Assembly: GCA_019637395.1 (NCBI GenBank)
Contig: JAHBVR010000001.1
Coordinates: 124,001-188,000 of the forward strand
Direction of reading: 5' to 3'
DNA: 64,000 nucleotides
Source of the DNA: Vulcanimicrobiota bacterium
GTDB lineage: Bacteria; Vulcanimicrobiota; Xenobia; Xenobiales; JADMJV01
The position numbers were made by a program, and so were the translations under genes. Numbering within the stretch: the stretch's first letter is position 1; each line of letters begins with the position of its first letter. This document shows, piece by piece, positions 1 through 64,000 of the stretch. Under the pieces are notes generated by a model that was given only the letters and a program-made list of their open reading frames with translations, searched no databases and was not told the DNA's origin.

Positions 1-214
1 GCGGGCACCGGCGGATGGGGCCGACTCGCTTGCCTTCAAAGAGCAGCACCGCCGGCCGGGTCAGGTAAGCAATCAACCAGGCCAGTCCAAAAATACTCAG
101 GGTGACCTGGATGCGCGTGAGAAACCAGATACCCGCCGCCAACATGGACAGCCAGAGACCGGCTCGCACCAGCGTGGAAACTTCAGGGCTGCTTAATAGT
201 CCAGACTGCCTCAC
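1..214 (-). CDS. AI-2E family transporter (PerM-like), N-terminal part
   Basis: The reading frame runs off the left edge of the window, so only the first 71 residues are visible. It starts with GTG at 214, preceded by a purine-rich GAAGGGG. The visible part has a hydrophobic helix (LWLSMLAAGIWFL) followed by a second one ending in AYLTRPAVLLFEGKRVGP. This matches the N-terminus of the AI-2E/PerM family of multi-pass permeases, where the second helix is followed by a short basic loop. Family members export small molecules or act as ion antiporters; the substrate cannot be told from this fragment. The assignment rests on pattern only and the rest of the gene is outside the window. Confidence 0.5.
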   Translation of the reverse strand, partial: MRQSGLLSSPEVSTLVRAGLWLSMLAAGIWFLTRIQVTLSIFGLAWLIAYLTRPAVLLFEGKRVGPIRRCP

Positions 215-256
215 GGCGGCCCCTTCTGCGAGACAGTTCGAACACCTGTTCCAGGG

Positions 257-538
257 TTATTCCGCGAACATTTCCCCCAAACAGGCCAGCACCAGGCTCG
301 CCTCCTGAGCCTGCAGACGACCGAGTTGGCGCACCAATCTGGTCCGGTCCACCGTTCGCAACCGATCCAGCGCAACCTTACCATCCTGTCCTTGAAAATG
401 GACGGGCACACGCGTGGGATAGTCTTTGACGGTAAGCAAATGGCGATTCATCTCGTCCGGCGAAACCACCAGGCAGGGACGGGTCTTCTGAATCTCGCTC
501 CCCCGAGTGGGATCGAGCGGTGGATTCACCAGCTCCAT
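257..538 (-). pseudogene. MazF/PemK-type toxin remnant with internal deletion
   Basis: The frame keeps clear MazF/PemK family blocks: LDPTRGSEIQKTRPCLVVSP, then YPTRVPVHFQG, then LDRLRTVDRTRLVRQLGRL. Between NRHLLTV and YPTRVP about ten residues are missing. In intact relatives this stretch carries the conserved PMTT/PMTS segment, part of the ribonuclease active site. The usual first residues (RGEVWLVN-like) are also altered: the frame opens with MELVNPP. The start codon lies inside the end of the antitoxin-like fragment 526-606. I read this as a decayed endoribonuclease toxin, likely inactive. An intact relative lies at 48348-48692. Confidence 0.6.
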
Positions 539-606
539 TCTTCCACATCAAAACCGGTGAGCGAATGCTCGGGCATCAGAAGCTGATCGTCCCCCACTTC
601 GGCCAT
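526..606 (-). pseudogene. MazE-type antitoxin C-terminal fragment
   Basis: A 26-codon frame begins with ATG at 606 and stops at 526, overlapping the toxin remnant by 13 nt. It encodes a short acidic peptide ending FDVEEWSW. This resembles the acidic, Trp-containing tails with which AbrB-type MazE antitoxins bind MazF. No DNA-binding N-terminal domain precedes it, so the antitoxin has lost its operator-binding part. The overlap with the toxin frame is typical of a mazEF operon and supports the view that both are remains of one locus. Confidence 0.4.
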
Positions 607-641
607 CTATCAATCTTCATAACCACAACCCGTCCGGAGGT

Positions 642-1523
642 TTATTGAACCGGAGCTTTGATCAGCAAGCCGATTTCAAACTCCTCGGCGATGCTGCAGT
701 AAACCTCGAGCAGATCGAGGAGTTCGGCAAACACCTGAGCGGCTGGCATGGACTCGAAATGAAGTTCCGTGCCGGACTCGTTGCTCGCTCCCCAGGTGGG
801 ATAGCGGCCGACCAGCACATCGAACCCGATCTGTTCGCCCCGGCTGTCCTCGCCGAAAACGCCCATGTCTTCCCGCCACAAGCGGCGAAATACATAAGGG
901 ATCGGATCCTGGCCGGCCGGCTTGACCATGATCCCGTGCCGACTCAAATAGAGCGAATAACCCTCGTTGAGAAAAATCAGGCCGGGCGGACCCTCGCCGT
1001 TCCAGGCGTAAAACTGCATGGGGCCTTCGGGAAGGGTCGCCCCCGAATCGGCGGCCTCTAACTCCTCGTCGGTGCGCGGCTCGAAATAGGGACGGCCATT
1101 CTCTTTAGGGATGGCCACCGGCCAGGTCAATTCGCCCAACTTTACACGCAAGCCCAGCAAATCCGCCAGGAAAGAGGCGGTCTGGTGAGGAGCCACCGGC
1201 GTACCGTCGCGCGGAAAGCGCGTCCACAGAGAGTCGGGAACGAGTTCGTTGAGGGCCCGGAAAAAGATGTCCAGGTTATCCACCTGGCATTTGCAGCCCT
1301 CCACTTCGGCCATGATATTGACGGGACAATCCGCGCAATAGTCAATAATGCGGGGATTGCCCTCGAGAATAAAGAGCTGGCGCAAATGCTCCCATTCGAA
1401 CTGAGGTCTCCCATCCATGTGATACTCGTAAATCGTCTCCTGGGCATGACGGCAAGGACGGAAGGTATAGTTGAAGATTTCCAGCGCCAATTCCCAGCGC
1501 TGCGTGTGCGGAGTATCAAGCAT
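642..1523 (-). CDS. Uncharacterised protein with cysteine cluster
   Basis: This 293-residue protein starts with ATG at 1523 and has no signal peptide or membrane segment. I do not recognise the family. Residues about 60-80 contain DYCADCPVNIMAEVEGCKC, that is CxxC followed by CxC, which could bind a metal; another Cys lies near residue 24. The rest is acidic with many aromatic residues and no repeats. It is transcribed divergently from the phosphoesterase at 1583, leaving only about 60 nt for both promoters. Coding reality is supported by the long open frame and the absence of a better frame on the other strand. Confidence 0.65.
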   Translation of the reverse strand: MLDTPHTQRWELALEIFNYTFRPCRHAQETIYEYHMDGRPQFEWEHLRQLFILEGNPRIIDYCADCPVNIMAEVEGCKCQVDNLDIFFRALNELVPDSLWTRFPRDGTPVAPHQTASFLADLLGLRVKLGELTWPVAIPKENGRPYFEPRTDEELEAADSGATLPEGPMQFYAWNGEGPPGLIFLNEGYSLYLSRHGIMVKPAGQDPIPYVFRRLWREDMGVFGEDSRGEQIGFDVLVGRYPTWGASNESGTELHFESMPAAQVFAELLDLLEVYCSIAEEFEIGLLIKAPVQ

Positions 1524-1582
1524 TGCCAGGAGGTTCGCAGCCGGCAGAAGGTGGCCCTCCCGCGCTCGACAAAGCCGCCCCC

Positions 1583-2290
1583 ATGCGCTGCTTTGCCATC
1601 AGCGACCTGCATCTGTCCTTCACCAGCAATAAGCCGATGGATCGCTTCGGCGATCACTGGCTCAAGCACTGGGAAAAGGTCGAATCGTCCTGGCGCCGGC
1701 GGATCAGCGAAGAAGATCTGGTGCTGCTGCCGGGAGACCACAGTTGGGCTCTCAAGCTCGAACACGCGGGCCCCGACCTGGAATTTATCCAGAACCTGCC
1801 CGGCCACAAAGTGCTGGTGCGCGGCAACCACGATTACTGGTGGCAGAGTCTGGGCAAGGTGCGCAAACGCTTTCCCGGCCTTCATTTCCTGCAGAACGAC
1901 GCCATCCGCATCGGCCCCGCCGCCCTGTGCGGTACCCGTGGCTGGGATCTTCCCGGCAGCCACGGCTTTGAGGATGCCGAGGACGAGAAAATTTATCGGC
2001 GTGAACTCGAGCGCCTGAAGCTGGCGCTGGAAGCTCTGGATAAGGAGGCGCCGGTGCGGGTGGCTCTGCTCCACTACCCTCCCCTCTTTCCCTACCGGCG
2101 CGAGAGTGAGTTTACCCAACTGCTCGAGGCTTTCAAAGTCGATATCTGCGTCTACGGCCACCTGCACCGCAACGGCGGACACCGGCCTTTCCAAGGCCAG
2201 CAAAATGGAGTGCGCTATTACCTGGTTTCTTGCGATATGATCGATTTCGAACCTATCGAAATCGGGTGGCCGGAAAGTGCTACCGCGTAA
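1583..2290 (+). CDS. Calcineurin-like metallophosphoesterase
   Basis: A 235-residue protein with all blocks of the calcineurin-like phosphoesterase fold: DLHL (D-x-H) near the N-terminus, GDH, GNHDYWW, a histidine in LLHYPP and GHLHRN near the C-terminus. These residues coordinate a dinuclear metal centre that hydrolyses phosphoesters. Its substrate is unknown; the short, single-domain form resembles the uncharacterised cytoplasmic phosphohydrolases found in many bacteria. I chose the ATG at 1583 because the family begins with MRxFAISDLHL; an upstream in-frame start at 1523 would add residues unlike the family. The 3' end overlaps fdhD by 14 nt. Confidence 0.8.
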   Translation: MRCFAISDLHLSFTSNKPMDRFGDHWLKHWEKVESSWRRRISEEDLVLLPGDHSWALKLEHAGPDLEFIQNLPGHKVLVRGNHDYWWQSLGKVRKRFPGLHFLQNDAIRIGPAALCGTRGWDLPGSHGFEDAEDEKIYRRELERLKLALEALDKEAPVRVALLHYPPLFPYRRESEFTQLLEAFKVDICVYGHLHRNGGHRPFQGQQNGVRYYLVSCDMIDFEPIEIGWPESATA

Positions 2291-3092
2291 ACGACTGCTG
2301 ACCGTGAGGCGGCGCGACCAGGCAGGCGCGGCCCACAAAGACCAGTTGCTGCTGGAAGAACCCTTGCAGCTCACGCTGCAGGGAGGGGGAAGACGGCTGC
2401 GACTGGCCACCATTCTGCGCACTCCCGGCCACGACTACGAGCTGGTCCTGGGCTATCTCTGCGCCCTGGGGCTGATCCACTCCCCCGAGGACGTGAAAGA
2501 ACTCGACTATTGCGCCACCCCCCAGGATTTCAATCACCTCACCGTGATCTTCCGGGGAGCTATTCCCGAAAAAGCCCTCCAGTTGCGCTCCCAAGAATGG
2601 GTGCATGGAGGTTGTGGCGCTTGCGGCCAGGATTCGTTGGCAGTGACTCCACCCCATCAGGTGGTGCCTGTTCCCCCTTGGCAGCCCGATTGGTTGTGCG
2701 CACTTCCGGAGCAACTGCGCCGCCACCAGGATTTGTTTGAAAAGTGCGGTGGCAGCCACGCCGCCGCACTGGTTCGACCCGGCGGCCAACCGGAGCTGGT
2801 CTACGAGGACGTAGGCCGGCACAACGCTGTCGACAAAGTAACGGGACGATTGTTCATGGAGAAAAAGAGTGCCGAGGGCAACTGGCTGCTCCTCTCGGGT
2901 CGTTCCGGCTTCGAGCTGGTGCAGAAGGCGGTTCAGGCCCGTTTCTCGGCGGTGGCCAGCGTAGGCCCACCCAGCAGCCTGGCCCTGAACTACGCCAGCC
3001 AGGCGGGACTCACCCTGGTGGGGTTTCTGCGCGGCGACCGCTACAATGTTTATACTGAGCGATTGCCCAGCAGCTCTATCAGTGCGGTCTAG
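2277..3092 (+). CDS. fdhD: Formate dehydrogenase accessory sulfurtransferase FdhD
   Basis: FdhD passes sulfur from the cysteine desulfurase IscS to the molybdenum cofactor of formate dehydrogenase, an essential activation step. The 271-residue product carries the family hallmarks: CGACG (residues about 113-117, the sulfur-carrying cysteines), KCGGSHAAA, EDVGRHNAVDK and SGRSGFELVQKA. The start is GTG at 2277, inside the end of the phosphoesterase gene, suggesting translational coupling. Formate dehydrogenase itself is not in the window, but mobA (4368) and a moaD-moaE fusion (62476) belong to the same cofactor pathway. Confidence 0.93.
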   Translation: MLPRKRLLTVRRRDQAGAAHKDQLLLEEPLQLTLQGGGRRLRLATILRTPGHDYELVLGYLCALGLIHSPEDVKELDYCATPQDFNHLTVIFRGAIPEKALQLRSQEWVHGGCGACGQDSLAVTPPHQVVPVPPWQPDWLCALPEQLRRHQDLFEKCGGSHAAALVRPGGQPELVYEDVGRHNAVDKVTGRLFMEKKSAEGNWLLLSGRSGFELVQKAVQARFSAVASVGPPSSLALNYASQAGLTLVGFLRGDRYNVYTERLPSSSISAV

Positions 3093-3312
3093 ACTGCGAA
3101 AACAGTAGCGCCAGTCTATGGCTCCGGCTGTGCCAAACAGGGCATTCGCCAGACGGTCAGTGGCACGGAAACCAGGCCCGCAGCACCAAAATTCCTGCCG
3201 GTGCAAATCTGCATGCCTGAACTGGTGGCTACGGTTCCTCTGCTAGAATCTTGCCGCTATTTTAGAATCGTTCGGATGCAGGGGGGCGCAAGGCGAAATC
3301 TAACCTTCGGGA
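3093..3312. other. Intergenic region, no gene recognised
   Basis: These 220 nt between fdhD and the secreted esterase contain no supported gene. Two copies of TAGAAT (about 3244 and 3263) could serve as -10 elements for the esterase, but neither has a convincing -35 box. I looked for a molybdenum-cofactor riboswitch because of fdhD and found no arrangement I could defend. Confidence 0.4.
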
Positions 3313-4101
3313 ATGCGTAAATTCAAAATCTTTCTTCTGTCCTTGCTCTGGCTCGGAAGCGCTCAGGCCGAACCTGGTCAACTGCTGACGTTCCCTATCG
3401 GACCTGGCCGGCCACCCAGTGTGAGCGGAAGCATCGACTACCGGCTCAACTACGAGAAGGAAAAGTTTTTCGTTTACCGGCCTCGGACCTACAACCCCGA
3501 TGAGACCTGGGGCTTAATCGTTTATATAAGTCCGAACGATAGCTGTCAGAGCATCCCCCCAGGCTGGGACGGCGTGCTCAAGGGGAACAAGCTGCTTTTT
3601 ATCTGTCCCCAAGGAGCGGGCAATGGCTGTGAGATGCGCCGCCGCTTGGGCCTGGGAGTGATGGCGGCTTTGGAGATGATCCAGACCCACAGAATTGATC
3701 CTAACCGCATCTACGCGGCCGGCCTTTCGGGGGGAGCGCGCACCGCCGGGAAACTGGGTTTCATGCAGAGTGACCTGTTTCACGGGACGATTCAAAATTG
3801 CGGGGCGGACTTTTACAAAGCCGTGCCCGTGGTCAAAGCCACTAACTTTACCGATAGCAACGGCAACGCCAATTACGGCGTATTCAAGGCCAGCCAGCGC
3901 GAAATCGAAGCCGCCAAGAATAACCAAAAGTTTGTTTTCATTACCGGCCGTGGGGATTTCCGATACGGCAATATTTCCGACATCTATGAAGGCGGCTACC
4001 AAGCGGAAGGCTTCAACTGCAAAATGATCGATGTGCCTGGAATGGGTCACGAAGACTGCAAACCTTCAGCCCTCCAGCAGGCCCTGGATTTCCTTAAATA
4101 A
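3313..4101 (+). CDS. Secreted alpha/beta-hydrolase (esterase/depolymerase-like)
   Basis: The 262-residue protein starts with a clear signal peptide (MRKFKIFLLSLLWLGSAQA, cleavage after AQA), so it acts outside the cytoplasm. The mature part has an alpha/beta-hydrolase layout: nucleophile elbow GLSGGAR (Ser at about residue 140), a late GRGDF segment that may place the acid, and GMGHEDC with the catalytic His near the C-terminus. The overall pattern resembles esterase/PHB-depolymerase-like (LpqC-type) proteins. The substrate is unknown. Several cysteines may form disulfides. It stands alone, with the next gene convergent. Confidence 0.75.
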   Translation: MRKFKIFLLSLLWLGSAQAEPGQLLTFPIGPGRPPSVSGSIDYRLNYEKEKFFVYRPRTYNPDETWGLIVYISPNDSCQSIPPGWDGVLKGNKLLFICPQGAGNGCEMRRRLGLGVMAALEMIQTHRIDPNRIYAAGLSGGARTAGKLGFMQSDLFHGTIQNCGADFYKAVPVVKATNFTDSNGNANYGVFKASQREIEAAKNNQKFVFITGRGDFRYGNISDIYEGGYQAEGFNCKMIDVPGMGHEDCKPSALQQALDFLK

Positions 4102-4128
4102 CCGGCATCAAGCCTCATTTCCTGTAGC

Positions 4129-4344
4129 CTATTCAGGTGGCAGTAAAAAATCGAAGAAGCGCACGAACCCACTCCAGAAAGAGAAAAAGCCCCTGATACT
4201 TTCGTAGGCCCTGGTTCCCTGGACGAGCAGGGGGAGCAACAAGAAGCTTAGACCGCCGAGCACCAAGGCGCCGAACAGCACTTTGGGAATCAGGCGCGCA
4301 CTCTGGTCCTGGGGATCGGTTGCGAAGGGAGTCGGTTCAGCCAT
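4129..4344 (-). CDS. Small single-span membrane protein
   Basis: This 71-residue protein has a polar N-terminus followed by a long hydrophobic segment (VLFGALVLGGLSFLLLPLLV) and a second, amphipathic aromatic stretch near the C-terminus. It lies 23 nt downstream of mobA on the same strand and could be the last gene of that operon. No Shine-Dalgarno sequence is obvious before the ATG at 4344. The family is not recognised. Coding potential is supported by the membrane pattern and position only. Confidence 0.5.
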   Translation of the reverse strand: MAEPTPFATDPQDQSARLIPKVLFGALVLGGLSFLLLPLLVQGTRAYESIRGFFSFWSGFVRFFDFLLPPE

Positions 4345-4367
4345 CAGGGAAAGGTGAGGTTAGCCTT

Positions 4368-4880
4368 TTAACGCTGCAAGTCCTCTACATAATTTACATT
4401 CAAAAATCGCGGATCCTCGCCGAAGTCGACCCATTCGACTGCCAGCCCCTCCAATGCGCGCACCACGGAGCCGCGAGCCTCCAGGCGGTCGGCCGCCCCG
4501 CGATGATAGAAACCACACAGAGGATGCTTTTGCCGCCCGCAACGCGGCAACCTGGCCAGTCCGCTTTGAGGGATTCCCAGGCTGCTCACAAAGGCCTGAT
4601 CCAACAACGGATAGTCCAGAGCCAGGATAAAGTTCCAGTCGGTGCGCGCCGTCTTCAGCGCGGCCACAATGCCTCCCAGGGGGCCCAATCCCGGGGCTTC
4701 CTCCACCAGCTGGGGCAAATCCAATTCGGCGCATCGGCCCACCAGCCGCACCTCCTGGCAAAAAGACCCCAGCAAATCGTAACCGTAGCTCCACAGGGGA
4801 CGGCCTGCAAAGAGCCGCGTGGCCTTGGCGCCGCCCATGCGCGAACCGGCGCCGCCGACCAGCAGAAAGCCGGAGATCAA
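4368..4880 (-). CDS. mobA: Molybdenum cofactor guanylyltransferase MobA
   Basis: MobA transfers GMP from GTP to molybdopterin to make the guanine dinucleotide cofactor used by formate dehydrogenases and related enzymes. The 170-residue product has the nucleotide-binding signature VGGAGSRMGGAK at residues about 8-19 and the GPLGGIVAAL and ALDYPLL blocks (the family usually has DMP; here DYP). The length is slightly short for the family (about 190). It starts with TTG at 4880, overlapping the stop of ponA by 4 nt, so it is translationally coupled to it. The link to FdhD nearby supports the role. Confidence 0.85.
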   Translation of the reverse strand: MISGFLLVGGAGSRMGGAKATRLFAGRPLWSYGYDLLGSFCQEVRLVGRCAELDLPQLVEEAPGLGPLGGIVAALKTARTDWNFILALDYPLLDQAFVSSLGIPQSGLARLPRCGRQKHPLCGFYHRGAADRLEARGSVVRALEGLAVEWVDFGEDPRFLNVNYVEDLQR

Positions 4881-7174
4881 AGCTCGTTGCTGGGAGCGGG
4901 GGCCGGCGCGGGCGCCGGACCGGGATTGCCTGGATCGGGCGGCGGCGGTCCGATGACGTCCCCACCCCCCGGCCCGGGAATGACGTCCGGCTCAGGCCCG
5001 GGCGGGAGACCGGGATCCGGAGGTGGAGCCGGCTGGTCGAGTCCACCGGGAGCGGGAGCCGGAGCCGGCGGCGGAGGCAGCGGGTCCAGGGGCAACGTTT
5101 CGTCGGGTCCGGGAATGGCGTCGGGAGCGGGACCCTCGATGGGCCGGGAAGTGCGAATATTAGGCAGCAACGAATCGCCGGTGCGGGAGTGCATGGGACA
5201 GAATCCCAACGGCACCCCCCCGGCCGGGTAAAAGGCCCGGAAAGTGCGATAGCAACCCATACAGGCGCGCTTCTTGGAATCGCGGCACATGAGCACGCCC
5301 ACTTTGCCCTTGTCCAACATTCCGAAGGGCACCGAGGGCTGTCCGGCCATGGCGGCGCTCATAAAGGTCTGCCAGATGCGCGCCGGCAGGTTACCGCCAA
5401 ACGAGTTAATCATCTGCGAATTGTTGTCGTTACCCACCCAGACGGCGGTGGTGAACTGAGGGGTGTAGCCGCAGAACCAGGCATCGCGGTAATCGTCGGT
5501 GGTACCGGTTTTGCCGGCCACGTGATAACCCGACAAACGGGCCATGGTGCCGGTGCCGTTCTCGACCACGTTGACCATGATCTCGATCATAGCCATGGCG
5601 CTGATTTCGCTGAGAACTTCTTCTTGCTTGGGATAGGTGTTGTCTTCGATGGGATTGCCGTCGGAGTCAAAGATGGCCTTGATGCCGCTCACCTCGGTGT
5701 GCAGGCCCAGGTTGGGAAAGACGGTGTAAGCGGTGGCCATTTCCAAGGGGCTCAGTTCGACCGCGCCCAGAGCCATACTCGGATTGGGGTAGAGCTTCTC
5801 GGTGATACCGCAGCGGTAAGCGAAGTCGATGACGCGATCGGCCCCTACCAACATCAGCAACTTGACGGCCACCACATTGCGCGAGTTCTGCAGCGCGGTG
5901 CGGATGGTGATGGGCCCCATGAAGGCGTGGTCGGAATTCTTGGGCTCCCACTCCTCGGTGGAGCTGACCTGAATCTTGTAGGGGCTATCGTTGATGATCG
6001 AATCGGGCGTATAGCCGGCTTCCAGCGCGGTGGCATAGACCAGCGGCTTAAAAGAGGAGCCGGGGTGGCGTTTGGCCTGCCAGGCGCGATTGAACTGGCT
6101 TTTAGACGACCAGCCCAGACCGCCGCACATGGCCCGCACATAGCCGGTCTTGTTCTCGATGCACACGATAGCCGAAGAATCCGCCCGCAAGGCAGGCCCG
6201 TTCTGCGTGATCAGACTGCGCACGGTCTGTTCGGCCGCCTTTTGCAGGCGCAAATCCACCGTCGTGTGAATACGCAGGCCGCCGCGATAGAGCAGATCCT
6301 CGTCGTAGCGCTCATGCAACTGGCGAATCACCCAGGTGGTGAAGTAAGGCACCTCGAGCACCTGAAACTCCTGGGCTTTCTTGGTCATGAAGGTAGGATG
6401 GCGCGCTTCCAGCAGGGCCTTGCGATATTGCTTATAGGTCAGAAATTTCTGATCATACATCCGCCCGAGCACCAGAATCTGGCGGTGCATGGCCGCTTTT
6501 TCGGAAACCAGCGGAGAAAAGTTGCTGGGTGACTGGGGCAGGCCGGCGATCAGGGCGGCCTCGGGCACGGTCAGGTCTTTGGCGTTCTTGCCGTAGTAGG
6601 TCTTGGCCGCCGCCTGCACACCGTAAGCGCCCCCGCCGAAATAAATCTGGTTGAGATAAAGCTCCAGGATCTCATCCTTGGTGAACTTCTTTTCGATCTG
6701 CGAAGCCAGCAAAATCTCTTTGATTTTGCGCTCCAAAGTCTGGTCAAAACTTAAGAAAAGATTGCGCGCCAATTGCATGGTGATGGTCGAGGCACCCTGT
6801 TTTTCGCCCTTGTGCATCAAGTCGTAGACCGCGGCGCGAACCACGCCCACCGGGTCGACGCCGTGGTGTTGATAAAAACGGGAGTCTTCCACCGCCAGAA
6901 TGGCCTTGATCAAGAAGGGGGACATCTTGTCGTAAGGCGTCCAGGTACGGTTTTCCTTGAACAGCGTGGCGATCAATTTGCCATCGGCGGAGTAGATGCG
7001 GGTGGTCTCGGAAGGTTCGAAATAGCGCAGCTTGGAGACGTCGGGCAGGCCTTCGGCATAGTGATTGAGCAGGGCCGTGAGCGAGGTGAGGCCGGCAATG
7101 GATAAGCCGAGCACAAGCAGAAAAGTGACCTGGATGAAGCGGAAACATCCCCCGCGGAGACTAGCCAGCTTCAC
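4877..7174 (-). CDS. ponA: Class A penicillin-binding protein (PBP1A-type)
   Basis: A bifunctional enzyme that polymerises glycan strands and cross-links peptides in the periplasm. After an N-terminal anchor (residues about 14-36) comes the glycosyltransferase domain, with catalytic Glu96 in VEDSRFYQHHGVD and STITMQLARN. The transpeptidase domain has HPGSSFK (nucleophile Ser), SRN and KTGTT. The C-terminal VLMCRDS...CMGC...F.AG..P..FCPMH block is the Cys-containing module common in PBP1A. A Pro/Ala/Gly-rich tail of about 80 residues follows. I chose GTG at 7174 because GGGAG lies 7 nt upstream; it overlaps the end of nusB. Length 765 residues is normal. Confidence 0.95.
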   Translation of the reverse strand: MKLASLRGGCFRFIQVTFLLVLGLSIAGLTSLTALLNHYAEGLPDVSKLRYFEPSETTRIYSADGKLIATLFKENRTWTPYDKMSPFLIKAILAVEDSRFYQHHGVDPVGVVRAAVYDLMHKGEKQGASTITMQLARNLFLSFDQTLERKIKEILLASQIEKKFTKDEILELYLNQIYFGGGAYGVQAAAKTYYGKNAKDLTVPEAALIAGLPQSPSNFSPLVSEKAAMHRQILVLGRMYDQKFLTYKQYRKALLEARHPTFMTKKAQEFQVLEVPYFTTWVIRQLHERYDEDLLYRGGLRIHTTVDLRLQKAAEQTVRSLITQNGPALRADSSAIVCIENKTGYVRAMCGGLGWSSKSQFNRAWQAKRHPGSSFKPLVYATALEAGYTPDSIINDSPYKIQVSSTEEWEPKNSDHAFMGPITIRTALQNSRNVVAVKLLMLVGADRVIDFAYRCGITEKLYPNPSMALGAVELSPLEMATAYTVFPNLGLHTEVSGIKAIFDSDGNPIEDNTYPKQEEVLSEISAMAMIEIMVNVVENGTGTMARLSGYHVAGKTGTTDDYRDAWFCGYTPQFTTAVWVGNDNNSQMINSFGGNLPARIWQTFMSAAMAGQPSVPFGMLDKGKVGVLMCRDSKKRACMGCYRTFRAFYPAGGVPLGFCPMHSRTGDSLLPNIRTSRPIEGPAPDAIPGPDETLPLDPLPPPPAPAPAPGGLDQPAPPPDPGLPPGPEPDVIPGPGGGDVIGPPPPDPGNPGPAPAPAPAPSNEL

Positions 7175-7601
7175 CTTTGGACTCCCGCCAACACGCGTCC
7201 AGCACTCCATTGATGAAGGGACCGGACTTCTCGTCCCCATATTCCTTGGCTAAATCGACCGCTTCGCTGATGGCCGCCGAGAACTTCAGGTCTTCAGCAC
7301 ACTCGATCATCTCGAAGACGGCCAGGCGCATCAGGTTGCGCTCCACTCGGCCGATGCGCTCCCAGCTCCAGTTCTGCAGATGGGATTTGATCAGAGCGTC
7401 CCAGCGCTCGCGGCCCTCCCAGGTGCCGCGCACGCGCAGCTCCAGCCACTCCCGCAGCCCGAGGTCCAGATTCTCGGAATGAGCATAATCCAGGGCCGTC
7501 TGCAAGTCGACCTGGCCCACATCCAGCATGAAGAGCGCCTGAAAGGCCAGCACGCGCTCGCGGCGGCGCGGCGAAACTCGGCTCTTGGAGCGTGCGCTCA
7601 A
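7161..7601 (-). CDS. nusB: Transcription antitermination factor NusB
   Basis: NusB binds boxA RNA together with S10 and promotes antitermination on rRNA operons. The 146-residue all-helical product matches the family: RRRERVLAFQALFMLD at the N-terminus, RVERNLMRLAVFEM in the centre, and AISEAVDLAKEYGDEKSGPFINGVLD at the C-terminus. Start is TTG at 7601, in a TTGA overlap with the accC stop. The accB-accC-nusB gene order is also seen in Firmicutes and other bacteria. Confidence is high from motif coverage over the whole length. Confidence 0.94.
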   Translation of the reverse strand: MSARSKSRVSPRRRERVLAFQALFMLDVGQVDLQTALDYAHSENLDLGLREWLELRVRGTWEGRERWDALIKSHLQNWSWERIGRVERNLMRLAVFEMIECAEDLKFSAAISEAVDLAKEYGDEKSGPFINGVLDACWRESKGEAG

Positions 7602-8959
7602 GTCAACGCCAACATTTCCGGCAGATACTCTTTCTCCACAAAGGTGGTATGTACGTCGCCGGCCCGGAAACGGGGATGCTGGATGAGACGGCGCTGAAAG
7701 TCGATGGTGGTGTTGACGCCTTCGACTTTCAGTTCCGCCAGCAAACGGTTCATACGGGTCAGGGCTTCCTCACGAGTTTGCCCGTAACTGATGACTTTGG
7801 CAAGTAGTGAATCGTAGTAAGGCTGGACACTGTACCCGGAATACAGGTGGCTATCGATACGAATGCCAGGCCCGCCGGGAAAGTGGACGGCCTGGATCTT
7901 GCCAAAGGAGGGACGGAAGCCGTCCTCGGGGTTTTCCGCATTGATGCGGCATTCGATGGACGAACCGCGCATGACGATGTCCTCCTGCTTTAAAGTCAAC
8001 CGGGCACCGGCCGCCACCTCGATCTGCAGCTTGACCAGATCCAGGCCGGTAACGTATTCGGTCACCGGGTGCTCCACTTGAATGCGCGTGTTCATCTCCA
8101 GAAAATAAAAGCTCTGGTCGCGAGGGTCGAAAAGAAATTCCACCGTGCCCACGCCGGAATAGCCGCACGATTTAGCCGCGGCCACCGCCATGGCGCCCAT
8201 CTCGGCCCGTTTTTCCGGGCTGATGACGGGCGAGGGGCACTCTTCCACCAGCTTCTGGTTGCGCCGTTGCAGACTGCAGTCGCGCTCCCCCAGGTGAATG
8301 CAATTACCGTGGTTGTCGGCCAGCACCTGGATCTCGATGTGACGGGCCTGGGGCAAGAATTTCTCCAGATAGATGCGGCCGTCGCCAAAAGCCGCCTCGG
8401 CCTCGAGCTGGGCCGTGGTGAATAGTTTTTCCAGCTCGGAATCTTCCAGGGCGATGCGCATGCCTTTGCCGCCCCCGCCAGCGGCCGCCTTGATCATGAT
8501 CGGAAAGCCGCTTTTAGCGGCGAACTCGTGAGCTTCGGCAAAATCAGAAATCTCGGAGGTGCCGGGCAGTGTGGGCACTCCGGCGGCGATGACGGTGCGG
8601 CGCGCCTCGGCCTTATCGCCCATCTGGCGCATGGCCTGGGCAGGCGGGCCGATGAAGGTAAGCCCGTGGCTCTGGCAGATCTCCACGAACTCGGGGTTCT
8701 CGGCCAGGAAGCCGTAACCGGGATGGATGGCGTCGGCTCGGGCCACCAGCGCGGCCGAAATCAGGTTGTGAATGTTCAGATAAGACTGGCCGGCCGGTCC
8801 AGGCCCGATGCAAAAACTCTCATCTGCTTCCGACACGTGTAAACTGTCGCGGTCCACGTCGGAGTGCACGGCCACCGTGCGGATTTCCAGCTCCTTGCAA
8901 GCCCGCAGGACACGCAGGGCGATCTCGCCCCGGTTAGCTACTAAAACTTTTTTGAACAC
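7598..8959 (-). CDS. accC: Acetyl-CoA carboxylase, biotin carboxylase subunit
   Basis: AccC carboxylates the biotin on BCCP using ATP and bicarbonate, the first half-reaction of fatty-acid synthesis. The 453-residue protein is full length, with an N-terminal MFKKVLVANRGEIALR, the ATP-grasp glycine loop AAGGGGKGMR, the FLEMNTRIQVEHPVTE active-site block and a normal C-terminal domain. Start is GTG at 8959 with AAAGGGG upstream. Eleven nucleotides separate it from the AccB-like gene. That neighbour lacks a biotinyl lysine, so the true BCCP partner, and AccA/AccD, must be encoded elsewhere. Confidence 0.96.
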   Translation of the reverse strand: MFKKVLVANRGEIALRVLRACKELEIRTVAVHSDVDRDSLHVSEADESFCIGPGPAGQSYLNIHNLISAALVARADAIHPGYGFLAENPEFVEICQSHGLTFIGPPAQAMRQMGDKAEARRTVIAAGVPTLPGTSEISDFAEAHEFAAKSGFPIMIKAAAGGGGKGMRIALEDSELEKLFTTAQLEAEAAFGDGRIYLEKFLPQARHIEIQVLADNHGNCIHLGERDCSLQRRNQKLVEECPSPVISPEKRAEMGAMAVAAAKSCGYSGVGTVEFLFDPRDQSFYFLEMNTRIQVEHPVTEYVTGLDLVKLQIEVAAGARLTLKQEDIVMRGSSIECRINAENPEDGFRPSFGKIQAVHFPGGPGIRIDSHLYSGYSVQPYYDSLLAKVISYGQTREEALTRMNRLLAELKVEGVNTTIDFQRRLIQHPRFRAGDVHTTFVEKEYLPEMLALT

Positions 8960-8970
8960 GTAAAACCCCT

Positions 8971-9420
8971 TTACTGAATCACCAACAAGACCTGGCCGAA
9001 TTCGACCGGCTCGGAATCATCCACCAGCACTTCGGCCACCGTGCCGGCACGCGGCGCTACCACTTCATGGCGAATGCCCATACATTCCACCCAACCGAGC
9101 ACCTGATTGGACTCGGTGGTGTCCTGAGCTTTCACCATGGGCTTGCCGGTCTTGGGATGGCTGCTGCGGAAAACGCCCACGTAGTTGCTGTTGACCGGAG
9201 TGCCGAAATCTTCATTGACCGGAGGGATCGAGCGATTCGGAACCGCCTCCTGGCGTAGCGGGGCCGGGCCTTCGCCGTCTTCGCGGCGGCGCAGGCGCAA
9301 GCTCTGCGTTCCGTTCTCCAGGCGCAGTTCGCTCATCTGGGTTTCGCTCACCAACTGCGCCAGGGCTTCCGCCCATTTCACCACTTGCTTTGTGTTTTGG
9401 CTGCTGCCTGTCTTTGCCAT
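8971..9420 (-). CDS. AccB-like protein lacking biotinyl lysine (BADC-like)
   Basis: The 149-residue protein has the layout of a biotin carboxyl carrier protein: an N-terminal helical part, a charged linker and a C-terminal biotinyl/lipoyl domain (residues about 79-149). In BCCP the domain carries EAMKM at a hairpin turn. Here the turn reads ECMGIRHEV, so the modified Lys is Gly115, encoded by GGC at 9078-9076. The start of the domain reads YVGVFRSS. This is the pattern of plant BADC proteins (FRS, and EQLG in place of EAMK), which bind carboxylase subunits without biotin and inhibit the enzyme. I infer a regulatory or structural role. The ATG at 9420 has GGGAGG upstream and overlaps the prmC stop. 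Confidence 0.85.
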   Translation of the reverse strand: MAKTGSSQNTKQVVKWAEALAQLVSETQMSELRLENGTQSLRLRRREDGEGPAPLRQEAVPNRSIPPVNEDFGTPVNSNYVGVFRSSHPKTGKPMVKAQDTTESNQVLGWVECMGIRHEVVAPRAGTVAEVLVDDSEPVEFGQVLLVIQ

Positions 9421-10286
9421 TATGCCTCCCATCTACCCGACAACACTCGGGGCAAACCCGACAAATCCTGGGTAAGCTGCGTGTGCTGGTAGCCCTGTTC
9501 CTGCAGAAAAGCTTCCATGCCCTCGATCTGAAAAGGTGCCATTTCGAGCACCAGCCAGCCCCCCGGATTGAGGCGGCGACGCGCCTCCTGAGACAGGCGT
9601 TTGAGCAGATCCGTACCGTCACGCCCGCCGAAAAGCGCCAGATTGGGCTCATAGTGAACCACCCCCTCTTCAGGGCGCGGACCCGAGTCGGTGGCCACGT
9701 AAGGGGGGTTGCTCACGATAAAATCGTAGCGTTGGGTTTCGGGCGGCAAGGCTTTGAGAAGGTCGCCTTCAAATAACTTGATGCGCCGCTCCAGATTGTG
9801 CAGACGCAGATTTTCGGCGGCCACCTCCAGCGCCTTGGGGCAGACATCGGAAGCGCGCACCTGGGCTTCGGCCACTTCCAGAGCCAGGGTCACCGCCAGG
9901 CAGCCGCTGCCGGTGCAGCAATCAAAAATGCGCGGCCGGGCCAGTCCCGAGCGCGCCACGCAGCGCAACGTTTCTTCCACCACCATCTCGGTTTCGGGGC
10001 GGGGAATCAAGACGTCGGGGGTGACTACGAAACGCCGGCCGTAAAACTCTTTCCAGCCGATCAGGTAGGCGACCGGCGCGCCCTGGCCGCGTTTCTCCAA
10101 TAAATCCTGGAACTGGGCGAGATGAGCGGCGCTCAATTGTTCAAAGGCCCGCGTGAACAACTGAGTGCGCGTCTGGCCGGTGACATAGGCCAGCAGCAGC
10201 TCGGCGTCCAGACGCGGCGAGCGGGGCCGGCGGCTGGCCAGAAACTCGGTGGCTTCGTCGAGAACTCGCGAGACCGTCTGACTCAA
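9420..10286 (-). CDS. prmC: Release factor glutamine methyltransferase PrmC
   Basis: PrmC methylates the glutamine of the GGQ motif in release factors RF1 and RF2, raising termination efficiency. The 288-residue product has the N-terminal helical substrate-binding domain and a Rossmann methyltransferase domain with IPRPETE, DCCTGSGCLAV (SAM binding) and the signature VSNPPYVA. It starts with TTG at 10286 inside the prfA stop (4 nt overlap), the canonical prfA-prmC pairing. It overlaps the AccB-like start at 9420, so these genes are likely cotranscribed. Confidence 0.95.
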   Translation of the reverse strand: MSQTVSRVLDEATEFLASRRPRSPRLDAELLLAYVTGQTRTQLFTRAFEQLSAAHLAQFQDLLEKRGQGAPVAYLIGWKEFYGRRFVVTPDVLIPRPETEMVVEETLRCVARSGLARPRIFDCCTGSGCLAVTLALEVAEAQVRASDVCPKALEVAAENLRLHNLERRIKLFEGDLLKALPPETQRYDFIVSNPPYVATDSGPRPEEGVVHYEPNLALFGGRDGTDLLKRLSQEARRRLNPGGWLVLEMAPFQIEGMEAFLQEQGYQHTQLTQDLSGLPRVLSGRWEA

Positions 10287-11362
10287 GAATTGGCTTCCTG
10301 AAGCAGCGCTTCTTGCTCGGCCGTTTGCAAAGCACCCACGATTTCGTCGAGGTCTCCTTCCACGATCGAGGGCAGGTTCATGATCGAGAGGCCAATGCGG
10401 TGATCGGTAACGCGGCTCTGGGGATAGTTGTAAGTGCGGATCTTCTCGGAGCGGTCGCCGGTGCCCACCTGCCCGCGGCGAGTTTCGGTCATCTCGTTGG
10501 TGATGCGCTCGCGTTCCACCTCGAGCAATTTGGCGCGCAAGATGCGCATGGCCCGTTCGCGGTTCTGAATTTGCGAACGTTCGTCCTGGCAGGCCACCAC
10601 CGTGTTGGTGGGCAGGTGAGTGATGCGCACCGCCGACTCGGTTTTGTTGACGTGCTGGCCGCCGGCGCCCTGGGCCCGATAAGTGTCGATCTTCAGGTCT
10701 TTGGGATCGATGGGCACCTCATCCACCGTCTCGGCTTCGGGCAGCACCGCCACCGTCACCGTCGAGGTATGAATGCGCCCCTGCGCTTCGGTTTCCGGCA
10801 CGCGCTGCACGCGGTGCACACCGCTCTCGTACTTCATGTGCTGATAAACTTCAAAGCCCTGGATCTCAAAGACGACCTCTTTGAAACCGCCCAGATCGGT
10901 GGCTTGAGCTTCCAGAATCGAGCATGTCCAGCCGTGTTTCTCGGCGAACTTGCCATACATGCGGAAGAGATCGCCGGCAAAGATGGCCGCCTCGTCACCG
11001 CCCGCGGCCGGCCGAATTTCCACGATCACATTCTTGCCGGCAAAGGGATCCTTGGGCAGCATCAGTTTACGGATGACCGGCTCGAGGTCCTCGAGCTGCT
11101 GCTTCAAGTCGGCGAACTCTTCTTTAAACATCGCCTGCATTTCGGGGTCGGTGGCCTGGTCCAGTTCCGCCCTCACCTCGTCGTGCTGCTCGGACAGTTC
11201 CACGAACTTGCGACACTGATTGGCCATGGATTCCATGCCGGAGCGCTGCTGGGCGGCCGCTTTGTAACGGTTAGTATCGGCCAGCAGGTCGGGGTCGCAG
11301 AGTTTTTCCGTCAATTCATCAAATTGGGCCACGATCTCGCGCAGCCGTCCCAGATCTAACAT
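10283..11362 (-). CDS. prfA: Peptide chain release factor 1
   Basis: RF1 reads UAA and UAG stop codons and triggers peptidyl-tRNA hydrolysis. The 359-residue product is full length and has the catalytic GAGGQHVNKTESAVRITH block, plus the expected EIRPAAGGDEA and RSEKIRTYNYPQSRVTDHRI segments. The ATG at 11362 has AGGAGG 5 nt upstream. It lies 77 nt downstream of rpmE, the usual L31-RF1-PrmC order, and is the head of the overlapping gene series down to mobA. Confidence 0.97.
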   Translation of the reverse strand: MLDLGRLREIVAQFDELTEKLCDPDLLADTNRYKAAAQQRSGMESMANQCRKFVELSEQHDEVRAELDQATDPEMQAMFKEEFADLKQQLEDLEPVIRKLMLPKDPFAGKNVIVEIRPAAGGDEAAIFAGDLFRMYGKFAEKHGWTCSILEAQATDLGGFKEVVFEIQGFEVYQHMKYESGVHRVQRVPETEAQGRIHTSTVTVAVLPEAETVDEVPIDPKDLKIDTYRAQGAGGQHVNKTESAVRITHLPTNTVVACQDERSQIQNRERAMRILRAKLLEVERERITNEMTETRRGQVGTGDRSEKIRTYNYPQSRVTDHRIGLSIMNLPSIVEGDLDEIVGALQTAEQEALLQEANS

Positions 11363-11439
11363 CTCAGCCTCCTAAAAATAAACAGAGAAGCCCGGACGGG
11401 GGACACCGCCGAGCTTCAAGCGATCCAGGACTGGCTTGC

Positions 11440-11643
11440 CTAATTCTTGTTGTAGCGCTGGCGGAATTTCTCCACCTGGCCGGTGCGGGCGAGAGCGCGC
11501 ACTTTGCCCGTGTAGAACGGGTGGCAGGCGCTGCAGATTTCCACTTTCAGCTCGCCCGCGGTGCTGTAGGTCTCGAACTTGTTGCCACAGGTGTTGCAAG
11601 TCACGTTGACCGCATTGTAATAGGGGTGAATTCCTTCTTTCAT
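11440..11643 (-). CDS. rpmE: 50S ribosomal protein L31 (zinc form)
   Basis: L31 bridges the large and small ribosomal subunits. The 67-residue protein starts MKEGIHPYY and carries CNTCG and CSACH, giving the four-cysteine zinc-binding (C+) form rather than the Cys-free paralogue used under zinc limitation. The C-terminus [14 protein letters not shown] is typical. I chose the ATG at 11643 because GAGGAG lies 8 nt upstream; a GTG at 11649 would add two residues. It is the first gene of the minus-strand run and lies divergent from the permease at 11815. Confidence 0.95.
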
Positions 11644-11814
11644 GACCACATCTCCTCAATAACTGGCCTGTGTTTTAGGGGGGAAAGCCCTTCGCCCTAA
11701 AGACGGACAGCGGCCGACAGTTTAGCATGGCCTTGCGCAGGAATCAAGCAGGGCAGGATTCCTATACGGATAGTTGAAAAGCACGGCGGTTTTCTACGGC
11801 CGTTGGGAGTAATT

Positions 11815-13350
<1,536 letters not shown>

Positions 13351-13361
13351 TCGCCCAGCGT

Positions 13362-13815
13362 ATGTTGCACGCCCGCGCCAAGAAATTCTCGCGCCAGGAG
13401 TATTATAAACTGGCGGATAGTGGGGGGCTGGCACCCTGTCGAACAAGCTGCCAGACCCCGATTAGCCTCAGCGCCCGAGCTGGTCACTCCGGCCCATCTG
13501 CATGAGTGCCTGCGGCGGGGCAGCAAGCCCACCAGGCCAGACCTGGTCATGGAGGTCTCCTCGGACAGCTCCTATGTCTACGACACCAGCGAGAAAGCCA
13601 ATCTTTACGCCGCCTCCGGCATCCCGGAATATTGGCTCCTCGACCTGCAGAGGCGGCGCCTGGAAGTGCGCCAGGAGCCCGGCTCGGATCCCGGCGGAAC
13701 TTTCGGGCACAGCTACCGGCTGTTGCATATCTTTCCGGAAGACCAACGAGTCGCTCCCCGGTTTGCTCCAGAGATCAGCCTGTTGATCTCCGACCTTTTG
13801 CCCCCCATCTTCTAG
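13362..13815 (+). pseudogene. Uma2-family (DUF820) endonuclease-like gene, frameshifted and deleted
   Basis: An N-terminal piece starting at ATG 13362 reads MLHARAKKFSRQEYYKLADS, the usual opening of Uma2 proteins, but this frame soon loses similarity. A different frame carries the C-terminal half, RPDLVMEVSSDSS, EKANLYAASGIPEYWLLDL and the family tail, ending at 13815. About 80-100 residues that should lie between the two parts are missing. I read this as a PD-(D/E)XK-like gene broken by an internal deletion plus frame change. No transposase lies beside it. Confidence 0.65.
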
Positions 13816-13854
13816 AAGACAAGGAAGCCCTTGCCGGCGGACGAAGATCTCTCT

Positions 13855-14295
13855 ATGGAAGACGTCGTAATCCGCCCGGTCAGTGAGCACGATGCCGAAG
13901 GCATCGCCCGGCTCGATCAGTTGCTCACCCAGGTCTGGCGCATCGAGCATTGGGAAGAACGCATCGCCTTCGCCATGCGCCGCGACCCCGAGGGCTCCCT
14001 GGTAGCCGAAAAAGACGGCCGCATCGTGGGCTATCTCTTTTCCGATGTGCGCGGTTCGGAATACGGTTTTGCCGATAAGACCGGCTGGCTGGAGGCCCTG
14101 GGAGTCGATCCCGACCTGCAGAAAAGTTCTTTGGGCCGCAGCCTGATGGACAAGGTCATGGAGCGCTTCCAAGCCACGGGGGTCAAATTAGTTCGCACCC
14201 TGGTCTCCGACCAGCACGCTCACATGGGAACGTTCCTGGAGAAGATGGGCTTTCAAATAGAGCCCATCCGCGTGTTGAGCCGGACCACGGGGTAA
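13855..14295 (+). CDS. GNAT-family N-acetyltransferase
   Basis: The 146-residue protein has the GNAT layout: IRPVSEHDAEGIARLDQLL at the N-terminus, a central strand pair (GSLVAEKDGRIVGYLFSDV), then a LGVDPDLQKSSLGRSLMDKVM segment corresponding to motif A that binds acetyl-CoA, and EKMGFQ near the end. The substrate is unknown. I prefer the ATG at 13855; an in-frame TTG at 13831 with AAGGA upstream is an alternative that would add eight residues. The next gene follows after 13 nt, so the two may be cotranscribed. Confidence 0.75.
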   Translation: MEDVVIRPVSEHDAEGIARLDQLLTQVWRIEHWEERIAFAMRRDPEGSLVAEKDGRIVGYLFSDVRGSEYGFADKTGWLEALGVDPDLQKSSLGRSLMDKVMERFQATGVKLVRTLVSDQHAHMGTFLEKMGFQIEPIRVLSRTTG

Positions 14296-14308
14296 CCGGA
14301 GGAAGACC

Positions 14309-15619
14309 ATGGCCGCACACAGCGATACTCTACCGAAAAAATATCACGACGCCGTGCTGCGCTGGCAGCAGCAGTATTTGCCCGATCTGGACTTCCTCCA
14401 GGAAAACTGGGACAAGCACTTCCCCAAAGACCCTTGCTACAAGCTGTGCGCTTATCGCGAGCAAGGCATCTGCGGCCACATCGAAGTGGGCGACGAAGCC
14501 GGCAAGCCCAAGTACCAGAAGGCCTGCGAGATGTCCCCGCAGCAGGCCAATCACCTGCTCAAAGCGGTGAAAGCTCAGGCCAGCACCGAATTCGGCAGCA
14601 TTCAACAACATCGCCTCACCCTGACCCGGGCCCAGAGCGAGCAAGACCAGTTCTGGGTGCTGCGCATGATGGCCGAAGAGCTGCGCCATGGCTACCAGAT
14701 GCTCTATCTGCTGCTCAACGATGACTGGAAGAGTCTGGTGGGCCAAAGCGGCGAGGAAATGGTCGAGGAAATCCTCTCCATGAAGCCGGGCAGCCACGTG
14801 CTGGGCGCCTTTAACATCGACTTCGACAGCTTCGTCGACAACATCGTTTTCTGCGCTCTGATCGACCGGGTGGGCAAATACCAGTTGTCGATGCAGAAAG
14901 TCAGCGCTTATCAACCCATGGCCGAATCCATGCCGCCCATGCTACGCGAAGAAGCCTTCCATCTGGCCGCCGGCGTGATTCCCTTGCGTCGCTGGATGCA
15001 GGAAGCGGCCCGCGGGGACATTTACGCCACTCCGGCCGCTATCCAAAGGGCCTTCAACAAATGGCTGCCGCGCGGATTGGAGATGTTCGGCGACGAGCGC
15101 GGCGGCGCCAGCAACATCAAAATGGGCTTCAAAGACGCCACCAACCAGGTGTCCCTCGATCAGTATTATGTGGAAGTCACCAAGATGGTGCGCGACTTAA
15201 ACCTGCGCTATTTGCGCGAGCGCCTGCCCAAGCTGGACTCCGAGCAACTCGATCGCACCTTGCTGGATCTCGAGGGCGGCGAACGCAGCCGCGACATTCA
15301 GCCGGACGAGATCCTGCGGCTACCGGCCAAGGGCTACTTCCGCCGGCGCGGAGTGCATGCCTACGAAATGACCGGGACCGACGGCCGCGCCTACCAGGAC
15401 GTGCTAGAATATATCCGGCATCTGCGCGACACACTGCCGGAGGCCTACCTGGCCAGCAACGACTTCCGCCACTACCTGGAGCTACTCAAACAGGTAGCTG
15501 CGGGGACCATCACCAGGGATGAGGCGCAAAAGAGCTCTCCGCAACTCTCACGAGTGGGCGGCAGTTGCCCTTGCTCCAAGTCCGTCCGCTGGATCATGCC
15601 GGAAACGGCAGCCGGTTAG
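14309..15619 (+). CDS. BoxB/PaaA-like diiron oxygenase
   Basis: The 436-residue protein resembles the oxygenase subunit of benzoyl-CoA epoxidase (BoxB) and phenylacetyl-CoA epoxidase (PaaA). Helices carry MAEELRHGYQM and REEAFHLAAGV, two ExxH-type elements that would bind a diiron centre, and the BoxB-like segments LGAFNIDF and DRVGKYQLSMQ. An N-terminal part with KDPCYKLCAYREQGICGH is unlike BoxB and holds three cysteines. No boxA, boxC or paa partner is present, so its substrate and reductase are unknown. The ATG has GGAGGAAG upstream. A CPC motif lies close to the C-terminus. Confidence 0.72.
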   Translation: MAAHSDTLPKKYHDAVLRWQQQYLPDLDFLQENWDKHFPKDPCYKLCAYREQGICGHIEVGDEAGKPKYQKACEMSPQQANHLLKAVKAQASTEFGSIQQHRLTLTRAQSEQDQFWVLRMMAEELRHGYQMLYLLLNDDWKSLVGQSGEEMVEEILSMKPGSHVLGAFNIDFDSFVDNIVFCALIDRVGKYQLSMQKVSAYQPMAESMPPMLREEAFHLAAGVIPLRRWMQEAARGDIYATPAAIQRAFNKWLPRGLEMFGDERGGASNIKMGFKDATNQVSLDQYYVEVTKMVRDLNLRYLRERLPKLDSEQLDRTLLDLEGGERSRDIQPDEILRLPAKGYFRRRGVHAYEMTGTDGRAYQDVLEYIRHLRDTLPEAYLASNDFRHYLELLKQVAAGTITRDEAQKSSPQLSRVGGSCPCSKSVRWIMPETAAG

Positions 15620-15636
15620 TAGTAATAGGAGGACAC

Positions 15637-16365
15637 ATGCAAATCAACGTGGCCCAAGCCTTCAATCCGGGGGCCGACGACCCGGAGGGAGTGAAAAAAG
15701 CGGCGATCTTCGTTGTAATCTCCGTCGTCTGCACGCTCGCCACCCTGCTCATCCTGCCCGGACTGTTCCTGGCGATTTACTTGCCAGGCTATGCGTTAGC
15801 CGCCATGCGCAACGTGGCCACCGGCGACAATGGAGGAAAACTTCCCGAACCCACCTCGATGGACTGCTTGTGGCACGGCTTTATCAGCCTTCTCGTCTTC
15901 ATTGTGTATTCGCTGCCGCTGGCGGGCATCTCGCTGCTGGCGCTAGGCGGTGCCGTCGCCGCCGTGGGTGGCGCGGCCAAGAGTTCGGCCCTGGTAAGCC
16001 TGGGGGGTCTGGCCAGCCTGGGCATTATGGGTGTGGCCGCCCTCACGGTGGTCTTCATCATCTGCTGCTTCGTCCCCATGATTCTGCTGCAGTACTGCAA
16101 GCGCAATCAGTTCGGAGACTGCTTCGCCTTCGGAGAAATCTTCTCCGGCATTCTGCGTAGCCCGCTGGACTACGCCGTAGTGGTTTGTATTCCGGTGGGG
16201 CTGAGCATCGGTCTCAGCATGATTCCCATTGCCGGTCCCATTGTGGCCACGCCTCTGGCCTGGCTGGTCACGGCCAATCTGGCCGGTCAGTACGGAGCCA
16301 AGGTTCTGGATATGCACGGGGCCTCAGCGAAGGAAGAGGGCGTCGGTTTCAACCGCTTCGAGTAG
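15637..16365 (+). CDS. DUF4013-type membrane protein
   Basis: The 242-residue protein has several hydrophobic segments (for example AAIFVVISVVCTLATLLILP and LASLGIMGVAALTVVFIICC) separated by short polar loops. The opening FNPGADDPEGVKK and the LPGYALAAMRNVATGDNG loop match DUF4013 proteins, whose function is unknown. The ATG at 15637 is preceded by an ideal AGGAGGA. It follows the diiron oxygenase after 17 nt and ends just before a strong terminator. Confidence 0.75.
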   Translation: MQINVAQAFNPGADDPEGVKKAAIFVVISVVCTLATLLILPGLFLAIYLPGYALAAMRNVATGDNGGKLPEPTSMDCLWHGFISLLVFIVYSLPLAGISLLALGGAVAAVGGAAKSSALVSLGGLASLGIMGVAALTVVFIICCFVPMILLQYCKRNQFGDCFAFGEIFSGILRSPLDYAVVVCIPVGLSIGLSMIPIAGPIVATPLAWLVTANLAGQYGAKVLDMHGASAKEEGVGFNRFE

Positions 16366-16382
16366 AAGTCGTCCCCTCTGAT

Positions 16383-16412
16383 AAAAAAGGGCCCCGATTG
16401 GGGCCCTTTTTT
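16383..16412. terminator. Bidirectional Rho-independent terminator
   Basis: AAAAAAGGGGCCCC-type stem: a 13-nt arm (A6 plus GGGCCCC) is perfectly complementary to GGGGCCC plus T6 with a 4-nt loop. The A and T tracts make it work in both directions. It separates the plus-strand DUF4013 gene from the minus-strand gene at 16411, whose stop codon lies in the T tract. Confidence 0.93.
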
Positions 16413-16680
16413 ATCGAAGCAGGAAGCTTGGGAATTGTTGCGGGACGCCTCCGCCGGATGCCTCGATAGCGCAGGCCTGCCCGAGCAGGTTGGTTAAACC
16501 CTGGCTGCTGGCGGCATTGGCCTGGTCGTCGTAAAACATGTTCCCAGAATAAACCGGCCTGGTGGTGAGATTCTCGCCGATGGCGGCGGTGCCGGGACAG
16601 ACGACCCGCATGCGGTCCATCAAGAACATCTGCTGATCCATCGCCTGCTGATTGAAGTTGGTGATATTGCCAATTGCCAT
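16411..16680 (-). CDS. Small protein of unknown function
   Basis: The 89-residue product starts MAIGNITNFNQQAMDQQM and is rich in Asn, Gln, Met and Gly, with two cysteines and no signal peptide or membrane helix. I do not recognise a family. Its TAA overlaps the bidirectional terminator at 16383-16412, and a purine-rich GCGAGG lies 8-10 nt before the ATG. A longer frame upstream is possible but would start with residues unlike the rest. The Gln/Asn-rich, signal-less N-terminus resembles those of the proteins at 22836 and 23731. Confidence 0.5.
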   Translation of the reverse strand: MAIGNITNFNQQAMDQQMFLMDRMRVVCPGTAAIGENLTTRPVYSGNMFYDDQANAASSQGLTNLLGQACAIEASGGGVPQQFPSFLLR

Positions 16681-16750
16681 CGGGAGGTGCCTCGCTTTCT
16701 TCGTTAAGTGAAGTATAGCCGGGCACCCGGAGGGCATAGCCCCCCGGAGG

Positions 16751-16769
16751 ACGTTAAAAGAACGTTAAA
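16751..16769. repeat. Short direct repeat ACGTTAAA x2
   Basis: Two copies of ACGTTAAA lie 11 bp apart, one helical turn, about 80 bp upstream of the minus-strand gene that starts at 16680. The spacing would suit a dimeric regulator on one DNA face, but there is no other support. Confidence 0.25.
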
Positions 16770-16822
16770 CGCATTGCCGTTTTACCGCTCCCATGCAACA
16801 AATCGGTAAACTTCGGTCAACA

Positions 16823-16857
16823 AAAGAAAAAGGACGGCGAGACCGTCCTTTTTCTTT
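16823..16857. terminator. Bidirectional Rho-independent terminator
   Basis: A 15-bp perfect stem (AAAGAAAAAGGACGG paired with CCGTCCTTTTTCTTT) with a 5-nt loop. On the minus strand it follows the 41-codon gene at 16872 by 15 nt. Confidence 0.9.
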
Positions 16858-16871
16858 GGCCAGGGCCGGGT

Positions 16872-16997
16872 CTACAGGAAGGGCATCTGAAAAAACAGAT
16901 ACGATCCGACGACCACAAAAAAGATAAAGTAACACAGGCCACCGAGGTAGGGCCCCACCGGCATGTAATTGTTGAATTCAGTGCTTTCGCTGCTCAT
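16872..16997 (-). CDS. 41-residue membrane microprotein
   Basis: A 42-codon frame opens with ATG at 16997 and ends with TAG at 16872. The product has a polar N-terminal dozen residues (MSSESTEFNNYMPVGPYLGG) and one hydrophobic helix, LCYFIFFVVVGSYLFF. AGG lies 4 nt before the start, and the terminator at 16823-16857 follows directly. It lies 38 nt downstream of the transglutaminase gene and could be the last gene of that exporter operon. The family is unknown. Support comes from the membrane pattern plus the matching terminator. Confidence 0.55.
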   Translation of the reverse strand: MSSESTEFNNYMPVGPYLGGLCYFIFFVVVGSYLFFQMPFL

Positions 16998-17035
16998 ATG
17001 CCTGCCGTTCTCAGCCACGCCCGAGAATCCTTCCG

Positions 17036-18295
17036 TCACTCGATCTCGTATTCCACCAATCCCCAGTAGCGCGCTTCCTGGGGATATTTGGCGCAGACCT
17101 GCAGGGGCACGCCGCGGGCGGGACAGGTGACCGTGCCTTCGTAGAGCGAGCCTTTCGGCTCCAGTTTACCCAAATAGTCTTTGCCGGCGAAGAAAGCCAC
17201 CTCTTGCGCGCCCGGCACGCGCAGGCGAAAGCGCTGGCGGGACCTGGCACGCAATCGGCCGTCGAAGGGAGTCAGCAGCTCCGCTCCACCGCGTTGAAAG
17301 CTGCCGAAGGTCTTGGGAAAAGGCCTGGCCACGCCGGCCTGAGCGCGCACCGACAGTTCCACCAGTCCCTTGTATTTTTGGGGGGCCTTCAAGTTGCCTT
17401 GCCAGGCGGCTTCGCGCCGGCGACCAAAAAGCACCAGGCGGTAATTGCCCGCCTGCGGACAGCGTACCCGCACCTCCAGGGTTCCCCGCGGACTCTGGCA
17501 GAAAGCGCGATTTTCCAGCGTCTGCCCCCGGCTATCGCGCAGGTCGGAGATGGCCACCACGTCCTCGGGAGCGCGGAAACTGAAGACGGTGTCGGGCCGC
17601 ACCGAGACGGGCTGGCGCAAATCCGGCGGGGGCTTGATACCGATGCGAAAGAACTCCCCGGTGTATTGGGGACTGGATTCGAAGCGCCGGCTATCCCAAG
17701 GCTCGGCCAACATCTGCCACTTGGGGTCCTTGGGAAAATGGGTAAAGACGAATTGTTCCGGCGTGGTCAGATACCAAAAATCATCGAAGCCTTTCTGGAA
17801 ACGCGCCTGGGCATCCACCGCGCCGGCCGCCCAGGTGACGTCGAGCAGCCGCCAGCGACCCTTGAGCAATACCGCGTTCCAACCGTGGCCGGCCACGTTG
17901 TTGGGCAGCTTGAAAGGCAGCGCGTCGTTGAAGGAGGAACGGCCCGAAATGAAAGCCACTTGCAGGCCGGCTCGCTCGCCCAGAGCCTGGTAAAGCCGGG
18001 CGTAACCTTCACAGACGGCGCGCCGCGAGCGCAGCACGTCCTCGGGCTGCTGGCTGGGCAACTTATCCAGGCGCAGGCCCTCCACGTCGTAGACGATGCG
18101 GTCGGCCACCCAACGAAAGATGCTGCGCGCCTTTTCTTCCTCGCTGTAATGAGAGGGACAGAGAGTGCGCGCCAGCAGGTCAAGAGTTTTCTCCTTGGCC
18201 GGCGGGGTGCTCAGGGCGCGCTGATCGACGCCGGGCTGGGCCCAGGCCAGAGCCAGTCCGGCCGCCATCGCCAAGGCTACGCGTTTAATTTTCAA
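17036..18295 (-). CDS. Secreted transglutaminase-like protein
   Basis: The 419-residue protein has a signal peptide (MKIKRVALAMAAGLALAWA) and a transglutaminase-like core at residues about 45-165. The triad is visible as AVCEGYARL (Cys), GHGWNAVLL (His) and LLDVTW (Asp). The arrangement resembles the Kyphoscoliosis-peptidase type, which acts as a protease or peptide-bond rearranging enzyme. The C-terminal 230 residues look like beta-sandwich domains. It starts with TTG at 18295, overlapping the ABC permease stop by 11 nt, so it is the fourth gene of the macA-like operon. Confidence 0.78.
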   Translation of the reverse strand: MKIKRVALAMAAGLALAWAQPGVDQRALSTPPAKEKTLDLLARTLCPSHYSEEEKARSIFRWVADRIVYDVEGLRLDKLPSQQPEDVLRSRRAVCEGYARLYQALGERAGLQVAFISGRSSFNDALPFKLPNNVAGHGWNAVLLKGRWRLLDVTWAAGAVDAQARFQKGFDDFWYLTTPEQFVFTHFPKDPKWQMLAEPWDSRRFESSPQYTGEFFRIGIKPPPDLRQPVSVRPDTVFSFRAPEDVVAISDLRDSRGQTLENRAFCQSPRGTLEVRVRCPQAGNYRLVLFGRRREAAWQGNLKAPQKYKGLVELSVRAQAGVARPFPKTFGSFQRGGAELLTPFDGRLRARSRQRFRLRVPGAQEVAFFAGKDYLGKLEPKGSLYEGTVTCPARGVPLQVCAKYPQEARYWGLVEYEIE

Positions 18296-19475
18296 AGCGC
18301 AACGCCTGAATCGGATTGGCCCGGGCCGCCCGCATGGCCGGGTAAACGCCGGCCACCAGTCCGACCCCCAGCGAACAGGCCAGCGCCAACAATACGGCCC
18401 AACTGGAAATATGCACGGGCAGGCCGGTGCGCATCATTACCAGCGCCGCCAGGCCGATGCCGGCGAGCAGGCCGCTCAGTCCCCCCAGCAGCCCGAGCAC
18501 CATGGACTCGCCGAAGAACTGCAGGAAGATATCGCGGTGACGTGCTCCCACCGCTTTACGGATACCGATCTCGCGGGTGCGTTCCAGCACCGAAACCAGC
18601 ATGATGTTGACGATGCCGATGCAGCCGACCAGCAAAGAAACGGCCGCCACCCCCGAAACGAAGGCGGTGAGAGTGCCTGTGATAGTGCCCAATATGGAAA
18701 TCATCTCCTCCTGCGTATGGAAGTGGAAGTCATCTTTGCGCATGTGTCGACCGGATAGAAATTCTATGATGCGCTCTTTGATCAGAGGCAGGTCTTCGGT
18801 GTGCCGGGCCCAGACCAGCACCGCGTTGAGCTTGTCGGTGTCCAACAGATCTTGCGCGGTGGTGATGGGCACGATGACCAGATCATCCAGGTCGTCCCCC
18901 ATCATTTCGCCCTTTTTCTCCATGACTCCCACGATCGTAAAGCGCCGCCCGGAAATTCTTACCGTTTCCCCGATAGGTTCGAAGCCGGCGAACAGTTTGT
19001 TTTTGACCTTCTGACCGATAACGCAAGTCTTGCGGTGCTGCTCCACGTCCAGGGAGGTTAGAAAATTCCCCGATTCGACGCGGTGGTTGACCAGCTCGGT
19101 GTAGTTCTCGGTGAAGCCGCGCACCGAGGTCTTGTATTCCTGGCCGCCGGCGCGGATATAGGCCGAGCCCACCACGATCGGCACCTGGTCGAGCACTTCG
19201 GGCACGCGCCGGCTGATCTCGCGGCTGTCTTCCAGACGCAATTTGCTGGGCTCGATGGGCGGATCCATCTTGCCGGGATGGATGACCATGCCGTTGCGCC
19301 CGAAGCCGATGCCGCGCATTTGATCGTCCACGAAGGTTTTGGCCGACTCGCCGAGCGAGACCAGGATGATGACCAGGGCCACGCCGATGATTACACCCAA
19401 CATGGTCAGCCCCGAGCGAACCTTGTTGGCCGCCAGCGAGTCCAGAGCCGAAGCCAGAATATCGCTGGTGGTCAC
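18285..19475 (-). CDS. MacB-like ABC transporter permease
   Basis: The 396-residue protein has the FtsX/MacB architecture: an N-terminal helix (SGLTMLGVIIGVALVIILVS), a large extracytoplasmic MacB_PCD domain and three C-terminal helices including SVLERTREIGIRKAVGAR, the signature of the family. Such permeases work by mechanotransmission and export peptides, lipoproteins or antibiotics. The ATPase is separate (19472) rather than fused. The start is GTG at 19475 in a GTGA overlap with the ATPase stop. Confidence 0.9.
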   Translation of the reverse strand: MTTSDILASALDSLAANKVRSGLTMLGVIIGVALVIILVSLGESAKTFVDDQMRGIGFGRNGMVIHPGKMDPPIEPSKLRLEDSREISRRVPEVLDQVPIVVGSAYIRAGGQEYKTSVRGFTENYTELVNHRVESGNFLTSLDVEQHRKTCVIGQKVKNKLFAGFEPIGETVRISGRRFTIVGVMEKKGEMMGDDLDDLVIVPITTAQDLLDTDKLNAVLVWARHTEDLPLIKERIIEFLSGRHMRKDDFHFHTQEEMISILGTITGTLTAFVSGVAAVSLLVGCIGIVNIMLVSVLERTREIGIRKAVGARHRDIFLQFFGESMVLGLLGGLSGLLAGIGLAALVMMRTGLPVHISSWAVLLALACSLGVGLVAGVYPAMRAARANPIQALRFEN

Positions 19476-20152
19476 GTTTCGCTCTCGATGCGACCGTCGC
19501 GCAAGCGCAGAATGCGGTCGGCTCTCTCGGCCATTTCCGGGGAGTGGGTAACCATCACCAGGGTGGTGCCCTCGCGGTGCATTTTTTCGAACAACTGCAT
19601 AATTTCTTCCCCGGTGCGGGTGTCCAGGTTGCCGGTGGGCTCGTCGGCCAGCACCAGGCTCGGGTTCATGGCCAGGGCGCGGGCGATAGCCACCCGCTGG
19701 GACTCGCCTCCACTGAGCATGCTGGGAGTATGCTCGAGACGATGGGCCATGCGCACTCGCTCCAATCCCTCCACCGCCCGCTGGCGCCGTTCGGCCGGCG
19801 GGATGCCGGCGTACATCATGGGCAGCTCCACGTTGCGCACAGCGCTCATGCGCGGCAGCAAATGATAGTGCTGGAAGACGAAACCGATTTTATGATTGCG
19901 CAAGCGGGCCAGGCCGTCATCATCCAGGCTGGAGACGGCCACGCCGTCGATGAGCAACTCGCCGCAGGAAGGCCGGTCCAGGCAGCCCAGCAGGTTAAGC
20001 AGGGACGATTTGCCACAGCCGCTGGGACCCAGCAGGGCCATAAAATCCCCTCGTTCCACCCGCAAATCCAGCTCGTGGACGGCCATGACCGGGCCGGCCG
20101 GTGTGGGGTAGTGCCGGGTTAGCTTACGTAGCTCCAAGACCGGGGAGCTCAT
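19472..20152 (-). CDS. MacB/LolD-type ABC transporter ATPase
   Basis: The 226-residue ATPase has Walker A GPSGCGKSS, the Q-loop FVFQHYHLLP, signature LSGGESQRVAIARAL, Walker B VLADEPTGNLD and the switch His in MVTHSPE. The sequence belongs to the MacB/LolD/FtsE branch. It starts with ATG at 20152 overlapping the adaptor gene stop, and hands over to the permease by another 4-nt overlap. The three genes should form one export complex. Confidence 0.93.
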   Translation of the reverse strand: MSSPVLELRKLTRHYPTPAGPVMAVHELDLRVERGDFMALLGPSGCGKSSLLNLLGCLDRPSCGELLIDGVAVSSLDDDGLARLRNHKIGFVFQHYHLLPRMSAVRNVELPMMYAGIPPAERRQRAVEGLERVRMAHRLEHTPSMLSGGESQRVAIARALAMNPSLVLADEPTGNLDTRTGEEIMQLFEKMHREGTTLVMVTHSPEMAERADRILRLRDGRIESET

Positions 20153-21567
20153 TGCACCCGGGCCCCATCGGCCATGGATCCCGGGTTGGCCACCAGCCGG
20201 TCGCCTTCGGCCAGGCCTTTAGTAATCTCCAGCCGGGTGTTGTCTTTCTGACCGATCTCGACCACCTGGCGCCGAGCCCGGCCTCTCTCGAGTTTGAAGA
20301 CCACCCAATGTCCTTCACGGTTGATGCAGGCGCCGCGCGGAATGGTGAGCACGTCATTGCGTTCGGCCAGCACCACCTGCGCGAAAACCGACATCCCCGG
20401 GAAAAGCTTGCCGGTGCCTTGCTCGAGCTGCACGCGCGCCCGGAAGACCCGGTCTTCGTCCTGGGTGGGACTGTTGCGCAGTTCGCGCTTGAGGAAAGCC
20501 TGGCTCTCGATGGCTTTAAGTTTGCCGGCGAAGGTCTGACCGGGGTAGGCGTCGCTGGTCACCTGCACGGCCGCGCCGAGACGGGCCTGGGCCCGATCCC
20601 CTTCGTTGAGCAACAACTCCACGTAGATCCTTTGGGGGTCGCTGACGCGCAAGATCACCTGGCCGGGAGTGACCAGTTCGCCGCCCTCGACTTGCTCCCA
20701 CTCCACCACGCCCGCGGCCGGACTGCGCAACTGCAGTTGCTCCAGGCGGGCGCGGGCCTGGCGAACCTGAGCACTGACCGCCCGCAGGCGCTCCTCGGCC
20801 TCGGCCTGAGCGGCCTCGGCGACCTCAACCTGGCGCTGTTGGGCCCGGCTGGCCTCGAGACTGGCCTGAGAGCGCTCCACCTCGGCCTCGGCCAACTGGC
20901 GATCCTGCACTACCGCGCCGCGTTGGGCTTCGCGCCAGCGCGCTTCGGCTTCGCGCAGGGCCGAATCGGCGTTACGAAACTGAGTTTGGAAATTCTCCAG
21001 ATCGCTGCGCGAGGTGGCTCCCTCGTTGAAAAGGAACTGGCGGCGCTGTAAATCGCGCCGGGTTTCCTGCAGGCGCTGCTGGGCGCGCTCATAGACGGCG
21101 CGCACGGCCGCCTGTTGCTCGGGGCGCGGTCCGGCCTCGACTTTACCGCGCTGGGCCTGGGCCAGACGCACCCCGGCGCGGGCCACCCCCAGCTCCGCTC
21201 GCAGGCGCTGGCGGGTCAAGCCGACCTGACTCCGGCTCTGCGCGACCGCGTAGCGAGCGGCCCGCTCCTGGGCCAGCAACTGGTCCAGCCCGGCTCGCTG
21301 CTCGGCGGCCTCGATCTCGGCCAGCAACTGCCCGCGCCTGACGCTCTGACCACGTTCCACGACGATGCGCCGCAGGCGACCCTGCACTTGCGAAGCGACG
21401 CTGACCTCCACCTGGGAGCGTACCACGCCGTCTTCATCCAACACCTGCGCCAATCGGTGCCGCTCTACCGTAACCGTTTCCACGGAACGGGCTCGAGGCC
21501 AGAACGCCCAGCCCGCCAGACTTCCCAGGACCAGCAAGCCCAACCCCAACCAGACCGCCAATTTCAC
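20149..21567 (-). CDS. Periplasmic adaptor (MacA/HlyD family)
   Basis: The 472-residue protein has an N-terminal membrane anchor (WLGLGLLVLGSLAGWAFWP), a barrel-sandwich half (VSVASQVQGRLRRIVVERGQ), an exceptionally long Arg/Gln/Glu/Ala-rich coiled coil (residues about 90-260), then the second lipoyl half and beta-barrel domains. This is the layout of MacA-type adaptors that link an ABC permease to an outer-membrane duct. The duct (TolC) is not in the window. It starts with GTG at 21567, divergent from the methyltransferase at 21624. Confidence 0.88.
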   Translation of the reverse strand: MKLAVWLGLGLLVLGSLAGWAFWPRARSVETVTVERHRLAQVLDEDGVVRSQVEVSVASQVQGRLRRIVVERGQSVRRGQLLAEIEAAEQRAGLDQLLAQERAARYAVAQSRSQVGLTRQRLRAELGVARAGVRLAQAQRGKVEAGPRPEQQAAVRAVYERAQQRLQETRRDLQRRQFLFNEGATSRSDLENFQTQFRNADSALREAEARWREAQRGAVVQDRQLAEAEVERSQASLEASRAQQRQVEVAEAAQAEAEERLRAVSAQVRQARARLEQLQLRSPAAGVVEWEQVEGGELVTPGQVILRVSDPQRIYVELLLNEGDRAQARLGAAVQVTSDAYPGQTFAGKLKAIESQAFLKRELRNSPTQDEDRVFRARVQLEQGTGKLFPGMSVFAQVVLAERNDVLTIPRGACINREGHWVVFKLERGRARRQVVEIGQKDNTRLEITKGLAEGDRLVANPGSMADGARVQ

Positions 21568-21623
21568 CCTTCTGGCTTCTGGTCACCGGGGAAGCCCCCT
21601 GCCGGTGGGGAAGCGCCGCTTCT

Positions 21624-22730
21624 ATGGACGCCGAGCTGCGCCAACTGCGCCTGGACCACCCACACCCTGAACCACTCATGGCCTTGGGACAGCAACTGAG
21701 ACGCCGCTACAGCTCCGAGCAGGCCATCTGGCTGCTGCAGCAACTGGAAATGTATTGGGACGCGCAGCGACTGCAGGCTTTTCGCCAACCACTGGAACTC
21801 CACTTCGAGGCCCAGGCTCTGCAAATGGGCAGCCGCTGGCCGCTGGCCGAGCGCCGCGCCCTGGAGCTGGCGCAACGTTACCCCGGACTTTGGTTATTGG
21901 AAATCGGGGGGGGAATCGGAGGCGACTCGTTGGAGTTGGCTCGCACCCGCGCTTTCCGGACGGTGGAGCAAGAGGATCTGCGCCGGCGCTATCTGGAGCA
22001 CAACCTGAAAACTGGTGGTTTTGGCGAGGTGGAGGTACGAGGCGGCGACGGGTTGACTCAAGCAAAGGGGGCTCAGGTGCTTTACGCCGACCCGGCCCGG
22101 CGCAACGCCAAAGGGCGCCAGTGGCACGATCTGGCGCCCAATCCCGCGGACCTGTGGAACTTGGGACTGCCTTGCTGCCTGAAGCTGTCGCCTGGATTGG
22201 ACGAGAGTCAGTTACCGCCGGGATGCGACCTGGACTACGTCAGCCATCAAGGAGTTTGCAAGGAGGCCACCGTTTGGATGCCGGGCAGCGGTCAAGTGCG
22301 CGCTTTTTTGCATGGCCAGGACGCCTGGTTGGTGGCCGAACGGCGCCAGCCCCCCCCATTGGGTCCACTGGAACCGGGAATGTGGTTGCACGAGCCCGAC
22401 CCGGCCGCCATACGCGCGCAGGTCTGGGAGCCGCGTCAAGGCTGGAGGGTGGACGAGAGGCTGGCCCTGCTGGCCACTCCGGCCGGGCTGGCCAGCCAAT
22501 GGACACAGGCTTTCGAAGTGCTGGAAATCGCCGACGCCGACCGCAAGAACCTGATTCGTTTGCAGAAGAAATATGACTTCCAACCGCTAGAAATCAAGAA
22601 GCGCGGCTTTGACGTGGAGCCGGAAGAACTCAGAAAAAAACTCCCGCGCGGCCGCGGTGGCGGAGCGGGAGTGCTCTACTTGACTCGGGTGGGCGGTAGA
22701 CACAGAGCGGTCATTTGTAGGCGGGTTTAG
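21624..22730 (+). CDS. Class I SAM-dependent methyltransferase with THUMP-like C-terminus
   Basis: The 368-residue product has a helical N-terminal domain, a Rossmann methyltransferase core with LLEIGGGIGGDSLELA (SAM loop) and YADPARRNAKGR in place of the catalytic motif IV, and a C-terminal domain with YDFQPLEIKKRGF. This order matches the group annotated as methyltransferases with a THUMP-like domain, probably acting on RNA; the target is unknown. The 3' part of the gene (22634-22672) also contains a hairpin that reads as a terminator on the opposite strand. Confidence 0.75.
   Translation: MDAELRQLRLDHPHPEPLMALGQQLRRRYSSEQAIWLLQQLEMYWDAQRLQAFRQPLELHFEAQALQMGSRWPLAERRALELAQRYPGLWLLEIGGGIGGDSLELARTRAFRTVEQEDLRRRYLEHNLKTGGFGEVEVRGGDGLTQAKGAQVLYADPARRNAKGRQWHDLAPNPADLWNLGLPCCLKLSPGLDESQLPPGCDLDYVSHQGVCKEATVWMPGSGQVRAFLHGQDAWLVAERRQPPPLGPLEPGMWLHEPDPAAIRAQVWEPRQGWRVDERLALLATPAGLASQWTQAFEVLEIADADRKNLIRLQKKYDFQPLEIKKRGFDVEPEELRKKLPRGRGGGAGVLYLTRVGGRHRAVICRRV
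22634..22672 (-). terminator. Terminator-like hairpin inside a coding region (minus strand)
   Basis: On the minus strand ACTCCCGC and GCGGGAGT form an 8-bp stem, with a GC-rich loop that can pair further, followed by T7. It lies within the last 100 nt of the plus-strand methyltransferase gene. Its stem arms are identical to those of the terminator at 22779-22814. Confidence 0.6.
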
Positions 22731-22778
22731 CCGGGTGTTTCCGTCCCGGCCGGCAGATTTCGCGGTCTGGACCGCAAC

Positions 22779-22814
22779 AAAAAAACTCCCGCAACCGGTA
22801 GCCGGCGCGGGAGT
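22779..22814 (-). terminator. Rho-independent terminator (minus strand)
   Basis: On the minus strand ACTCCCGC, a loop with a secondary CCGG pairing, GCGGGAGT and then T7. It lies 22 nt after the stop of the minus-strand hydrolase gene at 22836, which it should terminate. Confidence 0.85.
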
Positions 22815-22835
22815 GATTTCGGACAGCAGGCGAAT

Positions 22836-23573
22836 CTAGCCCCCGGGCGGAGCGTAGAATTCTCCGGAACTTTTGGGCTGGTTGCGGGTGCTGATCTTCT
22901 GGAAGCCTTTGCGTACGTTGTTGGAGCCAATCGTCGATTTCCCGCCCGGCGAGGCCACCAGCTCGGTGTGCGAACCTTTGCCCTCGGCGGTCATCCATAC
23001 CGAACCTTTGGGGGCCTGGTTGCCGGGCACTTTCTTCCAGCCGGCGCTCTTGAGCTTGCCGCGCAAGGTGGAGACGCTGGCCGAACCACCGCCCTTGGGC
23101 AGAGCTCCGGTGTGTTCCAAACAGGCCGATACGAAGGCGGCGCAGTTATTGGTGTTGCCGCCGGGCGCGGTGAAACCGGGTAGTTTACCCTTGAGCGATT
23201 TGGAATCTTGGCCTTCGTACTTCTTGGCGATGTCCACGGCGCGCGCGGCCGCGCCACCTCCGCCGGTTCCGGCTTGTTCAGCGCCTCCCGTGGGAGCAGC
23301 ACCTCCGGTCGGGGCGGCACCCCCTGTGGGGGCTGCGCCTCCCGCCGGGGCTGCGCCGCCGCCGACGTTGCCCAGGGAATTGGCGAAGTTGGGAATCCCG
23401 CCGATGGCGTTCTGCCCCAGGTCAGGGGAGCCATTGAACTGGTCTGCGCCGGGCATGCCGGGCATTCCCATGCCCGGCTGCTGCTGAAGCATCTGGGCCA
23501 GTTGCAATAGCTGCGGGAGCAATTGCTGAACAGCCGGGTTCATGGTTGGATTTACGCTGCCGAGATTTATCAT
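22836..23573 (-). CDS. Putative NlpC/P60- or CHAP-like cysteine hydrolase with repeat linker
   Basis: The 245-residue protein has three parts. Residues 1-60 are Pro/Gln/Leu/Met-rich (PAVQQLLPQLLQLAQMLQQQ, then PGMGMPGMPG). A linker holds repeated GGAAPT units (about residues 88-115). The C-terminal 120 residues have TNNCAAFVSACLEHTGALP and GSHTELVASPGG, matching the Cys and His positions of peptidoglycan-cleaving NlpC/P60 or CHAP domains. No signal peptide is visible, so any export must be non-Sec. The ATG at 23573 has AGGAGG 8 nt upstream. The function is inferred from two motifs only. Confidence 0.6.
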   Translation of the reverse strand: MINLGSVNPTMNPAVQQLLPQLLQLAQMLQQQPGMGMPGMPGADQFNGSPDLGQNAIGGIPNFANSLGNVGGGAAPAGGAAPTGGAAPTGGAAPTGGAEQAGTGGGGAAARAVDIAKKYEGQDSKSLKGKLPGFTAPGGNTNNCAAFVSACLEHTGALPKGGGSASVSTLRGKLKSAGWKKVPGNQAPKGSVWMTAEGKGSHTELVASPGGKSTIGSNNVRKGFQKISTRNQPKSSGEFYAPPGG

Positions 23574-23678
23574 CGCCTGGGCCTCCTGTGTGTTTTCTGT
23601 ATACTCAGGATAGCAAGCCTGGGAGTCCACCATGATCTCCGGCTTATGAACAACAAGTTACCGATGTTACAACCACAC

Positions 23679-23712
23679 AAAAAAAAGAGGACGGAATCCG
23701 TCCTCTTTTTTT
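23679..23712. terminator. Bidirectional Rho-independent terminator
   Basis: A long A-tract plus GAGGACGG pairs with CCGTCCTC plus a T-tract around a 3-nt loop. It follows the minus-strand RNB gene (stop at 23731) by about 20 nt. Confidence 0.93.
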
Positions 23713-23730
23713 ACATGATTTAGAGTGGTC

Positions 23731-25551
23731 TTAAGCGCGAACGAAGTCGATAAAGCCGCGCTCCACGTTGACCGACTTGAGTTCCACGTGGACCTTCTGG
23801 CCAACTTTGGCTTTGCCGCCACCCTGCAGGCTGCCTTCGATGGGCGGATCGCTGAGCTTGATCCAGACCTTGTCTCCCTTGACGCCCGACACTACCGCAT
23901 CGAACTGCTCGCCGATCCGTTTCTCCAGCATAGTGGCCATCACCGACTTCTCGATCTGGCGCTCCACCTTCTTGGTGGTCTGCTCCTTCATGGTCACATT
24001 TTCGGCGAACGAGTTCAGCTCGCCAGCCGAATAAGGACTGGACTTGCCGGCCAGCGCCGCCTTGAGCATCCGGCCGGCGATACGGTCGCCGCCGCGGCGG
24101 ATGCTGGCGGTGCACTGCGAGTAGTTCTTGGAGCCCAGGCCGAAGTGCCCGGGCAGCGGGTCGTTTGGACCCACGGCTACGTATTCGCCGCGACCGATCA
24201 GCTTGATGCACGAGAAAGAGAGGTCTTTATAGCCTTCTGGATCCTTGGCCTTCTGAGCGTCCAGGAAGTCGGCCAGGGCCTTGCCGTTCGGCTGGGCCGG
24301 CAACCTGGCTCCGTGTTCGGCGGCCAGTTGCTGAATCTGGTCCCACTTCTCGGGCGGAACGACCACGCGTTCCAGAGTGGGCATTCCTTTCGAGTGAAGG
24401 AAGCGCGAGACCACTTCATTGGAGGTCACCATGCAGTTTTCCACCAGTTCGGTGGCCCGATTCTTTTCACCGATCTCAAAGCCACTGGCGTTGCCGTCTT
24501 TGACATTGATCTTGACTTCGGTGCTCTCGAAGTCGAGCGCGCCGCGTTCTTTGCGAGCGGCCTTGAGGCGCTGGGCGGCTTCATCCTGGAGCTTGATGCT
24601 CTCGAGGATCTGGTCGTCCTGCCGCATCGCCGGGGAAGGCTCGGCTTTGCCGTCGAGCCAGGCGCCCACGCTGGAGTAATCCAGCTTGGCCCGGCTGTTG
24701 ACGATGGCCTGGTAGACGTCTTCATCCTTGACCTTACCATCGGGAGTGATGGTGAACTCGATAATGGTGGCAAAGCGGTCCTCGCGCGGGTTAAGCGAGA
24801 TGACGTCCTCGGCCAATTCTTTGGGAATCAGGTTGTAAATTTTGTCCGGCGTATAGACCGAGGAACCGTTGACATCCATGAACTGATCGAGAGGCGAACC
24901 CTTAGGAACGAAGGCATCCACATCGCTGACGGCGATCTTCATGGTAATGTCCCCGTTGGGATGCTTGACGGGCATCCCCTGAATCTGGTCGAGATCCTTC
25001 GAAGTCATGTTGGCTTCTGGATCTTTGGCCAGCTCGGCCGGGTCCATCTTGGTCCAGAGGGTGCCGTTGTCGATGGAGATAAAGTGCTCGTTGCGCAAGT
25101 CACGCACCCAGGGCGCCTTGGCGGCTTCAGGGAGATTGTAGACACCCTCGGACGGTCGCACCTGCTTCATGATATCGGCGACCTGCGACTTGACGGCGGG
25201 CGGATAGTCAATGGCCAGCTTGGCTTCGCTCATGGCCTTGTCGGCCAGCGCTTTCAGATTCCAGCGACCATCAGGGTAGTGCAGGCTGGCGGCGGCTACC
25301 GAGCCGGCCAGGCCGGCTTGTCCGGCGGCGTTGATAGTGCCGTTCTGGCTGTGCTCTTTCCAGTGCTTGCGATTCAGCTCCTGATTGCCGCGCTGTCTGT
25401 CGTTGCCACGTACACCCTTGGTGTTGTTGCTGGGGGCGGAGCCGCCCATTTCCACGCGGTCCGCGATTTCTTCCGACTGTTGTTGACGAGCCTTTTTCGC
25501 TCCGCCGGTCGGTGTGAAAGACTGAATGGACGGTTGGCCGTTAACCTTCAT
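23731..25551 (-). CDS. RNB-domain (RNase II/R family) exoribonuclease
   Basis: The 606-residue protein has an RNase II catalytic domain: VRDLRNEHFISID, then SKDLDQIQGM, ITMKIAVSDVDAFVPKGSPLD and SVYTPDKIYNLIPKELAEDVISLNP. An S1-like RNA-binding domain (IGEQFDAVVSGVKGDKVWIKL) ends the protein. Two features differ from E. coli RNase II: about 25 extra residues lie between FISID and the acidic motif, and that motif is DLDQ rather than DxDD, as in a distinct RNB subfamily. The N-terminal 60 residues are polar and lack the usual cold-shock domains. ATG 25551 has GAGG 9 nt upstream; an upstream start at 25575 is possible. Confidence 0.82.
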   Translation of the reverse strand: MKVNGQPSIQSFTPTGGAKKARQQQSEEIADRVEMGGSAPSNNTKGVRGNDRQRGNQELNRKHWKEHSQNGTINAAGQAGLAGSVAAASLHYPDGRWNLKALADKAMSEAKLAIDYPPAVKSQVADIMKQVRPSEGVYNLPEAAKAPWVRDLRNEHFISIDNGTLWTKMDPAELAKDPEANMTSKDLDQIQGMPVKHPNGDITMKIAVSDVDAFVPKGSPLDQFMDVNGSSVYTPDKIYNLIPKELAEDVISLNPREDRFATIIEFTITPDGKVKDEDVYQAIVNSRAKLDYSSVGAWLDGKAEPSPAMRQDDQILESIKLQDEAAQRLKAARKERGALDFESTEVKINVKDGNASGFEIGEKNRATELVENCMVTSNEVVSRFLHSKGMPTLERVVVPPEKWDQIQQLAAEHGARLPAQPNGKALADFLDAQKAKDPEGYKDLSFSCIKLIGRGEYVAVGPNDPLPGHFGLGSKNYSQCTASIRRGGDRIAGRMLKAALAGKSSPYSAGELNSFAENVTMKEQTTKKVERQIEKSVMATMLEKRIGEQFDAVVSGVKGDKVWIKLSDPPIEGSLQGGGKAKVGQKVHVELKSVNVERGFIDFVRA

Positions 25552-25703
25552 GCGCCAATTCCTCAAGGTTTCCAAGAGTAGCAGCTAGAGGGGCCCGCCT
25601 CGCGCGGGGGTGACATGCGCCGATTTGGACCTATCCTCTGTGCCCACCCCGAATCCCGACCGCTTTCCAGTTCGCTCGGGGTCCTTCGTTAGGGTTGTAA
25701 CAA

Positions 25704-25730
25704 ATTATCACTCGAAGACCCCCCTGTAAA
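25704..25730 (-). promoter_or_regulatory. Candidate promoter for the RNB gene
   Basis: On the minus strand TTTACA (25730-25725) and GATAAT (25709-25704) each match the sigma-70 consensus at five of six positions, but the 15-nt spacer is short. The position is about 150 nt upstream of the start codon at 25551. The surrounding 335-nt gap (25576-25910) holds nothing else except the terminator at 25781. Confidence 0.35.
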
Positions 25731-25780
25731 GTAATATTTTGGTAACAATCTCCTATGCCTCAGGCCGGGCCGAGTGGTCA

Positions 25781-25816
25781 AAAAAAAGAAACCGATAAGC
25801 GAAGGCTTACCGGTTT
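25781..25816. terminator. Rho-independent terminator
   Basis: AAACCGATAAGC and GCTTACCGGTTT form a stem with one A mismatch around GAAG, flanked by an A tract and a T tract. On the minus strand it ends the amidase gene at 25911. Confidence 0.85.
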
Positions 25817-25910
25817 TTTCTAGGGAGTGGCGATGATGCGCTGAGCCTCGCGGTGAGGCTCGTTACTCCTTCATCTTAGCCAGTTCAGAGCATCGAGTCT
25901 GTGAAGTGGA

Positions 25911-27314
25911 TCACATGTCACGGACAAGAAAGCGAGTTACGCCCTCAAAAATTCCGCGTGCCGCCTTCTGAGGATAGGCCCTATCATGGAGCATGCCTTT
26001 CTCCAGACCCGGGTTGGAGAGAAAGTTGCACTCGACCAGCACGGCCGGCATCTCCGGCTGGCGAATGACCGCAAAGGACCTCCAGAAATGCTGATAGCTG
26101 GGCTCGCCGATGGCCCGTGCCAGCGGCGCCGCGATAGCTTGAGCCAGCCCCCGCGAGGCCGGTTGATAGTAATAGATATGGGCACCGTGGCTGACCCGCC
26201 CGTCCTGGACGTCCGGCCGGGCGTTATGGTGCACGCTTACGAATAGTTGAGCGCGACTGCGCAAGGCCACGTCCACGCGTGACTGTAGCTCGGCCTCGGC
26301 GGGAGCCGATTCTGGCGCGACCTGATGATCGCCGTCGCGAGTCATGGTGACAATCGCTCCAGCTTTCTTCAACTGGTCGCGCAAGGCCCGAGCGACGGAT
26401 AAATTCAGGTCTTTCTCTTTCACGTGCAGGTCCAATCCCACCGTGCCGCTATCCTCCCCACCGTGTCCCGCATCCACCGTGATTCTCACGCCGCGCAGCG
26501 GATATTTCGGGTCGATTCGCGGGGCGGGTGTGGGAGCGAATTCGAGAGTGTCGCCCTTCCAGGCCAGGCGGTAACCCCAGAGGCGCTGGCGCAACGGAAT
26601 TTCCACGGTGGTGCCGTTCTCGCCCAGCGGATGGAGGCGTATGGCCGGAATGGCTTGGGAGTTTTGGGCGTAAGCGGTATGAAAGGTCGCCGAGGGAACA
26701 CCGGGCAAATCGAGCCAGAACTTGCGATTTTCCACATCCTGGCGCACCTGCCAGGCGCAGGGCGAACCCATGGTCAGACGCACGATATTGTCGGGCTCAC
26801 TGACCCGAATCACGGTGAGCAGTCCATTGCCCAGGCTGGCTTCGGGGCCCAGCAGCATGCCCTCACTCAGACGCAGCCAGCCCGATGGCGTGTGGAATCG
26901 ATAGTAGTCCCCCTGTCGCTCGACCGCTTCCAGTCGCACCCCGCGCGTAACCGGCGTCAGGCGGTCATAGTCGCTGGTCGGACCGGTGCGTAGCACCGCG
27001 TTTTCTTTGGTCACTTCGAAGACACCCAAAGAGCCGCTATGCGTGCGACAGCTACCCAACATCTGCCCGTCCAGGGTCACATCGCCCACGGCCGGCTGAA
27101 AGCGCGTTCGATAAACGCCGGCCCTGGCTTCAGCCAGAGAAGTGGTGGTGCGCGCGGTCTGCAGGGAAGGATGGCGCCCGGCCGGCCCGCTCACCTCCAG
27201 CTCCACCCACTGTCCCTCAGGCGTATCCAGAGGAAACTGCGGGGAGACCACCGTCCAGATCGGCTCGGCCCAGACCGGCACACCCAGCAAGATAAAGAGA
27301 AGCGTCTTTTTCAC
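25911..27314 (-). CDS. N-acetylmuramoyl-L-alanine amidase (Amidase_3, AmiC-type)
   Basis: A secreted zinc amidase that cuts the stem peptide from muramic acid in peptidoglycan. The 467-residue protein has a signal peptide (MKKTLLFILLGVPVWA), an SH3-like region (residues about 95-155, with RTGPTSDYDRL), an AMIN-like beta domain (VRLTMGSPCAWQV), and the catalytic domain with VDAGHGGEDSG (His), LSVARAL, FVSVHHNA (second His) and PAVLVECNFLSNP (Glu). It starts with GTG at 27314 and is monocistronic. Confidence 0.92.
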   Translation of the reverse strand: MKKTLLFILLGVPVWAEPIWTVVSPQFPLDTPEGQWVELEVSGPAGRHPSLQTARTTTSLAEARAGVYRTRFQPAVGDVTLDGQMLGSCRTHSGSLGVFEVTKENAVLRTGPTSDYDRLTPVTRGVRLEAVERQGDYYRFHTPSGWLRLSEGMLLGPEASLGNGLLTVIRVSEPDNIVRLTMGSPCAWQVRQDVENRKFWLDLPGVPSATFHTAYAQNSQAIPAIRLHPLGENGTTVEIPLRQRLWGYRLAWKGDTLEFAPTPAPRIDPKYPLRGVRITVDAGHGGEDSGTVGLDLHVKEKDLNLSVARALRDQLKKAGAIVTMTRDGDHQVAPESAPAEAELQSRVDVALRSRAQLFVSVHHNARPDVQDGRVSHGAHIYYYQPASRGLAQAIAAPLARAIGEPSYQHFWRSFAVIRQPEMPAVLVECNFLSNPGLEKGMLHDRAYPQKAARGIFEGVTRFLVRDM

Positions 27315-27385
27315 GCAGCCGGATTCTCGCCCCGGCTTGAGAACTCTTGCCGCCCCGCTTCCGTCTGCGAAAGGCTGGAGTTTCC

Positions 27386-27410
27386 GTGGTGTGAATGCGA
27401 TTCACACCAC
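27386..27410. repeat. Perfect 11-bp inverted repeat
   Basis: GTGGTGTGAAT and ATTCACACCAC flank the triplet GCG: a perfect 25-nt palindrome about 70 nt upstream of the amidase start. It has no T tract, so it looks more like an operator for a dimeric repressor than a terminator. Confidence 0.6.
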
Positions 27411-27464
27411 GCGACTACCAACGGAGTTGGGCGATTTCCCGGGCCGGACCCACCTTTCCCTGGG

Positions 27465-27509
27465 CCGCGGAGATCCGATGGCGGAGCCTCCGCCACGGCC
27501 GCTCCGCGG
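27465..27509. repeat. Nested GC-rich inverted repeats
   Basis: CCGCGGAG and CTCCGCGG (8 bp) enclose GGCGGA-GCC-TCCGCC (6 bp). On the minus strand this lies just after the stop of the small gene at 27519 and might end its transcript, although no T run follows. Confidence 0.45.
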
Positions 27510-27518
27510 GGACTCAGG

Positions 27519-27782
27519 TCAGGATGCGTCCGGGCTGAACCCCACTTCTGTCGCGTTCGAGGAGGGGGTTCGCCGGTGGCGGACCAGGGCTGTGGCCGCG
27601 CTGATCCCGCAAAACAGTGCACATCCTCCCGAATTCTCGTGGCTCATCTCCCAGAGCCTGAAAAGGGAGAATAGGCAGAACGCTCCGGGCAAGAGAGCCG
27701 CGCAAAGGGCTCCGGAAGTGGTGCGCGCAAACCATGCCAGTATGGCTGGAAGCAAGAGGAAGAGGATTAGCACCATCGCCAT
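27519..27782 (-). CDS. Small two-helix membrane protein (tentative)
   Basis: The 87-residue frame from ATG 27782 encodes two hydrophobic segments, MAMVLILFLLLPAILAWF and TSGALCAALLPGAFCLFSLF, followed by a polar tail. The family is unknown. The Shine-Dalgarno signal is weak (GCGGGA directly before the ATG). It fills most of the gap between the amidase gene and the NCS2 permease gene, which runs the other way. A longer upstream extension of this frame would overlap the permease and looks spurious. Confidence 0.4.
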   Translation of the reverse strand: MAMVLILFLLLPAILAWFARTTSGALCAALLPGAFCLFSLFRLWEMSHENSGGCALFCGISAATALVRHRRTPSSNATEVGFSPDAS

Positions 27783-27876
27783 TCCCGCAGTGTAGCACCT
27801 CAAGCCCCTCCCCTCTCTCCAAGAGGATCTCAGGATGTTCGCCGAACGGGGCTGCAGCACCACTGAGGGAGGCACC

Positions 27877-29562
27877 GTGAGCGAACCGATTGGCTCGGTA
27901 GAAGGCCCTGGCGACACCGGGGGCGCAGGTATTGGTCCGGCCACCAGTCCGGGGAGCAGCGGCCCGATTCGCTGGATCACCACCGGCGATATCAACGGCT
28001 TCTTCGGCCTGATGGTGGACAACCTCACGGTGATGGCCTTGATGGCCGGCTTCCTGATCAATATCTTCAAGTTCCCGGCCGAGATCATCTACACCAAGAT
28101 GCTGCCGGGCACGGCGTTCGGTGTGCTCTTCGGCGACCTGGTCTACACCTGGATGGCCTGGCGCATGGCCAAAAAGACGGGCAACAACAACATCACGGCC
28201 ATGCCCCTGGGACTGGACACGCCCTCCAGTCTGGGCATTGTCTTCACGGTGCTCGGTCCCGCCTTCCTGGCCTACAAGGCGGCCGGCATGGACGACATGG
28301 CGGCCGCTAACATGACCTGGTATCTGGGCATGGCCACCATGGTCAATATCGGCATCATCAAGCTGGTCTTCAGCTTCGCCGGCAAATGGCTGCAGCGTAT
28401 CGTGCCTCAGGCCGGCCTGCTGGGCAGCCTCAGCGGCATCGGTCTGGCTCTGATCGGCCTGCTGCCCATGCTGGAAATCTTCAAGCTGCCCATCGTCGGC
28501 CTGATTTCGCTGGGCCTGATTTTCTACACGCTGGTGGCCGGCATTCGCCTGCCCAAAGGCATGCCGGGCGTGGCCATCGCCGTGCTGGTGGGCACCGTGC
28601 TCCACTACTGCATGCCGGCTCTGGGGCTACCCGGCGGGCACTTCGGTGAACTGGAATTCCAGTTCCACGGCGGCCTGCCCATTCCGCGTCTGGATTTTCT
28701 GAAAGCCTACAGCGATTCGCTCAACTACCTGCCCATCGCCTTCCCCTTCGCCATCCTGACCGTCATCGGCGGCGTCAACGTCACCGAGAGCGCCCGTGTG
28801 GGCGGCGATGAATTCGACACGCGCCAGATTCTGCTCACCGAAGCCGTGGCCACTCTGCTGGCCGGCATCTGTGGCGGTGTGGCCCAGTCCACTCCCTACA
28901 TCGGCCAGCCCGCCTACAAAGCCATGGGCGCCCGCCTCGGCTACACCGCCATGACCGGTCTCTTCGTCGGCCTGGGCGGCATCCTGGGTTACGTCAGCTT
29001 CTTTGTGAAACTCATCCCCGCCGGTGTGCTGGCGCCGATTCTCGTCTTCGTGGCCCTGGACATCGTGGTGCAGGCCTTCCTGGCCACCAAGAAAGAGCAC
29101 GCTCCGGCCGTGGCCCTGGCCCACGTGCCCACGCTGGCCCGGCTGCTGGCCATCAAATACAACGACTTCCTGTTCACCCCGGAGGCCTGGGCGGAGCGCT
29201 TGAAGCCCAACGCCGAAGGCCTCTCGGAAACCCAGGTGGTGATCGCGCTGGGCAACGGCTTCATTCTCACCGCCATGCTCTGGGGCGCCTTCCTGGCCGA
29301 ACTGATCGATCGCCGCTTACTGCGCTCGGCCGGCTATTTGATGGTCTTGGGCGCATTGACTTTCCCCGGTATCATCCACTCCGCCCTGCCCGAAGGCAAA
29401 ATGTACAACCCCCTGGCCCTGACGCCCGACCAGGCTCTGGTTCCCAAGCTCTTCACCCTCGGCTACTTCGCCTTAGCGGGGCTCTTCATCGCCCTCTCCT
29501 TTACCCCGGAGAGCAAAGAAGCACCTGATCCCAACGCCGGCCACGGAGGACACTTTGGCTAA
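27877..29562 (+). CDS. NCS2-family (xanthine/uracil/AzgA-like) permease
   Basis: The 561-residue protein has about 12-13 membrane segments. Blocks such as GLMVDNLTVMALMAGFLIN, NNNITAMPLGLDTPSSLGI, VIGGVNVTESARVGGDEFD and STPYIGQPAYKAMGAR match the NCS2 nucleobase permease family, proton- or sodium-coupled inner-membrane importers. The substrate is not determinable. Start is GTG at 27877, 4 nt after GGGAGG. It overlaps the following CDP-alcohol transferase by 8 nt, so four genes up to ppc form one compact series. Confidence 0.85.
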   Translation: MSEPIGSVEGPGDTGGAGIGPATSPGSSGPIRWITTGDINGFFGLMVDNLTVMALMAGFLINIFKFPAEIIYTKMLPGTAFGVLFGDLVYTWMAWRMAKKTGNNNITAMPLGLDTPSSLGIVFTVLGPAFLAYKAAGMDDMAAANMTWYLGMATMVNIGIIKLVFSFAGKWLQRIVPQAGLLGSLSGIGLALIGLLPMLEIFKLPIVGLISLGLIFYTLVAGIRLPKGMPGVAIAVLVGTVLHYCMPALGLPGGHFGELEFQFHGGLPIPRLDFLKAYSDSLNYLPIAFPFAILTVIGGVNVTESARVGGDEFDTRQILLTEAVATLLAGICGGVAQSTPYIGQPAYKAMGARLGYTAMTGLFVGLGGILGYVSFFVKLIPAGVLAPILVFVALDIVVQAFLATKKEHAPAVALAHVPTLARLLAIKYNDFLFTPEAWAERLKPNAEGLSETQVVIALGNGFILTAMLWGAFLAELIDRRLLRSAGYLMVLGALTFPGIIHSALPEGKMYNPLALTPDQALVPKLFTLGYFALAGLFIALSFTPESKEAPDPNAGHGGHFG

Positions 29563-30160
29563 TCGACGCCCCATCAAAGAACGCGGCACCTTTTGGGCCC
29601 GCGGCCTGGCCAGGTTCGTGGCCAGGCTAGGCTTCACGCCCAACCAGATCTCGGTGCTCAGCGTGGTCTTCAGCCTGGTCGGCACCGGTTGCTTCATCCA
29701 GGGCCGCTATTGGGCCGCCGGACTGTGCATCGTCTCCCGTCTGATCTGTAATATGCTCGACGGCATGGTGGCGGTGGAACACAACCAGAAATCGCCCAGC
29801 GGCGAGATTTTTAATGAGCTGCCCGACCGGCTCTCGGACACCTGCTCGCTGATGGGAGCGGGCTACGCCGCCCACCTGCCGCAGGTGGGGCTATGGGCCA
29901 GCTTGCTGGCCCTGCTCACCGCCTACATCCGCACTCTTTGTGCTAGTGCCGGGGCTCCCGCCGACTTTGGCGGCCCCATGGCCAAACAGCAGCGCATGAA
30001 ATTGCTGATCGGCGGCTGCGTCGCGTGTGCCCTCTGGCCTCGGGCCAGCGTCCACATCCTGGGCACCGTGCTGGCCCTGATCACCGTGGGCTGTCTCATC
30101 ACATGTTATCGCCGCGCCAGCAGCGCCATCCGCTTCCTGGAGAGCCAGAAGAGTGATTAG
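29555..30160 (+). CDS. CDP-alcohol phosphatidyltransferase-like membrane protein
   Basis: Family enzymes displace CMP from a CDP-alcohol (for example CDP-diacylglycerol) to make phospholipids. The 201-residue product has six hydrophobic segments and the active-site region reads CNMLDGMVAVEHN...GEIFNELPDRLSD. The consensus is DxxDGxxAR...GxxxDxxxD; here the first Asp is Asn, AR is AV and the third Asp is Asn. A related bacterial subgroup shows the same changes, so the reaction may differ. Start is TTG at 29555 with GGAGG upstream; it overlaps both neighbours by 8 nt. Confidence 0.75.
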   Translation: MANRRPIKERGTFWARGLARFVARLGFTPNQISVLSVVFSLVGTGCFIQGRYWAAGLCIVSRLICNMLDGMVAVEHNQKSPSGEIFNELPDRLSDTCSLMGAGYAAHLPQVGLWASLLALLTAYIRTLCASAGAPADFGGPMAKQQRMKLLIGGCVACALWPRASVHILGTVLALITVGCLITCYRRASSAIRFLESQKSD

Positions 30161-30890
30161 CCATGCCGAATTCAGCCGTACCCTGGCGCGCGGCGGAGAA
30201 GCCGCCCTGTCCACCCTGGCCGACGGTTTCCCCTATGGTTCCTTGATTCAGTACGCCTGCGACGCCCAGGGCCAGCCTTTGATGCTGATCAGCGACCTGG
30301 CCGAACACACTCAGAATCTACTGATCGATCCGCGCGCCTCGCTGCTGATCTGGGACGCTCCCGGCCAACAAGACCCTCTGGCGGTGGGCCGGGTCACCTT
30401 GATCGGCCGCGCCGTCAAGACCCAGGAAGGACTGGAGGATTATCTGAAAGTCCATCCCCAGGCCAAACCCTACTCTTCTTTCAAAGACTTCCATCTGTGG
30501 CGCCTGGAGGTCGAGCGCGTGCGCTATGTGGGCGGCTTCGGCCACATGAGCTGGGTGGGCGTCGAAGAATACAAGCAGGCCGAACCTGACCCGGTGGCCG
30601 CTCTGGCCCACGGCGTTATTGCGCATATGAATGAAGACCACGCCGACGCGCTGGTGCTGCTGGCCGAACAAAAGCTGGGCAAGAGCGTGGAGAACGTCAA
30701 GATGGTGGCTTGCGACGGAGCCGGCTATGTGATGATCGCGGACGGCCAGACGGTGCGCCTCGAATATGCAAAACGCTGCCGCAGCAGCGATGAGTTGCGC
30801 AAGGAATTCATACGCCAGGTGCAGGCAGCCCGAAAGGCACAACCCCAGGAGGTCATCCGCCCTCCGGGCGGAGGTGACCATGCCCACTGA
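30153..30890 (+). CDS. HugZ-like protein (PNPOx-like fold plus DUF2470)
   Basis: The 245-residue protein has an N-terminal pyridoxamine-phosphate-oxidase-like split barrel (GFPYGSLIQYACDAQGQPLML, then WDAPGQQDPLAVGRVTLIG) and a C-terminal DUF2470 domain (AHMNEDHADALVLLAEQ, a typical block). This architecture is shared with HugZ-type haem-binding or haem-degrading proteins. Whether it binds haem or flavin cannot be told here. Start is GTG at 30153, overlapping the previous gene by 8 nt. Confidence 0.82.
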   Translation: MISHAEFSRTLARGGEAALSTLADGFPYGSLIQYACDAQGQPLMLISDLAEHTQNLLIDPRASLLIWDAPGQQDPLAVGRVTLIGRAVKTQEGLEDYLKVHPQAKPYSSFKDFHLWRLEVERVRYVGGFGHMSWVGVEEYKQAEPDPVAALAHGVIAHMNEDHADALVLLAEQKLGKSVENVKMVACDGAGYVMIADGQTVRLEYAKRCRSSDELRKEFIRQVQAARKAQPQEVIRPPGGGDHAH

Positions 30891-33504
30891 AGATCTTCAA
30901 GAACTTCGCCAGGAAGTGCGCTGGCTGGGGGCCTTGCTGGGTCAGGTCATTGCCGACCTGGACGGCCCCGAGTCACTGGAACTGGAAGAGCGCGTACGCA
31001 CCCTGGCCAAGCAGCGCCGCCTGGGCGACCAGGCAGCCACCGAAGAACTCTTCGCCATCCTCAACGGCCTGGACATCGACCGGAGCTGGATGGTATGCCG
31101 CGCCTTTACGCTCTTTTTCGATCTCTCCAACCTGGCCGAAGATCGCCAGCGCGTGCGCACCTTGCGCTCGCGCAAGCATCTGAAAGAATCGCTGGACGCG
31201 GCCATCGAAGCCATGAAAAAGCGAAAATTGACGGCCGAGCAGGTGCAGGAGCGCTTGAACGTACTGTACCTGGAGCCGGTCTTTACCGCCCACCCCACCG
31301 AAGCCAAGCGCCGAGCCGTGCGCCTCCACTTGCAGCGACTGCGGCGCTGGCTGCAACGCGGCGACCGCGGGCAAAAAGTCGATGCTTCGGTACGCGAAAT
31401 CATCGAGACCTTATGGCACACCGACCTGCTCAGGCCGCGCAAACCAACCGTGCTGGAAGAAGTGGCCCGCGGTCTGGCCACCGTGCGCAAGCTGTGGAAC
31501 GTCATTCCCCGCCTGCACCGCGAGCTGAGGACCTCATTGCGCCGCCATTACCCGGACGATGAATTTCGCCTGCCCCCGTTTCTGCAGTTCGGCACCTGGA
31601 TGGGCGGCGACCGCGACGGCAATCCTTTCGTGACCAGCGATATCACCGCCCAGACCCTGCGGCAGTATCGCAAAGCCGGCCTGAAAATGCACTGGAAACA
31701 GGCCCGCCGGCTGTTTGGCCGGCTCACCCAGTCGGAAATTCGCGTGGAGGCCAGCTCGGAACTCAAGGAGCGCATTCAGCAAAGCCTCTGGCAATGGCCG
31801 GCCCTGAGCCGCCTGCTCGAACCCTTCTCTCCCTTCGAGGTACATCGGCGCTGGCTGCGTATTATTCAGTGGCGTCTCAAACAGGCTCTGCGCCAGGTGA
31901 CCAGCGGCGGCGGCGTGGCCGGCGCCTATACTCAATCCGCCCAACTCCGCGACGACTTGCGGCTGCTCAAGGCCTCGCTGGGAGAGCGGCGCAGCCGGCG
32001 CCTGGAGGATTGGCTGGTGCAAGTCGAGGCCTTCGGTTTTCACCTGGCCAGACTGGACATCCGTCAGGAATCCGAGCAATACCACCAGGCCCTGGCCCAC
32101 ATTCTGGAAAACCCGGAATACGCCCGGGCCGAGGCCGCCCAACGGGCGGAAATCCTGCGCCAATCCAGGGCCAACAAGAATCGTCCCCACGACCCTATGG
32201 CCCAGGAGGTGCTGGCGCTTTTCCGATTGCTGGGCTGGTATCAGGAAACCTACGGCCAGGACCAGCTGGGCTGCCACATCCTGAGCATGACCCACGAGGC
32301 GGTCGATATCCAGGCCCTGCTCTGGCTGCAAACCGAGTATGCGCCGGGCGTGCACATGCCGCTGGTGCCCCTGTTCGAGACCATTAGAGACCTGGAACGC
32401 GGACCGGCCATCCTGCGCACGCTGTTTTCCCAGAAGGAATATCGCGACTATCTGAGGGAGCATCACGGCGACCTGCAGGTAGTCATGGTGGGTTACTCCG
32501 ACAGCACCAAAGACGGCGGCTATCTGGCCGCCAACTGGTGGCTCTACCGCAGCCAGCAGCGCATGCAGCAAGTGGCCCGGGAATTTGATGTCGACTTGCG
32601 CTATTTTCACGGCCGCGGCGGCGCCCTGGGGCGTGGCGGCGGTCCGGCCGCCCGCAGCATTCTCAGCCTGCCCATCGAAACCACCCGGCGCGGCCTGCGC
32701 CTGACCGAGCAAGGCGAGGTGCTTTCCGAGCGCTACGATTATCCGCCTATCGCTCACCGCCACCTGGAGCAACTGCTCTGGAGCCTTTTGGAAGTGGGCA
32801 GCACTCCCCCACCCGAGATTCCCGGAGAGTGGATCGAGTGCCTGGACGGCCTGGCCCAAACCTCTTTGAAACACTACCGCGAACTGGTGGAGCACCCCGG
32901 CTTTATCGACTTCTTCCAGCAGGCCACGCCCATCCAGGGAGTGGAGCGCATGGCCATTGGCTCGCGGCCTTCGCGCCGGCCCGGCGACGGCAAAATGGCG
33001 CTCAGCAGTCTGCGCGCCATCCCCTGGGTCTTTTCCTGGACCCAGAACCGGGCTATCATTCCGGCCTGGTACGGTATCGGTAGCGCCTTCCAGAGCGTGG
33101 ATAGCCAGCGTCTGGCCGGCCTTTACCAGGATTGGCCTTTCTTCCGCGCCGTCATCGACAACGCCGAACTGGCCCTGGCCAAAGCCGACATCGACATCGC
33201 CCGCTGCTACGCCGAGTTGCTCGAAAATGACTCCGAAATCATTGACATGCTGGCCTCTGAATTCGAGCGCGCCCGCGGCGCGGTGCTGGCGCTGACCGGG
33301 CGCACTCAGTTACTGGAAAGCCAGCCCTGGTTGGAGCGCTCCATTCGCGTGCGCAATCCCTACGTAGACCCGCTCAACCTTATTCAGGTCGAGACCTTTC
33401 GGCGCTTGCGGGCGGCCGACAATGAGAACGAACTCGAGTTATACTGGCGACTGCTGCGCATGACCATTCAAGGAGTGGCGGCCGGGCTGCGCACAACAGG
33501 CTAG
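30880..33504 (+). CDS. ppc: Phosphoenolpyruvate carboxylase
   Basis: PEP carboxylase makes oxaloacetate from PEP and bicarbonate to refill the TCA cycle. The 874-residue protein has all signatures: VFTAHPTEAKRRAV (catalytic His), GTWMGGDRDGNPFVT, MVGYSDSTKDGGYLAANW, FHGRGGALGRGGGP and the C-terminal RNPYVDPLNLIQVE...AAGLRTTG (family end NTG; here TTG). ATG 30880 follows GGAGGTGACC, a near-perfect ribosome site, and overlaps the HugZ-like stop by 11 nt. Length is normal for the bacterial enzyme. Confidence 0.97.
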   Translation: MPTEDLQELRQEVRWLGALLGQVIADLDGPESLELEERVRTLAKQRRLGDQAATEELFAILNGLDIDRSWMVCRAFTLFFDLSNLAEDRQRVRTLRSRKHLKESLDAAIEAMKKRKLTAEQVQERLNVLYLEPVFTAHPTEAKRRAVRLHLQRLRRWLQRGDRGQKVDASVREIIETLWHTDLLRPRKPTVLEEVARGLATVRKLWNVIPRLHRELRTSLRRHYPDDEFRLPPFLQFGTWMGGDRDGNPFVTSDITAQTLRQYRKAGLKMHWKQARRLFGRLTQSEIRVEASSELKERIQQSLWQWPALSRLLEPFSPFEVHRRWLRIIQWRLKQALRQVTSGGGVAGAYTQSAQLRDDLRLLKASLGERRSRRLEDWLVQVEAFGFHLARLDIRQESEQYHQALAHILENPEYARAEAAQRAEILRQSRANKNRPHDPMAQEVLALFRLLGWYQETYGQDQLGCHILSMTHEAVDIQALLWLQTEYAPGVHMPLVPLFETIRDLERGPAILRTLFSQKEYRDYLREHHGDLQVVMVGYSDSTKDGGYLAANWWLYRSQQRMQQVAREFDVDLRYFHGRGGALGRGGGPAARSILSLPIETTRRGLRLTEQGEVLSERYDYPPIAHRHLEQLLWSLLEVGSTPPPEIPGEWIECLDGLAQTSLKHYRELVEHPGFIDFFQQATPIQGVERMAIGSRPSRRPGDGKMALSSLRAIPWVFSWTQNRAIIPAWYGIGSAFQSVDSQRLAGLYQDWPFFRAVIDNAELALAKADIDIARCYAELLENDSEIIDMLASEFERARGAVLALTGRTQLLESQPWLERSIRVRNPYVDPLNLIQVETFRRLRAADNENELELYWRLLRMTIQGVAAGLRTTG

Positions 33505-33560
33505 CAGGGGTTTAGCCGTCGGGCTGGGAAAGCGCGCCGTTGGAAGGCGAGTGCACTGCG

Positions 33561-35375
33561 ATGGCTACACAGATTCAAGATCCCCCCAGTCTCCCCAGTT
33601 GGGACCTCAGCGACCTTTATGCGGCGGTCGACGATCCGCGTATTGATAAGGACCTGACTCGGGCCATCGAACAGGCCCGCAAGTTCGAAGAGACCTACGC
33701 CGGCAAGATCGGCCAGGCCGATATCAGCAGCGACGAGCTGCTGCACGCCCTGGATCATTATGAGAGGCTGCTGCGCGAACAGAGCCGGCCCGGCTCCTAC
33801 GCCTCGCTCCACTACTCCACCGATACCACCGATACGGCCCGGGGCGCGCTCACTCAGAAGGTGCGCGAGATCGGCAGCCAGATCAGCACCCACCTGATCT
33901 TTTTCGACCTGGAACTGGCCCAATTGCCGCTGGAAACTTTCGAGCGCCTGCTCAAGGACCCCAAATTGGCCAAATATCACCACTACCTGGAGCAGCAACA
34001 AGCGCTGGCCAAGCACTATCTCAGCCGGGCCGAAGAAACCATTCTGGAGGAAACGGCCAATTGCCGCGGCCGCGCCTTCAAGCGCCTGTTCACCGAAGTG
34101 ACCTCGCGCATGAAATACAAATTCAGCTTGAACGGCGAAGAAAAACTGCTGACCCAGAGCGAGTTGCTGGCCTACAGCTACGATCCCGATCGCAGCCTGC
34201 GCCGGCAAGCCTCGGAGTCGCTGGCGGCCGAGCTGCAAAATAACGCCCACGTGCTTACCTTCATTCAGAACACCCTGCTTCACGAAAAGCAGATCTCCGA
34301 TCGTCTGCGTAAGTTCGAGCACCCCGAGTCCGACCGGCACGTTTCCAATGAGCTCGACAAAAAGGTCATCGACGTGATGACCGAGGTATGCGTCAAGAAC
34401 TTCGATATCGTACACCAATATTACGATATGAAGCGGCGGCTGTTGGGACTGGATAGCCTGGCCCACTATGACCGCTACGCCCCCTTACGGCCTCAAAAGC
34501 AAGAAATCGAATACGAGAAGGCCAAGGAGCTGGTGATCTCGTCTTTCGGACGGTTTTCGCCCAAGATGCAAGAACTGGTCGAGCCGTTCTTCGCCAAAAA
34601 TTGGATCGACGTGGCTCCCAAACCCGGCAAACGCAGCGGTGCTTTCTGCGCCGGGGTGACGCCCGACCATCACCCGTATGTGTTACTCAACTACACGGGC
34701 AAGGCGCGCGATGTCATGACGCTGGCCCACGAACTGGGCCACGGTATTCACGATCTGATGGCCGCCAAGAATCATTACCTGGACTATCACCCCGTGCTTC
34801 CCCTGGCCGAAACGGCCAGCACTTTCGCCGAAACGCTGGTCTTCGAAAAGCTTCAGGAACTACTGGAGAACCCCGAAGAGCAACTGGCTCTGCTCTGCGA
34901 AAAGCTCGAGGACACCTTCGCCACCGTCTTCCGCCAGATCTCCATGTTCCGCTTCGAACGCCAGCTTCACGAAGCGCGGCGCCAGGACGGCGAACTGACC
35001 ACCGAGCGGATCAATGGGATGTGGCAACAGGCCATGCAAGAAATGTTCGGTCCTTCGCTGGAACTGGGGGCCGACCACCAGTGGACCTGGCTCTACATCC
35101 CCCACATCGTCAACACCCCCTTCTACGTTTATGCCTATGCGTTCGGGGAACTCTTGGTATTGGCCCTGTATGCGCGCTATCGCCAGGAGGGCGAGTCCTT
35201 CTTGCCCAAGTATTTCGAACTGCTGGCGGCAGGCGGCTCGCAGGCTCCAGCCAAATTACTCAGTGCGTTAGGGTTTGATATCGCCAGCGCGGAATTCTGG
35301 CAGGGAGGGTGTGACCTGATTCGCGCCAATCTAGAAAAAGCAAAGCAATTGGCCGAAGCCCAACTCGGGTCGTAG
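33561..35375 (+). CDS. pepF: M3-family oligoendopeptidase (PepF-like)
   Basis: A cytoplasmic zinc peptidase of about 604 residues that degrades oligopeptides. The metal site is MTLAHELGHGIHDLM (HExxH) with the third ligand Glu in AETASTFAETLVFE. The PepF opening PSWDLSDLYAAVDDP and the C-terminal YAYAFGELLVLALY block are also present. I chose the ATG at 33561; a TTG at 33540 is in frame and possible. It follows ppc after 56 nt. Confidence 0.93.
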   Translation: MATQIQDPPSLPSWDLSDLYAAVDDPRIDKDLTRAIEQARKFEETYAGKIGQADISSDELLHALDHYERLLREQSRPGSYASLHYSTDTTDTARGALTQKVREIGSQISTHLIFFDLELAQLPLETFERLLKDPKLAKYHHYLEQQQALAKHYLSRAEETILEETANCRGRAFKRLFTEVTSRMKYKFSLNGEEKLLTQSELLAYSYDPDRSLRRQASESLAAELQNNAHVLTFIQNTLLHEKQISDRLRKFEHPESDRHVSNELDKKVIDVMTEVCVKNFDIVHQYYDMKRRLLGLDSLAHYDRYAPLRPQKQEIEYEKAKELVISSFGRFSPKMQELVEPFFAKNWIDVAPKPGKRSGAFCAGVTPDHHPYVLLNYTGKARDVMTLAHELGHGIHDLMAAKNHYLDYHPVLPLAETASTFAETLVFEKLQELLENPEEQLALLCEKLEDTFATVFRQISMFRFERQLHEARRQDGELTTERINGMWQQAMQEMFGPSLELGADHQWTWLYIPHIVNTPFYVYAYAFGELLVLALYARYRQEGESFLPKYFELLAAGGSQAPAKLLSALGFDIASAEFWQGGCDLIRANLEKAKQLAEAQLGS

Positions 35376-35402
35376 TGGTCGAAAGGTTCTTAAGGTAAGG
35401 GA

Positions 35403-38400
35403 ATGGCACTAAACGAAGCAAAACAGCTGATCGCACGCGAGCGGATAGCCAGGTTATTCCGTTTCATGGGCGGCATGCAGCAACTCAGCTCGCCTCCTTG
35501 CCTGAACCTCAAGAGCTATCAGTGGAAACAGCGCTGGATCGATTTGCCCATGAGCAAATATGTCCAGGTGGGCCGGCTTTCCCAGGGCGAGGAGGATCCC
35601 GGCGACGATTTTTTGCTGCGCGTGCGCAAACCCACCGAAAAGAAGGACCCCGCCTACGCTCTCTTTGAGCACCTGCTGGAACTCAACAACATCATCGAGC
35701 GCGAGTCCGAAAAGGTAGAACTGGTGGTCGGTGACGGCATCATCAAGGTAGAGGGGGGCGACCCCATCGACCACCCCTTGCTGCTGCAAAAGCTTCAGAT
35801 CGAGTTCCTGGCTGACAGCTCCGAAATCGTCATCCGCGAGACCGACCGGGAGAGCGAGCTTTACCTGGCGCTACTGCGCCGCCTCGGTCTGAGCGAAGAG
35901 GCCATCGTGGGAGCCCGCAAACTCTTGCAGCAGCATGCTGCTCATCCGCTGGGCAAAGAATCCACCAACGAATTCTTCTCCGCCCTGTGGGCGCTGCTCT
36001 GGCCCAACGGCAACGCACCGGCCACCCGGCGCGAGCCCACGGTCTACCTGGGCTTTCGTAGCGCCAGTTTCACTCAGGCCATTGAAGCCTTCTTGCGAGC
36101 TCTACCGGATGTACAAGAACTGCCGCCCTCCCTGGTTCGGGTGGTGGGCGTCGACCCCGGTCCCCCCGCCGACGCCAAGCCTCTAGAAGACCACGACCTG
36201 CTGCTCACCATGCCGAGCAACCCGGAACAAGAGCGCGTCGTCAAACGCCTGCACAGCGCCGGAGCCGTTCTCGTGCAAGGACCCCCCGGCACCGGTAAGA
36301 CCCACACGATTGCCAACTTGATCGGCCATCTGCTGGCCGAAGGCAAAAGCATTCTGGTCACCAGCCAGGCTTCCAAAGCCCTGCGCATCGTGCGCGACAT
36401 GGTCATCCCCGAGCTGCGCCCGCTGTGCGTCAGCGTGTTGGAGCAGGAATCGGAAAGCCGCGACCAGTTGGAAGCGGCCGTCAAAGGTATCGTCAATCGC
36501 TTTACCAGCAGCGATCCGGACGAACTGGACGCGCTGGCCAAGCAATATGAGAGCCGCCGCGGCGAACTGCGCGACAAGCTAACCGCCATCGAAGATCGGC
36601 TGCTCAACGCCCGCCTCGACGAATATCGCCCGCTCCAGGTCGGCGAAGAAACCATCACACCGGGACGGGCTGCCCAACTGCTGGTGGATCAGAGCGCCTC
36701 CCGCCACCAATGGATCCCCGGCCCGGTCGTGGCCGGGGCTGAATTTCCCCTCGATCAGGAAGAACTCCGCCAGCTCTACCGCCTCAACCGGGACGTTCCC
36801 GCCGAATTGGAAGCCGACCTCGACCAGGTACTGCCGCCCATTGAAGAGTTGATTTCCGAGTTCCAGTTCAAGGAACTGGTCACCAAGAAGAAGGCTCTCC
36901 AGACTGAGGAGGGCATAGGCGAGGAGTTCTGGGACCACGAATCTCAGGATCCCAAGCAATTGCAGCGCCTGCTCGACCAGGTGGAACGCGCCGTCACCCA
37001 GATCCAGGACGGCACCTCCTGGGTGCTCGACTGCATGCGCGTGGGGATGCTGGGAGGCGCCCACAAGCAAACCTGGGAAGACCTGGTGGCCACCGTGGAA
37101 AACGCCGTCCACGAATTCGCCGAACTCGACCGGCTCACGCTCTCCACCGGCGCCACCGTGGTCGACAACGATATGAGCGTGGACGAATCCTTACGTGTCA
37201 TTGAAGAGATCATCGCCCACCTGCGCACCAAGGGCTCCATCTCTATGTGGACCTTTATCAGCGGTCCCTGGAAGAAGCTGATCGCCAACGTGCGCGTGCA
37301 CGGCAAGAGCCGCCTGCAGAACGTCGAGGAAGCCGAAGGTGTGCGCGCCTTCCTGAAGCTCAAGCAGGGCCAGCAAATGTTGCGTAGCCGCTGGGACCGT
37401 CAAATGGGCTCGCGCGGGGCTCCCAGCTTCGACAGCCTGGGTGAGCCATCCCATGAAATCGCCTACAGCTACCTGCCCCAAATGAAGGCCGCCCTGGCCT
37501 GGTATGAAAACGAGTGGGAAGCCTGCCGCCGGCTGATGAAAGACCAGGGATTACGCTGGTCGGCCATCGTGGACCGGGTTCCCATCGATACCGGGCTCTT
37601 CGGCGAACTCTTCCGCATCCGGGAAGCCTCCCGCCGCTACCTGATCCCGACCATTCAGTCGCGCAAAGCCGAGCTCGATTCGGCCGTCTACAATCAGCGG
37701 CTACAGGCCCAAGAACGCCTGTTGACGCAATGCCAGCCGCGCGACATGGGCGGCATTCTCAGCCGCCTGCGCCAGGCCACCCTGAGCCTGGATCCCGAAG
37801 CCTACGGTCGCGCCTGGGCCTGGTTCATGCAATTGCATTCGCTCAAAGAACCGGTGGCGGCGCGCAATGTACTGTTGAACAAGGTTCGTGAAGTAGCCCC
37901 GGAATGGGCGCGCGCCATCCGCGACCACCGCCAGCCGCACGACCGCAGCGAGCCCCCCGGGGAGGTGGGCCCGGCCTGGAAATTCCGCCAGTGGACCCAA
38001 CAACTGGAAACCCGGGCCGAGGTGGATCCCGAACAGCTCCAACAGGAAGCTATTTTGCTGAAAAACCAGTTGCGGCTGGCCACAGCCCACTATGTGGAGC
38101 ACAAAACCTGGGCCAACCAGTTGCGCCGCACCGGGGTGCGTCAGCAACAAGCCCTGGTCGGCTGGCTCGACTTGATGCGCAAAATCGGCGCCGGCAAAGG
38201 CAAGCGGGCTCCCAAACTCAAAGCCACCGCCCGCGAGAAGCTGGCCGAATGCCGTGACGCCGTGCCGGTCTGGATTATGCCGCTGGCCCGTGTGGCCGAG
38301 AGCTACCATCCCGGCGAAACGCTTTTTGACGTGGTTATCCTGGACGAAGCCAGCCAGTGCGACGTCACCGGCCTGATCGCCTTCGCCCTGGGCCGCGAGG

Positions 38401-40076
38401 TGCTGGTGGTGGGCGACAATGAACAGGTCAGCCCGGAGGCCGTCGGTATGTCTTACGAGAAGATCGAGCAGTTGATCGATGAGCATCTCTACGACGTGCC
38501 CAACAAAGAGCTTTACGACGGCAAGACCTCGGTTTACGATCTGGCTCGCCAGTCTTTTGGCGGCACCATCCGCCTGGTCGAGCATTTCCGCTGCGTCCCG
38601 GAAATTATCGCCTTCTCCAACAAACTCTGCTATCAGGGTGAAATCCAGCCTTTGCGCGAAACCCACCAGGGTAAACTGCGTCCGCCCACCCACTTTCACC
38701 GAGTCGAAGGCGGCAGCTATCAGCGCAAGGTCAACAAAGCCGAAGCGGAAGAGGTCGCCTCCTTGCTGGTGGCCTGCTCCGAACAGCCGGAATATGCCGG
38801 CCAAACGATGGGCATGATCTCGCTGGTCGGCGAAGAGCAGGCCTTGCTGGTGGACAAACTGCTAACCCAGCATATGCCGCTCTCCGACTATCAGTCACGC
38901 CGGGTTCTTTGCGGTAACGCCGCCCAGTTCCAGGGCGACGAACGCGACGTTATGTTCCTATCGCTGGTCGAGACGGCCGATGACCAGAATGCCCTTTCCT
39001 TGCGCCGCAGCGACATGTTCATCAAGCGTTACAACGTGGCCGCCTCCCGCGCCCGCAATCAACTCTGGGTGGTAGGCGGTCTGGATCCCGATCAGCATCT
39101 GAAAGTCGGCGATCTGCGCGAAGTGCTCATCCGCCACGCCATCGACCCCGAACGCACCATTATGGAAGTGGCCGAGATGAATCCGCGCGACAGCAAGGAA
39201 GCTGATGCCGTTGCCGCCGGTGCCCGCCGCATGAGCCAGGCGCTGCAGCGCGAGCTGGAAGGAGCGGGCTATCGCGTGCACCGTGATTTCCCGGTCGGCA
39301 GTTACCGCCTGGATCTGGTGGTGGAAGGCAAGTCGCAGCGAGTGGCCATTCGCTGCGACGGCGATCGCGAACACGCTCCCGACCGCTTTAAGATCGTAGT
39401 CGAACGCGAAGCCGTGCTGGAACGCCTGGGCTGGCGCTTCGTCTCGCTACGCGCCAGCCAGTATTACCGGCAACCCCAGGAAACCCAACAGATGCTTCTA
39501 CGTCGCTTGCGTGAATTAGGCGTGGAGCCGGCCGTCGGCGGATTGGGAGATCCTGGTCGTGACGACGGTTCCGCCCTTTACCAGCGAGTCCTCGACCGCG
39601 CGGCTCAATTGCGCCGCATCTGGCGAGGCGAAGAAGAAAACGTGCCGGCCATTCAGGTCCCCAAGCATTTACTGGATATGCCTAAACTGCCGGTGCCGCC
39701 GTTGCCTAACATGCCCGAGGCCGACCTTTCGCTGGGGGGAGTGCCCGGCCTGCCGGACGCTTCCTTTAGCGAACGGATGGCTCAGCGGCTGGCCTCGCTG
39801 GGAGATAGCCCCACTCCTCCCGTGCTGCCCTCACTGGACTCGCTGGCTCCCCTGCCTCCGCTGGGCGCCGCGCTCGAGCCGCTGGGGCCCATCCCCTCGA
39901 TCCCCTCGGCTCTATCCCTGGACTTGCCCACTCCGGGCAGCTCGGGAATTCCCGAGGTACCTCAGGCACCCGGTGGACCGGGCTGGAAAGAACTCTTCTC
40001 GAAGCCGAACGAAGAATCCGCCAGCTTTCTGCCTTTACAGATCCCGGAGCCGCCCAAGCGCTCCGACGATCACTAG
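35403..40076 (+). CDS. Large SF1 helicase (AAA_11/AAA_12) with C-terminal REase-like nuclease domain
   Basis: The 1557-residue protein carries a UPF1/DNA2-type superfamily 1 helicase: Walker A VQGPPGTGKTHTIANLI near residue 294, a large insertion of about 600 residues with helical and coiled-coil character, then DVVILDEASQCD (motif II, near 981), VGDNEQVSP, FRCVPEIIAFSNKLCY, GNAAQFQGDERDVMFLSLV and NVAASRARNQLWVVG (motif VI). Residues about 1260-1370 match the MTES_1575/Vsr-like nuclease fold (YRLDLVVEG, AIRCDGDREH, ERLGWRF). A Pro/Leu/Ser-rich tail of about 150 residues follows. Similar helicase-nuclease fusions occur in defence contexts, but there is no other defence gene here. Its stop shares CTAG with the convergent gene. 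Confidence 0.85.
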   Translation: MALNEAKQLIARERIARLFRFMGGMQQLSSPPCLNLKSYQWKQRWIDLPMSKYVQVGRLSQGEEDPGDDFLLRVRKPTEKKDPAYALFEHLLELNNIIERESEKVELVVGDGIIKVEGGDPIDHPLLLQKLQIEFLADSSEIVIRETDRESELYLALLRRLGLSEEAIVGARKLLQQHAAHPLGKESTNEFFSALWALLWPNGNAPATRREPTVYLGFRSASFTQAIEAFLRALPDVQELPPSLVRVVGVDPGPPADAKPLEDHDLLLTMPSNPEQERVVKRLHSAGAVLVQGPPGTGKTHTIANLIGHLLAEGKSILVTSQASKALRIVRDMVIPELRPLCVSVLEQESESRDQLEAAVKGIVNRFTSSDPDELDALAKQYESRRGELRDKLTAIEDRLLNARLDEYRPLQVGEETITPGRAAQLLVDQSASRHQWIPGPVVAGAEFPLDQEELRQLYRLNRDVPAELEADLDQVLPPIEELISEFQFKELVTKKKALQTEEGIGEEFWDHESQDPKQLQRLLDQVERAVTQIQDGTSWVLDCMRVGMLGGAHKQTWEDLVATVENAVHEFAELDRLTLSTGATVVDNDMSVDESLRVIEEIIAHLRTKGSISMWTFISGPWKKLIANVRVHGKSRLQNVEEAEGVRAFLKLKQGQQMLRSRWDRQMGSRGAPSFDSLGEPSHEIAYSYLPQMKAALAWYENEWEACRRLMKDQGLRWSAIVDRVPIDTGLFGELFRIREASRRYLIPTIQSRKAELDSAVYNQRLQAQERLLTQCQPRDMGGILSRLRQATLSLDPEAYGRAWAWFMQLHSLKEPVAARNVLLNKVREVAPEWARAIRDHRQPHDRSEPPGEVGPAWKFRQWTQQLETRAEVDPEQLQQEAILLKNQLRLATAHYVEHKTWANQLRRTGVRQQQALVGWLDLMRKIGAGKGKRAPKLKATAREKLAECRDAVPVWIMPLARVAESYHPGETLFDVVILDEASQCDVTGLIAFALGREVLVVGDNEQVSPEAVGMSYEKIEQLIDEHLYDVPNKELYDGKTSVYDLARQSFGGTIRLVEHFRCVPEIIAFSNKLCYQGEIQPLRETHQGKLRPPTHFHRVEGGSYQRKVNKAEAEEVASLLVACSEQPEYAGQTMGMISLVGEEQALLVDKLLTQHMPLSDYQSRRVLCGNAAQFQGDERDVMFLSLVETADDQNALSLRRSDMFIKRYNVAASRARNQLWVVGGLDPDQHLKVGDLREVLIRHAIDPERTIMEVAEMNPRDSKEADAVAAGARRMSQALQRELEGAGYRVHRDFPVGSYRLDLVVEGKSQRVAIRCDGDREHAPDRFKIVVEREAVLERLGWRFVSLRASQYYRQPQETQQMLLRRLRELGVEPAVGGLGDPGRDDGSALYQRVLDRAAQLRRIWRGEEENVPAIQVPKHLLDMPKLPVPPLPNMPEADLSLGGVPGLPDASFSERMAQRLASLGDSPTPPVLPSLDSLAPLPPLGAALEPLGPIPSIPSALSLDLPTPGSSGIPEVPQAPGGPGWKELFSKPNEESASFLPLQIPEPPKRSDDH

Positions 40077-41158
40077 TAACCGGGCAGCCTATCGTTGGTG
40101 CGAGTCGGAGAACTATTGTAGCCGGGTAGCGAGCTACTGCGGTTGTTGTTTTGGTAGCCGGGCAGACCGCCGCTGCTCGCATTCTGTCCGTTGGGATACT
40201 CCAGTTTGGGCAGCTCCAGCCGGGGAGTTTTACGAGGCGGCGGGGCCATGCTGGCCGTTTCGGGCAAGTCTTCCTCGGCCTCCGCGGCAACACTTGTGGG
40301 TTTGGTGACGGCGCCGTTGGTCGGCCGGCGGTTCGGCCGCCCCTGTGGATAAGCGGCGGCCGTCTCCAACCGGGGCACAACCACGGGCATTTGCGCCTTG
40401 GTGAAAGCACCGCCCGAGGCGTTGTCGTTTTCCAGCCTGTCCAACAAGGCTTGCTGCGGGTGCGTTAAGGGACCCAACTTGCGGGCCTGGCGCAATTGCT
40501 CCAGGGCCCCTGGTAGATTCCCCTGGCGCAGAGCGATATTGGCCATCACCAGATGTCCGGCCTGAACTTGAGGCGAACCGCCTTGATTGCGCTGCAAACT
40601 GCTGACCGCCTGGCGGGCTTGCGCGTAGGCCCGATCCTGAACACCGCGAGTGGAGAGCTTCTGAGCACTTTCCAGCTCCTCCAGAGCATCCACGTTCAAC
40701 CTGCGCAACTCGGCCCGAGCCAGGCTCAGGTTCTCCAAATCGTCGGCCGTACCGCGGTGACGCTGCAGCCAGGAAAAGTGCTCGACCGCCTCCACATAGT
40801 CTTTCTGCTGCAAATCGGCCAGACCGATAAGGCGGCGGATCTCTTTCTCCAAAGATGGCTCGGACGGTTTTTGCTGCTCGAGAGCCAGGGCGACCCTGGC
40901 CTGGATCAAAGCCCGGCGTGACTCTCCACGGATAAAGTGCTGGCGGGCCTGATTCAGATTCTCCAAAGGACTGGCCGAAGCGGTTTCGGCCACAGTTTGC
41001 GAAATCGACGTCTGTTCGAAGTTCCAATAGACGAGCAGGCCGCCGAAAACCAGCACGGCGCCGCCCAAAACAACCGTGGTGGCCCAGAGCAACAAAGCGT
41101 CGGATTTGGCCTTACGGGCGGCGGGCAGTTCATTGAAAGGCCGCACTTCTCCGTTCAT
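40073..41158 (-). CDS. Membrane-anchored helical-repeat protein with LPGY tail repeats
   Basis: The 361-residue protein has a short cytoplasmic start, a membrane helix (LLLWATTVVLGGAVLVFGGLLVYW) and an extracytoplasmic region of tetratricopeptide-like helices (for example LENLNQARQHFIRGESRRA, then VQAGHLVMANIALRQGN and LPGALEQLRQARKLG). The last 40 residues hold three copies of LPGY separated by Asn/Ser/Arg-rich spacers, the last being the C-terminus. The function is unknown. ATG 41158 overlaps the aminotransferase stop in ATGA. Confidence 0.65.
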   Translation of the reverse strand: MNGEVRPFNELPAARKAKSDALLLWATTVVLGGAVLVFGGLLVYWNFEQTSISQTVAETASASPLENLNQARQHFIRGESRRALIQARVALALEQQKPSEPSLEKEIRRLIGLADLQQKDYVEAVEHFSWLQRHRGTADDLENLSLARAELRRLNVDALEELESAQKLSTRGVQDRAYAQARQAVSSLQRNQGGSPQVQAGHLVMANIALRQGNLPGALEQLRQARKLGPLTHPQQALLDRLENDNASGGAFTKAQMPVVVPRLETAAAYPQGRPNRRPTNGAVTKPTSVAAEAEEDLPETASMAPPPRKTPRLELPKLEYPNGQNASSGGLPGYQNNNRSSSLPGYNSSPTRTNDRLPGY

Positions 41159-42306
41159 CGCCAGCTCCAATCTCGTATCAGCTCGAGGATCCGGTCCTGT
41201 TCCTCAAACTTGAGGCCGGCATACAGAGGCAAACGGATCAGCCGGTTGGCGGCGGCGACCGCGACGGGACAATCAGCTTCTCCTCCTCCGTAAGCCAGGC
41301 CCATGGGAGAGGTATGCAGCGGTTGGTAGTGATAGGCGGCCTGGATATTCTGGGAGCGCAGAAACATCATCAACTGCTGGCGCTTTTCCAGATCGGGAAG
41401 CAACAGGTAGTAAAGATGGGCCGGGTGGCGCGCGGTGCCGGGAACGTGCGGCTGCTCCACGCCGTGCTGCCGGCACCAGTCGCGCAGACCCGTCTGATAG
41501 CGTTCCCACAGCTCCAAACGGTGACGCTGGACGGGCTCCATCTCCTCCAGGTTGGCCCACAATAAGGCGGCGTTCAAGTCGCTGAGAAGGTAGCTGGAGC
41601 CCGGCGATACCCAGGTATATTTATCGATCAACCCCATCAGGAAACGCGACCGATTGGTTCCCTTTTCCTGGGCAATCTCGGCTTTTTCCACCCAATCCGG
41701 ACGGTTGAGAATGAGAGCGCCGCCCTCCCCACAACTGACATTCTTGGTTTCGTGAAAACTTAAAGTGGACAGCGACCCGAAGGTGCCCAGGAAGCGACCG
41801 GACAGGCTGCCGAAAAGTCCATGGGCGTTATCCTCGACCACTTCTACTCCATGGCGCGCGGCGATTTGCATGATTTTTTCCATGTCGCAAGCCACGCCGG
41901 CATAATGCACCGGAACAATGGCGCGGGTGCGCGGCGTAATGGCGGCCTCGAGCAAGTCCGGGTCAAGGTTCAGGGTGCGCGGGTCGACATCCACAAAGAC
42001 CGGCCTGGCTCCGAATAAAGCGAAGCCGCTGGCGCTGCTGACGAAAGTAAAAGCCGGCACGATCACTTCGTCGCCGGGCTGAATGCCCAGAATGCAGGCG
42101 GCCATTTCTAAAGCGGCCGTACAGCTGGGAGTCAGAAACACGCTGGCGCCCTGAAACAGTTCGGCCAGGCGCTGGCGGCATTTCTGGGCGAAAGGTCCGT
42201 TGCCGGCCCACTTTCCGGAGCGGAGAGCCGATTGGATGGTTCTTTCGGCTTGGGGGGCGCAAAAGGGCTTGTGAAAGGGAATGTGGGTGGCGGTGGACTG
42301 CATCAT
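41155..42306 (-). CDS. WecE/RffA-type sugar nucleotide aminotransferase
   Basis: A PLP enzyme of the DegT/DnrJ/EryC1 family; the closest pattern is dTDP-4-amino-4,6-dideoxygalactose transaminase. Visible blocks: SGKWAGNGPFAQKCRQRL at the N-terminus, LTPSCTAALEMAA, DEVIVPAFTFVSSASGF, VEDNAHGLFGS, and LSFHETKNVSCGEGGAL with the PLP lysine. It would supply amino sugars for a surface polysaccharide. ATG 42306 fits the family N-terminus; a longer in-frame extension upstream overlaps the UbiD gene and lacks similarity. The gene is coupled to the LPGY protein that follows. Confidence 0.88.
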   Translation of the reverse strand: MMQSTATHIPFHKPFCAPQAERTIQSALRSGKWAGNGPFAQKCRQRLAELFQGASVFLTPSCTAALEMAACILGIQPGDEVIVPAFTFVSSASGFALFGARPVFVDVDPRTLNLDPDLLEAAITPRTRAIVPVHYAGVACDMEKIMQIAARHGVEVVEDNAHGLFGSLSGRFLGTFGSLSTLSFHETKNVSCGEGGALILNRPDWVEKAEIAQEKGTNRSRFLMGLIDKYTWVSPGSSYLLSDLNAALLWANLEEMEPVQRHRLELWERYQTGLRDWCRQHGVEQPHVPGTARHPAHLYYLLLPDLEKRQQLMMFLRSQNIQAAYHYQPLHTSPMGLAYGGGEADCPVAVAAANRLIRLPLYAGLKFEEQDRILELIRDWSWR

Positions 42307-42326
42307 TTGAAGAGTTCTGATTCCCC

Positions 42327-44189
42327 TCAGGAACCCCTCGAAAACTTGTGAAGATCCGCCAAGGGTCCCCCCGGCTTCCGCCAGGTCCCGAGCAGTTCCA
42401 GGATTTGCGGGCTTTCTTCCAGGGCGGGAGCGTGATGAGGCTTGGGGCGGGCGTCGATGATCAGCGGCCCCCGGCAGCCCCAGTGGCGCTGGTAGGTGGA
42501 AGGTGACACTCCATACACGTCGGCGGCCGGATTGGAGCGAGTGAAGGTCGTCCAGAGAAAATTGTTCAGGCTGCGGGCCGCGAACCGGCTGTCCTGGCAG
42601 ACAACCCAAAGGGGAAAGGCGCACAGCGGGTGGTCGAGAGGCAGCCCCTCCAGCGGCTGAAGGCTCGGATCAGCTCCGCGTTCCGCATCGAACGCAAAAG
42701 CGGGTCCCTGGATGGCCAGCACGCCCGGTAGACAGCAGCGTGGCTCCGAGAAACCGGGAGGCAGGCGAAACTCACCTTGGCAGGTACTGGTTAGTTGGCG
42801 CAGCGGCTCCCCGACGGCCGCGATCACCAGTTTAGACCCCTGATTGAGCTGGCCGCCCGAATAGTCCAGTGTATCGATGGTCGTCTGGGTGTGAAAATGC
42901 AGGTCACGCCGCCAATCCACCCGCTCGAGCATGTGCTGGAAGAAATGCCTGATATCGCAGCAATCCAGACGCGCGTCGTCCTCCTGGGCGGCCAGCCAGA
43001 GGTACTTGGCCAGCGATAACTGCCCCTGGCCCAGGATAGCATTGGCGCAGGTCAGCAGCTCTTGGGGGCGCCGCCGTTTTTGAAAGGGGGTGTAGCGTTC
43101 GCTGGCCACCGCCAACAGCAAAGGATGCACTCCGGCCGCGTCGACCGCGTGCACCTGCTTGACCCCAGGCAGGACGGTGGGCAAAACCGGGTCGGTCATT
43201 TGATGGATCAGTTTGCCGAAAGTAGTGTCTTCTTGAGGCGGCCGGCCTACGGTAGTGACCGGCCAGATGGCGTCGCTGCGATGGTAGACCGCTTCCACAT
43301 GCAGGACGGGAAAGGGATGAGCCAGGCTGTAGTAGCCCAGATGATCTCCAAAGGGACCTTCGGGCTTGGTCAACTCCGGGTCAATCCAGCCCACGATAGC
43401 AAAATCGGCCTCGGCCGCCAGCGCCAGCGGGCTCTCCGGGCAGGGGCAGAGAGTCACCGGCGCGCCCGCCAGAGCCCCGGCAAAAACCAGCTCCGGAATG
43501 GTTTCGGGCAGGGGCATCACCGCCGACCAGGCCAGCGCCGGAGGCCCGCCCACGAAAACGTTGACGTAGAGTCGCTGAGAGCGGGCGGCGGCGGTCTGAT
43601 GATGAATGCCGATGCCGCGATGAATCTGGTAATGCAGGCCGGCTTCGCGTTCCGGCAGGTAATCGTTGCCGGCCAATTGCACCCGATACATGCCCAGGTT
43701 ACCGTGCATCCAGCCCGGCTGGAGCGGATCTTCGCTGTAGACGGCCGGCAGAGTGACGAAAGGACCGCCGTCCTGAGGCCAGCTGATGAAGCGCGGCAGG
43801 CTGGCCAGGCTCGTCTTGTGCTGCAGAATCGGCCCGCTCCGGCGCCGGCGCGGCAGCAAATGCGGCAGGCTGAGAGGCAGGTCCCAGTAACGCCAGGGCT
43901 GGCGTAGCATAGCCGCCGGGTCGGCCTTGAGGCGCATGGCTTTCTCCACTCGCTGGAGACCGTGACGCAGCAAGTAACGGGCCCGTTGCGGCGATCCATA
44001 AAGGTTTCCCACCACGGGAAAGCGGCAGTCGCGCACCCGTGGAAAAAGCACGGCCGGCCCGCCCTGGTCGTAGACATAGCGCAGCACCGCGGCCATTTCC
44101 AACTCGGCCCGAATCGGTTCCTCAAAGACCAGCAATTGATTGGTGCGCCGCAGGTCGGCCACCACCCCGGACATACTACGGTAAGCCAT
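42327..44189 (-). CDS. UbiD-family decarboxylase
   Basis: UbiD enzymes use prenylated FMN to (de)carboxylate aromatic or unsaturated acids. The 620-residue protein has the family opening MAYRSMSGVVADLRRTNQL, the central NVFVGGPPALAWSAVMPLPE, EGPFGDHLGYYSLAHPFPV (catalytic Glu region) and VHAVDAAGVHPLLLAVA. It is longer than E. coli UbiD (about 500). I chose ATG 44189 because it opens exactly like UbiD; an in-frame start at 44246 is possible. No ubiX cofactor-synthase gene is in the window. The substrate is unknown. Confidence 0.88.
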   Translation of the reverse strand: MAYRSMSGVVADLRRTNQLLVFEEPIRAELEMAAVLRYVYDQGGPAVLFPRVRDCRFPVVGNLYGSPQRARYLLRHGLQRVEKAMRLKADPAAMLRQPWRYWDLPLSLPHLLPRRRRSGPILQHKTSLASLPRFISWPQDGGPFVTLPAVYSEDPLQPGWMHGNLGMYRVQLAGNDYLPEREAGLHYQIHRGIGIHHQTAAARSQRLYVNVFVGGPPALAWSAVMPLPETIPELVFAGALAGAPVTLCPCPESPLALAAEADFAIVGWIDPELTKPEGPFGDHLGYYSLAHPFPVLHVEAVYHRSDAIWPVTTVGRPPQEDTTFGKLIHQMTDPVLPTVLPGVKQVHAVDAAGVHPLLLAVASERYTPFQKRRRPQELLTCANAILGQGQLSLAKYLWLAAQEDDARLDCCDIRHFFQHMLERVDWRRDLHFHTQTTIDTLDYSGGQLNQGSKLVIAAVGEPLRQLTSTCQGEFRLPPGFSEPRCCLPGVLAIQGPAFAFDAERGADPSLQPLEGLPLDHPLCAFPLWVVCQDSRFAARSLNNFLWTTFTRSNPAADVYGVSPSTYQRHWGCRGPLIIDARPKPHHAPALEESPQILELLGTWRKPGGPLADLHKFSRGS

Positions 44190-44252
44190 GCCCTCCGCGT
44201 TCAAGGCGTCTTCCCCTGGGACCCCCCCAGAGTCCGGCGCTGACACCTGAGA

Positions 44253-44681
44253 TCAAGAATCCAGCGGATTTTCCCAGCGCAGGCCGGGAAATCGAGCAAA
44301 GCCGCGATCGGCGCTTTGCAAAATCAGCCCGTGCTCTGTCGCTAAAGCTGCCAGGTGAGCATCCGGGACTGCATTTCCCCCTCTCCCTGCAGCCAGGTAG
44401 CGGCCAAGGAGAGCTTGATGGTTATGGGTTGGCCCCGGAATCCAGCTATTCGGCGCCTCCAGCCAGGCCTCAACCTGAGCCCAGGCCTGCTCCACAGTGC
44501 GGGGCTGCTGCAGAATCCTGGGATTCGTCACCACCCTCAAGAAGGCCAGCAAGGATGTCCAGGGGAGCCCCACCGGAGGGGCGTCATTGAACCGATCGTT
44601 GAGCCAGGTATGGGCTCGCTGATGTTGGTTCATTTCGGCGATGTGCGCATAGACCAGGAGATTGGCGTCAATCAGAATCAA
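44253..44681 (-). CDS. vapC: VapC-type PIN-domain toxin
   Basis: A PIN-domain ribonuclease toxin of 142 residues. Acidic active-site positions are visible in MILIDANLLVYA (Asp5), VPDAHLAALATEHG and QSADRGFARFPGLRW. The LLAFLRVVTNPRIL segment places it in the VapC subgroup that has this block. It starts at 44681 and overlaps the antitoxin stop by 4 nt (44678-44681), the usual TA coupling. It sits 64 nt upstream of ubiD on the same strand. Confidence 0.88.
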   Translation of the reverse strand: MILIDANLLVYAHIAEMNQHQRAHTWLNDRFNDAPPVGLPWTSLLAFLRVVTNPRILQQPRTVEQAWAQVEAWLEAPNSWIPGPTHNHQALLGRYLAAGRGGNAVPDAHLAALATEHGLILQSADRGFARFPGLRWENPLDS

Positions 44682-44926
44682 CGATAGTCCTCGCCCTCAG
44701 CGATCGCCAGAGCTTGGGAAATGCTCTCCAGGGGGATCAGGCACTTCCCCCCTGAAACCGACTGGGTATAAGCGCGGTAGGAGCGAGGCTCCTGCTTTCG
44801 CTCCAACTGGGCCAACCCCAGTCTCAGGGCCAAGTTGACCACCTCTTTAAAGGGAAGTCCCCTTTCACCTCGGATCCTCTCCAACAGGATAGCCACGTCA
44901 TCATCGATGGTCAGAGTGGTTCTCAT
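44678..44926 (-). CDS. vapB: VapB-type antitoxin
   Basis: The 82-residue protein opens with MRTTLTIDDDVAILLERIRG, the ribbon-helix-helix DNA-binding pattern of VapB antitoxins, and has a C-terminal part that would bind the toxin. It precedes VapC with a 4-nt overlap. No Shine-Dalgarno sequence is visible before ATG 44926, so translation may be from a leaderless or nearly leaderless transcript. Confidence 0.85.
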   Translation of the reverse strand: MRTTLTIDDDVAILLERIRGERGLPFKEVVNLALRLGLAQLERKQEPRSYRAYTQSVSGGKCLIPLESISQALAIAEGEDYR

Positions 44927-44933
44927 GTATCAA

Positions 44934-44962
44934 AACTTAACAAGATGATGTCTTGATGTCAA
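44934..44962 (-). promoter_or_regulatory. Candidate vapBC promoter
   Basis: On the minus strand a perfect -35 TTGACA (44962-44957) is followed 17 nt later by the weak -10 TAAGTT (44939-44934). The predicted start would fall within a few bases of the vapB ATG, giving a leaderless mRNA. The spacer contains GACATCA and CATCATC repeats that could be an operator. Confidence 0.4.
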
Positions 44963-45026
44963 GCTTCTAAACCAGGACCCTCCTCCTCGTAGAGGTTCAA
45001 AGCCGGTCGAAAGCAAATCGGGCCCG

Positions 45027-47342
45027 ATGCAACTGATTCATCTCGCTCCCCAGGCCACTCAGTGCGTCCTGCCGCCCTGCTCTGAAAACCAGGGCATCCT
45101 GGTCGGGCTCAGCGCTCATCATCATCAACTGTTGGCGCAGGCCTGCCAGCCTCAGGCCTCAAGCGCTCGAGCACAGTTGCTGGAGAGTCTGCAGGCCCAG
45201 GCCGACGAAACTCCGCAGAAGTGGTTCCAGGCCGTCGATTGGCTCGAGCAGGTTCCGGCGGATTTTCTCGCCCGCTTGACGGCCTGGGCGCGCCAACAGA
45301 GGGCCCGCCAGTTGGCCGGACAATGGTCGGTGACCTACCTGCCCAGCCAGGAGCTGCGCCTGGGAGTGCCGCCTGGAGCGGCACGCTGGGTCACCTCCGA
45401 TCACAACGCCGAGGGAGAACCTCTGCTCCCCGTTCTGGCGGCCGCCTGGAAGCCCGACCTGTGCAAGTTCTGGTTGGATCGGCCGGCTTTCTTCTCGGCC
45501 GATCCGCGTCACGTTCCCCAGGCCCGCTTGCTACGCGAACTGGACTCGTTATGCGCCCAAGAACTGATTCGCCTGCGCGGATTGGATCTGGATTCGGCCG
45601 TGCTGGAAACCCTGGCCGGCTGCGATCTGGTGGCCGAAATCGGCTGGCTGCAAAAGCCCGATTGGCCGGCCAGCCGGGTGCTGCCTCAGGCACCGGGAGC
45701 GAGCGCGGTCATCTCGCTGGCCTCTGCCTCAGGAGTGCAGCTGATCACCCTGCAAAGCTCGCAAATGTGGCGCCGGCCGGGCTTTCTGTCACGCGCTTTT
45801 TTCTATCTGGTGGAAATGGGGCTGTCGGTGGACCTGCTGGCCACTTCGCAGACCAGCGTAACCATGACTCTGGACCCGGGACAATCGATGACCGGCCAGC
45901 AACAGTTGCTGCTGGAAAGCAAACTCGACTGCCAGGTGGATTGCCTGCAAGACTGCGCCTCCATCCACTTTCTGGGCAACAAAATCCGCCAAATGCTGCC
46001 GCAGCTCGGAGCCGCCTTCGAACTCTTCGACGAGCATCCCATCCACCTGGTCAGCCAGGCCTCCAGCGACGTCAGCCTCAGCCTGGTGGTTCACGAAGAT
46101 CAGGCTGAACGCCTGCTCATCCCGTTGCACGCGCTACTTTTCGGCGGAGGCCAGGAGTCCGAAGTCTTCGGACCCACCTACCAGCAGTTGGAAAGCGGCG
46201 CCCTGCAGCGCCGGGTGGCGGCCGCCCACAGCTGGTGGATGGACGAGCGCGAGCGCCTGCTGCAAGTGGCTCAGGACGGCCCGGCCTATGTTTATCATCT
46301 ACCCAGCGTGGAGGTGCGGGCCCGCGAAGTGATGCGCCTGAGCGCGGTGGAGAACTCACTCTACGCTCTGAAGGCCAACCCGGAGCCGCAGATCTTGCAA
46401 AAACTGGTGGACCTGGGCTTTGGCCTGGAATGCGTCTCGCCGGGCGAACTGGAGCGGGCCGCCTGCGCCGGCCCACGGCGTCTTTTCACTCCCAATTACG
46501 TGGGCCCCAGCGAGTACGAACTGGCCTTTGGCCAGGGCTGCTGGGTCACCCTGGACAACCTCGAGGCGCTGCGCCTCTGGCCGGACGTCTTCCGCGGCCG
46601 GGAAGTCCTTTTGCGTCTGGACATCGGCACCGGCTCGGGCCATCACAAACACGTGCGCACGGCTGGCGATAGCTCGAAATTCGGCATCAGCTCGGATCAG
46701 TGGCCGGAACTGAAAAGCCTGCTCAAAGAGCATCAGCTGACCGTGTTGGGGCTGCACAGCCACGCCGGCAGCGGCATCACGGATGCGGAACACTGGGTGC
46801 GCACGGCCCAATTTCTCTACCGGGCCGCCGAAGAGAATTTTCCGGAAGCACGCGTGCTCAACCTGGGCGGCGGCCTGGGCATTCCCGATCGCCCGGGCAA
46901 GCAGAGGCTGGATTTTGACCGGCTGCATCAATCGCTGGAAGCTTTCCTGGCCCTGCACCCAGGCCGGCAGCTCTGGCTGGAGCCAGGCCGCTACCTGGTG
47001 GCCGAAGCCGGGGTTCTACTGGCCCGTGTCACGCAGATCAAGCAGAAGGGCGAAAAGCGTTACCTGGGTCTGGAAATCGGTATGAACAGCCTGATTCGTC
47101 CGGCTCTTTACGGTGCCTACCACCCTATCGTCAACCTGAGCCGCCTGCAGGAAGCTCCGGCCTGGAAGGTGGATGTGGTCGGACCCATCTGTGAAAGCGG
47201 GGATGTGCTCGGCCACGACCGCTGGATGCCCGTCACCGAGGTAGGAGACGTGCTTCTAATCGACAACGCGGGGGCCTACGGCGCCAGCATGGCCTCGCGC
47301 TACAATCTGCGCGAGCCGGCCCGGGAGCTTTGCCTTTCCTAG
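45027..47342 (+). CDS. lysA: Diaminopimelate decarboxylase fused to a degenerate aspartokinase
   Basis: The C-terminal 370 residues are a complete diaminopimelate decarboxylase, the last step of lysine synthesis: YALKANPEP with PLP Lys449, LGLHSHAGSG, LNLGGGLGIPD, LEPGRYLVAEAG and VGPICESGDVL. Residues about 130-390 match the back half and ACT regulatory domains of aspartokinase (FFSADPRHVPQARLLREL, VDLLATSQTSVTMTLDP, ASSDVSLSLVV). The kinase start is gone: there is no KFGGTSV and no RGGSDTSA. Bifunctional AK-DapDC enzymes occur in Xanthomonas relatives; here the kinase is probably inactive and the ACT part may give lysine feedback. The ATG at 45027 lacks a strong ribosome site. Confidence 0.85.
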   Translation: MQLIHLAPQATQCVLPPCSENQGILVGLSAHHHQLLAQACQPQASSARAQLLESLQAQADETPQKWFQAVDWLEQVPADFLARLTAWARQQRARQLAGQWSVTYLPSQELRLGVPPGAARWVTSDHNAEGEPLLPVLAAAWKPDLCKFWLDRPAFFSADPRHVPQARLLRELDSLCAQELIRLRGLDLDSAVLETLAGCDLVAEIGWLQKPDWPASRVLPQAPGASAVISLASASGVQLITLQSSQMWRRPGFLSRAFFYLVEMGLSVDLLATSQTSVTMTLDPGQSMTGQQQLLLESKLDCQVDCLQDCASIHFLGNKIRQMLPQLGAAFELFDEHPIHLVSQASSDVSLSLVVHEDQAERLLIPLHALLFGGGQESEVFGPTYQQLESGALQRRVAAAHSWWMDERERLLQVAQDGPAYVYHLPSVEVRAREVMRLSAVENSLYALKANPEPQILQKLVDLGFGLECVSPGELERAACAGPRRLFTPNYVGPSEYELAFGQGCWVTLDNLEALRLWPDVFRGREVLLRLDIGTGSGHHKHVRTAGDSSKFGISSDQWPELKSLLKEHQLTVLGLHSHAGSGITDAEHWVRTAQFLYRAAEENFPEARVLNLGGGLGIPDRPGKQRLDFDRLHQSLEAFLALHPGRQLWLEPGRYLVAEAGVLLARVTQIKQKGEKRYLGLEIGMNSLIRPALYGAYHPIVNLSRLQEAPAWKVDVVGPICESGDVLGHDRWMPVTEVGDVLLIDNAGAYGASMASRYNLREPARELCLS

Positions 47343-47428
47343 ATCTAGATCCAAAGGGGACTGCGTCTCCCCCTGAGACCCCCTCTTGTCCAAGAAAAAT
47401 CTTCAACAAAAAATATGCTCACTTTACC

Positions 47429-47457
47429 TTGCAAAGTTCAATTAAAGTGTTTATGAT
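47429..47457 (+). promoter_or_regulatory. Promoter upstream of yjbQ
   Basis: TTGCAA at 47429-47434 and TATGAT at 47452-47457 are separated by exactly 17 nt in an AT-rich island, a good sigma-70 arrangement. Transcription would start near 47464. Confidence 0.6.
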
Positions 47458-47463
47458 GTCCAA

Positions 47464-47683
47464 GTTTTGAGCACCATGTCCGAGTCTTGGCCTCTATAGC
47501 CCGGTAACATCGGTAACCCGCTCGACCTGAGACGGTCGGGCAAGGTGCTCTAGAAGGCAGGAGAGTCTTGGATCCTCAGCCGCTTTGGTGAATTTTTTTC
47601 GCCAAAAATAGGGAAGGATTCTCATGTCAACCGCCGAAGGCCGGGCCCATCGCCTTGGCCGGAGAGGCATCTGGAGGTATTTA
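47464..47683 (+). other. Long 5' leader of yjbQ with hairpins
   Basis: About 220 nt separate the promoter from the preferred start codon. The leader contains CGACC-TGAGA-CGGTCG-like pairing near 47520-47537 and TTTGGTGAA paired with TTCGCCAAA near 47584-47606. It matches no riboswitch class I can name. Part of it (from 47624) is in frame with yjbQ and could instead be coding. Confidence 0.35.
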
Positions 47684-48247
47684 GTGGAGGCCAATTTCTT
47701 AACCGAAACGACCAAGTACACGAACGGGAACGGTCACAGCAACGGTAACGGCAAAAGCCCGATCGCGGTGATCAACGATCCCGAACTTCGCGCCCAAGGT
47801 ACGCCCGGAGTTTACGTGTCCAAAATGGTCGTCGAGACCCGCCGCGGTCCCGAGTTCATCGACATTACGGAAACAGTCCAGGAATTGCTCAGCAAGACCG
47901 GCGTCAAAGAAGGCAATATCTTTGTCTACTCGCGTCACACCACTTGCGGCATCGTCATTCAGGAGCACGAGCCCCTGTTGATTCAGGACATGTACAAGAA
48001 GCTAGAGCAACTGGCTTCGCCCGCTGAGGATTATCATCACAATAACTTTGATATCCGCACGGTCAACATGTGCGACGACGAGTGCGCCAACGGCCACGCC
48101 CACTGTCAGCATCTGTTCATCGGCTGCTCGGTTCATCTTCCGGTGATGGACGGCCACCTGGCTCTGGGCCGCTGGCAGCGCGTCTTCATCCTGGAACTGG
48201 ACCGGCCCCGCACCCGCGAGATCATCGTCCAGGTGATGGGCATCTAA
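47684..48247 (+). CDS. yjbQ: YjbQ/UPF0047 family protein
   Basis: The 187-residue product has a low-complexity Asn/Gly start (TNGNGHSNGNGKS) and then the UPF0047 fold: EFIDITETVQELL, VYSRHTTCGIVIQEHEP, DDECANGHAHCQHLFIGCS and ALGRWQRVFILELDRPR. Family members (YjbQ) have weak thiamin-phosphate synthase activity, but the true role is unsettled. I prefer GTG 47684 because GGAGG lies 7 nt upstream; ATG 47624 would add 20 residues rich in Arg. A terminator follows at 48265. Confidence 0.85.
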   Translation: MEANFLTETTKYTNGNGHSNGNGKSPIAVINDPELRAQGTPGVYVSKMVVETRRGPEFIDITETVQELLSKTGVKEGNIFVYSRHTTCGIVIQEHEPLLIQDMYKKLEQLASPAEDYHHNNFDIRTVNMCDDECANGHAHCQHLFIGCSVHLPVMDGHLALGRWQRVFILELDRPRTREIIVQVMGI

Positions 48248-48264
48248 GACACCCTGTAAAAAGC

Positions 48265-48294
48265 AAAAAGCCTCTGAGAAATCGGAGGCTTTTT
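48265..48294. terminator. Rho-independent terminator
   Basis: AAAAAGCCTC pairs with GAGGCTTTTT around a short loop, 18 nt after the yjbQ stop. The symmetric A and T tracts could also end the minus-strand toxin gene at 48348. Confidence 0.88.
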
Positions 48295-48347
48295 ACTTTT
48301 CCTCCAACCAAGTGGCCCCCGGCGTAATTCCGTTGCGCCGGGGGCCA

Positions 48348-48692
48348 CTAAGGCAGACCCAATAAAACCTTGAGTATCTCCTCCACTTGATTCATCGTCT
48401 TTGGACTGACCACGCCCAACCTGCGAATGAACCGCTGCTTGGAAAGCGAACGGAGACCATCACAAAGGAGACTGGATGCCACCGTCAGGCCCCCTTCCGG
48501 CGGTTCCAGGCGAACGTGATGAGGCAACTTTCGCAGCCTGGATGTCATCGGAAGACCGTATATCAAGCCGGCCGGCCCCTGATTATACACAGTCTCCGAC
48601 ATCACCAGAACGGGACGAGTGCCGGCCTGTTCGTGGCCTCTGACCGAGTCCAGGGCAGTCATCCACACTTCCCCACGTTCAATTCTCGTCAC
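48348..48692 (-). CDS. MazF/PemK-type endoribonuclease toxin
   Basis: A 114-residue toxin with intact family blocks: IERGEVWMTALDSVRGHEQ, TRPVLVMSE, YGLPMTSRLRKLPHHVRL and LRSLSKQRFIRRLG. The RGEVW start, the TRP segment and PMTS contain the residues used for mRNA cleavage in MazF. I chose GTG 48692, where the family N-terminus begins; a longer frame to 48746 overlaps most of the antitoxin tail. The overlap of 14 nt with the antitoxin is typical. Confidence 0.85.
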   Translation of the reverse strand: MTRIERGEVWMTALDSVRGHEQAGTRPVLVMSETVYNQGPAGLIYGLPMTSRLRKLPHHVRLEPPEGGLTVASSLLCDGLRSLSKQRFIRRLGVVSPKTMNQVEEILKVLLGLP

Positions 48693-48945
48693 GAAGACCG
48701 TCGCCCAGGGTGCAATCCCAGGCCGCGTGCTCAAGGCGCAACTCATCGCGCTCTTCCTCGCTCAGACAGCCATAAGCTGCGTTAACGCCTTCCAGGAAAC
48801 GGCGGCGGCGCTCCCGCTCAATCGCCTGAGCAAGAATCGACTGCATACTCTCTCCGGACTCCTGGGCCAGGTTTCGCAGTATCTTGTGCACCTTGGGGTC
48901 AATCCGAACGGTCGACATATCTCCAGTAGACATTTCTGTAGACAT
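48679..48945 (-). CDS. Antitoxin of the MazF-type pair
   Basis: The 88-residue protein has a ribbon-helix-helix-like N-terminal part (MSTVRIDPKVHKILRNLAQE, then SMQSILAQAIERERRRRFL) and an acidic C-terminus (EERDELRLEHAAWDCTLGD) that would wrap the toxin. ATG 48945 has AGGT 8 nt upstream. Two further ATGs, each starting an MST repeat, lie within the first 11 codons, so the true start is uncertain. It precedes and overlaps the toxin gene. Confidence 0.8.
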   Translation of the reverse strand: MSTEMSTGDMSTVRIDPKVHKILRNLAQESGESMQSILAQAIERERRRRFLEGVNAAYGCLSEEERDELRLEHAAWDCTLGDGLRDEN

Positions 48946-48955
48946 CAATGTCTAC
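48911..48955. promoter_or_regulatory. Probable antitoxin operator: GTAGACAT repeats
   Basis: GTAGACAT occurs at 48926-48933 and 48938-48945 and inverted (ATGTCTAC) at 48948-48955; the last two form a perfect palindrome with a CA centre. A near copy GTCGACAT lies at 48911-48918. The two direct copies are 12 nt apart. The array covers the antitoxin start codon, so antitoxin or TA complex binding there would autoregulate the operon. Confidence 0.65.
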
Positions 48956-48994
48956 CTGCAGGTTGAGCACGCCTCCATTCAGAACGCCGCTTGG

Positions 48995-49816
48995 GTGAAC
49001 GACTGGAGCCTGCTCCATACCACTCGCTACCGCTTCGACAGGGCCGTGGCGCTGGGTCCGCACGAAATCCGCCTGCGCCCCGGCGGTCCGCTGGCGGGCG
49101 AACTCAGCCACTACCGTCTACGTGTCTGGCCTACCCCCAGCATCGCTCAGTGGCGCCTGGATCTGTGGAACAACCGGGTCTTTCAAGCCTGGTTCGCCCG
49201 GCCGGTCAGGCAGTTGACGATCACCAATCAGTTTCGCTTTCATCCCCTGCCGGTCAACCCGTTTGGTTTCGCGGTCGAATCCACGGCGGTCAATTTTCCC
49301 ATTGAGCTGGACCCGGAACTGCGGCACAGCCTGGCCCCCTATCTCGAACTGTCCCAAGACGCCGCTTGGGTGGAAGGGTGGCTGAACTACGAGGGTCTCA
49401 GCGTTTCGCTCATGCTGGAACTGAACCGCTGGGTGAACGAAAACATCGGCTATGAAGCCCGCCAACAACCCGGCATCCAGAGCCTCTCCGAAACCTTGCA
49501 CAGAGGTCGCGGCTCCTGCCGGGACACGGCCTGGCTGCTGGCCTTGGGACTGCGCCGCCTGGGCTATCCCAGCCGTTTCGTTTCGGGCTACTGGCTGCAG
49601 GTGGATAACGCCTCGGCCGAACTCCACGCCTGGACCGAGGTCTATTTGCCCGGCGCGGGCTGGCTGGGACTGGACCCCACCGCCGGACTGCTGGTCTCCA
49701 ACCAGCACCTGCCGGTAGCCCGCTCCCCTCTGCCGGAACAGACGGCCCCCATACGAGGCAGCCATGACGGGGCCGAAAATCAACCGGAGTTTCGCGTGCG
49801 AGTCCGTAAATGCTGA
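48995..49816 (+). CDS. Transglutaminase-like protein (N-terminal domain plus TGc)
   Basis: The 273-residue protein begins with a Bact_transglu_N-type beta domain (LLHTTRYRFDRAVALGPHEI) and ends with a transglutaminase core: GRGSCRDTAWLLALGLRRLG (Cys), ELHAWTEVYLPGAGW (His) and GLDPTAG (Asp). It has no signal peptide. It is the first gene of a three-gene operon with the ATP-grasp/alpha-E protein and a second transglutaminase; in that known gene set the enzymes are predicted to make or break peptide bonds. I chose GTG 48995; no ribosome site is obvious and a longer start cannot be excluded. Confidence 0.82.
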   Translation: MNDWSLLHTTRYRFDRAVALGPHEIRLRPGGPLAGELSHYRLRVWPTPSIAQWRLDLWNNRVFQAWFARPVRQLTITNQFRFHPLPVNPFGFAVESTAVNFPIELDPELRHSLAPYLELSQDAAWVEGWLNYEGLSVSLMLELNRWVNENIGYEARQQPGIQSLSETLHRGRGSCRDTAWLLALGLRRLGYPSRFVSGYWLQVDNASAELHAWTEVYLPGAGWLGLDPTAGLLVSNQHLPVARSPLPEQTAPIRGSHDGAENQPEFRVRVRKC

Positions 49817-52047
49817 AACTGCCGCAATCCGACTGGCTGGAGCTACAGTTCTCGCGCTATGGACTGGACGAACTTCAGCAGCGCTGGCAAGAGATCGCCC
49901 GGGGCATGAAGGACGCCCAGCCCCACATCGGGCAACGGCTTTGGGGCCTGGATCCGGTGCCGGCTCTGCTGGCCGAAAGCGACTGGGCGCAACTGGAAGC
50001 AGGCCTGAGCCAACGAGCCCAGCTTCTCAACCTGCTGCTGCAAGACGCCTACGGCCAACAGCAAATGCTGCGCGAAGGCCGGCTGCATCCCGCGCTCTAC
50101 TACAACAACCCGGCCTGGCTTCAGCCCTGCCACGGCATGCTCGACTCCGAATTGGGCCGGCTGCTTTTCTATGCCGTCGATCTGGTGCGCGACGAGGCCG
50201 GCCAATGGTGGGTCTTGCGCGACCGAGCGGGCACCCCACACGGTTTCGGTTCGGTGCTGAGCAACCGGCGCTGGATGGCGCGCGCCTACCACGAAATCTT
50301 TTCGGAGCAACTCCTGCAACCCCTCGCCCCCGCCTATCAGAGTCTGCGCTTCTCTCTCAGCGAGCTGGGCCAGCGCACCGGCGAAGCGCGCACCGTCATG
50401 CTCACCTCGGCGGCCGACTCGGCACGCTCGGCCGACGACGCCGGCCTGGCTAACTTTTTAGGTTGCGCCCTGGTGGAAGGCGAGGATCTGACGGTGCGCA
50501 AGGGCCGGCTTTATCTTAAGCTGCTGGAAGGACTGCAACCCGTCGATTTATTGCTACGGCGCATTCCCGACCGTGATTGCGATCCACTCGAACTGGGCAG
50601 CAGTGGTTGGCACGGCGTGGTGGGAATGCTCCAAACGGTACGCGCCGGCAATCTGGTGGTATGCAATTCGCCGGGTAGCGGTTGGCTGGAGACCCCCGCT
50701 CTCTCTCAGAGTCTGGCACAGCTGGCTCCGGCACTGCTGGGCCAACCTTTGTTACTACCTGACTTGCCGGCCCATTGGGGCCAGGCACTACCGGAGGGAC
50801 GCGATTGGGTAGCCCGCCGCTTCGCAGGCGGCCCTCCCCTGCTGCTGCCCGAAATGGAAACAACCGATCAGGATCGCTGGTGGAAATCTTGCCGGCCCGA
50901 GCAGTGGGTCTTCCAACGCTATGTCCGGCCCGGTCGCTTCCCATGCTGGTACCAAGGCCAGTTGGAAAATTTTTCGGGCGTAGTTCGCTGCTTTCTGCTG
51001 GCCACGGCCACTGGCTATCGTCTCATCCCGGGCGGCCTGGTGCGCATGCGCCCTCCGGGCGGCAAACTTTTTGCCAAAGACCTCTGGCGCCTGGCCCGAA
51101 AGGAAACGGAACCGGCCGCGGCTGCCCCGATCACGCCGGTGGACCTGGAGCTATCCCGCGGAGGCGGAGACGTACCCAGCCGAGTCGCCGAACAATTCTA
51201 CTGGTTCGGACGCTACCTGGAGCGTTGCGAACACCTGCTGCGCTTTGCCCGCACGCTGTTGGCCCGGCAAACAGTGGACAGCGGTTCCCAGGCCCGGGCC
51301 GACCTGGAATGCCTGCTGGCCAGTCGCGCGGAATTCGGACCGGACTTGGTGAGCTGGGTCAACGGCCAGGAACCGGACCAGTTGCAGTCGTTGCTTTCCC
51401 ACATGCAAAGACTGGGAACGGCTCTGCGCGACCGCGTCAGCGCCGATATGCCGCGCATTCTGGCCGCTCTCCAGCCGCTCTCCGAGCACCTGGAAGGTCG
51501 CCACCTGCTCGGCTATTTGGAAGAATTGAGCATCCCTCTGTGGGGACTGGTGGCCATCGCTCGCGAGAGCCTCTACCGAGGCTATGGTTTTCGCTTCCTG
51601 GAAATCGGGCGCCGCCTGGAACGCGCCCTGCTGACCTGCGAATTGCTGGAATCCCTGGGGACGGAGAGTCCGAGTTGGGGCGTGCTGGACATGCTGCTGG
51701 AGGTGACCGACAGCGGGCGCACCTACCGCCGCCGCTATCCCCGCCTGGAATGGATGCCCGTGCTCGACCTGCTACTGGCCGACGACACCCATCCCCGCTC
51801 CCTGGCCTTCCAGTTACGTGTCCTGGAGGAACATTTCGGGCTCTTGCCCGCCCGTTCCCGGGTCGGGCTGCCGGCTCACCAGGAAGCATTGCTGCGAGTT
51901 CGCGCCCCGCTGCAACTTTGGCGTCCTCCCCAAGCGCCTCCGCTCCAGCAACTCAGCCAGCTGCTGCCGGCCATTTCCCAAGGACTGGGCTCGGTTTATC
52001 TGAGCCACCTGACGCCTCGTTTCCAGGGAGGTTCGGATGCGCTATAA
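49810..52047 (+). CDS. Circularly permuted ATP-grasp ligase fused to alpha-E domain
   Basis: The 745-residue protein joins two domains that are often separate genes. Residues about 20-430 are a circularly permuted ATP-grasp (DUF404/DUF407 type), with LNLLLQDAYGQQQML, FYAVDLVRDEAGQWWVLRDR and GGLVRMRPPGGKLFAKD. Residues about 440-740 are the all-helical alpha-E domain (DUF403), with VAEQFYWFGRYLERCEHLLR. ATP-grasp members form carbon-nitrogen bonds and are predicted to ligate amino acids or peptides; the substrate is unknown. It overlaps the transglutaminases on either side by 7 and 11 nt. Confidence 0.88.
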   Translation: MLKLPQSDWLELQFSRYGLDELQQRWQEIARGMKDAQPHIGQRLWGLDPVPALLAESDWAQLEAGLSQRAQLLNLLLQDAYGQQQMLREGRLHPALYYNNPAWLQPCHGMLDSELGRLLFYAVDLVRDEAGQWWVLRDRAGTPHGFGSVLSNRRWMARAYHEIFSEQLLQPLAPAYQSLRFSLSELGQRTGEARTVMLTSAADSARSADDAGLANFLGCALVEGEDLTVRKGRLYLKLLEGLQPVDLLLRRIPDRDCDPLELGSSGWHGVVGMLQTVRAGNLVVCNSPGSGWLETPALSQSLAQLAPALLGQPLLLPDLPAHWGQALPEGRDWVARRFAGGPPLLLPEMETTDQDRWWKSCRPEQWVFQRYVRPGRFPCWYQGQLENFSGVVRCFLLATATGYRLIPGGLVRMRPPGGKLFAKDLWRLARKETEPAAAAPITPVDLELSRGGGDVPSRVAEQFYWFGRYLERCEHLLRFARTLLARQTVDSGSQARADLECLLASRAEFGPDLVSWVNGQEPDQLQSLLSHMQRLGTALRDRVSADMPRILAALQPLSEHLEGRHLLGYLEELSIPLWGLVAIARESLYRGYGFRFLEIGRRLERALLTCELLESLGTESPSWGVLDMLLEVTDSGRTYRRRYPRLEWMPVLDLLLADDTHPRSLAFQLRVLEEHFGLLPARSRVGLPAHQEALLRVRAPLQLWRPPQAPPLQQLSQLLPAISQGLGSVYLSHLTPRFQGGSDAL

Positions 52048-52879
52048 AGTTCGCCACCAGACGACCTATCTCTACTCGGAAGACGTCTCCCTGTCCCACA
52101 GCCTGCTCACCTGCCAGCCGCGCACGACCCCGTTCCAGCAATGCCTGAGCAGCCACACCTGGATCGAACCAAACCCAACCTACTGGGAAAAGCGCCGCGA
52201 CGCCCTGGGCAACTGGATCGGCTACTTCAGCCTGGAAGAGCGGCATCGCAAGTTGACCATCGTGTGCCGTAGCCTGGTCGAGGTTACAGGTCCAACAGCT
52301 CAGAACGATCCGGGCCTGAGCTGGAACGCTCTGGAATTAACCGATCCCGAACTGTATCAGTTTCTCTATCCCACCCCCTGGACCGACTGCCAGGAATGCA
52401 AAGACTACGCGGCCGCCAGCTTCTCCACCGGAGCCACCGCGCTGGAAGCGGTTCTGCAACTGACCGGACGCATTCACCAGGACTTCCGCTACCTGCCCGG
52501 CTCGACCGTCGTATCCACGCCCATTGCCCAGGTGATGAAGCAGCGTCAGGGGGTGTGCCAGGATTTTGCCCACGTGCTGGTCAGTTGCCTGCGCCACTTC
52601 GGATTGCCGGCCCGCTACGTGAGCGGTTATCTCCTGACCACTCCGCCTGCTGGACAGGCCCGGCTGGTGGGAGCGGACGCCTCGCACGCCTGGGCTTCGG
52701 CCTGGTTGCCCGGCTTGGGCTGGGTCGATTTTGACCCGACCAATAATTGCTTATGCGACGAAAGACACGTGGTGCTGGCCTGGGGCCGCGATTATCAAGA
52801 GGTGGCGCCGGTGCGCGGGGTGGTATTGGGAGGGGGCCGACAGCAGATTCAGGTCGGGGTCGATGTAATACCGGAATAA
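52037..52879 (+). CDS. Transglutaminase-like protein
   Basis: The 280-residue protein has the Bact_transglu_N domain (MRYKVRHQTTYLYSEDVSLS) and a transglutaminase core with QGVCQDFAHVLVSCLRHFG (Cys), DASHAWASAWLPGLGW (His) and DFDPTNN (Asp). It lacks a signal peptide. It closes the operon with the ATP-grasp/alpha-E gene, overlapping it by 11 nt. The pairing of two transglutaminases with one ATP-grasp protein matches the peptide-modification gene clusters described for these families. Confidence 0.88.
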   Translation: MRYKVRHQTTYLYSEDVSLSHSLLTCQPRTTPFQQCLSSHTWIEPNPTYWEKRRDALGNWIGYFSLEERHRKLTIVCRSLVEVTGPTAQNDPGLSWNALELTDPELYQFLYPTPWTDCQECKDYAAASFSTGATALEAVLQLTGRIHQDFRYLPGSTVVSTPIAQVMKQRQGVCQDFAHVLVSCLRHFGLPARYVSGYLLTTPPAGQARLVGADASHAWASAWLPGLGWVDFDPTNNCLCDERHVVLAWGRDYQEVAPVRGVVLGGGRQQIQVGVDVIPE

Positions 52880-52985
52880 AATAGAGCAGGTTAACGTTCA
52901 CAAAGTTGTTGCTTTTTCGTCACGCTCTGTCCAACTCGATGGGCTATTCTTGTTAGACGGGGTTTATGATGGCGGAGGTAAGCAG

Positions 52986-53084
52986 ATGAATTTTGACAGC
53001 TACGTTGAGGAAGCCGCCGTGCAACTAGACCAGTTGGACGGGGACGTAGCCGGCCTGCTCGAGGCCTGGTCGCAGCGTAAGTAG
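52986..53084 (+). CDS. 32-residue acidic peptide ORF
   Basis: A 33-codon frame starts with ATG at 52986, preceded by GGAGGT with 7 nt spacing, one of the best ribosome sites in the window. The product is acidic and amphipathic (MNFDSYVEEAAVQLDQLDGD at the N-terminus, ending EAWSQRK). It lies 106 nt after the ATP-grasp/transglutaminase operon and 12 nt before a strongly structured segment. No family is known to me. It could be a substrate or regulator of the operon, a leader peptide, or an independent small protein. Confidence 0.5.
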   Translation: MNFDSYVEEAAVQLDQLDGDVAGLLEAWSQRK

Positions 53085-53096
53085 ACTCCTCCGCAA

Positions 53097-53221
53097 GCTC
53101 TAAATTGCCCCCCGCCCATGCGGTCGCTCGCAGCAAGCTGCTTCGACTCCCGCGCTCTGTTAGTGGGGCAATTTAGAGCACATCCTGGTGAGTGGCTATC
53201 CCGCTTCGCGGGACTAGCCAC
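53097..53221 (+). ncRNA. Structured element with 15-bp outer stem, possible ncRNA
   Basis: GCTCTAAATTGCCCC (53097-53111) is perfectly complementary to GGGGCAATTTAGAGC (53165-53179), enclosing 53 nt with inner GCGG/CCGC and GCAGC/GCTGC pairings. A second hairpin, GTGGCTA...TAGCCAC with CCCG/CGGG inside, spans 53192-53221. The terminator at 53225 follows 3 nt later. Such stacked stems suggest a structured RNA or a complex 3' end rather than a simple terminator. No tRNA or known RNA family fits. A small inverted-repeat element is an alternative. Confidence 0.45.
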
Positions 53222-53224
53222 AAG

Positions 53225-53258
53225 AAAGGGGCTCGCCATCACGGCGGAGCCCCTTTTT
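53225..53258. terminator. Bidirectional Rho-independent terminator
   Basis: AAAGGGGCTC pairs with GAGCCCCTTT with an inner GCC/GGC pair and a T5 tract. It ends the plus-strand structured segment and, read on the other strand, the peroxiredoxin gene at 53273. Confidence 0.88.
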
Positions 53259-53272
53259 CATGAGTATCCCCT

Positions 53273-53740
53273 CTACAGACTTTTCAGGGCTTCACGGATC
53301 TCGTTCAGATTTGGCTTCACTTTGGCGTCTTCGGAAACGAAGCGGTAGCGAATCACGCCTTCCTTGTCGATGACGAAGGCGGAGCGCTTGGCCACGCCGT
53401 TCAGACCGAGAAAAGTCTCGTATTGGGCGCCATAAGCCTTGCTGACCTCTTTGTTGAAATCCGAGAGCAGCGGAAATTCCAGGTTATTCTTTTCGGCAAA
53501 GGCAGCCAGAGCGAAGCGGCTATCCACGCTGATGGCGAAAAGCTGCGCCTTGAGACTGTTGAGTTCGGACAGGTTATCGCGGAACTCGCACATCTCTTCG
53601 GTGCACACGCCGGAGAAGGCGAGAGGGAAGAAGATCAGCACCACCGGGCCGGCGGCCAACTTGTCGCTCAGCTTGACGGTTTCGCCTTTGGTGTTGGGCA
53701 GTTCGAAGTCCGGGGCTTTGACGTTTAATTCTGCAGGCAT
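53273..53740 (-). CDS. Peroxiredoxin (AhpC/TSA, AhpE-like)
   Basis: The 155-residue protein reduces hydroperoxides with a cysteine thiol. The peroxidatic site is PLAFSGVCTEEMCEFRD (Cys in the VCT motif, a second Cys five residues on), preceded by LNVKAPDFELPNTKG, and the fold continues with AISVDSRFALAAFAEKN and FPLLSDFNKEVSKAYG. The ATG at 53740 has AGGAG 6 nt upstream; an earlier in-frame start at 53836 would add residues with no similarity. It is monocistronic. Confidence 0.92.
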   Translation of the reverse strand: MPAELNVKAPDFELPNTKGETVKLSDKLAAGPVVLIFFPLAFSGVCTEEMCEFRDNLSELNSLKAQLFAISVDSRFALAAFAEKNNLEFPLLSDFNKEVSKAYGAQYETFLGLNGVAKRSAFVIDKEGVIRYRFVSEDAKVKPNLNEIREALKSL

Positions 53741-53841
53741 GAAAACTCCTAAAGTTGTGAGATGAGGCATGCCTACTCCTTTCGGATCAATATTCCTAGC
53801 GGGACAGGACTTGCTCGGGAAGGCAGGTAATTGCATAGCCC

Positions 53842-54588
53842 GTGTTTGGTTTTCTCGGCCCCGAAATCGTCAAGTTCGTGGACATGCGCGAGGCACTCCT
53901 TACCTTTGTCTGCGCCCGCGCCAAAAAAGCCGGCTCCGCCTGCAAAGTACGTCTGGTTTTGCCGGGCTGCAAAACCAAGAAAGTCGATCTCAACCTGAGG
54001 ATCGTCACTTCCCGGCCGAGTTCCGGCGCCAAAGGGCACATCTGCGTGGGCTTCGTGATCATGTCGGAAGAGTTCTTGGGAGAACTGGAAGATTTGCTGC
54101 GCAGCTACGCCGAGCGGCCTGACCTGGGGATGGCGGCGCGGCGCAGTCCCCGGTTACCCATCAGCTTGAAGACGATGGGACGGGAACTGCCGGGCTTCAG
54201 TTGTGTCACCGTGGACATTTCTCAGCACGGCGTGCGCCTCAACTGCCACGGCGCCATGAAGCAAGGACAGGTGGTCAATCTGATCCTCGAGTCGGACGTG
54301 GCCAGCGTGGACAATATGAGAGTGCGCGGCCGGGTAGTGTGGTGCCGCGAGAACAAAGAGGTCAAGGGCTACCTGGTGGGAGTGGAATTCGTGGAAATCA
54401 CCCCCGCCCAGGCCGATGCCCTGGAACGCTACAACAAATCCCTGGCCGGACGCCTGCGCGGCAATGTCATGCACCGCCAGATCGCCGATGGCGAAATCAC
54501 CGTGCGTCCCGACGGAGCCGAGGAAGAAGCCATCATCAAGCCTCCCTCCGTCGCCGGAGGCCCTCCCCCACCCCCACCGACGTCCTAA
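53842..54588 (+). CDS. PilZ-domain protein
   Basis: The 248-residue protein has a PilZ domain at residues about 100-200 with RRSPRLP (RxxxR-like c-di-GMP site), VDISQHGVRL (DxSxxG) and GRVVWCRENKEVKGYLVGVEF. An N-terminal domain of about 95 residues of unknown type precedes it and a Pro-rich tail (GGPPPPPPTS) follows. It may sense cyclic di-GMP. The first RxxxR is RRSPR, which fits a binding motif. Start GTG 53842 is not certain; ATG 53884 is an alternative. Confidence 0.78.
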   Translation: MFGFLGPEIVKFVDMREALLTFVCARAKKAGSACKVRLVLPGCKTKKVDLNLRIVTSRPSSGAKGHICVGFVIMSEEFLGELEDLLRSYAERPDLGMAARRSPRLPISLKTMGRELPGFSCVTVDISQHGVRLNCHGAMKQGQVVNLILESDVASVDNMRVRGRVVWCRENKEVKGYLVGVEFVEITPAQADALERYNKSLAGRLRGNVMHRQIADGEITVRPDGAEEEAIIKPPSVAGGPPPPPPTS

Positions 54589-54636
54589 ATCCTGGCGCCT
54601 GGAGGGATGCCATGGGTAGGAGAGAATCCAGCCCCC

Positions 54637-55797
54637 ATGGCTGAAGTCCGCCTCCATCAGGTCAACAAAATCTATCAGGGCCGCACACCCAGCCCCAAAG
54701 CCTGGTGGGAGTTTTGGAAGAGTTCCAGCACCCCCTCACAGGTTCACATCGTCAAAAATGCCGAACTGAAAATCAAAGACGGCGAATTTGTGGTGCTGGT
54801 AGGACCTTCGGGCTGCGGAAAATCCACCACTCTGCGCATGATCGCCGGCTTGGAAGAGGCCACTTCGGGTGAAATCGTCATCGGCGACCGCGTGGTCAAC
54901 AACGTCTCTCCCAAAGAGCGCGACATCGCCATGGTTTTTCAGAGCTACGCGCTCTATCCGCACATGACGGTCTTCGAAAACATGGCTTTCGGCCTGCGCC
55001 TGCGCAACTTACCCAATCACGAGATTGAAAAGGCCGTTAAACAGGCCTCCGAGTTGCTGGGACTGGACAAGTTGTTGCAGCGTAAACCCAAGGAGCTTTC
55101 GGGTGGGCAACGCCAGCGTGTGGCCATGGGCCGAGCCATCGTGCGCAAGCCTCAGGTTTACCTGATGGACGAGCCCCTTTCCAACCTGGACGCCAAGTTG
55201 CGCGTGCAGATGCGGGCGGAACTGCAGAAGATGCACCGGCGCCTGGGTGTCACCACCGTCTACGTCACCCACGACCAGGTGGAGGCCATGACGCTGGGCG
55301 ACCGCATCGTGATTATGAAGGACGGCATCATCCAACAGGCCGATTCTCCGCTGAACCTGTATGAGCGTCCGGCCAACCTCTACGTGGCCGGATTCATCGG
55401 AACTCCCTCCATGAACTTCATTCCCGTTACCCTGCAAGACGGCGAACTGGTCGCCTCCGGGTTTCGCCTGCAGTTACCCGAAGATCGCCGCGCCGAAGTG
55501 GGCAATCACAACGGCAAGGCGCTGGTCTTGGGACTGCGCCCCACCGACCTGAGCGACAGCCCGTCTGCTCTCAGCATGCAGGCCAGTGTGGAAGTCATCG
55601 AGCCGCTGGGCTCGGAAAACTACCTGTATTGCTCGGTGGGCAAGGACATGGTGGCCGCCCGGGTGGACGGCCGTTCCACGGTGCGGGCCGGCGATACGGT
55701 TACGCTCGGTTTTAAGGCAGAACAATTCCACCTGTTTGACGCGGAGAGCGAACTCGCCATCTCGCATTCCCGCGGTGGGAAGAGTGAGGGAGCATAG
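54637..55797 (+). CDS. Carbohydrate-type ABC transporter ATPase (MsmK/UgpC-like)
   Basis: The 386-residue ATPase has Walker A VGPSGCGKSTTLRMI, signature LSGGQRQRVAMGRAI, Walker B VYLMDEPLSNLDA and the switch His in VTHDQVEAMTLGDRI, then a TOBE regulatory domain. This is the CUT1/MsmK branch that powers sugar or glycerol-phosphate importers. An extra stretch of about 18 residues (GRTPSPKAWWEFWKSSSTPS) interrupts the first strand-loop. No permease or binding protein is adjacent, so it may serve several remote transporters. Start is ATG 54637; AGGAG lies 13 nt upstream. Confidence 0.9.
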   Translation: MAEVRLHQVNKIYQGRTPSPKAWWEFWKSSSTPSQVHIVKNAELKIKDGEFVVLVGPSGCGKSTTLRMIAGLEEATSGEIVIGDRVVNNVSPKERDIAMVFQSYALYPHMTVFENMAFGLRLRNLPNHEIEKAVKQASELLGLDKLLQRKPKELSGGQRQRVAMGRAIVRKPQVYLMDEPLSNLDAKLRVQMRAELQKMHRRLGVTTVYVTHDQVEAMTLGDRIVIMKDGIIQQADSPLNLYERPANLYVAGFIGTPSMNFIPVTLQDGELVASGFRLQLPEDRRAEVGNHNGKALVLGLRPTDLSDSPSALSMQASVEVIEPLGSENYLYCSVGKDMVAARVDGRSTVRAGDTVTLGFKAEQFHLFDAESELAISHSRGGKSEGA

Positions 55798-56903
55798 TGC
55801 CGGCAGAAGCCCAGCAGCAAATCTCTTTTGAGGAACCTCCGGACTTCTTTGAAGTCGGCTCGGAGGAGCCCGGTCTGCGCATTTACCTGCGCTACGACCT
55901 TTTTCGCGCCCTGGATGAATACGCGGTGCGTGACACCTCTCGCGAACTGGCCGCCCTGCTGGTCGGCCAGGTCCAGGAAGGTGGCCAGGGCGGCAACTGC
56001 ATCGTAGTCGAAGATGCCATCGAAATCGGAGTGGCCGATGAACGAGAAGGACGTTTTTCCCCCAGGGTCTGGCAACACGCTCGGCGCGTGGCTCGCACCC
56101 GCTACGCCAACAAAGTCATCGTGGGCTGGTATCACACCCATCCCGGCACCGGCCTGGACCTCTCCCAAGAAGAACGAGAAGTGCACAAGTCGTTTTTCCC
56201 CGAGGCCTGGCAGGTCATGTACGTGGTCGATCCGGTCAGCCGCGACCGCAACTTTTACCGCAGCCAGGACAATCGGCTCAGCGGGGTGCGCGGTTTTCGT
56301 ATTTTCGGTAAAGAAGCGGCCGCCCTCAAGGAACGCGAAAGCGCTCCCCCGCCTTCCCAGCCGGCGGCTCCGGCCCGAGCCGAAGAACCTCTGCGCGAAC
56401 GTTATCTGGAACGGTCTCTGGAAAAGATCATGCGCGGCCAGCGCCGGCCACCGGTGCGCCCGGTGGACCTGCTGATCATCGGGCTGCTGGTGGCCAATCT
56501 GCTGGCCACCCTGCTGCGCTCGGCACCGGTGGCCAAGGTGGATTTGAGTCCGGTTACCGGCCCGTTGGTGAAAGTGGCGCAGCAAGTGAGCACGATCAGC
56601 AAACGCCTGGAGAAACTGGAGAAGCATCTGGTTGACCTGCAGGTACTGGATGAGCAGATCAACCAGCCCACCCCCGGCGGCAGCGCCACTCCCGAGGCGG
56701 GGCAGGCTCCCGCCGAAGGCTCGAAAGAAATTCGCGAACACCTGGTCAAAGAGGGGGATACCCTGTCCCTGATCGCGGAAAAATACTACGGCCCATCCGG
56801 TTCCTCGTTGGTGGGGGCTCTGGCCAAATATAACAAACTGCGCGGGAACGAAATTTTCCCGGGCGATACTTTGAAAATTCCCGCGAAAGACCGATTGCCG
56901 TGA
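55797..56903 (+). CDS. JAB/MPN metalloprotease-like protein with TM helix and LysM
   Basis: The 368-residue protein has an N-terminal JAB (JAMM) domain: Glu50 in SRELAALLVG, then GWYHTHPGTGLDLSQEE with His113 and His115. The usual metal-ligand Asp (SxxD) is Glu here (SQEE). A Pro/Ala-rich linker leads to a membrane helix (LLIIGLLVANLLATLL, about residues 222-241), a coiled-coil stretch and a C-terminal LysM domain (VKEGDTLSLIAEKYYGPSG). JAB proteins cut isopeptide or peptide bonds after ubiquitin-like modifiers. The topology would place JAB in the cytoplasm and LysM on peptidoglycan. Start is GTG 55797, overlapping the ABC stop by 1 nt. Confidence 0.8.
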   Translation: MPAEAQQQISFEEPPDFFEVGSEEPGLRIYLRYDLFRALDEYAVRDTSRELAALLVGQVQEGGQGGNCIVVEDAIEIGVADEREGRFSPRVWQHARRVARTRYANKVIVGWYHTHPGTGLDLSQEEREVHKSFFPEAWQVMYVVDPVSRDRNFYRSQDNRLSGVRGFRIFGKEAAALKERESAPPPSQPAAPARAEEPLRERYLERSLEKIMRGQRRPPVRPVDLLIIGLLVANLLATLLRSAPVAKVDLSPVTGPLVKVAQQVSTISKRLEKLEKHLVDLQVLDEQINQPTPGGSATPEAGQAPAEGSKEIREHLVKEGDTLSLIAEKYYGPSGSSLVGALAKYNKLRGNEIFPGDTLKIPAKDRLP

Positions 56904-57799
56904 AATTTTTTGTACTGGCCCTGCTGACCGCGACCTGTGCCTGGGCCGAACCCGCAGGCTCGTCCCAGGCTCAGGCGCCCAAGAGCTTCATCAAGGTTGA
57001 AGTGGCCGACGTGCGCAGTTCGCCCCAAGATAGTGCCGAGCAGGTGACCCAGGGCCTGTTGGGCGATGAAGTGCAGTTATTAGAACAACGCGGCGACTGG
57101 TTCAAGGTCTACGTCAAGCCGCAATACCGCACCGCTCAGGGGTACCCGGGCTGGTTGCGCAAAGAGAGCGTGGTCAAAGAAACCCCTCAGGCCAGTCCGG
57201 CCCAGGTGGTGGTCAGCGTCCCCGAAGTCTCCCTGCGCGCCAGGCCCGACCCCCAATCCAAGGTGTTGCAAAAGGCCGGACTCGGCTCCGCGCTGGCTTT
57301 AGCGGGTCCTTATCAAAAAGAAGGTTGGCTCTCGTTCTGGGTGCCCGGTTTGAAAGATCAGGTTTATGCGCCGGCCAAACACTTTGAACCGGCTCCCGAG
57401 GCTCCGGTCACGGACGGCCGGGAAATCGTGGAAACGGCCGCTCAGCTCAAAGGCACGCCCTACCTCTGGGGCGGAATGACCTACAAAGGCATCGACTGTT
57501 CCGGCTTTACCTACACCGCTTATCGCGTCCATGGCATCACTCTGCCGCGCGACGCCGACCAGCAATTCGAAGTCGGCATTCCCGTCAAGCTGAGCGAACT
57601 GCAGCCCGGCGACCTGCTCTTTTTTGGCGATAGTGCTAAAGAAATCACCCACGTGGGGATGTATATGTGGGACGGGAAGTTTATTCATGCCTCCGGCTCT
57701 CTGGGCGGAGTTCACATTACGAAGGTGGATCATCCGAAGTATTCGGCCATCTTCCAAGGGGCTCGGCGCATGCTGGGGGCGGAAAAAACCCTGCCCTGA
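56900..57799 (+). CDS. Secreted NlpC/P60 endopeptidase with SH3 domains
   Basis: A peptidoglycan gamma-D-glutamyl hydrolase. The 299-residue protein has a signal peptide (MKFFVLALLTATCAWA), two SH3b domains (EVADVRSSPQDSAEQ and EVSLRARPDPQSKVLQ regions) and a C-terminal NlpC/P60 domain with GTPYLWGGMTYKGIDCSGF (Cys), LQPGDLLFFGD and ITHVGMYMWDGKFIHA (His residues). Start is GTG 56900 in a GTGA overlap with the JAB-LysM gene, so the two are coupled and likely act together at the wall. Confidence 0.92.
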   Translation: MKFFVLALLTATCAWAEPAGSSQAQAPKSFIKVEVADVRSSPQDSAEQVTQGLLGDEVQLLEQRGDWFKVYVKPQYRTAQGYPGWLRKESVVKETPQASPAQVVVSVPEVSLRARPDPQSKVLQKAGLGSALALAGPYQKEGWLSFWVPGLKDQVYAPAKHFEPAPEAPVTDGREIVETAAQLKGTPYLWGGMTYKGIDCSGFTYTAYRVHGITLPRDADQQFEVGIPVKLSELQPGDLLFFGDSAKEITHVGMYMWDGKFIHASGSLGGVHITKVDHPKYSAIFQGARRMLGAEKTLP

Positions 57800-57863
57800 A
57801 GGCATACCCCGAACGGCCGTTGAACCCCCAGGGCCGACTTGCCCACTACGACTGGAGTGCTCG

Positions 57864-58328
57864 ATGAAGCCCACCGTTCCACCGGTTTTTGCAGAAAAGG
57901 ACCTGAACTACTACCTGCGGATGATCCGCGGCGATTTTGGCGAGACCGAAGAAGAAGGTCAGATGGCCAAATCGGTATCGGCCGCCAAGCAGAAGAACAT
58001 CGTTCTGGTGCTCAACAGCCAGGGACTGGGCCAGGGGAAACCCGAGCTTTCTCAACGTCTGATGAAGTTTTTCATTCAGGCGCTGGTGCACAATCGGGTC
58101 AAGCCCCGCGCTCTTATCTTGTTGAACGAGGCGGTTCATCTGGCCGCCGAAGGTTCTCCCTTGATCAATGATCTGGATGTCCTGGTGCAGCAAGGTGTGC
58201 GCGTTATGGTCGACGTGATCTCGGCCGACGAGTATAAAGTCGAACAAAATCTCAAAGTAGGCTGCATCGCGGATATGGACAACATCTGTGATTTTCTGCT
58301 GACGGCCTGGAAGGTAATCTCTCTGTGA
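57864..58328 (+). CDS. DsrE/YedF-like protein without TusA domain
   Basis: The 154-residue protein matches the C-terminal DsrE-like half of YedF (a selenium-metabolism-linked sulfurtransferase-like protein): VLVLNSQGLGQGKPELSQRL, ALILLNEAVHLAAEGSPLI, VKVGCIADMDNI-like end and TAWKVISL. YedF normally has an N-terminal TusA domain; this protein instead opens with a short polar segment (FAEKDLNYYLRMIRGDFGE). The CxxC-like cysteine site of YedF (GVEVLSCGTC) is VMVDVISADEY here. GGAG lies 7 nt before ATG 57864. It overlaps the glycosyltransferase by 4 nt. Confidence 0.75.
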   Translation: MKPTVPPVFAEKDLNYYLRMIRGDFGETEEEGQMAKSVSAAKQKNIVLVLNSQGLGQGKPELSQRLMKFFIQALVHNRVKPRALILLNEAVHLAAEGSPLINDLDVLVQQGVRVMVDVISADEYKVEQNLKVGCIADMDNICDFLLTAWKVISL

Positions 58329-59086
58329 CCCCTAGTGTGGATATTTCGATCTGCGTTCCCACCTACAAAGAAGCGCAGTCTCTAGAAGACCTCTGCGTGG
58401 CCATTGCCAAGGTATTTCGCCAAACTTCGATGACCTATGAACTGGTCATCGTGGATGACAACAGTCCCGACGGCACGGCCGACCGGGCTCGCGAGTTGTC
58501 CAAGGACTACCCGATCCAGGTGCTGCAGCGTCCCGGCAAGCTCGGCCTCTCCTCGGCCGTCATCGACGGCTGGAAAATCGCCAAAGGCGAAATCCTGGCT
58601 GTGACCGACGCCGACCTGTCCCATGACCCCTCGGTCTTGCCCAGCATGGTGGCCAGCATTCAGCAGGGCGGTTGCGAGGTGGCCGTGGGCAGCCGTTACA
58701 TCCCCGGCGGCGGTTTTGGGAACTGGCCGCTCAAACGCCAGATTATCTCTCGCGTGGCCGTGATGATGGGTTCTTTTATCTGCCCGGTGCGCGACGTAAC
58801 CTCAGGTTTCGTCGCCTTGCGCCGTTCCGTCATCGACGGAGTCAAACTCAACCCCATCGGCTTCAAGATCGGCCTGGAGTTGCTGGTCAGAGGGCGCTAT
58901 AAGACCTTCTGCGAAATTCCCTTCGTCTTTCAAGATCGGGAAAAAGGCCAGAGTAAGCTCGGTTTCAAAGAAATTCGCAACTACCTGGTCCAGTTGGGCC
59001 AGTTGGTGCTCTACACTCTCCGCACCCGGCCGCGCCGCCAGCGCGTCGCTCCCACCATCGTGGCCGTGGAGGGCGTTCGCCAGTGA
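58325..59086 (+). CDS. Family 2 glycosyltransferase (DPM1-like)
   Basis: The 253-residue enzyme matches polyprenol-phosphate mannosyl/glucosyl transferases: ISICVPTYKEAQSLEDL, ELVIVDDNSPDGTADRA, RPGKLGLSSAVIDGWKIA, VTDADLSHDP (DxD-type metal site) and AVGSRYIPGGGFGNWPL. It transfers a sugar from a nucleotide donor to a lipid carrier at the membrane. There is no clear C-terminal membrane region, as in the soluble DPM1 type. Start is GTG 58325. Confidence 0.9.
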   Translation: MTPSVDISICVPTYKEAQSLEDLCVAIAKVFRQTSMTYELVIVDDNSPDGTADRARELSKDYPIQVLQRPGKLGLSSAVIDGWKIAKGEILAVTDADLSHDPSVLPSMVASIQQGGCEVAVGSRYIPGGGFGNWPLKRQIISRVAVMMGSFICPVRDVTSGFVALRRSVIDGVKLNPIGFKIGLELLVRGRYKTFCEIPFVFQDREKGQSKLGFKEIRNYLVQLGQLVLYTLRTRPRRQRVAPTIVAVEGVRQ

Positions 59087-60066
59087 AATTCATTTGGGTT
59101 AGCCTGGTGATTTGCTTGATTCCGGCGCTAACCTGGGCGGATGAGGAGTCCGATCGCATCCAGGCCATCAAAATTGGCCGGCGCTCGGTGGTTTCGCTGC
59201 GGGTCTACCGCAACAATTCGTCCAAACCCGGCGTCGGCTCCGGCATCATCCTGCGCACCGACGGCTTTATCCTCACCAATTCCCACGTGGTCGAGGGCGC
59301 CAAGGTGGTGCGCGTCGGGCTTCCCGGCGGCAAGCAGTACAACGGGCGCATCTGGAAAGAAGCTCCCGACAAAGATCTGGCCCTGGTCAAGATCGAAGCC
59401 ACCGGTCTGCCGGTGGCCCGCATCGGCAACTCCGACCGCATTGAACTCGGTCAGTCGGTGGTGGCTATCGGCGACCCGCTGGGTTTCTCCGGCACCGTGA
59501 CCCGAGGAATCGTGGGCGGCTTGAGCCGAGATATCAAAATCGGCCGGGTCCAGTATCCCTCCATGATTCAGACGGACGCGGCCATCAATCCCGGCTCCTC
59601 GGGCGGTGCCCTGATCAACCTCTCGGGCGAGGTCATCGGAGTCAACACCTTGATTTATAATGGCCCCAACGGAACCCGGCCCTCCCAGGGACTGGGGTTC
59701 GCCATCCCCATCACCCACGCCATCTCGGTGGCCAAAGCGCTGGTGGCGCAACGCCCGGTGAGCAGCGGCAAACCCTGGCTGGGCGTGGTGGGCGACAATC
59801 TCAGTCCCGAACTTTCCGTGGCTCACAACATCCCGGCCCGGCGCGGCGTCATGGTGCGCTCGCTGGTGCCCGGCAGCCCGGCCGATCAGGCCGGCATGCG
59901 GGTGGGCGACACCATCGTCCAGTGCGATAAGAAAACCGTCCTCAGTTTGACCGATTTCCTCAGCCAGATCGCCGTCCACAAACCCGGCGACACGGTGGAG
60001 CTGGGTATCTGGCGCCAGGGCAAGAAGACCAGTGTCAAAGTGACGCTGGACGTGGCGGGACAATAG
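59083..60066 (+). CDS. HtrA/DegP-type serine protease with PDZ
   Basis: A periplasmic protease of 327 residues with a signal peptide (MKFIWVSLVICLIPALTWA), a trypsin-like domain with His in LTNSHVVEGAK, Asp in DKDLALVKI and Ser in NPGSSGGALINL, and one C-terminal PDZ domain (RGVMVRSLVPGSPADQAGMR). This is the DegS/DegQ-like one-PDZ form that degrades or senses misfolded envelope proteins. Start is GTG 59083, overlapping the previous stop by 4 nt. Confidence 0.93.
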   Translation: MKFIWVSLVICLIPALTWADEESDRIQAIKIGRRSVVSLRVYRNNSSKPGVGSGIILRTDGFILTNSHVVEGAKVVRVGLPGGKQYNGRIWKEAPDKDLALVKIEATGLPVARIGNSDRIELGQSVVAIGDPLGFSGTVTRGIVGGLSRDIKIGRVQYPSMIQTDAAINPGSSGGALINLSGEVIGVNTLIYNGPNGTRPSQGLGFAIPITHAISVAKALVAQRPVSSGKPWLGVVGDNLSPELSVAHNIPARRGVMVRSLVPGSPADQAGMRVGDTIVQCDKKTVLSLTDFLSQIAVHKPGDTVELGIWRQGKKTSVKVTLDVAGQ

Positions 60067-60923
60067 TGGCGATGGCCAACGGCGTTCACGCCGTCCACTC
60101 GGGCCCGGTGCCGGCCGGAGCCGTCCTGCACGCAGTGGTCCTGCTGCCTGACGCGGAACACCGCATGGCCCAATATCTGGCCGCTCTTCCCAGCCGCACC
60201 CCCGGCCTGACACCAGGTCCCTGGACCGCCATCGAAAGGCCCCGCCCCTGCACCTGGTGCGACCTGGAAGGTGAGGGCTGGAGCTTCCGCCTGGTCTTTG
60301 ATCCTCAGGGAGTGGCTCCGGGAGAGGCGCTCAACGCCGTCTCGGCCGGCCATCCCAGCGATGAATGCAAAATGGATCTGGAGGAACATCAGGCCGCCTG
60401 CCTGATTTTCCTGACCAAATTTCCCGCCGACACGCCGCCCTGGGGGCGCTTTGTGGCCCTTTGCCAGGTGGCCTGGGGCTGGGTGGACGCGGGCGCCTCG
60501 CTGTTAGCTCTACCCGAGGCCCGCTTGCTGATCCCGCGCCGGCTGCTGATGAGCACCGAGCCGGAGCAACTTTCGCCCGACCTGAGCTACCTTTTCCTCA
60601 CCAACGGCGTGGCTGAAATCGAAGAAAAAGGCGAAGAACGCAAGCTCTGGCTGCGCACCTGGGGTATGGGCCAGTTCGGCCTGCCCGATCTGGCCGCCAG
60701 CCTGCCCAGCCGCAAAGGCGAAGAGGAGCGCTTGGAAAAGGACCTGGAAAGCCTGCGCCTGCTCTTCGAAAGGCTGCCGCCGGCCATGATTCGCGAGGGT
60801 GGCGTGCTGCCGGTGGGCGGCACGGTTCAGGTCGGCGAGCGCACCTGGACGGCCGTCGGCGAACCCGGTTCGGTGGACTATGCCTTCTTGCGCAGCCGTT
60901 GCGGCGTGCAATTGTTTGTCTGA
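60066..60923 (+). CDS. DUF4261-like protein
   Basis: The 285-residue protein has no signal peptide. The region WGWVDAGASLLALPEARL and LWLRTWGMGQFGLPDLAA resembles DUF4261 proteins, whose role is unknown. A Cys pair (CTWCDLEG) lies near residue 60. Start is GTG 60066, overlapping the HtrA stop by 1 nt (TAGTG). The assignment is tentative; the position inside a dense operon supports the coding status. Confidence 0.6.
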   Translation: MAMANGVHAVHSGPVPAGAVLHAVVLLPDAEHRMAQYLAALPSRTPGLTPGPWTAIERPRPCTWCDLEGEGWSFRLVFDPQGVAPGEALNAVSAGHPSDECKMDLEEHQAACLIFLTKFPADTPPWGRFVALCQVAWGWVDAGASLLALPEARLLIPRRLLMSTEPEQLSPDLSYLFLTNGVAEIEEKGEERKLWLRTWGMGQFGLPDLAASLPSRKGEEERLEKDLESLRLLFERLPPAMIREGGVLPVGGTVQVGERTWTAVGEPGSVDYAFLRSRCGVQLFV

Positions 60924-61353
60924 ACTGCGGCGCCGGCTCGAGAACGAGCTGGGTTTCCTTCTGCGTGAGAGCACCCGTCCCGAGCTGGCCGATTTCGTAG
61001 GTCCCGGTCTTGTGAATGTGCGAGTGAGCGACGAAGAACTGTTAGCTCTGGGCAGGCCGGGTCGGGAAGGCCGCGCCGGTCTGGCGGCACGCTTGTCGCT
61101 GGCCCTGGAAGCTCGCACGCTGGCCGTGGACGACTTCCGCCCGCTCTGGCTGGGCCTGGAGAGTAGCCTGCACCACGGAGCTCGCTCGCGAATCGGGCGG
61201 CTGGCTGTGCTAAGAACCTGGCAGGGCCTGGACCGCATCTGGGAAAGAGAAGCTCTGGCCGGACGGGAACAGCACCGGCGCGGTTATCCGCGCCTGGCTC
61301 AATGGGCCCTGTTGGCCGGAGGATTGGAACAAGCGTGCAAGAGCTCAGCCTAG
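60916..61353 (+). CDS. Uncharacterised helical protein
   Basis: The 145-residue frame from TTG 60916 encodes a Leu/Arg/Glu-rich protein (SELRRRLENELGFLLREST, then RLAVLRTWQGLDRIWERE), mostly helical, with no membrane helix. No family is recognised. The start is uncertain because no ribosome site is visible; TTG 60916 overlaps the previous stop, as elsewhere in this run. It overlaps the hexokinase start by 19 nt. Confidence 0.55.
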   Translation: MSELRRRLENELGFLLRESTRPELADFVGPGLVNVRVSDEELLALGRPGREGRAGLAARLSLALEARTLAVDDFRPLWLGLESSLHHGARSRIGRLAVLRTWQGLDRIWEREALAGREQHRRGYPRLAQWALLAGGLEQACKSSA

Positions 61354-62474
61354 AACAACTCAATGATATTCGCGCGGCCTTGCGCCAGCGCATCAGCGAA
61401 GGGCTGGCGGCCGACGGGCAGCAAGTGGCCTGTCTGCCCGCCTATCTGTCCCAGCCTCAGGCCGGCCTGAGCGGTGACGCGCTGGTGGTGGACGCGGGCG
61501 GCACCAATGTGAGAGCAGCCTGGGTTCGGCTGGGAAAGACCGCCGAGGTGGTCAAGGGCCCTCTTAGCGGCATTCTGCCCGACGGGCGCACTCGGCCGGT
61601 GCACGCTCCCGAGTTCTTCGGCTACCAATCCGATCTGCTGCGCCAGTTGGGCGCTCCGGCCGAGCTGCCGCTGGGCTATTGTTTCTCCTATCCGGCCCAG
61701 GTCGAGTCCAACGGCGACGCCCGCCTGCTTTATTGGACCAAGGGCATCAAGGTCACCGGTGTGGTGGGAGAACTGGTGGGCCAGGGCTTGCGCGCCGCCT
61801 ATGGACGCCCGGGCGTGGTCAAAGTACTCAACGACACCGTGGCCGCCTTGCTGGGCGGAGCCATTTTCGCAGGCCCGGACTATACTCAGCACATCGGTCT
61901 GATCGTGGGCACCGGCAACAACATGGCCACCTTTCTGCCGGCCCCTAAGGTGGCCAAAATGATGAGGGCGGGGGGTGCCCCAGTCTGGGAGGGCCAGATC
62001 GCCGTCAATCTGGAATCGGGAAATTTTCACCCGCCGCACCTGGACGCGGTCGACGAGACCGTCGACTCGATCAGCGACAACCCCGGCAAGCAGCGTTACG
62101 AAAAGGCCGTCTCCGGGTTCTATCTGCCCCAGCTATTGCAGTGCCTGTGCCCTCACTTGCGCCTGCCCGAGGGAGCCAGCTCCAAAGAAGTGGTGGAATG
62201 GGCCGACAAACCCGGTCAGGAGCCGGCCTCGCTGGCGGCCCGCTGGTTGCTCGACCGCTCCGCCGACATGGTGGCGGCCGGCCTGTCGGCCGTGGCCGAC
62301 CATCTGAACGAAGGCAATCTGGCCGTGCAAGCCGAGGGAGGGCTGTTCTGGAAGGCCACCGGCTACCGCCAACGGGTCGAGGCCACCTTCAAGAAACTCA
62401 GCCAGCGCAAATTCGCCATCATTCGCGGCGACGAAGTCAATCTGGTGGGCGCGGCCGCGGCCGCCCTGGCCTGA
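61335..62474 (+). CDS. Hexokinase, eukaryotic-type fold
   Basis: Hexokinase phosphorylates glucose and other hexoses with ATP. The 379-residue product follows the eukaryotic hexokinase family rather than ROK or bacterial Glk: LVVDAGGTNVRAAWV (phosphate loop), CFSYPAQVESNGDARLLYWT followed by KGIKVTGV, LNDTVAALLGG (catalytic Asp), GLIVGTGNNMATFL and AVNLESGNF. It is shorter than yeast hexokinase but complete. Start GTG 61335 is in frame with a GGAGG 12 nt upstream, so the exact start is not certain. Confidence 0.87.
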   Translation: MQELSLEQLNDIRAALRQRISEGLAADGQQVACLPAYLSQPQAGLSGDALVVDAGGTNVRAAWVRLGKTAEVVKGPLSGILPDGRTRPVHAPEFFGYQSDLLRQLGAPAELPLGYCFSYPAQVESNGDARLLYWTKGIKVTGVVGELVGQGLRAAYGRPGVVKVLNDTVAALLGGAIFAGPDYTQHIGLIVGTGNNMATFLPAPKVAKMMRAGGAPVWEGQIAVNLESGNFHPPHLDAVDETVDSISDNPGKQRYEKAVSGFYLPQLLQCLCPHLRLPEGASSKEVVEWADKPGQEPASLAARWLLDRSADMVAAGLSAVADHLNEGNLAVQAEGGLFWKATGYRQRVEATFKKLSQRKFAIIRGDEVNLVGAAAAALA

Positions 62475-62475
62475 C

Positions 62476-63156
62476 GTGGCCCGATTGCTCTACTTTGCCA
62501 GTCTCTCGGAGACCATGGGTTGCCGTGAGGAATCTCTGGAACTGGATCCGTCCTGGACGGTGAACCGGCTGCTGAATTCGCTGGAGGCGCGGGTGCCGGC
62601 CCTGCAGGCCATGCGGGGCCGCTATCGCGTGGCCGTCGATCAGAAAATGGTCGCTTCGGAAGAGTTCATTTTAGGCGGTGCCGCCGAGATCGCTCTGATT
62701 CCCCCGGTCAGCGGGGGCGGCGGACCCTGGGTACGCCTCGACTATGAACCCATCCTCAGCGACCTGGTGCTGGAGGCCGTGCGCCGGCCTGACTGCGGAG
62801 CCGTGCTGCTCTTTCTCGGCTGCGTGCGCGATTCGTTTCAGGACCAGCTGGTCGAGCGGATTGACTACAGCGCCTATGAGTCGATGGCCCTGGCGGAACT
62901 CAAAGGTCTGGCCGAAGAATCGCTGGCGCGGCTGGGAGAACCTTCAGCGGTGGCGGTCTGGCATCGTCTGGGGCCGGTGGCGGCCGGCCAGGCCAGCGTA
63001 GCGGTGGCGGTGGCCACTCCCCACCGGCGGGCGGCCTATGCCGAAGGCCAGTGGCTGATCGACGCCCTGAAAGCGCGCGTACCCATCTGGAAGAAAGAGA
63101 TTGGCCCGGACGGAGCCGTCTGGATCGAAGGCGACGCCCGCCTGCCTGCCCCGTAG
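62476..63156 (+). CDS. MoaD-MoaE fusion (molybdopterin synthase)
   Basis: Molybdopterin synthase inserts two sulfurs into precursor Z; MoaD carries sulfur as a C-terminal thiocarboxylate and MoaE is the catalytic subunit. Here one 226-residue chain holds both. Residues 1-83 form MoaD, ending IPPVSGGGG; Gly80-83 continue directly into MoaE (VRLDYEPILSDLVLEAV, VLLFLGCVRDSF, VWHRLGPVAAG, VPIWKKEIG). A MoaD Gly-Gly tail must be free for activation, so the chain may be cleaved after the glycines, as reported for mycobacterial MoaX. It starts with GTG at 62476, 1 nt after the hexokinase stop. Confidence 0.9.
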   Translation: MARLLYFASLSETMGCREESLELDPSWTVNRLLNSLEARVPALQAMRGRYRVAVDQKMVASEEFILGGAAEIALIPPVSGGGGPWVRLDYEPILSDLVLEAVRRPDCGAVLLFLGCVRDSFQDQLVERIDYSAYESMALAELKGLAEESLARLGEPSAVAVWHRLGPVAAGQASVAVAVATPHRRAAYAEGQWLIDALKARVPIWKKEIGPDGAVWIEGDARLPAP

Positions 63157-63199
63157 GGGAGCAGGATCCTTCGCTATTTTTCGCGCAGACATTCGGCCC

Positions 63200-64000
63200 G
63201 TGAGTCAAGAGGTAGAAGAGCTGAAAAGCAAGCTGGCCAAGGTTCAGTTGGAGCTGGACAACACCCAGGCCGAAAGGCGCCGTCTGGCCCAGTTGCTTCA
63301 GCAGCAGCCCGATTTGAAGCGTCTCGACGAGACTCAGGCCATGCTGCAGGCCGCCGAAGTCGCCCGCCAGGCCGGCGAAGAGCGCAATCTGGAGCTGGTC
63401 CGCCTGCTTTCCCAGGCTTCTGAACGCCAGCAGCAACTGGAACAGGATATGCTGGACCAGCAGCGCCAGACCCACGCACAACTGGCGGAACTACAGGCCA
63501 CGCTGGTGGCTCTGCAAGGAGAGCGGGACGAGCTGTTTCTGCGCCTTTCCGAGCAAATGCAGCCCAACAACTCGGAAATTGCCCAAAAACTGCACGCCCA
63601 ACTGAAGACGCTGCACCAGGCCAGCAAGGACAAACTGGAGGGTCTGGCCGAGGAACTGAAACGCCGCCACAAGCTGTGGGAGCGCGAGACCCAACACCGT
63701 CTCGAGCTGGAAAACAGCTTTGACGCCCAGGCGCAAATCTTCCGCCGCGAAATCAAGGAACTCAAAAACAGCTTGCGCGAGGCTCAGAGCGATCTGGCCG
63801 ATCACGAATTCGCTCTGGAAACCAACGAGGACCAGCTCAACTGGCTGGAAGGCGAAGTCGAAGAGCGCGAAGAGATCATTGAAAGTTTGCGCCAGCAGGT
63901 GGCCCAGTATCTGGACAAGCTGCGCAAAGCCCAGAGCAAGCTGAGTGAAGCCGGCCAGGCCCTGCAGCATCGTAACAGCATGTTGAAACAGTTCCAGGAA
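63200..64000 (+). CDS. Coiled-coil protein, 5' part
   Basis: An open frame runs from GTG 63200 past the right edge of the window; 267 codons are visible with no stop. The product is almost entirely Leu/Glu/Gln/Arg-rich heptad pattern (MSQEVEELKSKLAKVQLELD, then EITESLRQQVAQYLDKLR-like stretches), a long parallel coiled coil. There is no signal peptide. The function is not inferable from composition. It follows MoaD-MoaE by 43 nt. Confidence 0.6.
   Translation, partial: MSQEVEELKSKLAKVQLELDNTQAERRRLAQLLQQQPDLKRLDETQAMLQAAEVARQAGEERNLELVRLLSQASERQQQLEQDMLDQQRQTHAQLAELQATLVALQGERDELFLRLSEQMQPNNSEIAQKLHAQLKTLHQASKDKLEGLAEELKRRHKLWERETQHRLELENSFDAQAQIFRREIKELKNSLREAQSDLADHEFALETNEDQLNWLEGEVEEREEIIESLRQQVAQYLDKLRKAQSKLSEAGQALQHRNSMLKQFQE

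Follow-up and report, generated by a model that had tools for sequence, protein, structure and literature searches.

Bacterial fusions of aspartokinase (AK) and diaminopimelate decarboxylase (DapDC, or LysA) have been described from Xanthomonas, Legionella, and Salinibacter ruber (PMC2705460). These bifunctional enzymes form the family NF006515 (PRK08961) and are about 860 amino acids long. In the window, which is the 64,000-nucleotide stretch of DNA that we analyzed, an open reading frame with an ATG start (45027..47342, + strand) encodes a protein of 771 amino acids that matches NF006515 and has the same domain order, from the C-terminal lobe of the kinase to the end. It is 39-42% identical to the AK-LysA proteins of Legionella adelaidensis and Xanthomonas sacchari. 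Unlike the NF006515 enzymes, however, it lacks the N-terminal lobe of the kinase, the KFGGTSV and RGGSDTSA motifs, and the lysine of GAKVLHP. Also, its score of 715 bits (residues 137-770, aligned to model positions 222-859) falls short of the family's curated cut-off of 802 bits. Because it is an AK-DapDC by descent but fails the kinase features and the cut-off, we describe it as a putative kinase-dead derivative (pseudo-aspartokinase-ACT-ACT-DapDC) rather than as a bifunctional enzyme.

The protein can also be compared to the monofunctional enzymes. The stub of the kinase's C-lobe and the ACT pair align with aspartokinase III (AKIII, or LysC) from E. coli (2j0w and 2j0x; the alignment to 2j0w covers residues 136-372), and the best match to a monofunctional aspartokinase is to NF006570, which is the model for lysine-sensitive AKIII (93 bits). 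Unlike AKIII, the window protein has no kinase active site and is fused to a decarboxylase. The catalytic domain is complete with its motifs in place, as in monofunctional LysA (E. coli 1knw; 2yxx), but the window protein has about 400 extra N-terminal residues that include the ACT pair. To our knowledge, DapDC is not usually discussed as being regulated by ACT domains, and a full-text literature search, which was limited in extent, turned up no description of a fusion of ACT domains to DapDC or of an ACT-regulated DapDC.

The original prediction, from the DNA alone, was that LysA is fused here to an aspartokinase that has lost its kinase site, including KFGGTSV and RGGSDTSA. Our analysis agrees. 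No match to the first 221 positions of the NF006515 model was found in the window protein. When aligned with E. coli LysC, with AK-LysA from X. sacchari, and with three relatives from the same taxonomic order, KFGGTSV and the whole RGGSDTSA block are absent, and GAKVLHP reads RGLDLDS, so that the catalytic lysine is gone. D222 and R232 (E. coli numbering) are retained in the window protein and are absent in the sister genus. Among Pfam families, the protein contains two decarboxylase domains and an ACT domain, while the amino-acid kinase fold leaves a sub-threshold trace at residues 136-174. The remnant of the kinase's C-lobe is at residues 137-225 (45435..45701, +; FWLDRPAFFSADPRHVPQARLL...), with z scores of 8-18 in local alignments against aspartokinases. 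Nor does a neighboring frame conceal the N-lobe: when the aspartokinase model TIGR00657 was run against all six frames of the genome, this locus matched only at model positions 200-441. Given that the active-site motifs are absent, the window protein is not expected to phosphorylate aspartate, and by the same motifs the kinase half is a pseudoenzyme.

In place of the N-lobe, residues 1-136 (45027..45434, +) do not belong to any family that we recognized. The claim that this region is unrelated to kinases stands at the sequence level: it has no match in Pfam, hhalign gives a probability of 0.3% against profiles of the kinase N-lobe, and its alignments to kinases are no better than those of shuffled sequence (P = 0.048 in 1 of 15 comparisons and above 0.05 in the others). 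These results give no support for homology to the N-lobe. Neither do they back a pairing by eye of TYLPSQELRLG with RWWDARELLRV and of VTSDHNAEGEPLL with IASNSLGETVLL, which we do not claim. As to its origin, the region could be either a remodeled remnant of the kinase or new sequence. Residues 1-136 do resemble the shorter N-terminus from the sister genus (z = 2.1-4.6 in four comparisons), so the region had probably been altered already in the common ancestor of the two genera. AlphaFold's confidence was low (pLDDT of 41.5 for residues 1-400 and 43 for the whole protein), with a shallow alignment.

Residues 226-372 (45702..46142, +) form two AKIII-like ACT domains, as judged by a match to Pfam's ACT_9 and by alignment to E. 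coli LysC (44 of 147 positions identical). This bears out the earlier recognition of an aspartokinase end with two ACT-like parts. In E. coli AKIII, lysine-insensitive mutants have been found at M318, G323, T344, S345, and T352 (PMC10464499). All five residues, which are lysine-site positions of the AKIII-type ACT pair, are identical in the window protein (M247, G252, T273, S274, and T281, in a stretch of ACT1 at 45765..45869, +). At the position of T352, the relatives with kinase motifs have serine. Two other residues of AKIII differ: S321 is replaced by arginine and E346 by glutamine, and glutamine is also found in the fusion from genome G141, whose kinase is mostly kept.

We used sequences from the same genus to estimate dN/dS for each part of the protein (Nei-Gojobori method; the ratios are approximate, since a number of the synonymous distances approach saturation). 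The ratios were 0.07-0.17 for residues 1-136, 0.02-0.08 for the stub of the kinase lobe, 0.06-0.17 for the ACT pair, and 0.04-0.06 for the decarboxylase. The pseudokinase-ACT half is under purifying selection, so it is a stable module that is not decaying now. Thus, the original description of the kinase half as decayed to a pseudoenzyme is right about the pseudoenzyme, which is found in several assemblies, but "decayed" does not cover all of it. Folding alone could account for such selection on a domain that is part of a fusion.

After a linker (residues 373-409 by alignment; 46143..46253, +), residues 410-771 (46254..47339, +) are the decarboxylase domain (PF02784, PF00278, and TIGR01048). 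As originally proposed, it is complete: it aligns with solved DapDCs over its full length (for 2yxx, E = 1.1e-51). The PLP-binding lysine is K449 (46371..46373, +) in YALKAN, which aligns with the lysine in FAQKAC of 1knw and FAVKAN of 2yxx. HSHAGSG and EPGR are present, as is CESGD (residues 722-726; 47190..47204, +), which aligns with 1knw and 2yxx. The score against TIGR01048 (lysA) is right at the cut-off of 297.9 bits (296.4 bits in the protein scan and 298.9 bits in the genome scan), and we consider the protein to be a member. We predict that the domain acts on meso-diaminopimelate. When we searched the genome (7.66 Mb in 36 contigs) with family models, the window gene was the sole match above the lysA cut-off. 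A second true LysA was not found elsewhere: four weaker homologs are all under the cut-off (the best has 214.7 bits), and one of these is a 678-amino-acid protein that resembles arginine decarboxylase. For the three of the four that we scanned, no NCBIfam decarboxylase model scored above its cut-off. With no other match above the lysA cut-off, and no model that fits the other PLP-dependent decarboxylases we scanned, lysine synthesis probably depends on the window gene.

The original prediction suggested a check for a separate, active lysC, and the genome has a monofunctional lysC with intact motifs that adjoins asd. The genome also encodes a ThrA-type fusion of aspartokinase and homoserine dehydrogenase (with KFGGTSL and RGGSDYTA), as well as dapA and dapF. 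With other aspartokinases to supply the first step of the pathway, the loss of the kinase would be affordable. The separate lysC is about 170 kb away from the fusion gene and is closest to the PRK08210 type, not the AKIII type, which leaves the fused ACT pair as the only AKIII-like pair that we found in the genome. DapG from Bacillus, a member of the PRK08210 type, is sensitive to diaminopimelate. Our literature search on DapG, ACT-LysA fusions, and lysine synthesis in the Eremiobacterota found nothing relevant. In one genome of the genus (G135, with an estimated contamination of 7%), there is an extra aspartokinase (L050) that is closest to the PRK06291 type; no such gene is listed for the rest of the genus. 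We found no known RNA elements, including lysine riboswitches, in the window, which gives no added support to control by lysine.

Our search for related genes covered genomes from the same phylum, along with a plasmid collection. The window genome and four others make up genus g1 of family f1 (uncultured Eremiobacterota), and genome G139 represents the sister genus g2. All four of the other genomes of g1 carry the fusion gene (79-92% identity); in one of them (G138), it is a fragment at the end of a contig, with the same N-terminal region as the window protein. The version from g2 is shorter still, at 694 residues. The kinase motifs are absent in G000, G135, G136, G137, and G139, present in G140 (family f2) and G145 (family f3), and mostly present in G141 (family f3). 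(The contig from G140 begins after KFGGTSV, so that motif lies outside its sequence.) The fusions from f2 and f3, which are neighboring families within the order, score above the NF006515 cut-off and keep recognizable kinase motifs. In other words, other families keep the motifs and all of the near relatives lack them, so the combination that would have undone the original reading, which was relatives with the kinase motif together with an assembly error, does not apply.

The fusion decarboxylases form a single clade with support of 98/99. (A first tree, with poor rows for L075 and L076, gave no resolution inside this clade.) A YjbQ/UPF0047 gene (47624..48247, +) lies directly downstream of the fusion gene in both genera of f1, and also beside the f2 fusion (L020). 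The clade and the neighbor shared with f2 argue for descent from an AK-LysA fusion as the same gene at the same locus, and as the f2 fusion has kinase motifs, they indicate that the kinase was lost in place. The tree unites the two genera of f1, but not strongly (87/90). Together with the common neighborhood and the common N-terminus, one loss is the simplest explanation, and the kinase was probably lost once, in the ancestor of f1. The pseudokinase module has persisted over at least the time in which a genus diverged, and probably over that of a family.

The divergent upstream neighbor, a UbiD-family decarboxylase gene (42327..44246, -), is also conserved in both genera of f1. Between it and the fusion gene is a PIN-domain gene (44253-44681, -), and after YjbQ is a PemK/MazF-like gene (48348-48746, -). 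We found no counterpart of either at the equivalent positions in the relatives, so these look like recent toxin-antitoxin insertions. Further along (48884-52047, +), a transglutaminase-like gene overlaps a gene with circularly permuted ATP-grasp and Alpha-E domains, and this pair is kept in two relatives (L006 and L007).

The fusions in family f3 vary. In L021 (G141, frame 571-3417), KFGGTSV is replaced by KFSGRSL and the lysine of GAKVLHP by proline, while RGGSDVSA is kept; here, the kinase half may have been weakened a second time, independently. In L019 (G145, frame 622-3420), AK-LysA is intact except that WTDVPG, as found in E. coli and Xanthomonas, reads WTGVPG (D222 to glycine). Six other members of f3 have lysC, but in three of them (G142, G144, and G146) we could not recognize lysA at E <= 1e-20, and in the others (G143, G147, and G148) the only matches are weak and resemble arginine decarboxylase; some of these genomes are incomplete. 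Most of the six also have dapA. Possibly, these bacteria are lysine auxotrophs that make diaminopimelate for their cell walls, or they have replaced the last step.

We think it fairly likely that the pseudokinase-ACT module is a lysine sensor that regulates the decarboxylase fused to it. The main rival is that this half is just a structural scaffold that holds the decarboxylase dimer together and does not sense any ligand. A packing role would fit with the stub beside the ACT pair being more conserved than the far N-terminus, and our computations give no sign of ligand binding. But a pure scaffold would not need the ligand-site positions of ACT1, which are unchanged, and we consider it unlikely that scaffolding is the whole story. 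Alternatively, the ACT pair might sense another metabolite of the aspartate family (threonine or meso-diaminopimelate), or several together. The specificity of ACT domains shifts easily, and S321 and E346 of AKIII do differ here. Because all five positions for lysine insensitivity are retained and the best monofunctional match is the lysine-sensitive model, we view a change of ligand as less likely than a scaffold.

The pseudokinase could instead be a regulatory partner of the separate aspartokinase, in mixed oligomers like those formed by the small subunits of α2β2 aspartokinases. Beta subunits of the ACT-only type do exist, and the fusion and the separate lysC occur together in each of these genomes with a complete fusion gene (five in all). 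But the separate LysC belongs to another subfamily, so its ACT interface should differ, and the two genes are far apart (the 170 kb given above); mixed oligomers seem quite improbable. Finally, a score below the NF006515 cut-off is what an assembly artefact or a recent pseudogene might give. The relatives refute this: the same architecture is present in the four other assemblies from the genus, even if one is a fragment, and a shorter version is in the sister genus, with purifying selection and a frame that is open throughout. We give this explanation almost no weight.

Returning to lysine sensing, the comparisons show that the gene descends from a bifunctional AK-DapDC whose kinase N-lobe and active site were lost, probably in the ancestor of family f1, which left the C-lobe stub and the ACT pair fused to an intact decarboxylase. 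We propose that lysine would bind at the dimer interface, to the AKIII-like site of ACT1, and that the resulting conformational change would act on the decarboxylase; most likely, abundant lysine would inhibit it. In most bacteria, meso-diaminopimelate, the penultimate product of the pathway, also goes to the cell wall, and the separate LysC is closest to the type whose Bacillus member responds to diaminopimelate. With this arrangement, diaminopimelate for the wall would still be made while lysine halts only its own last step. There is perhaps an even chance that the former kinase has become a dedicated allosteric subunit, that is, a built-in lysine sensor that moved feedback from the first step of the pathway to the last and left diaminopimelate for the wall. 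More broadly, these fusions offer a series for the change from a catalytic to a regulatory domain, with the kinase motifs kept (families f2 and f3), the kinase gutted (genus g1), or the kinase gutted and the protein shortened further (genus g2). They also yield a claim that can be tested, on the point at which lysine feedback may act in bacteria whose walls require diaminopimelate.
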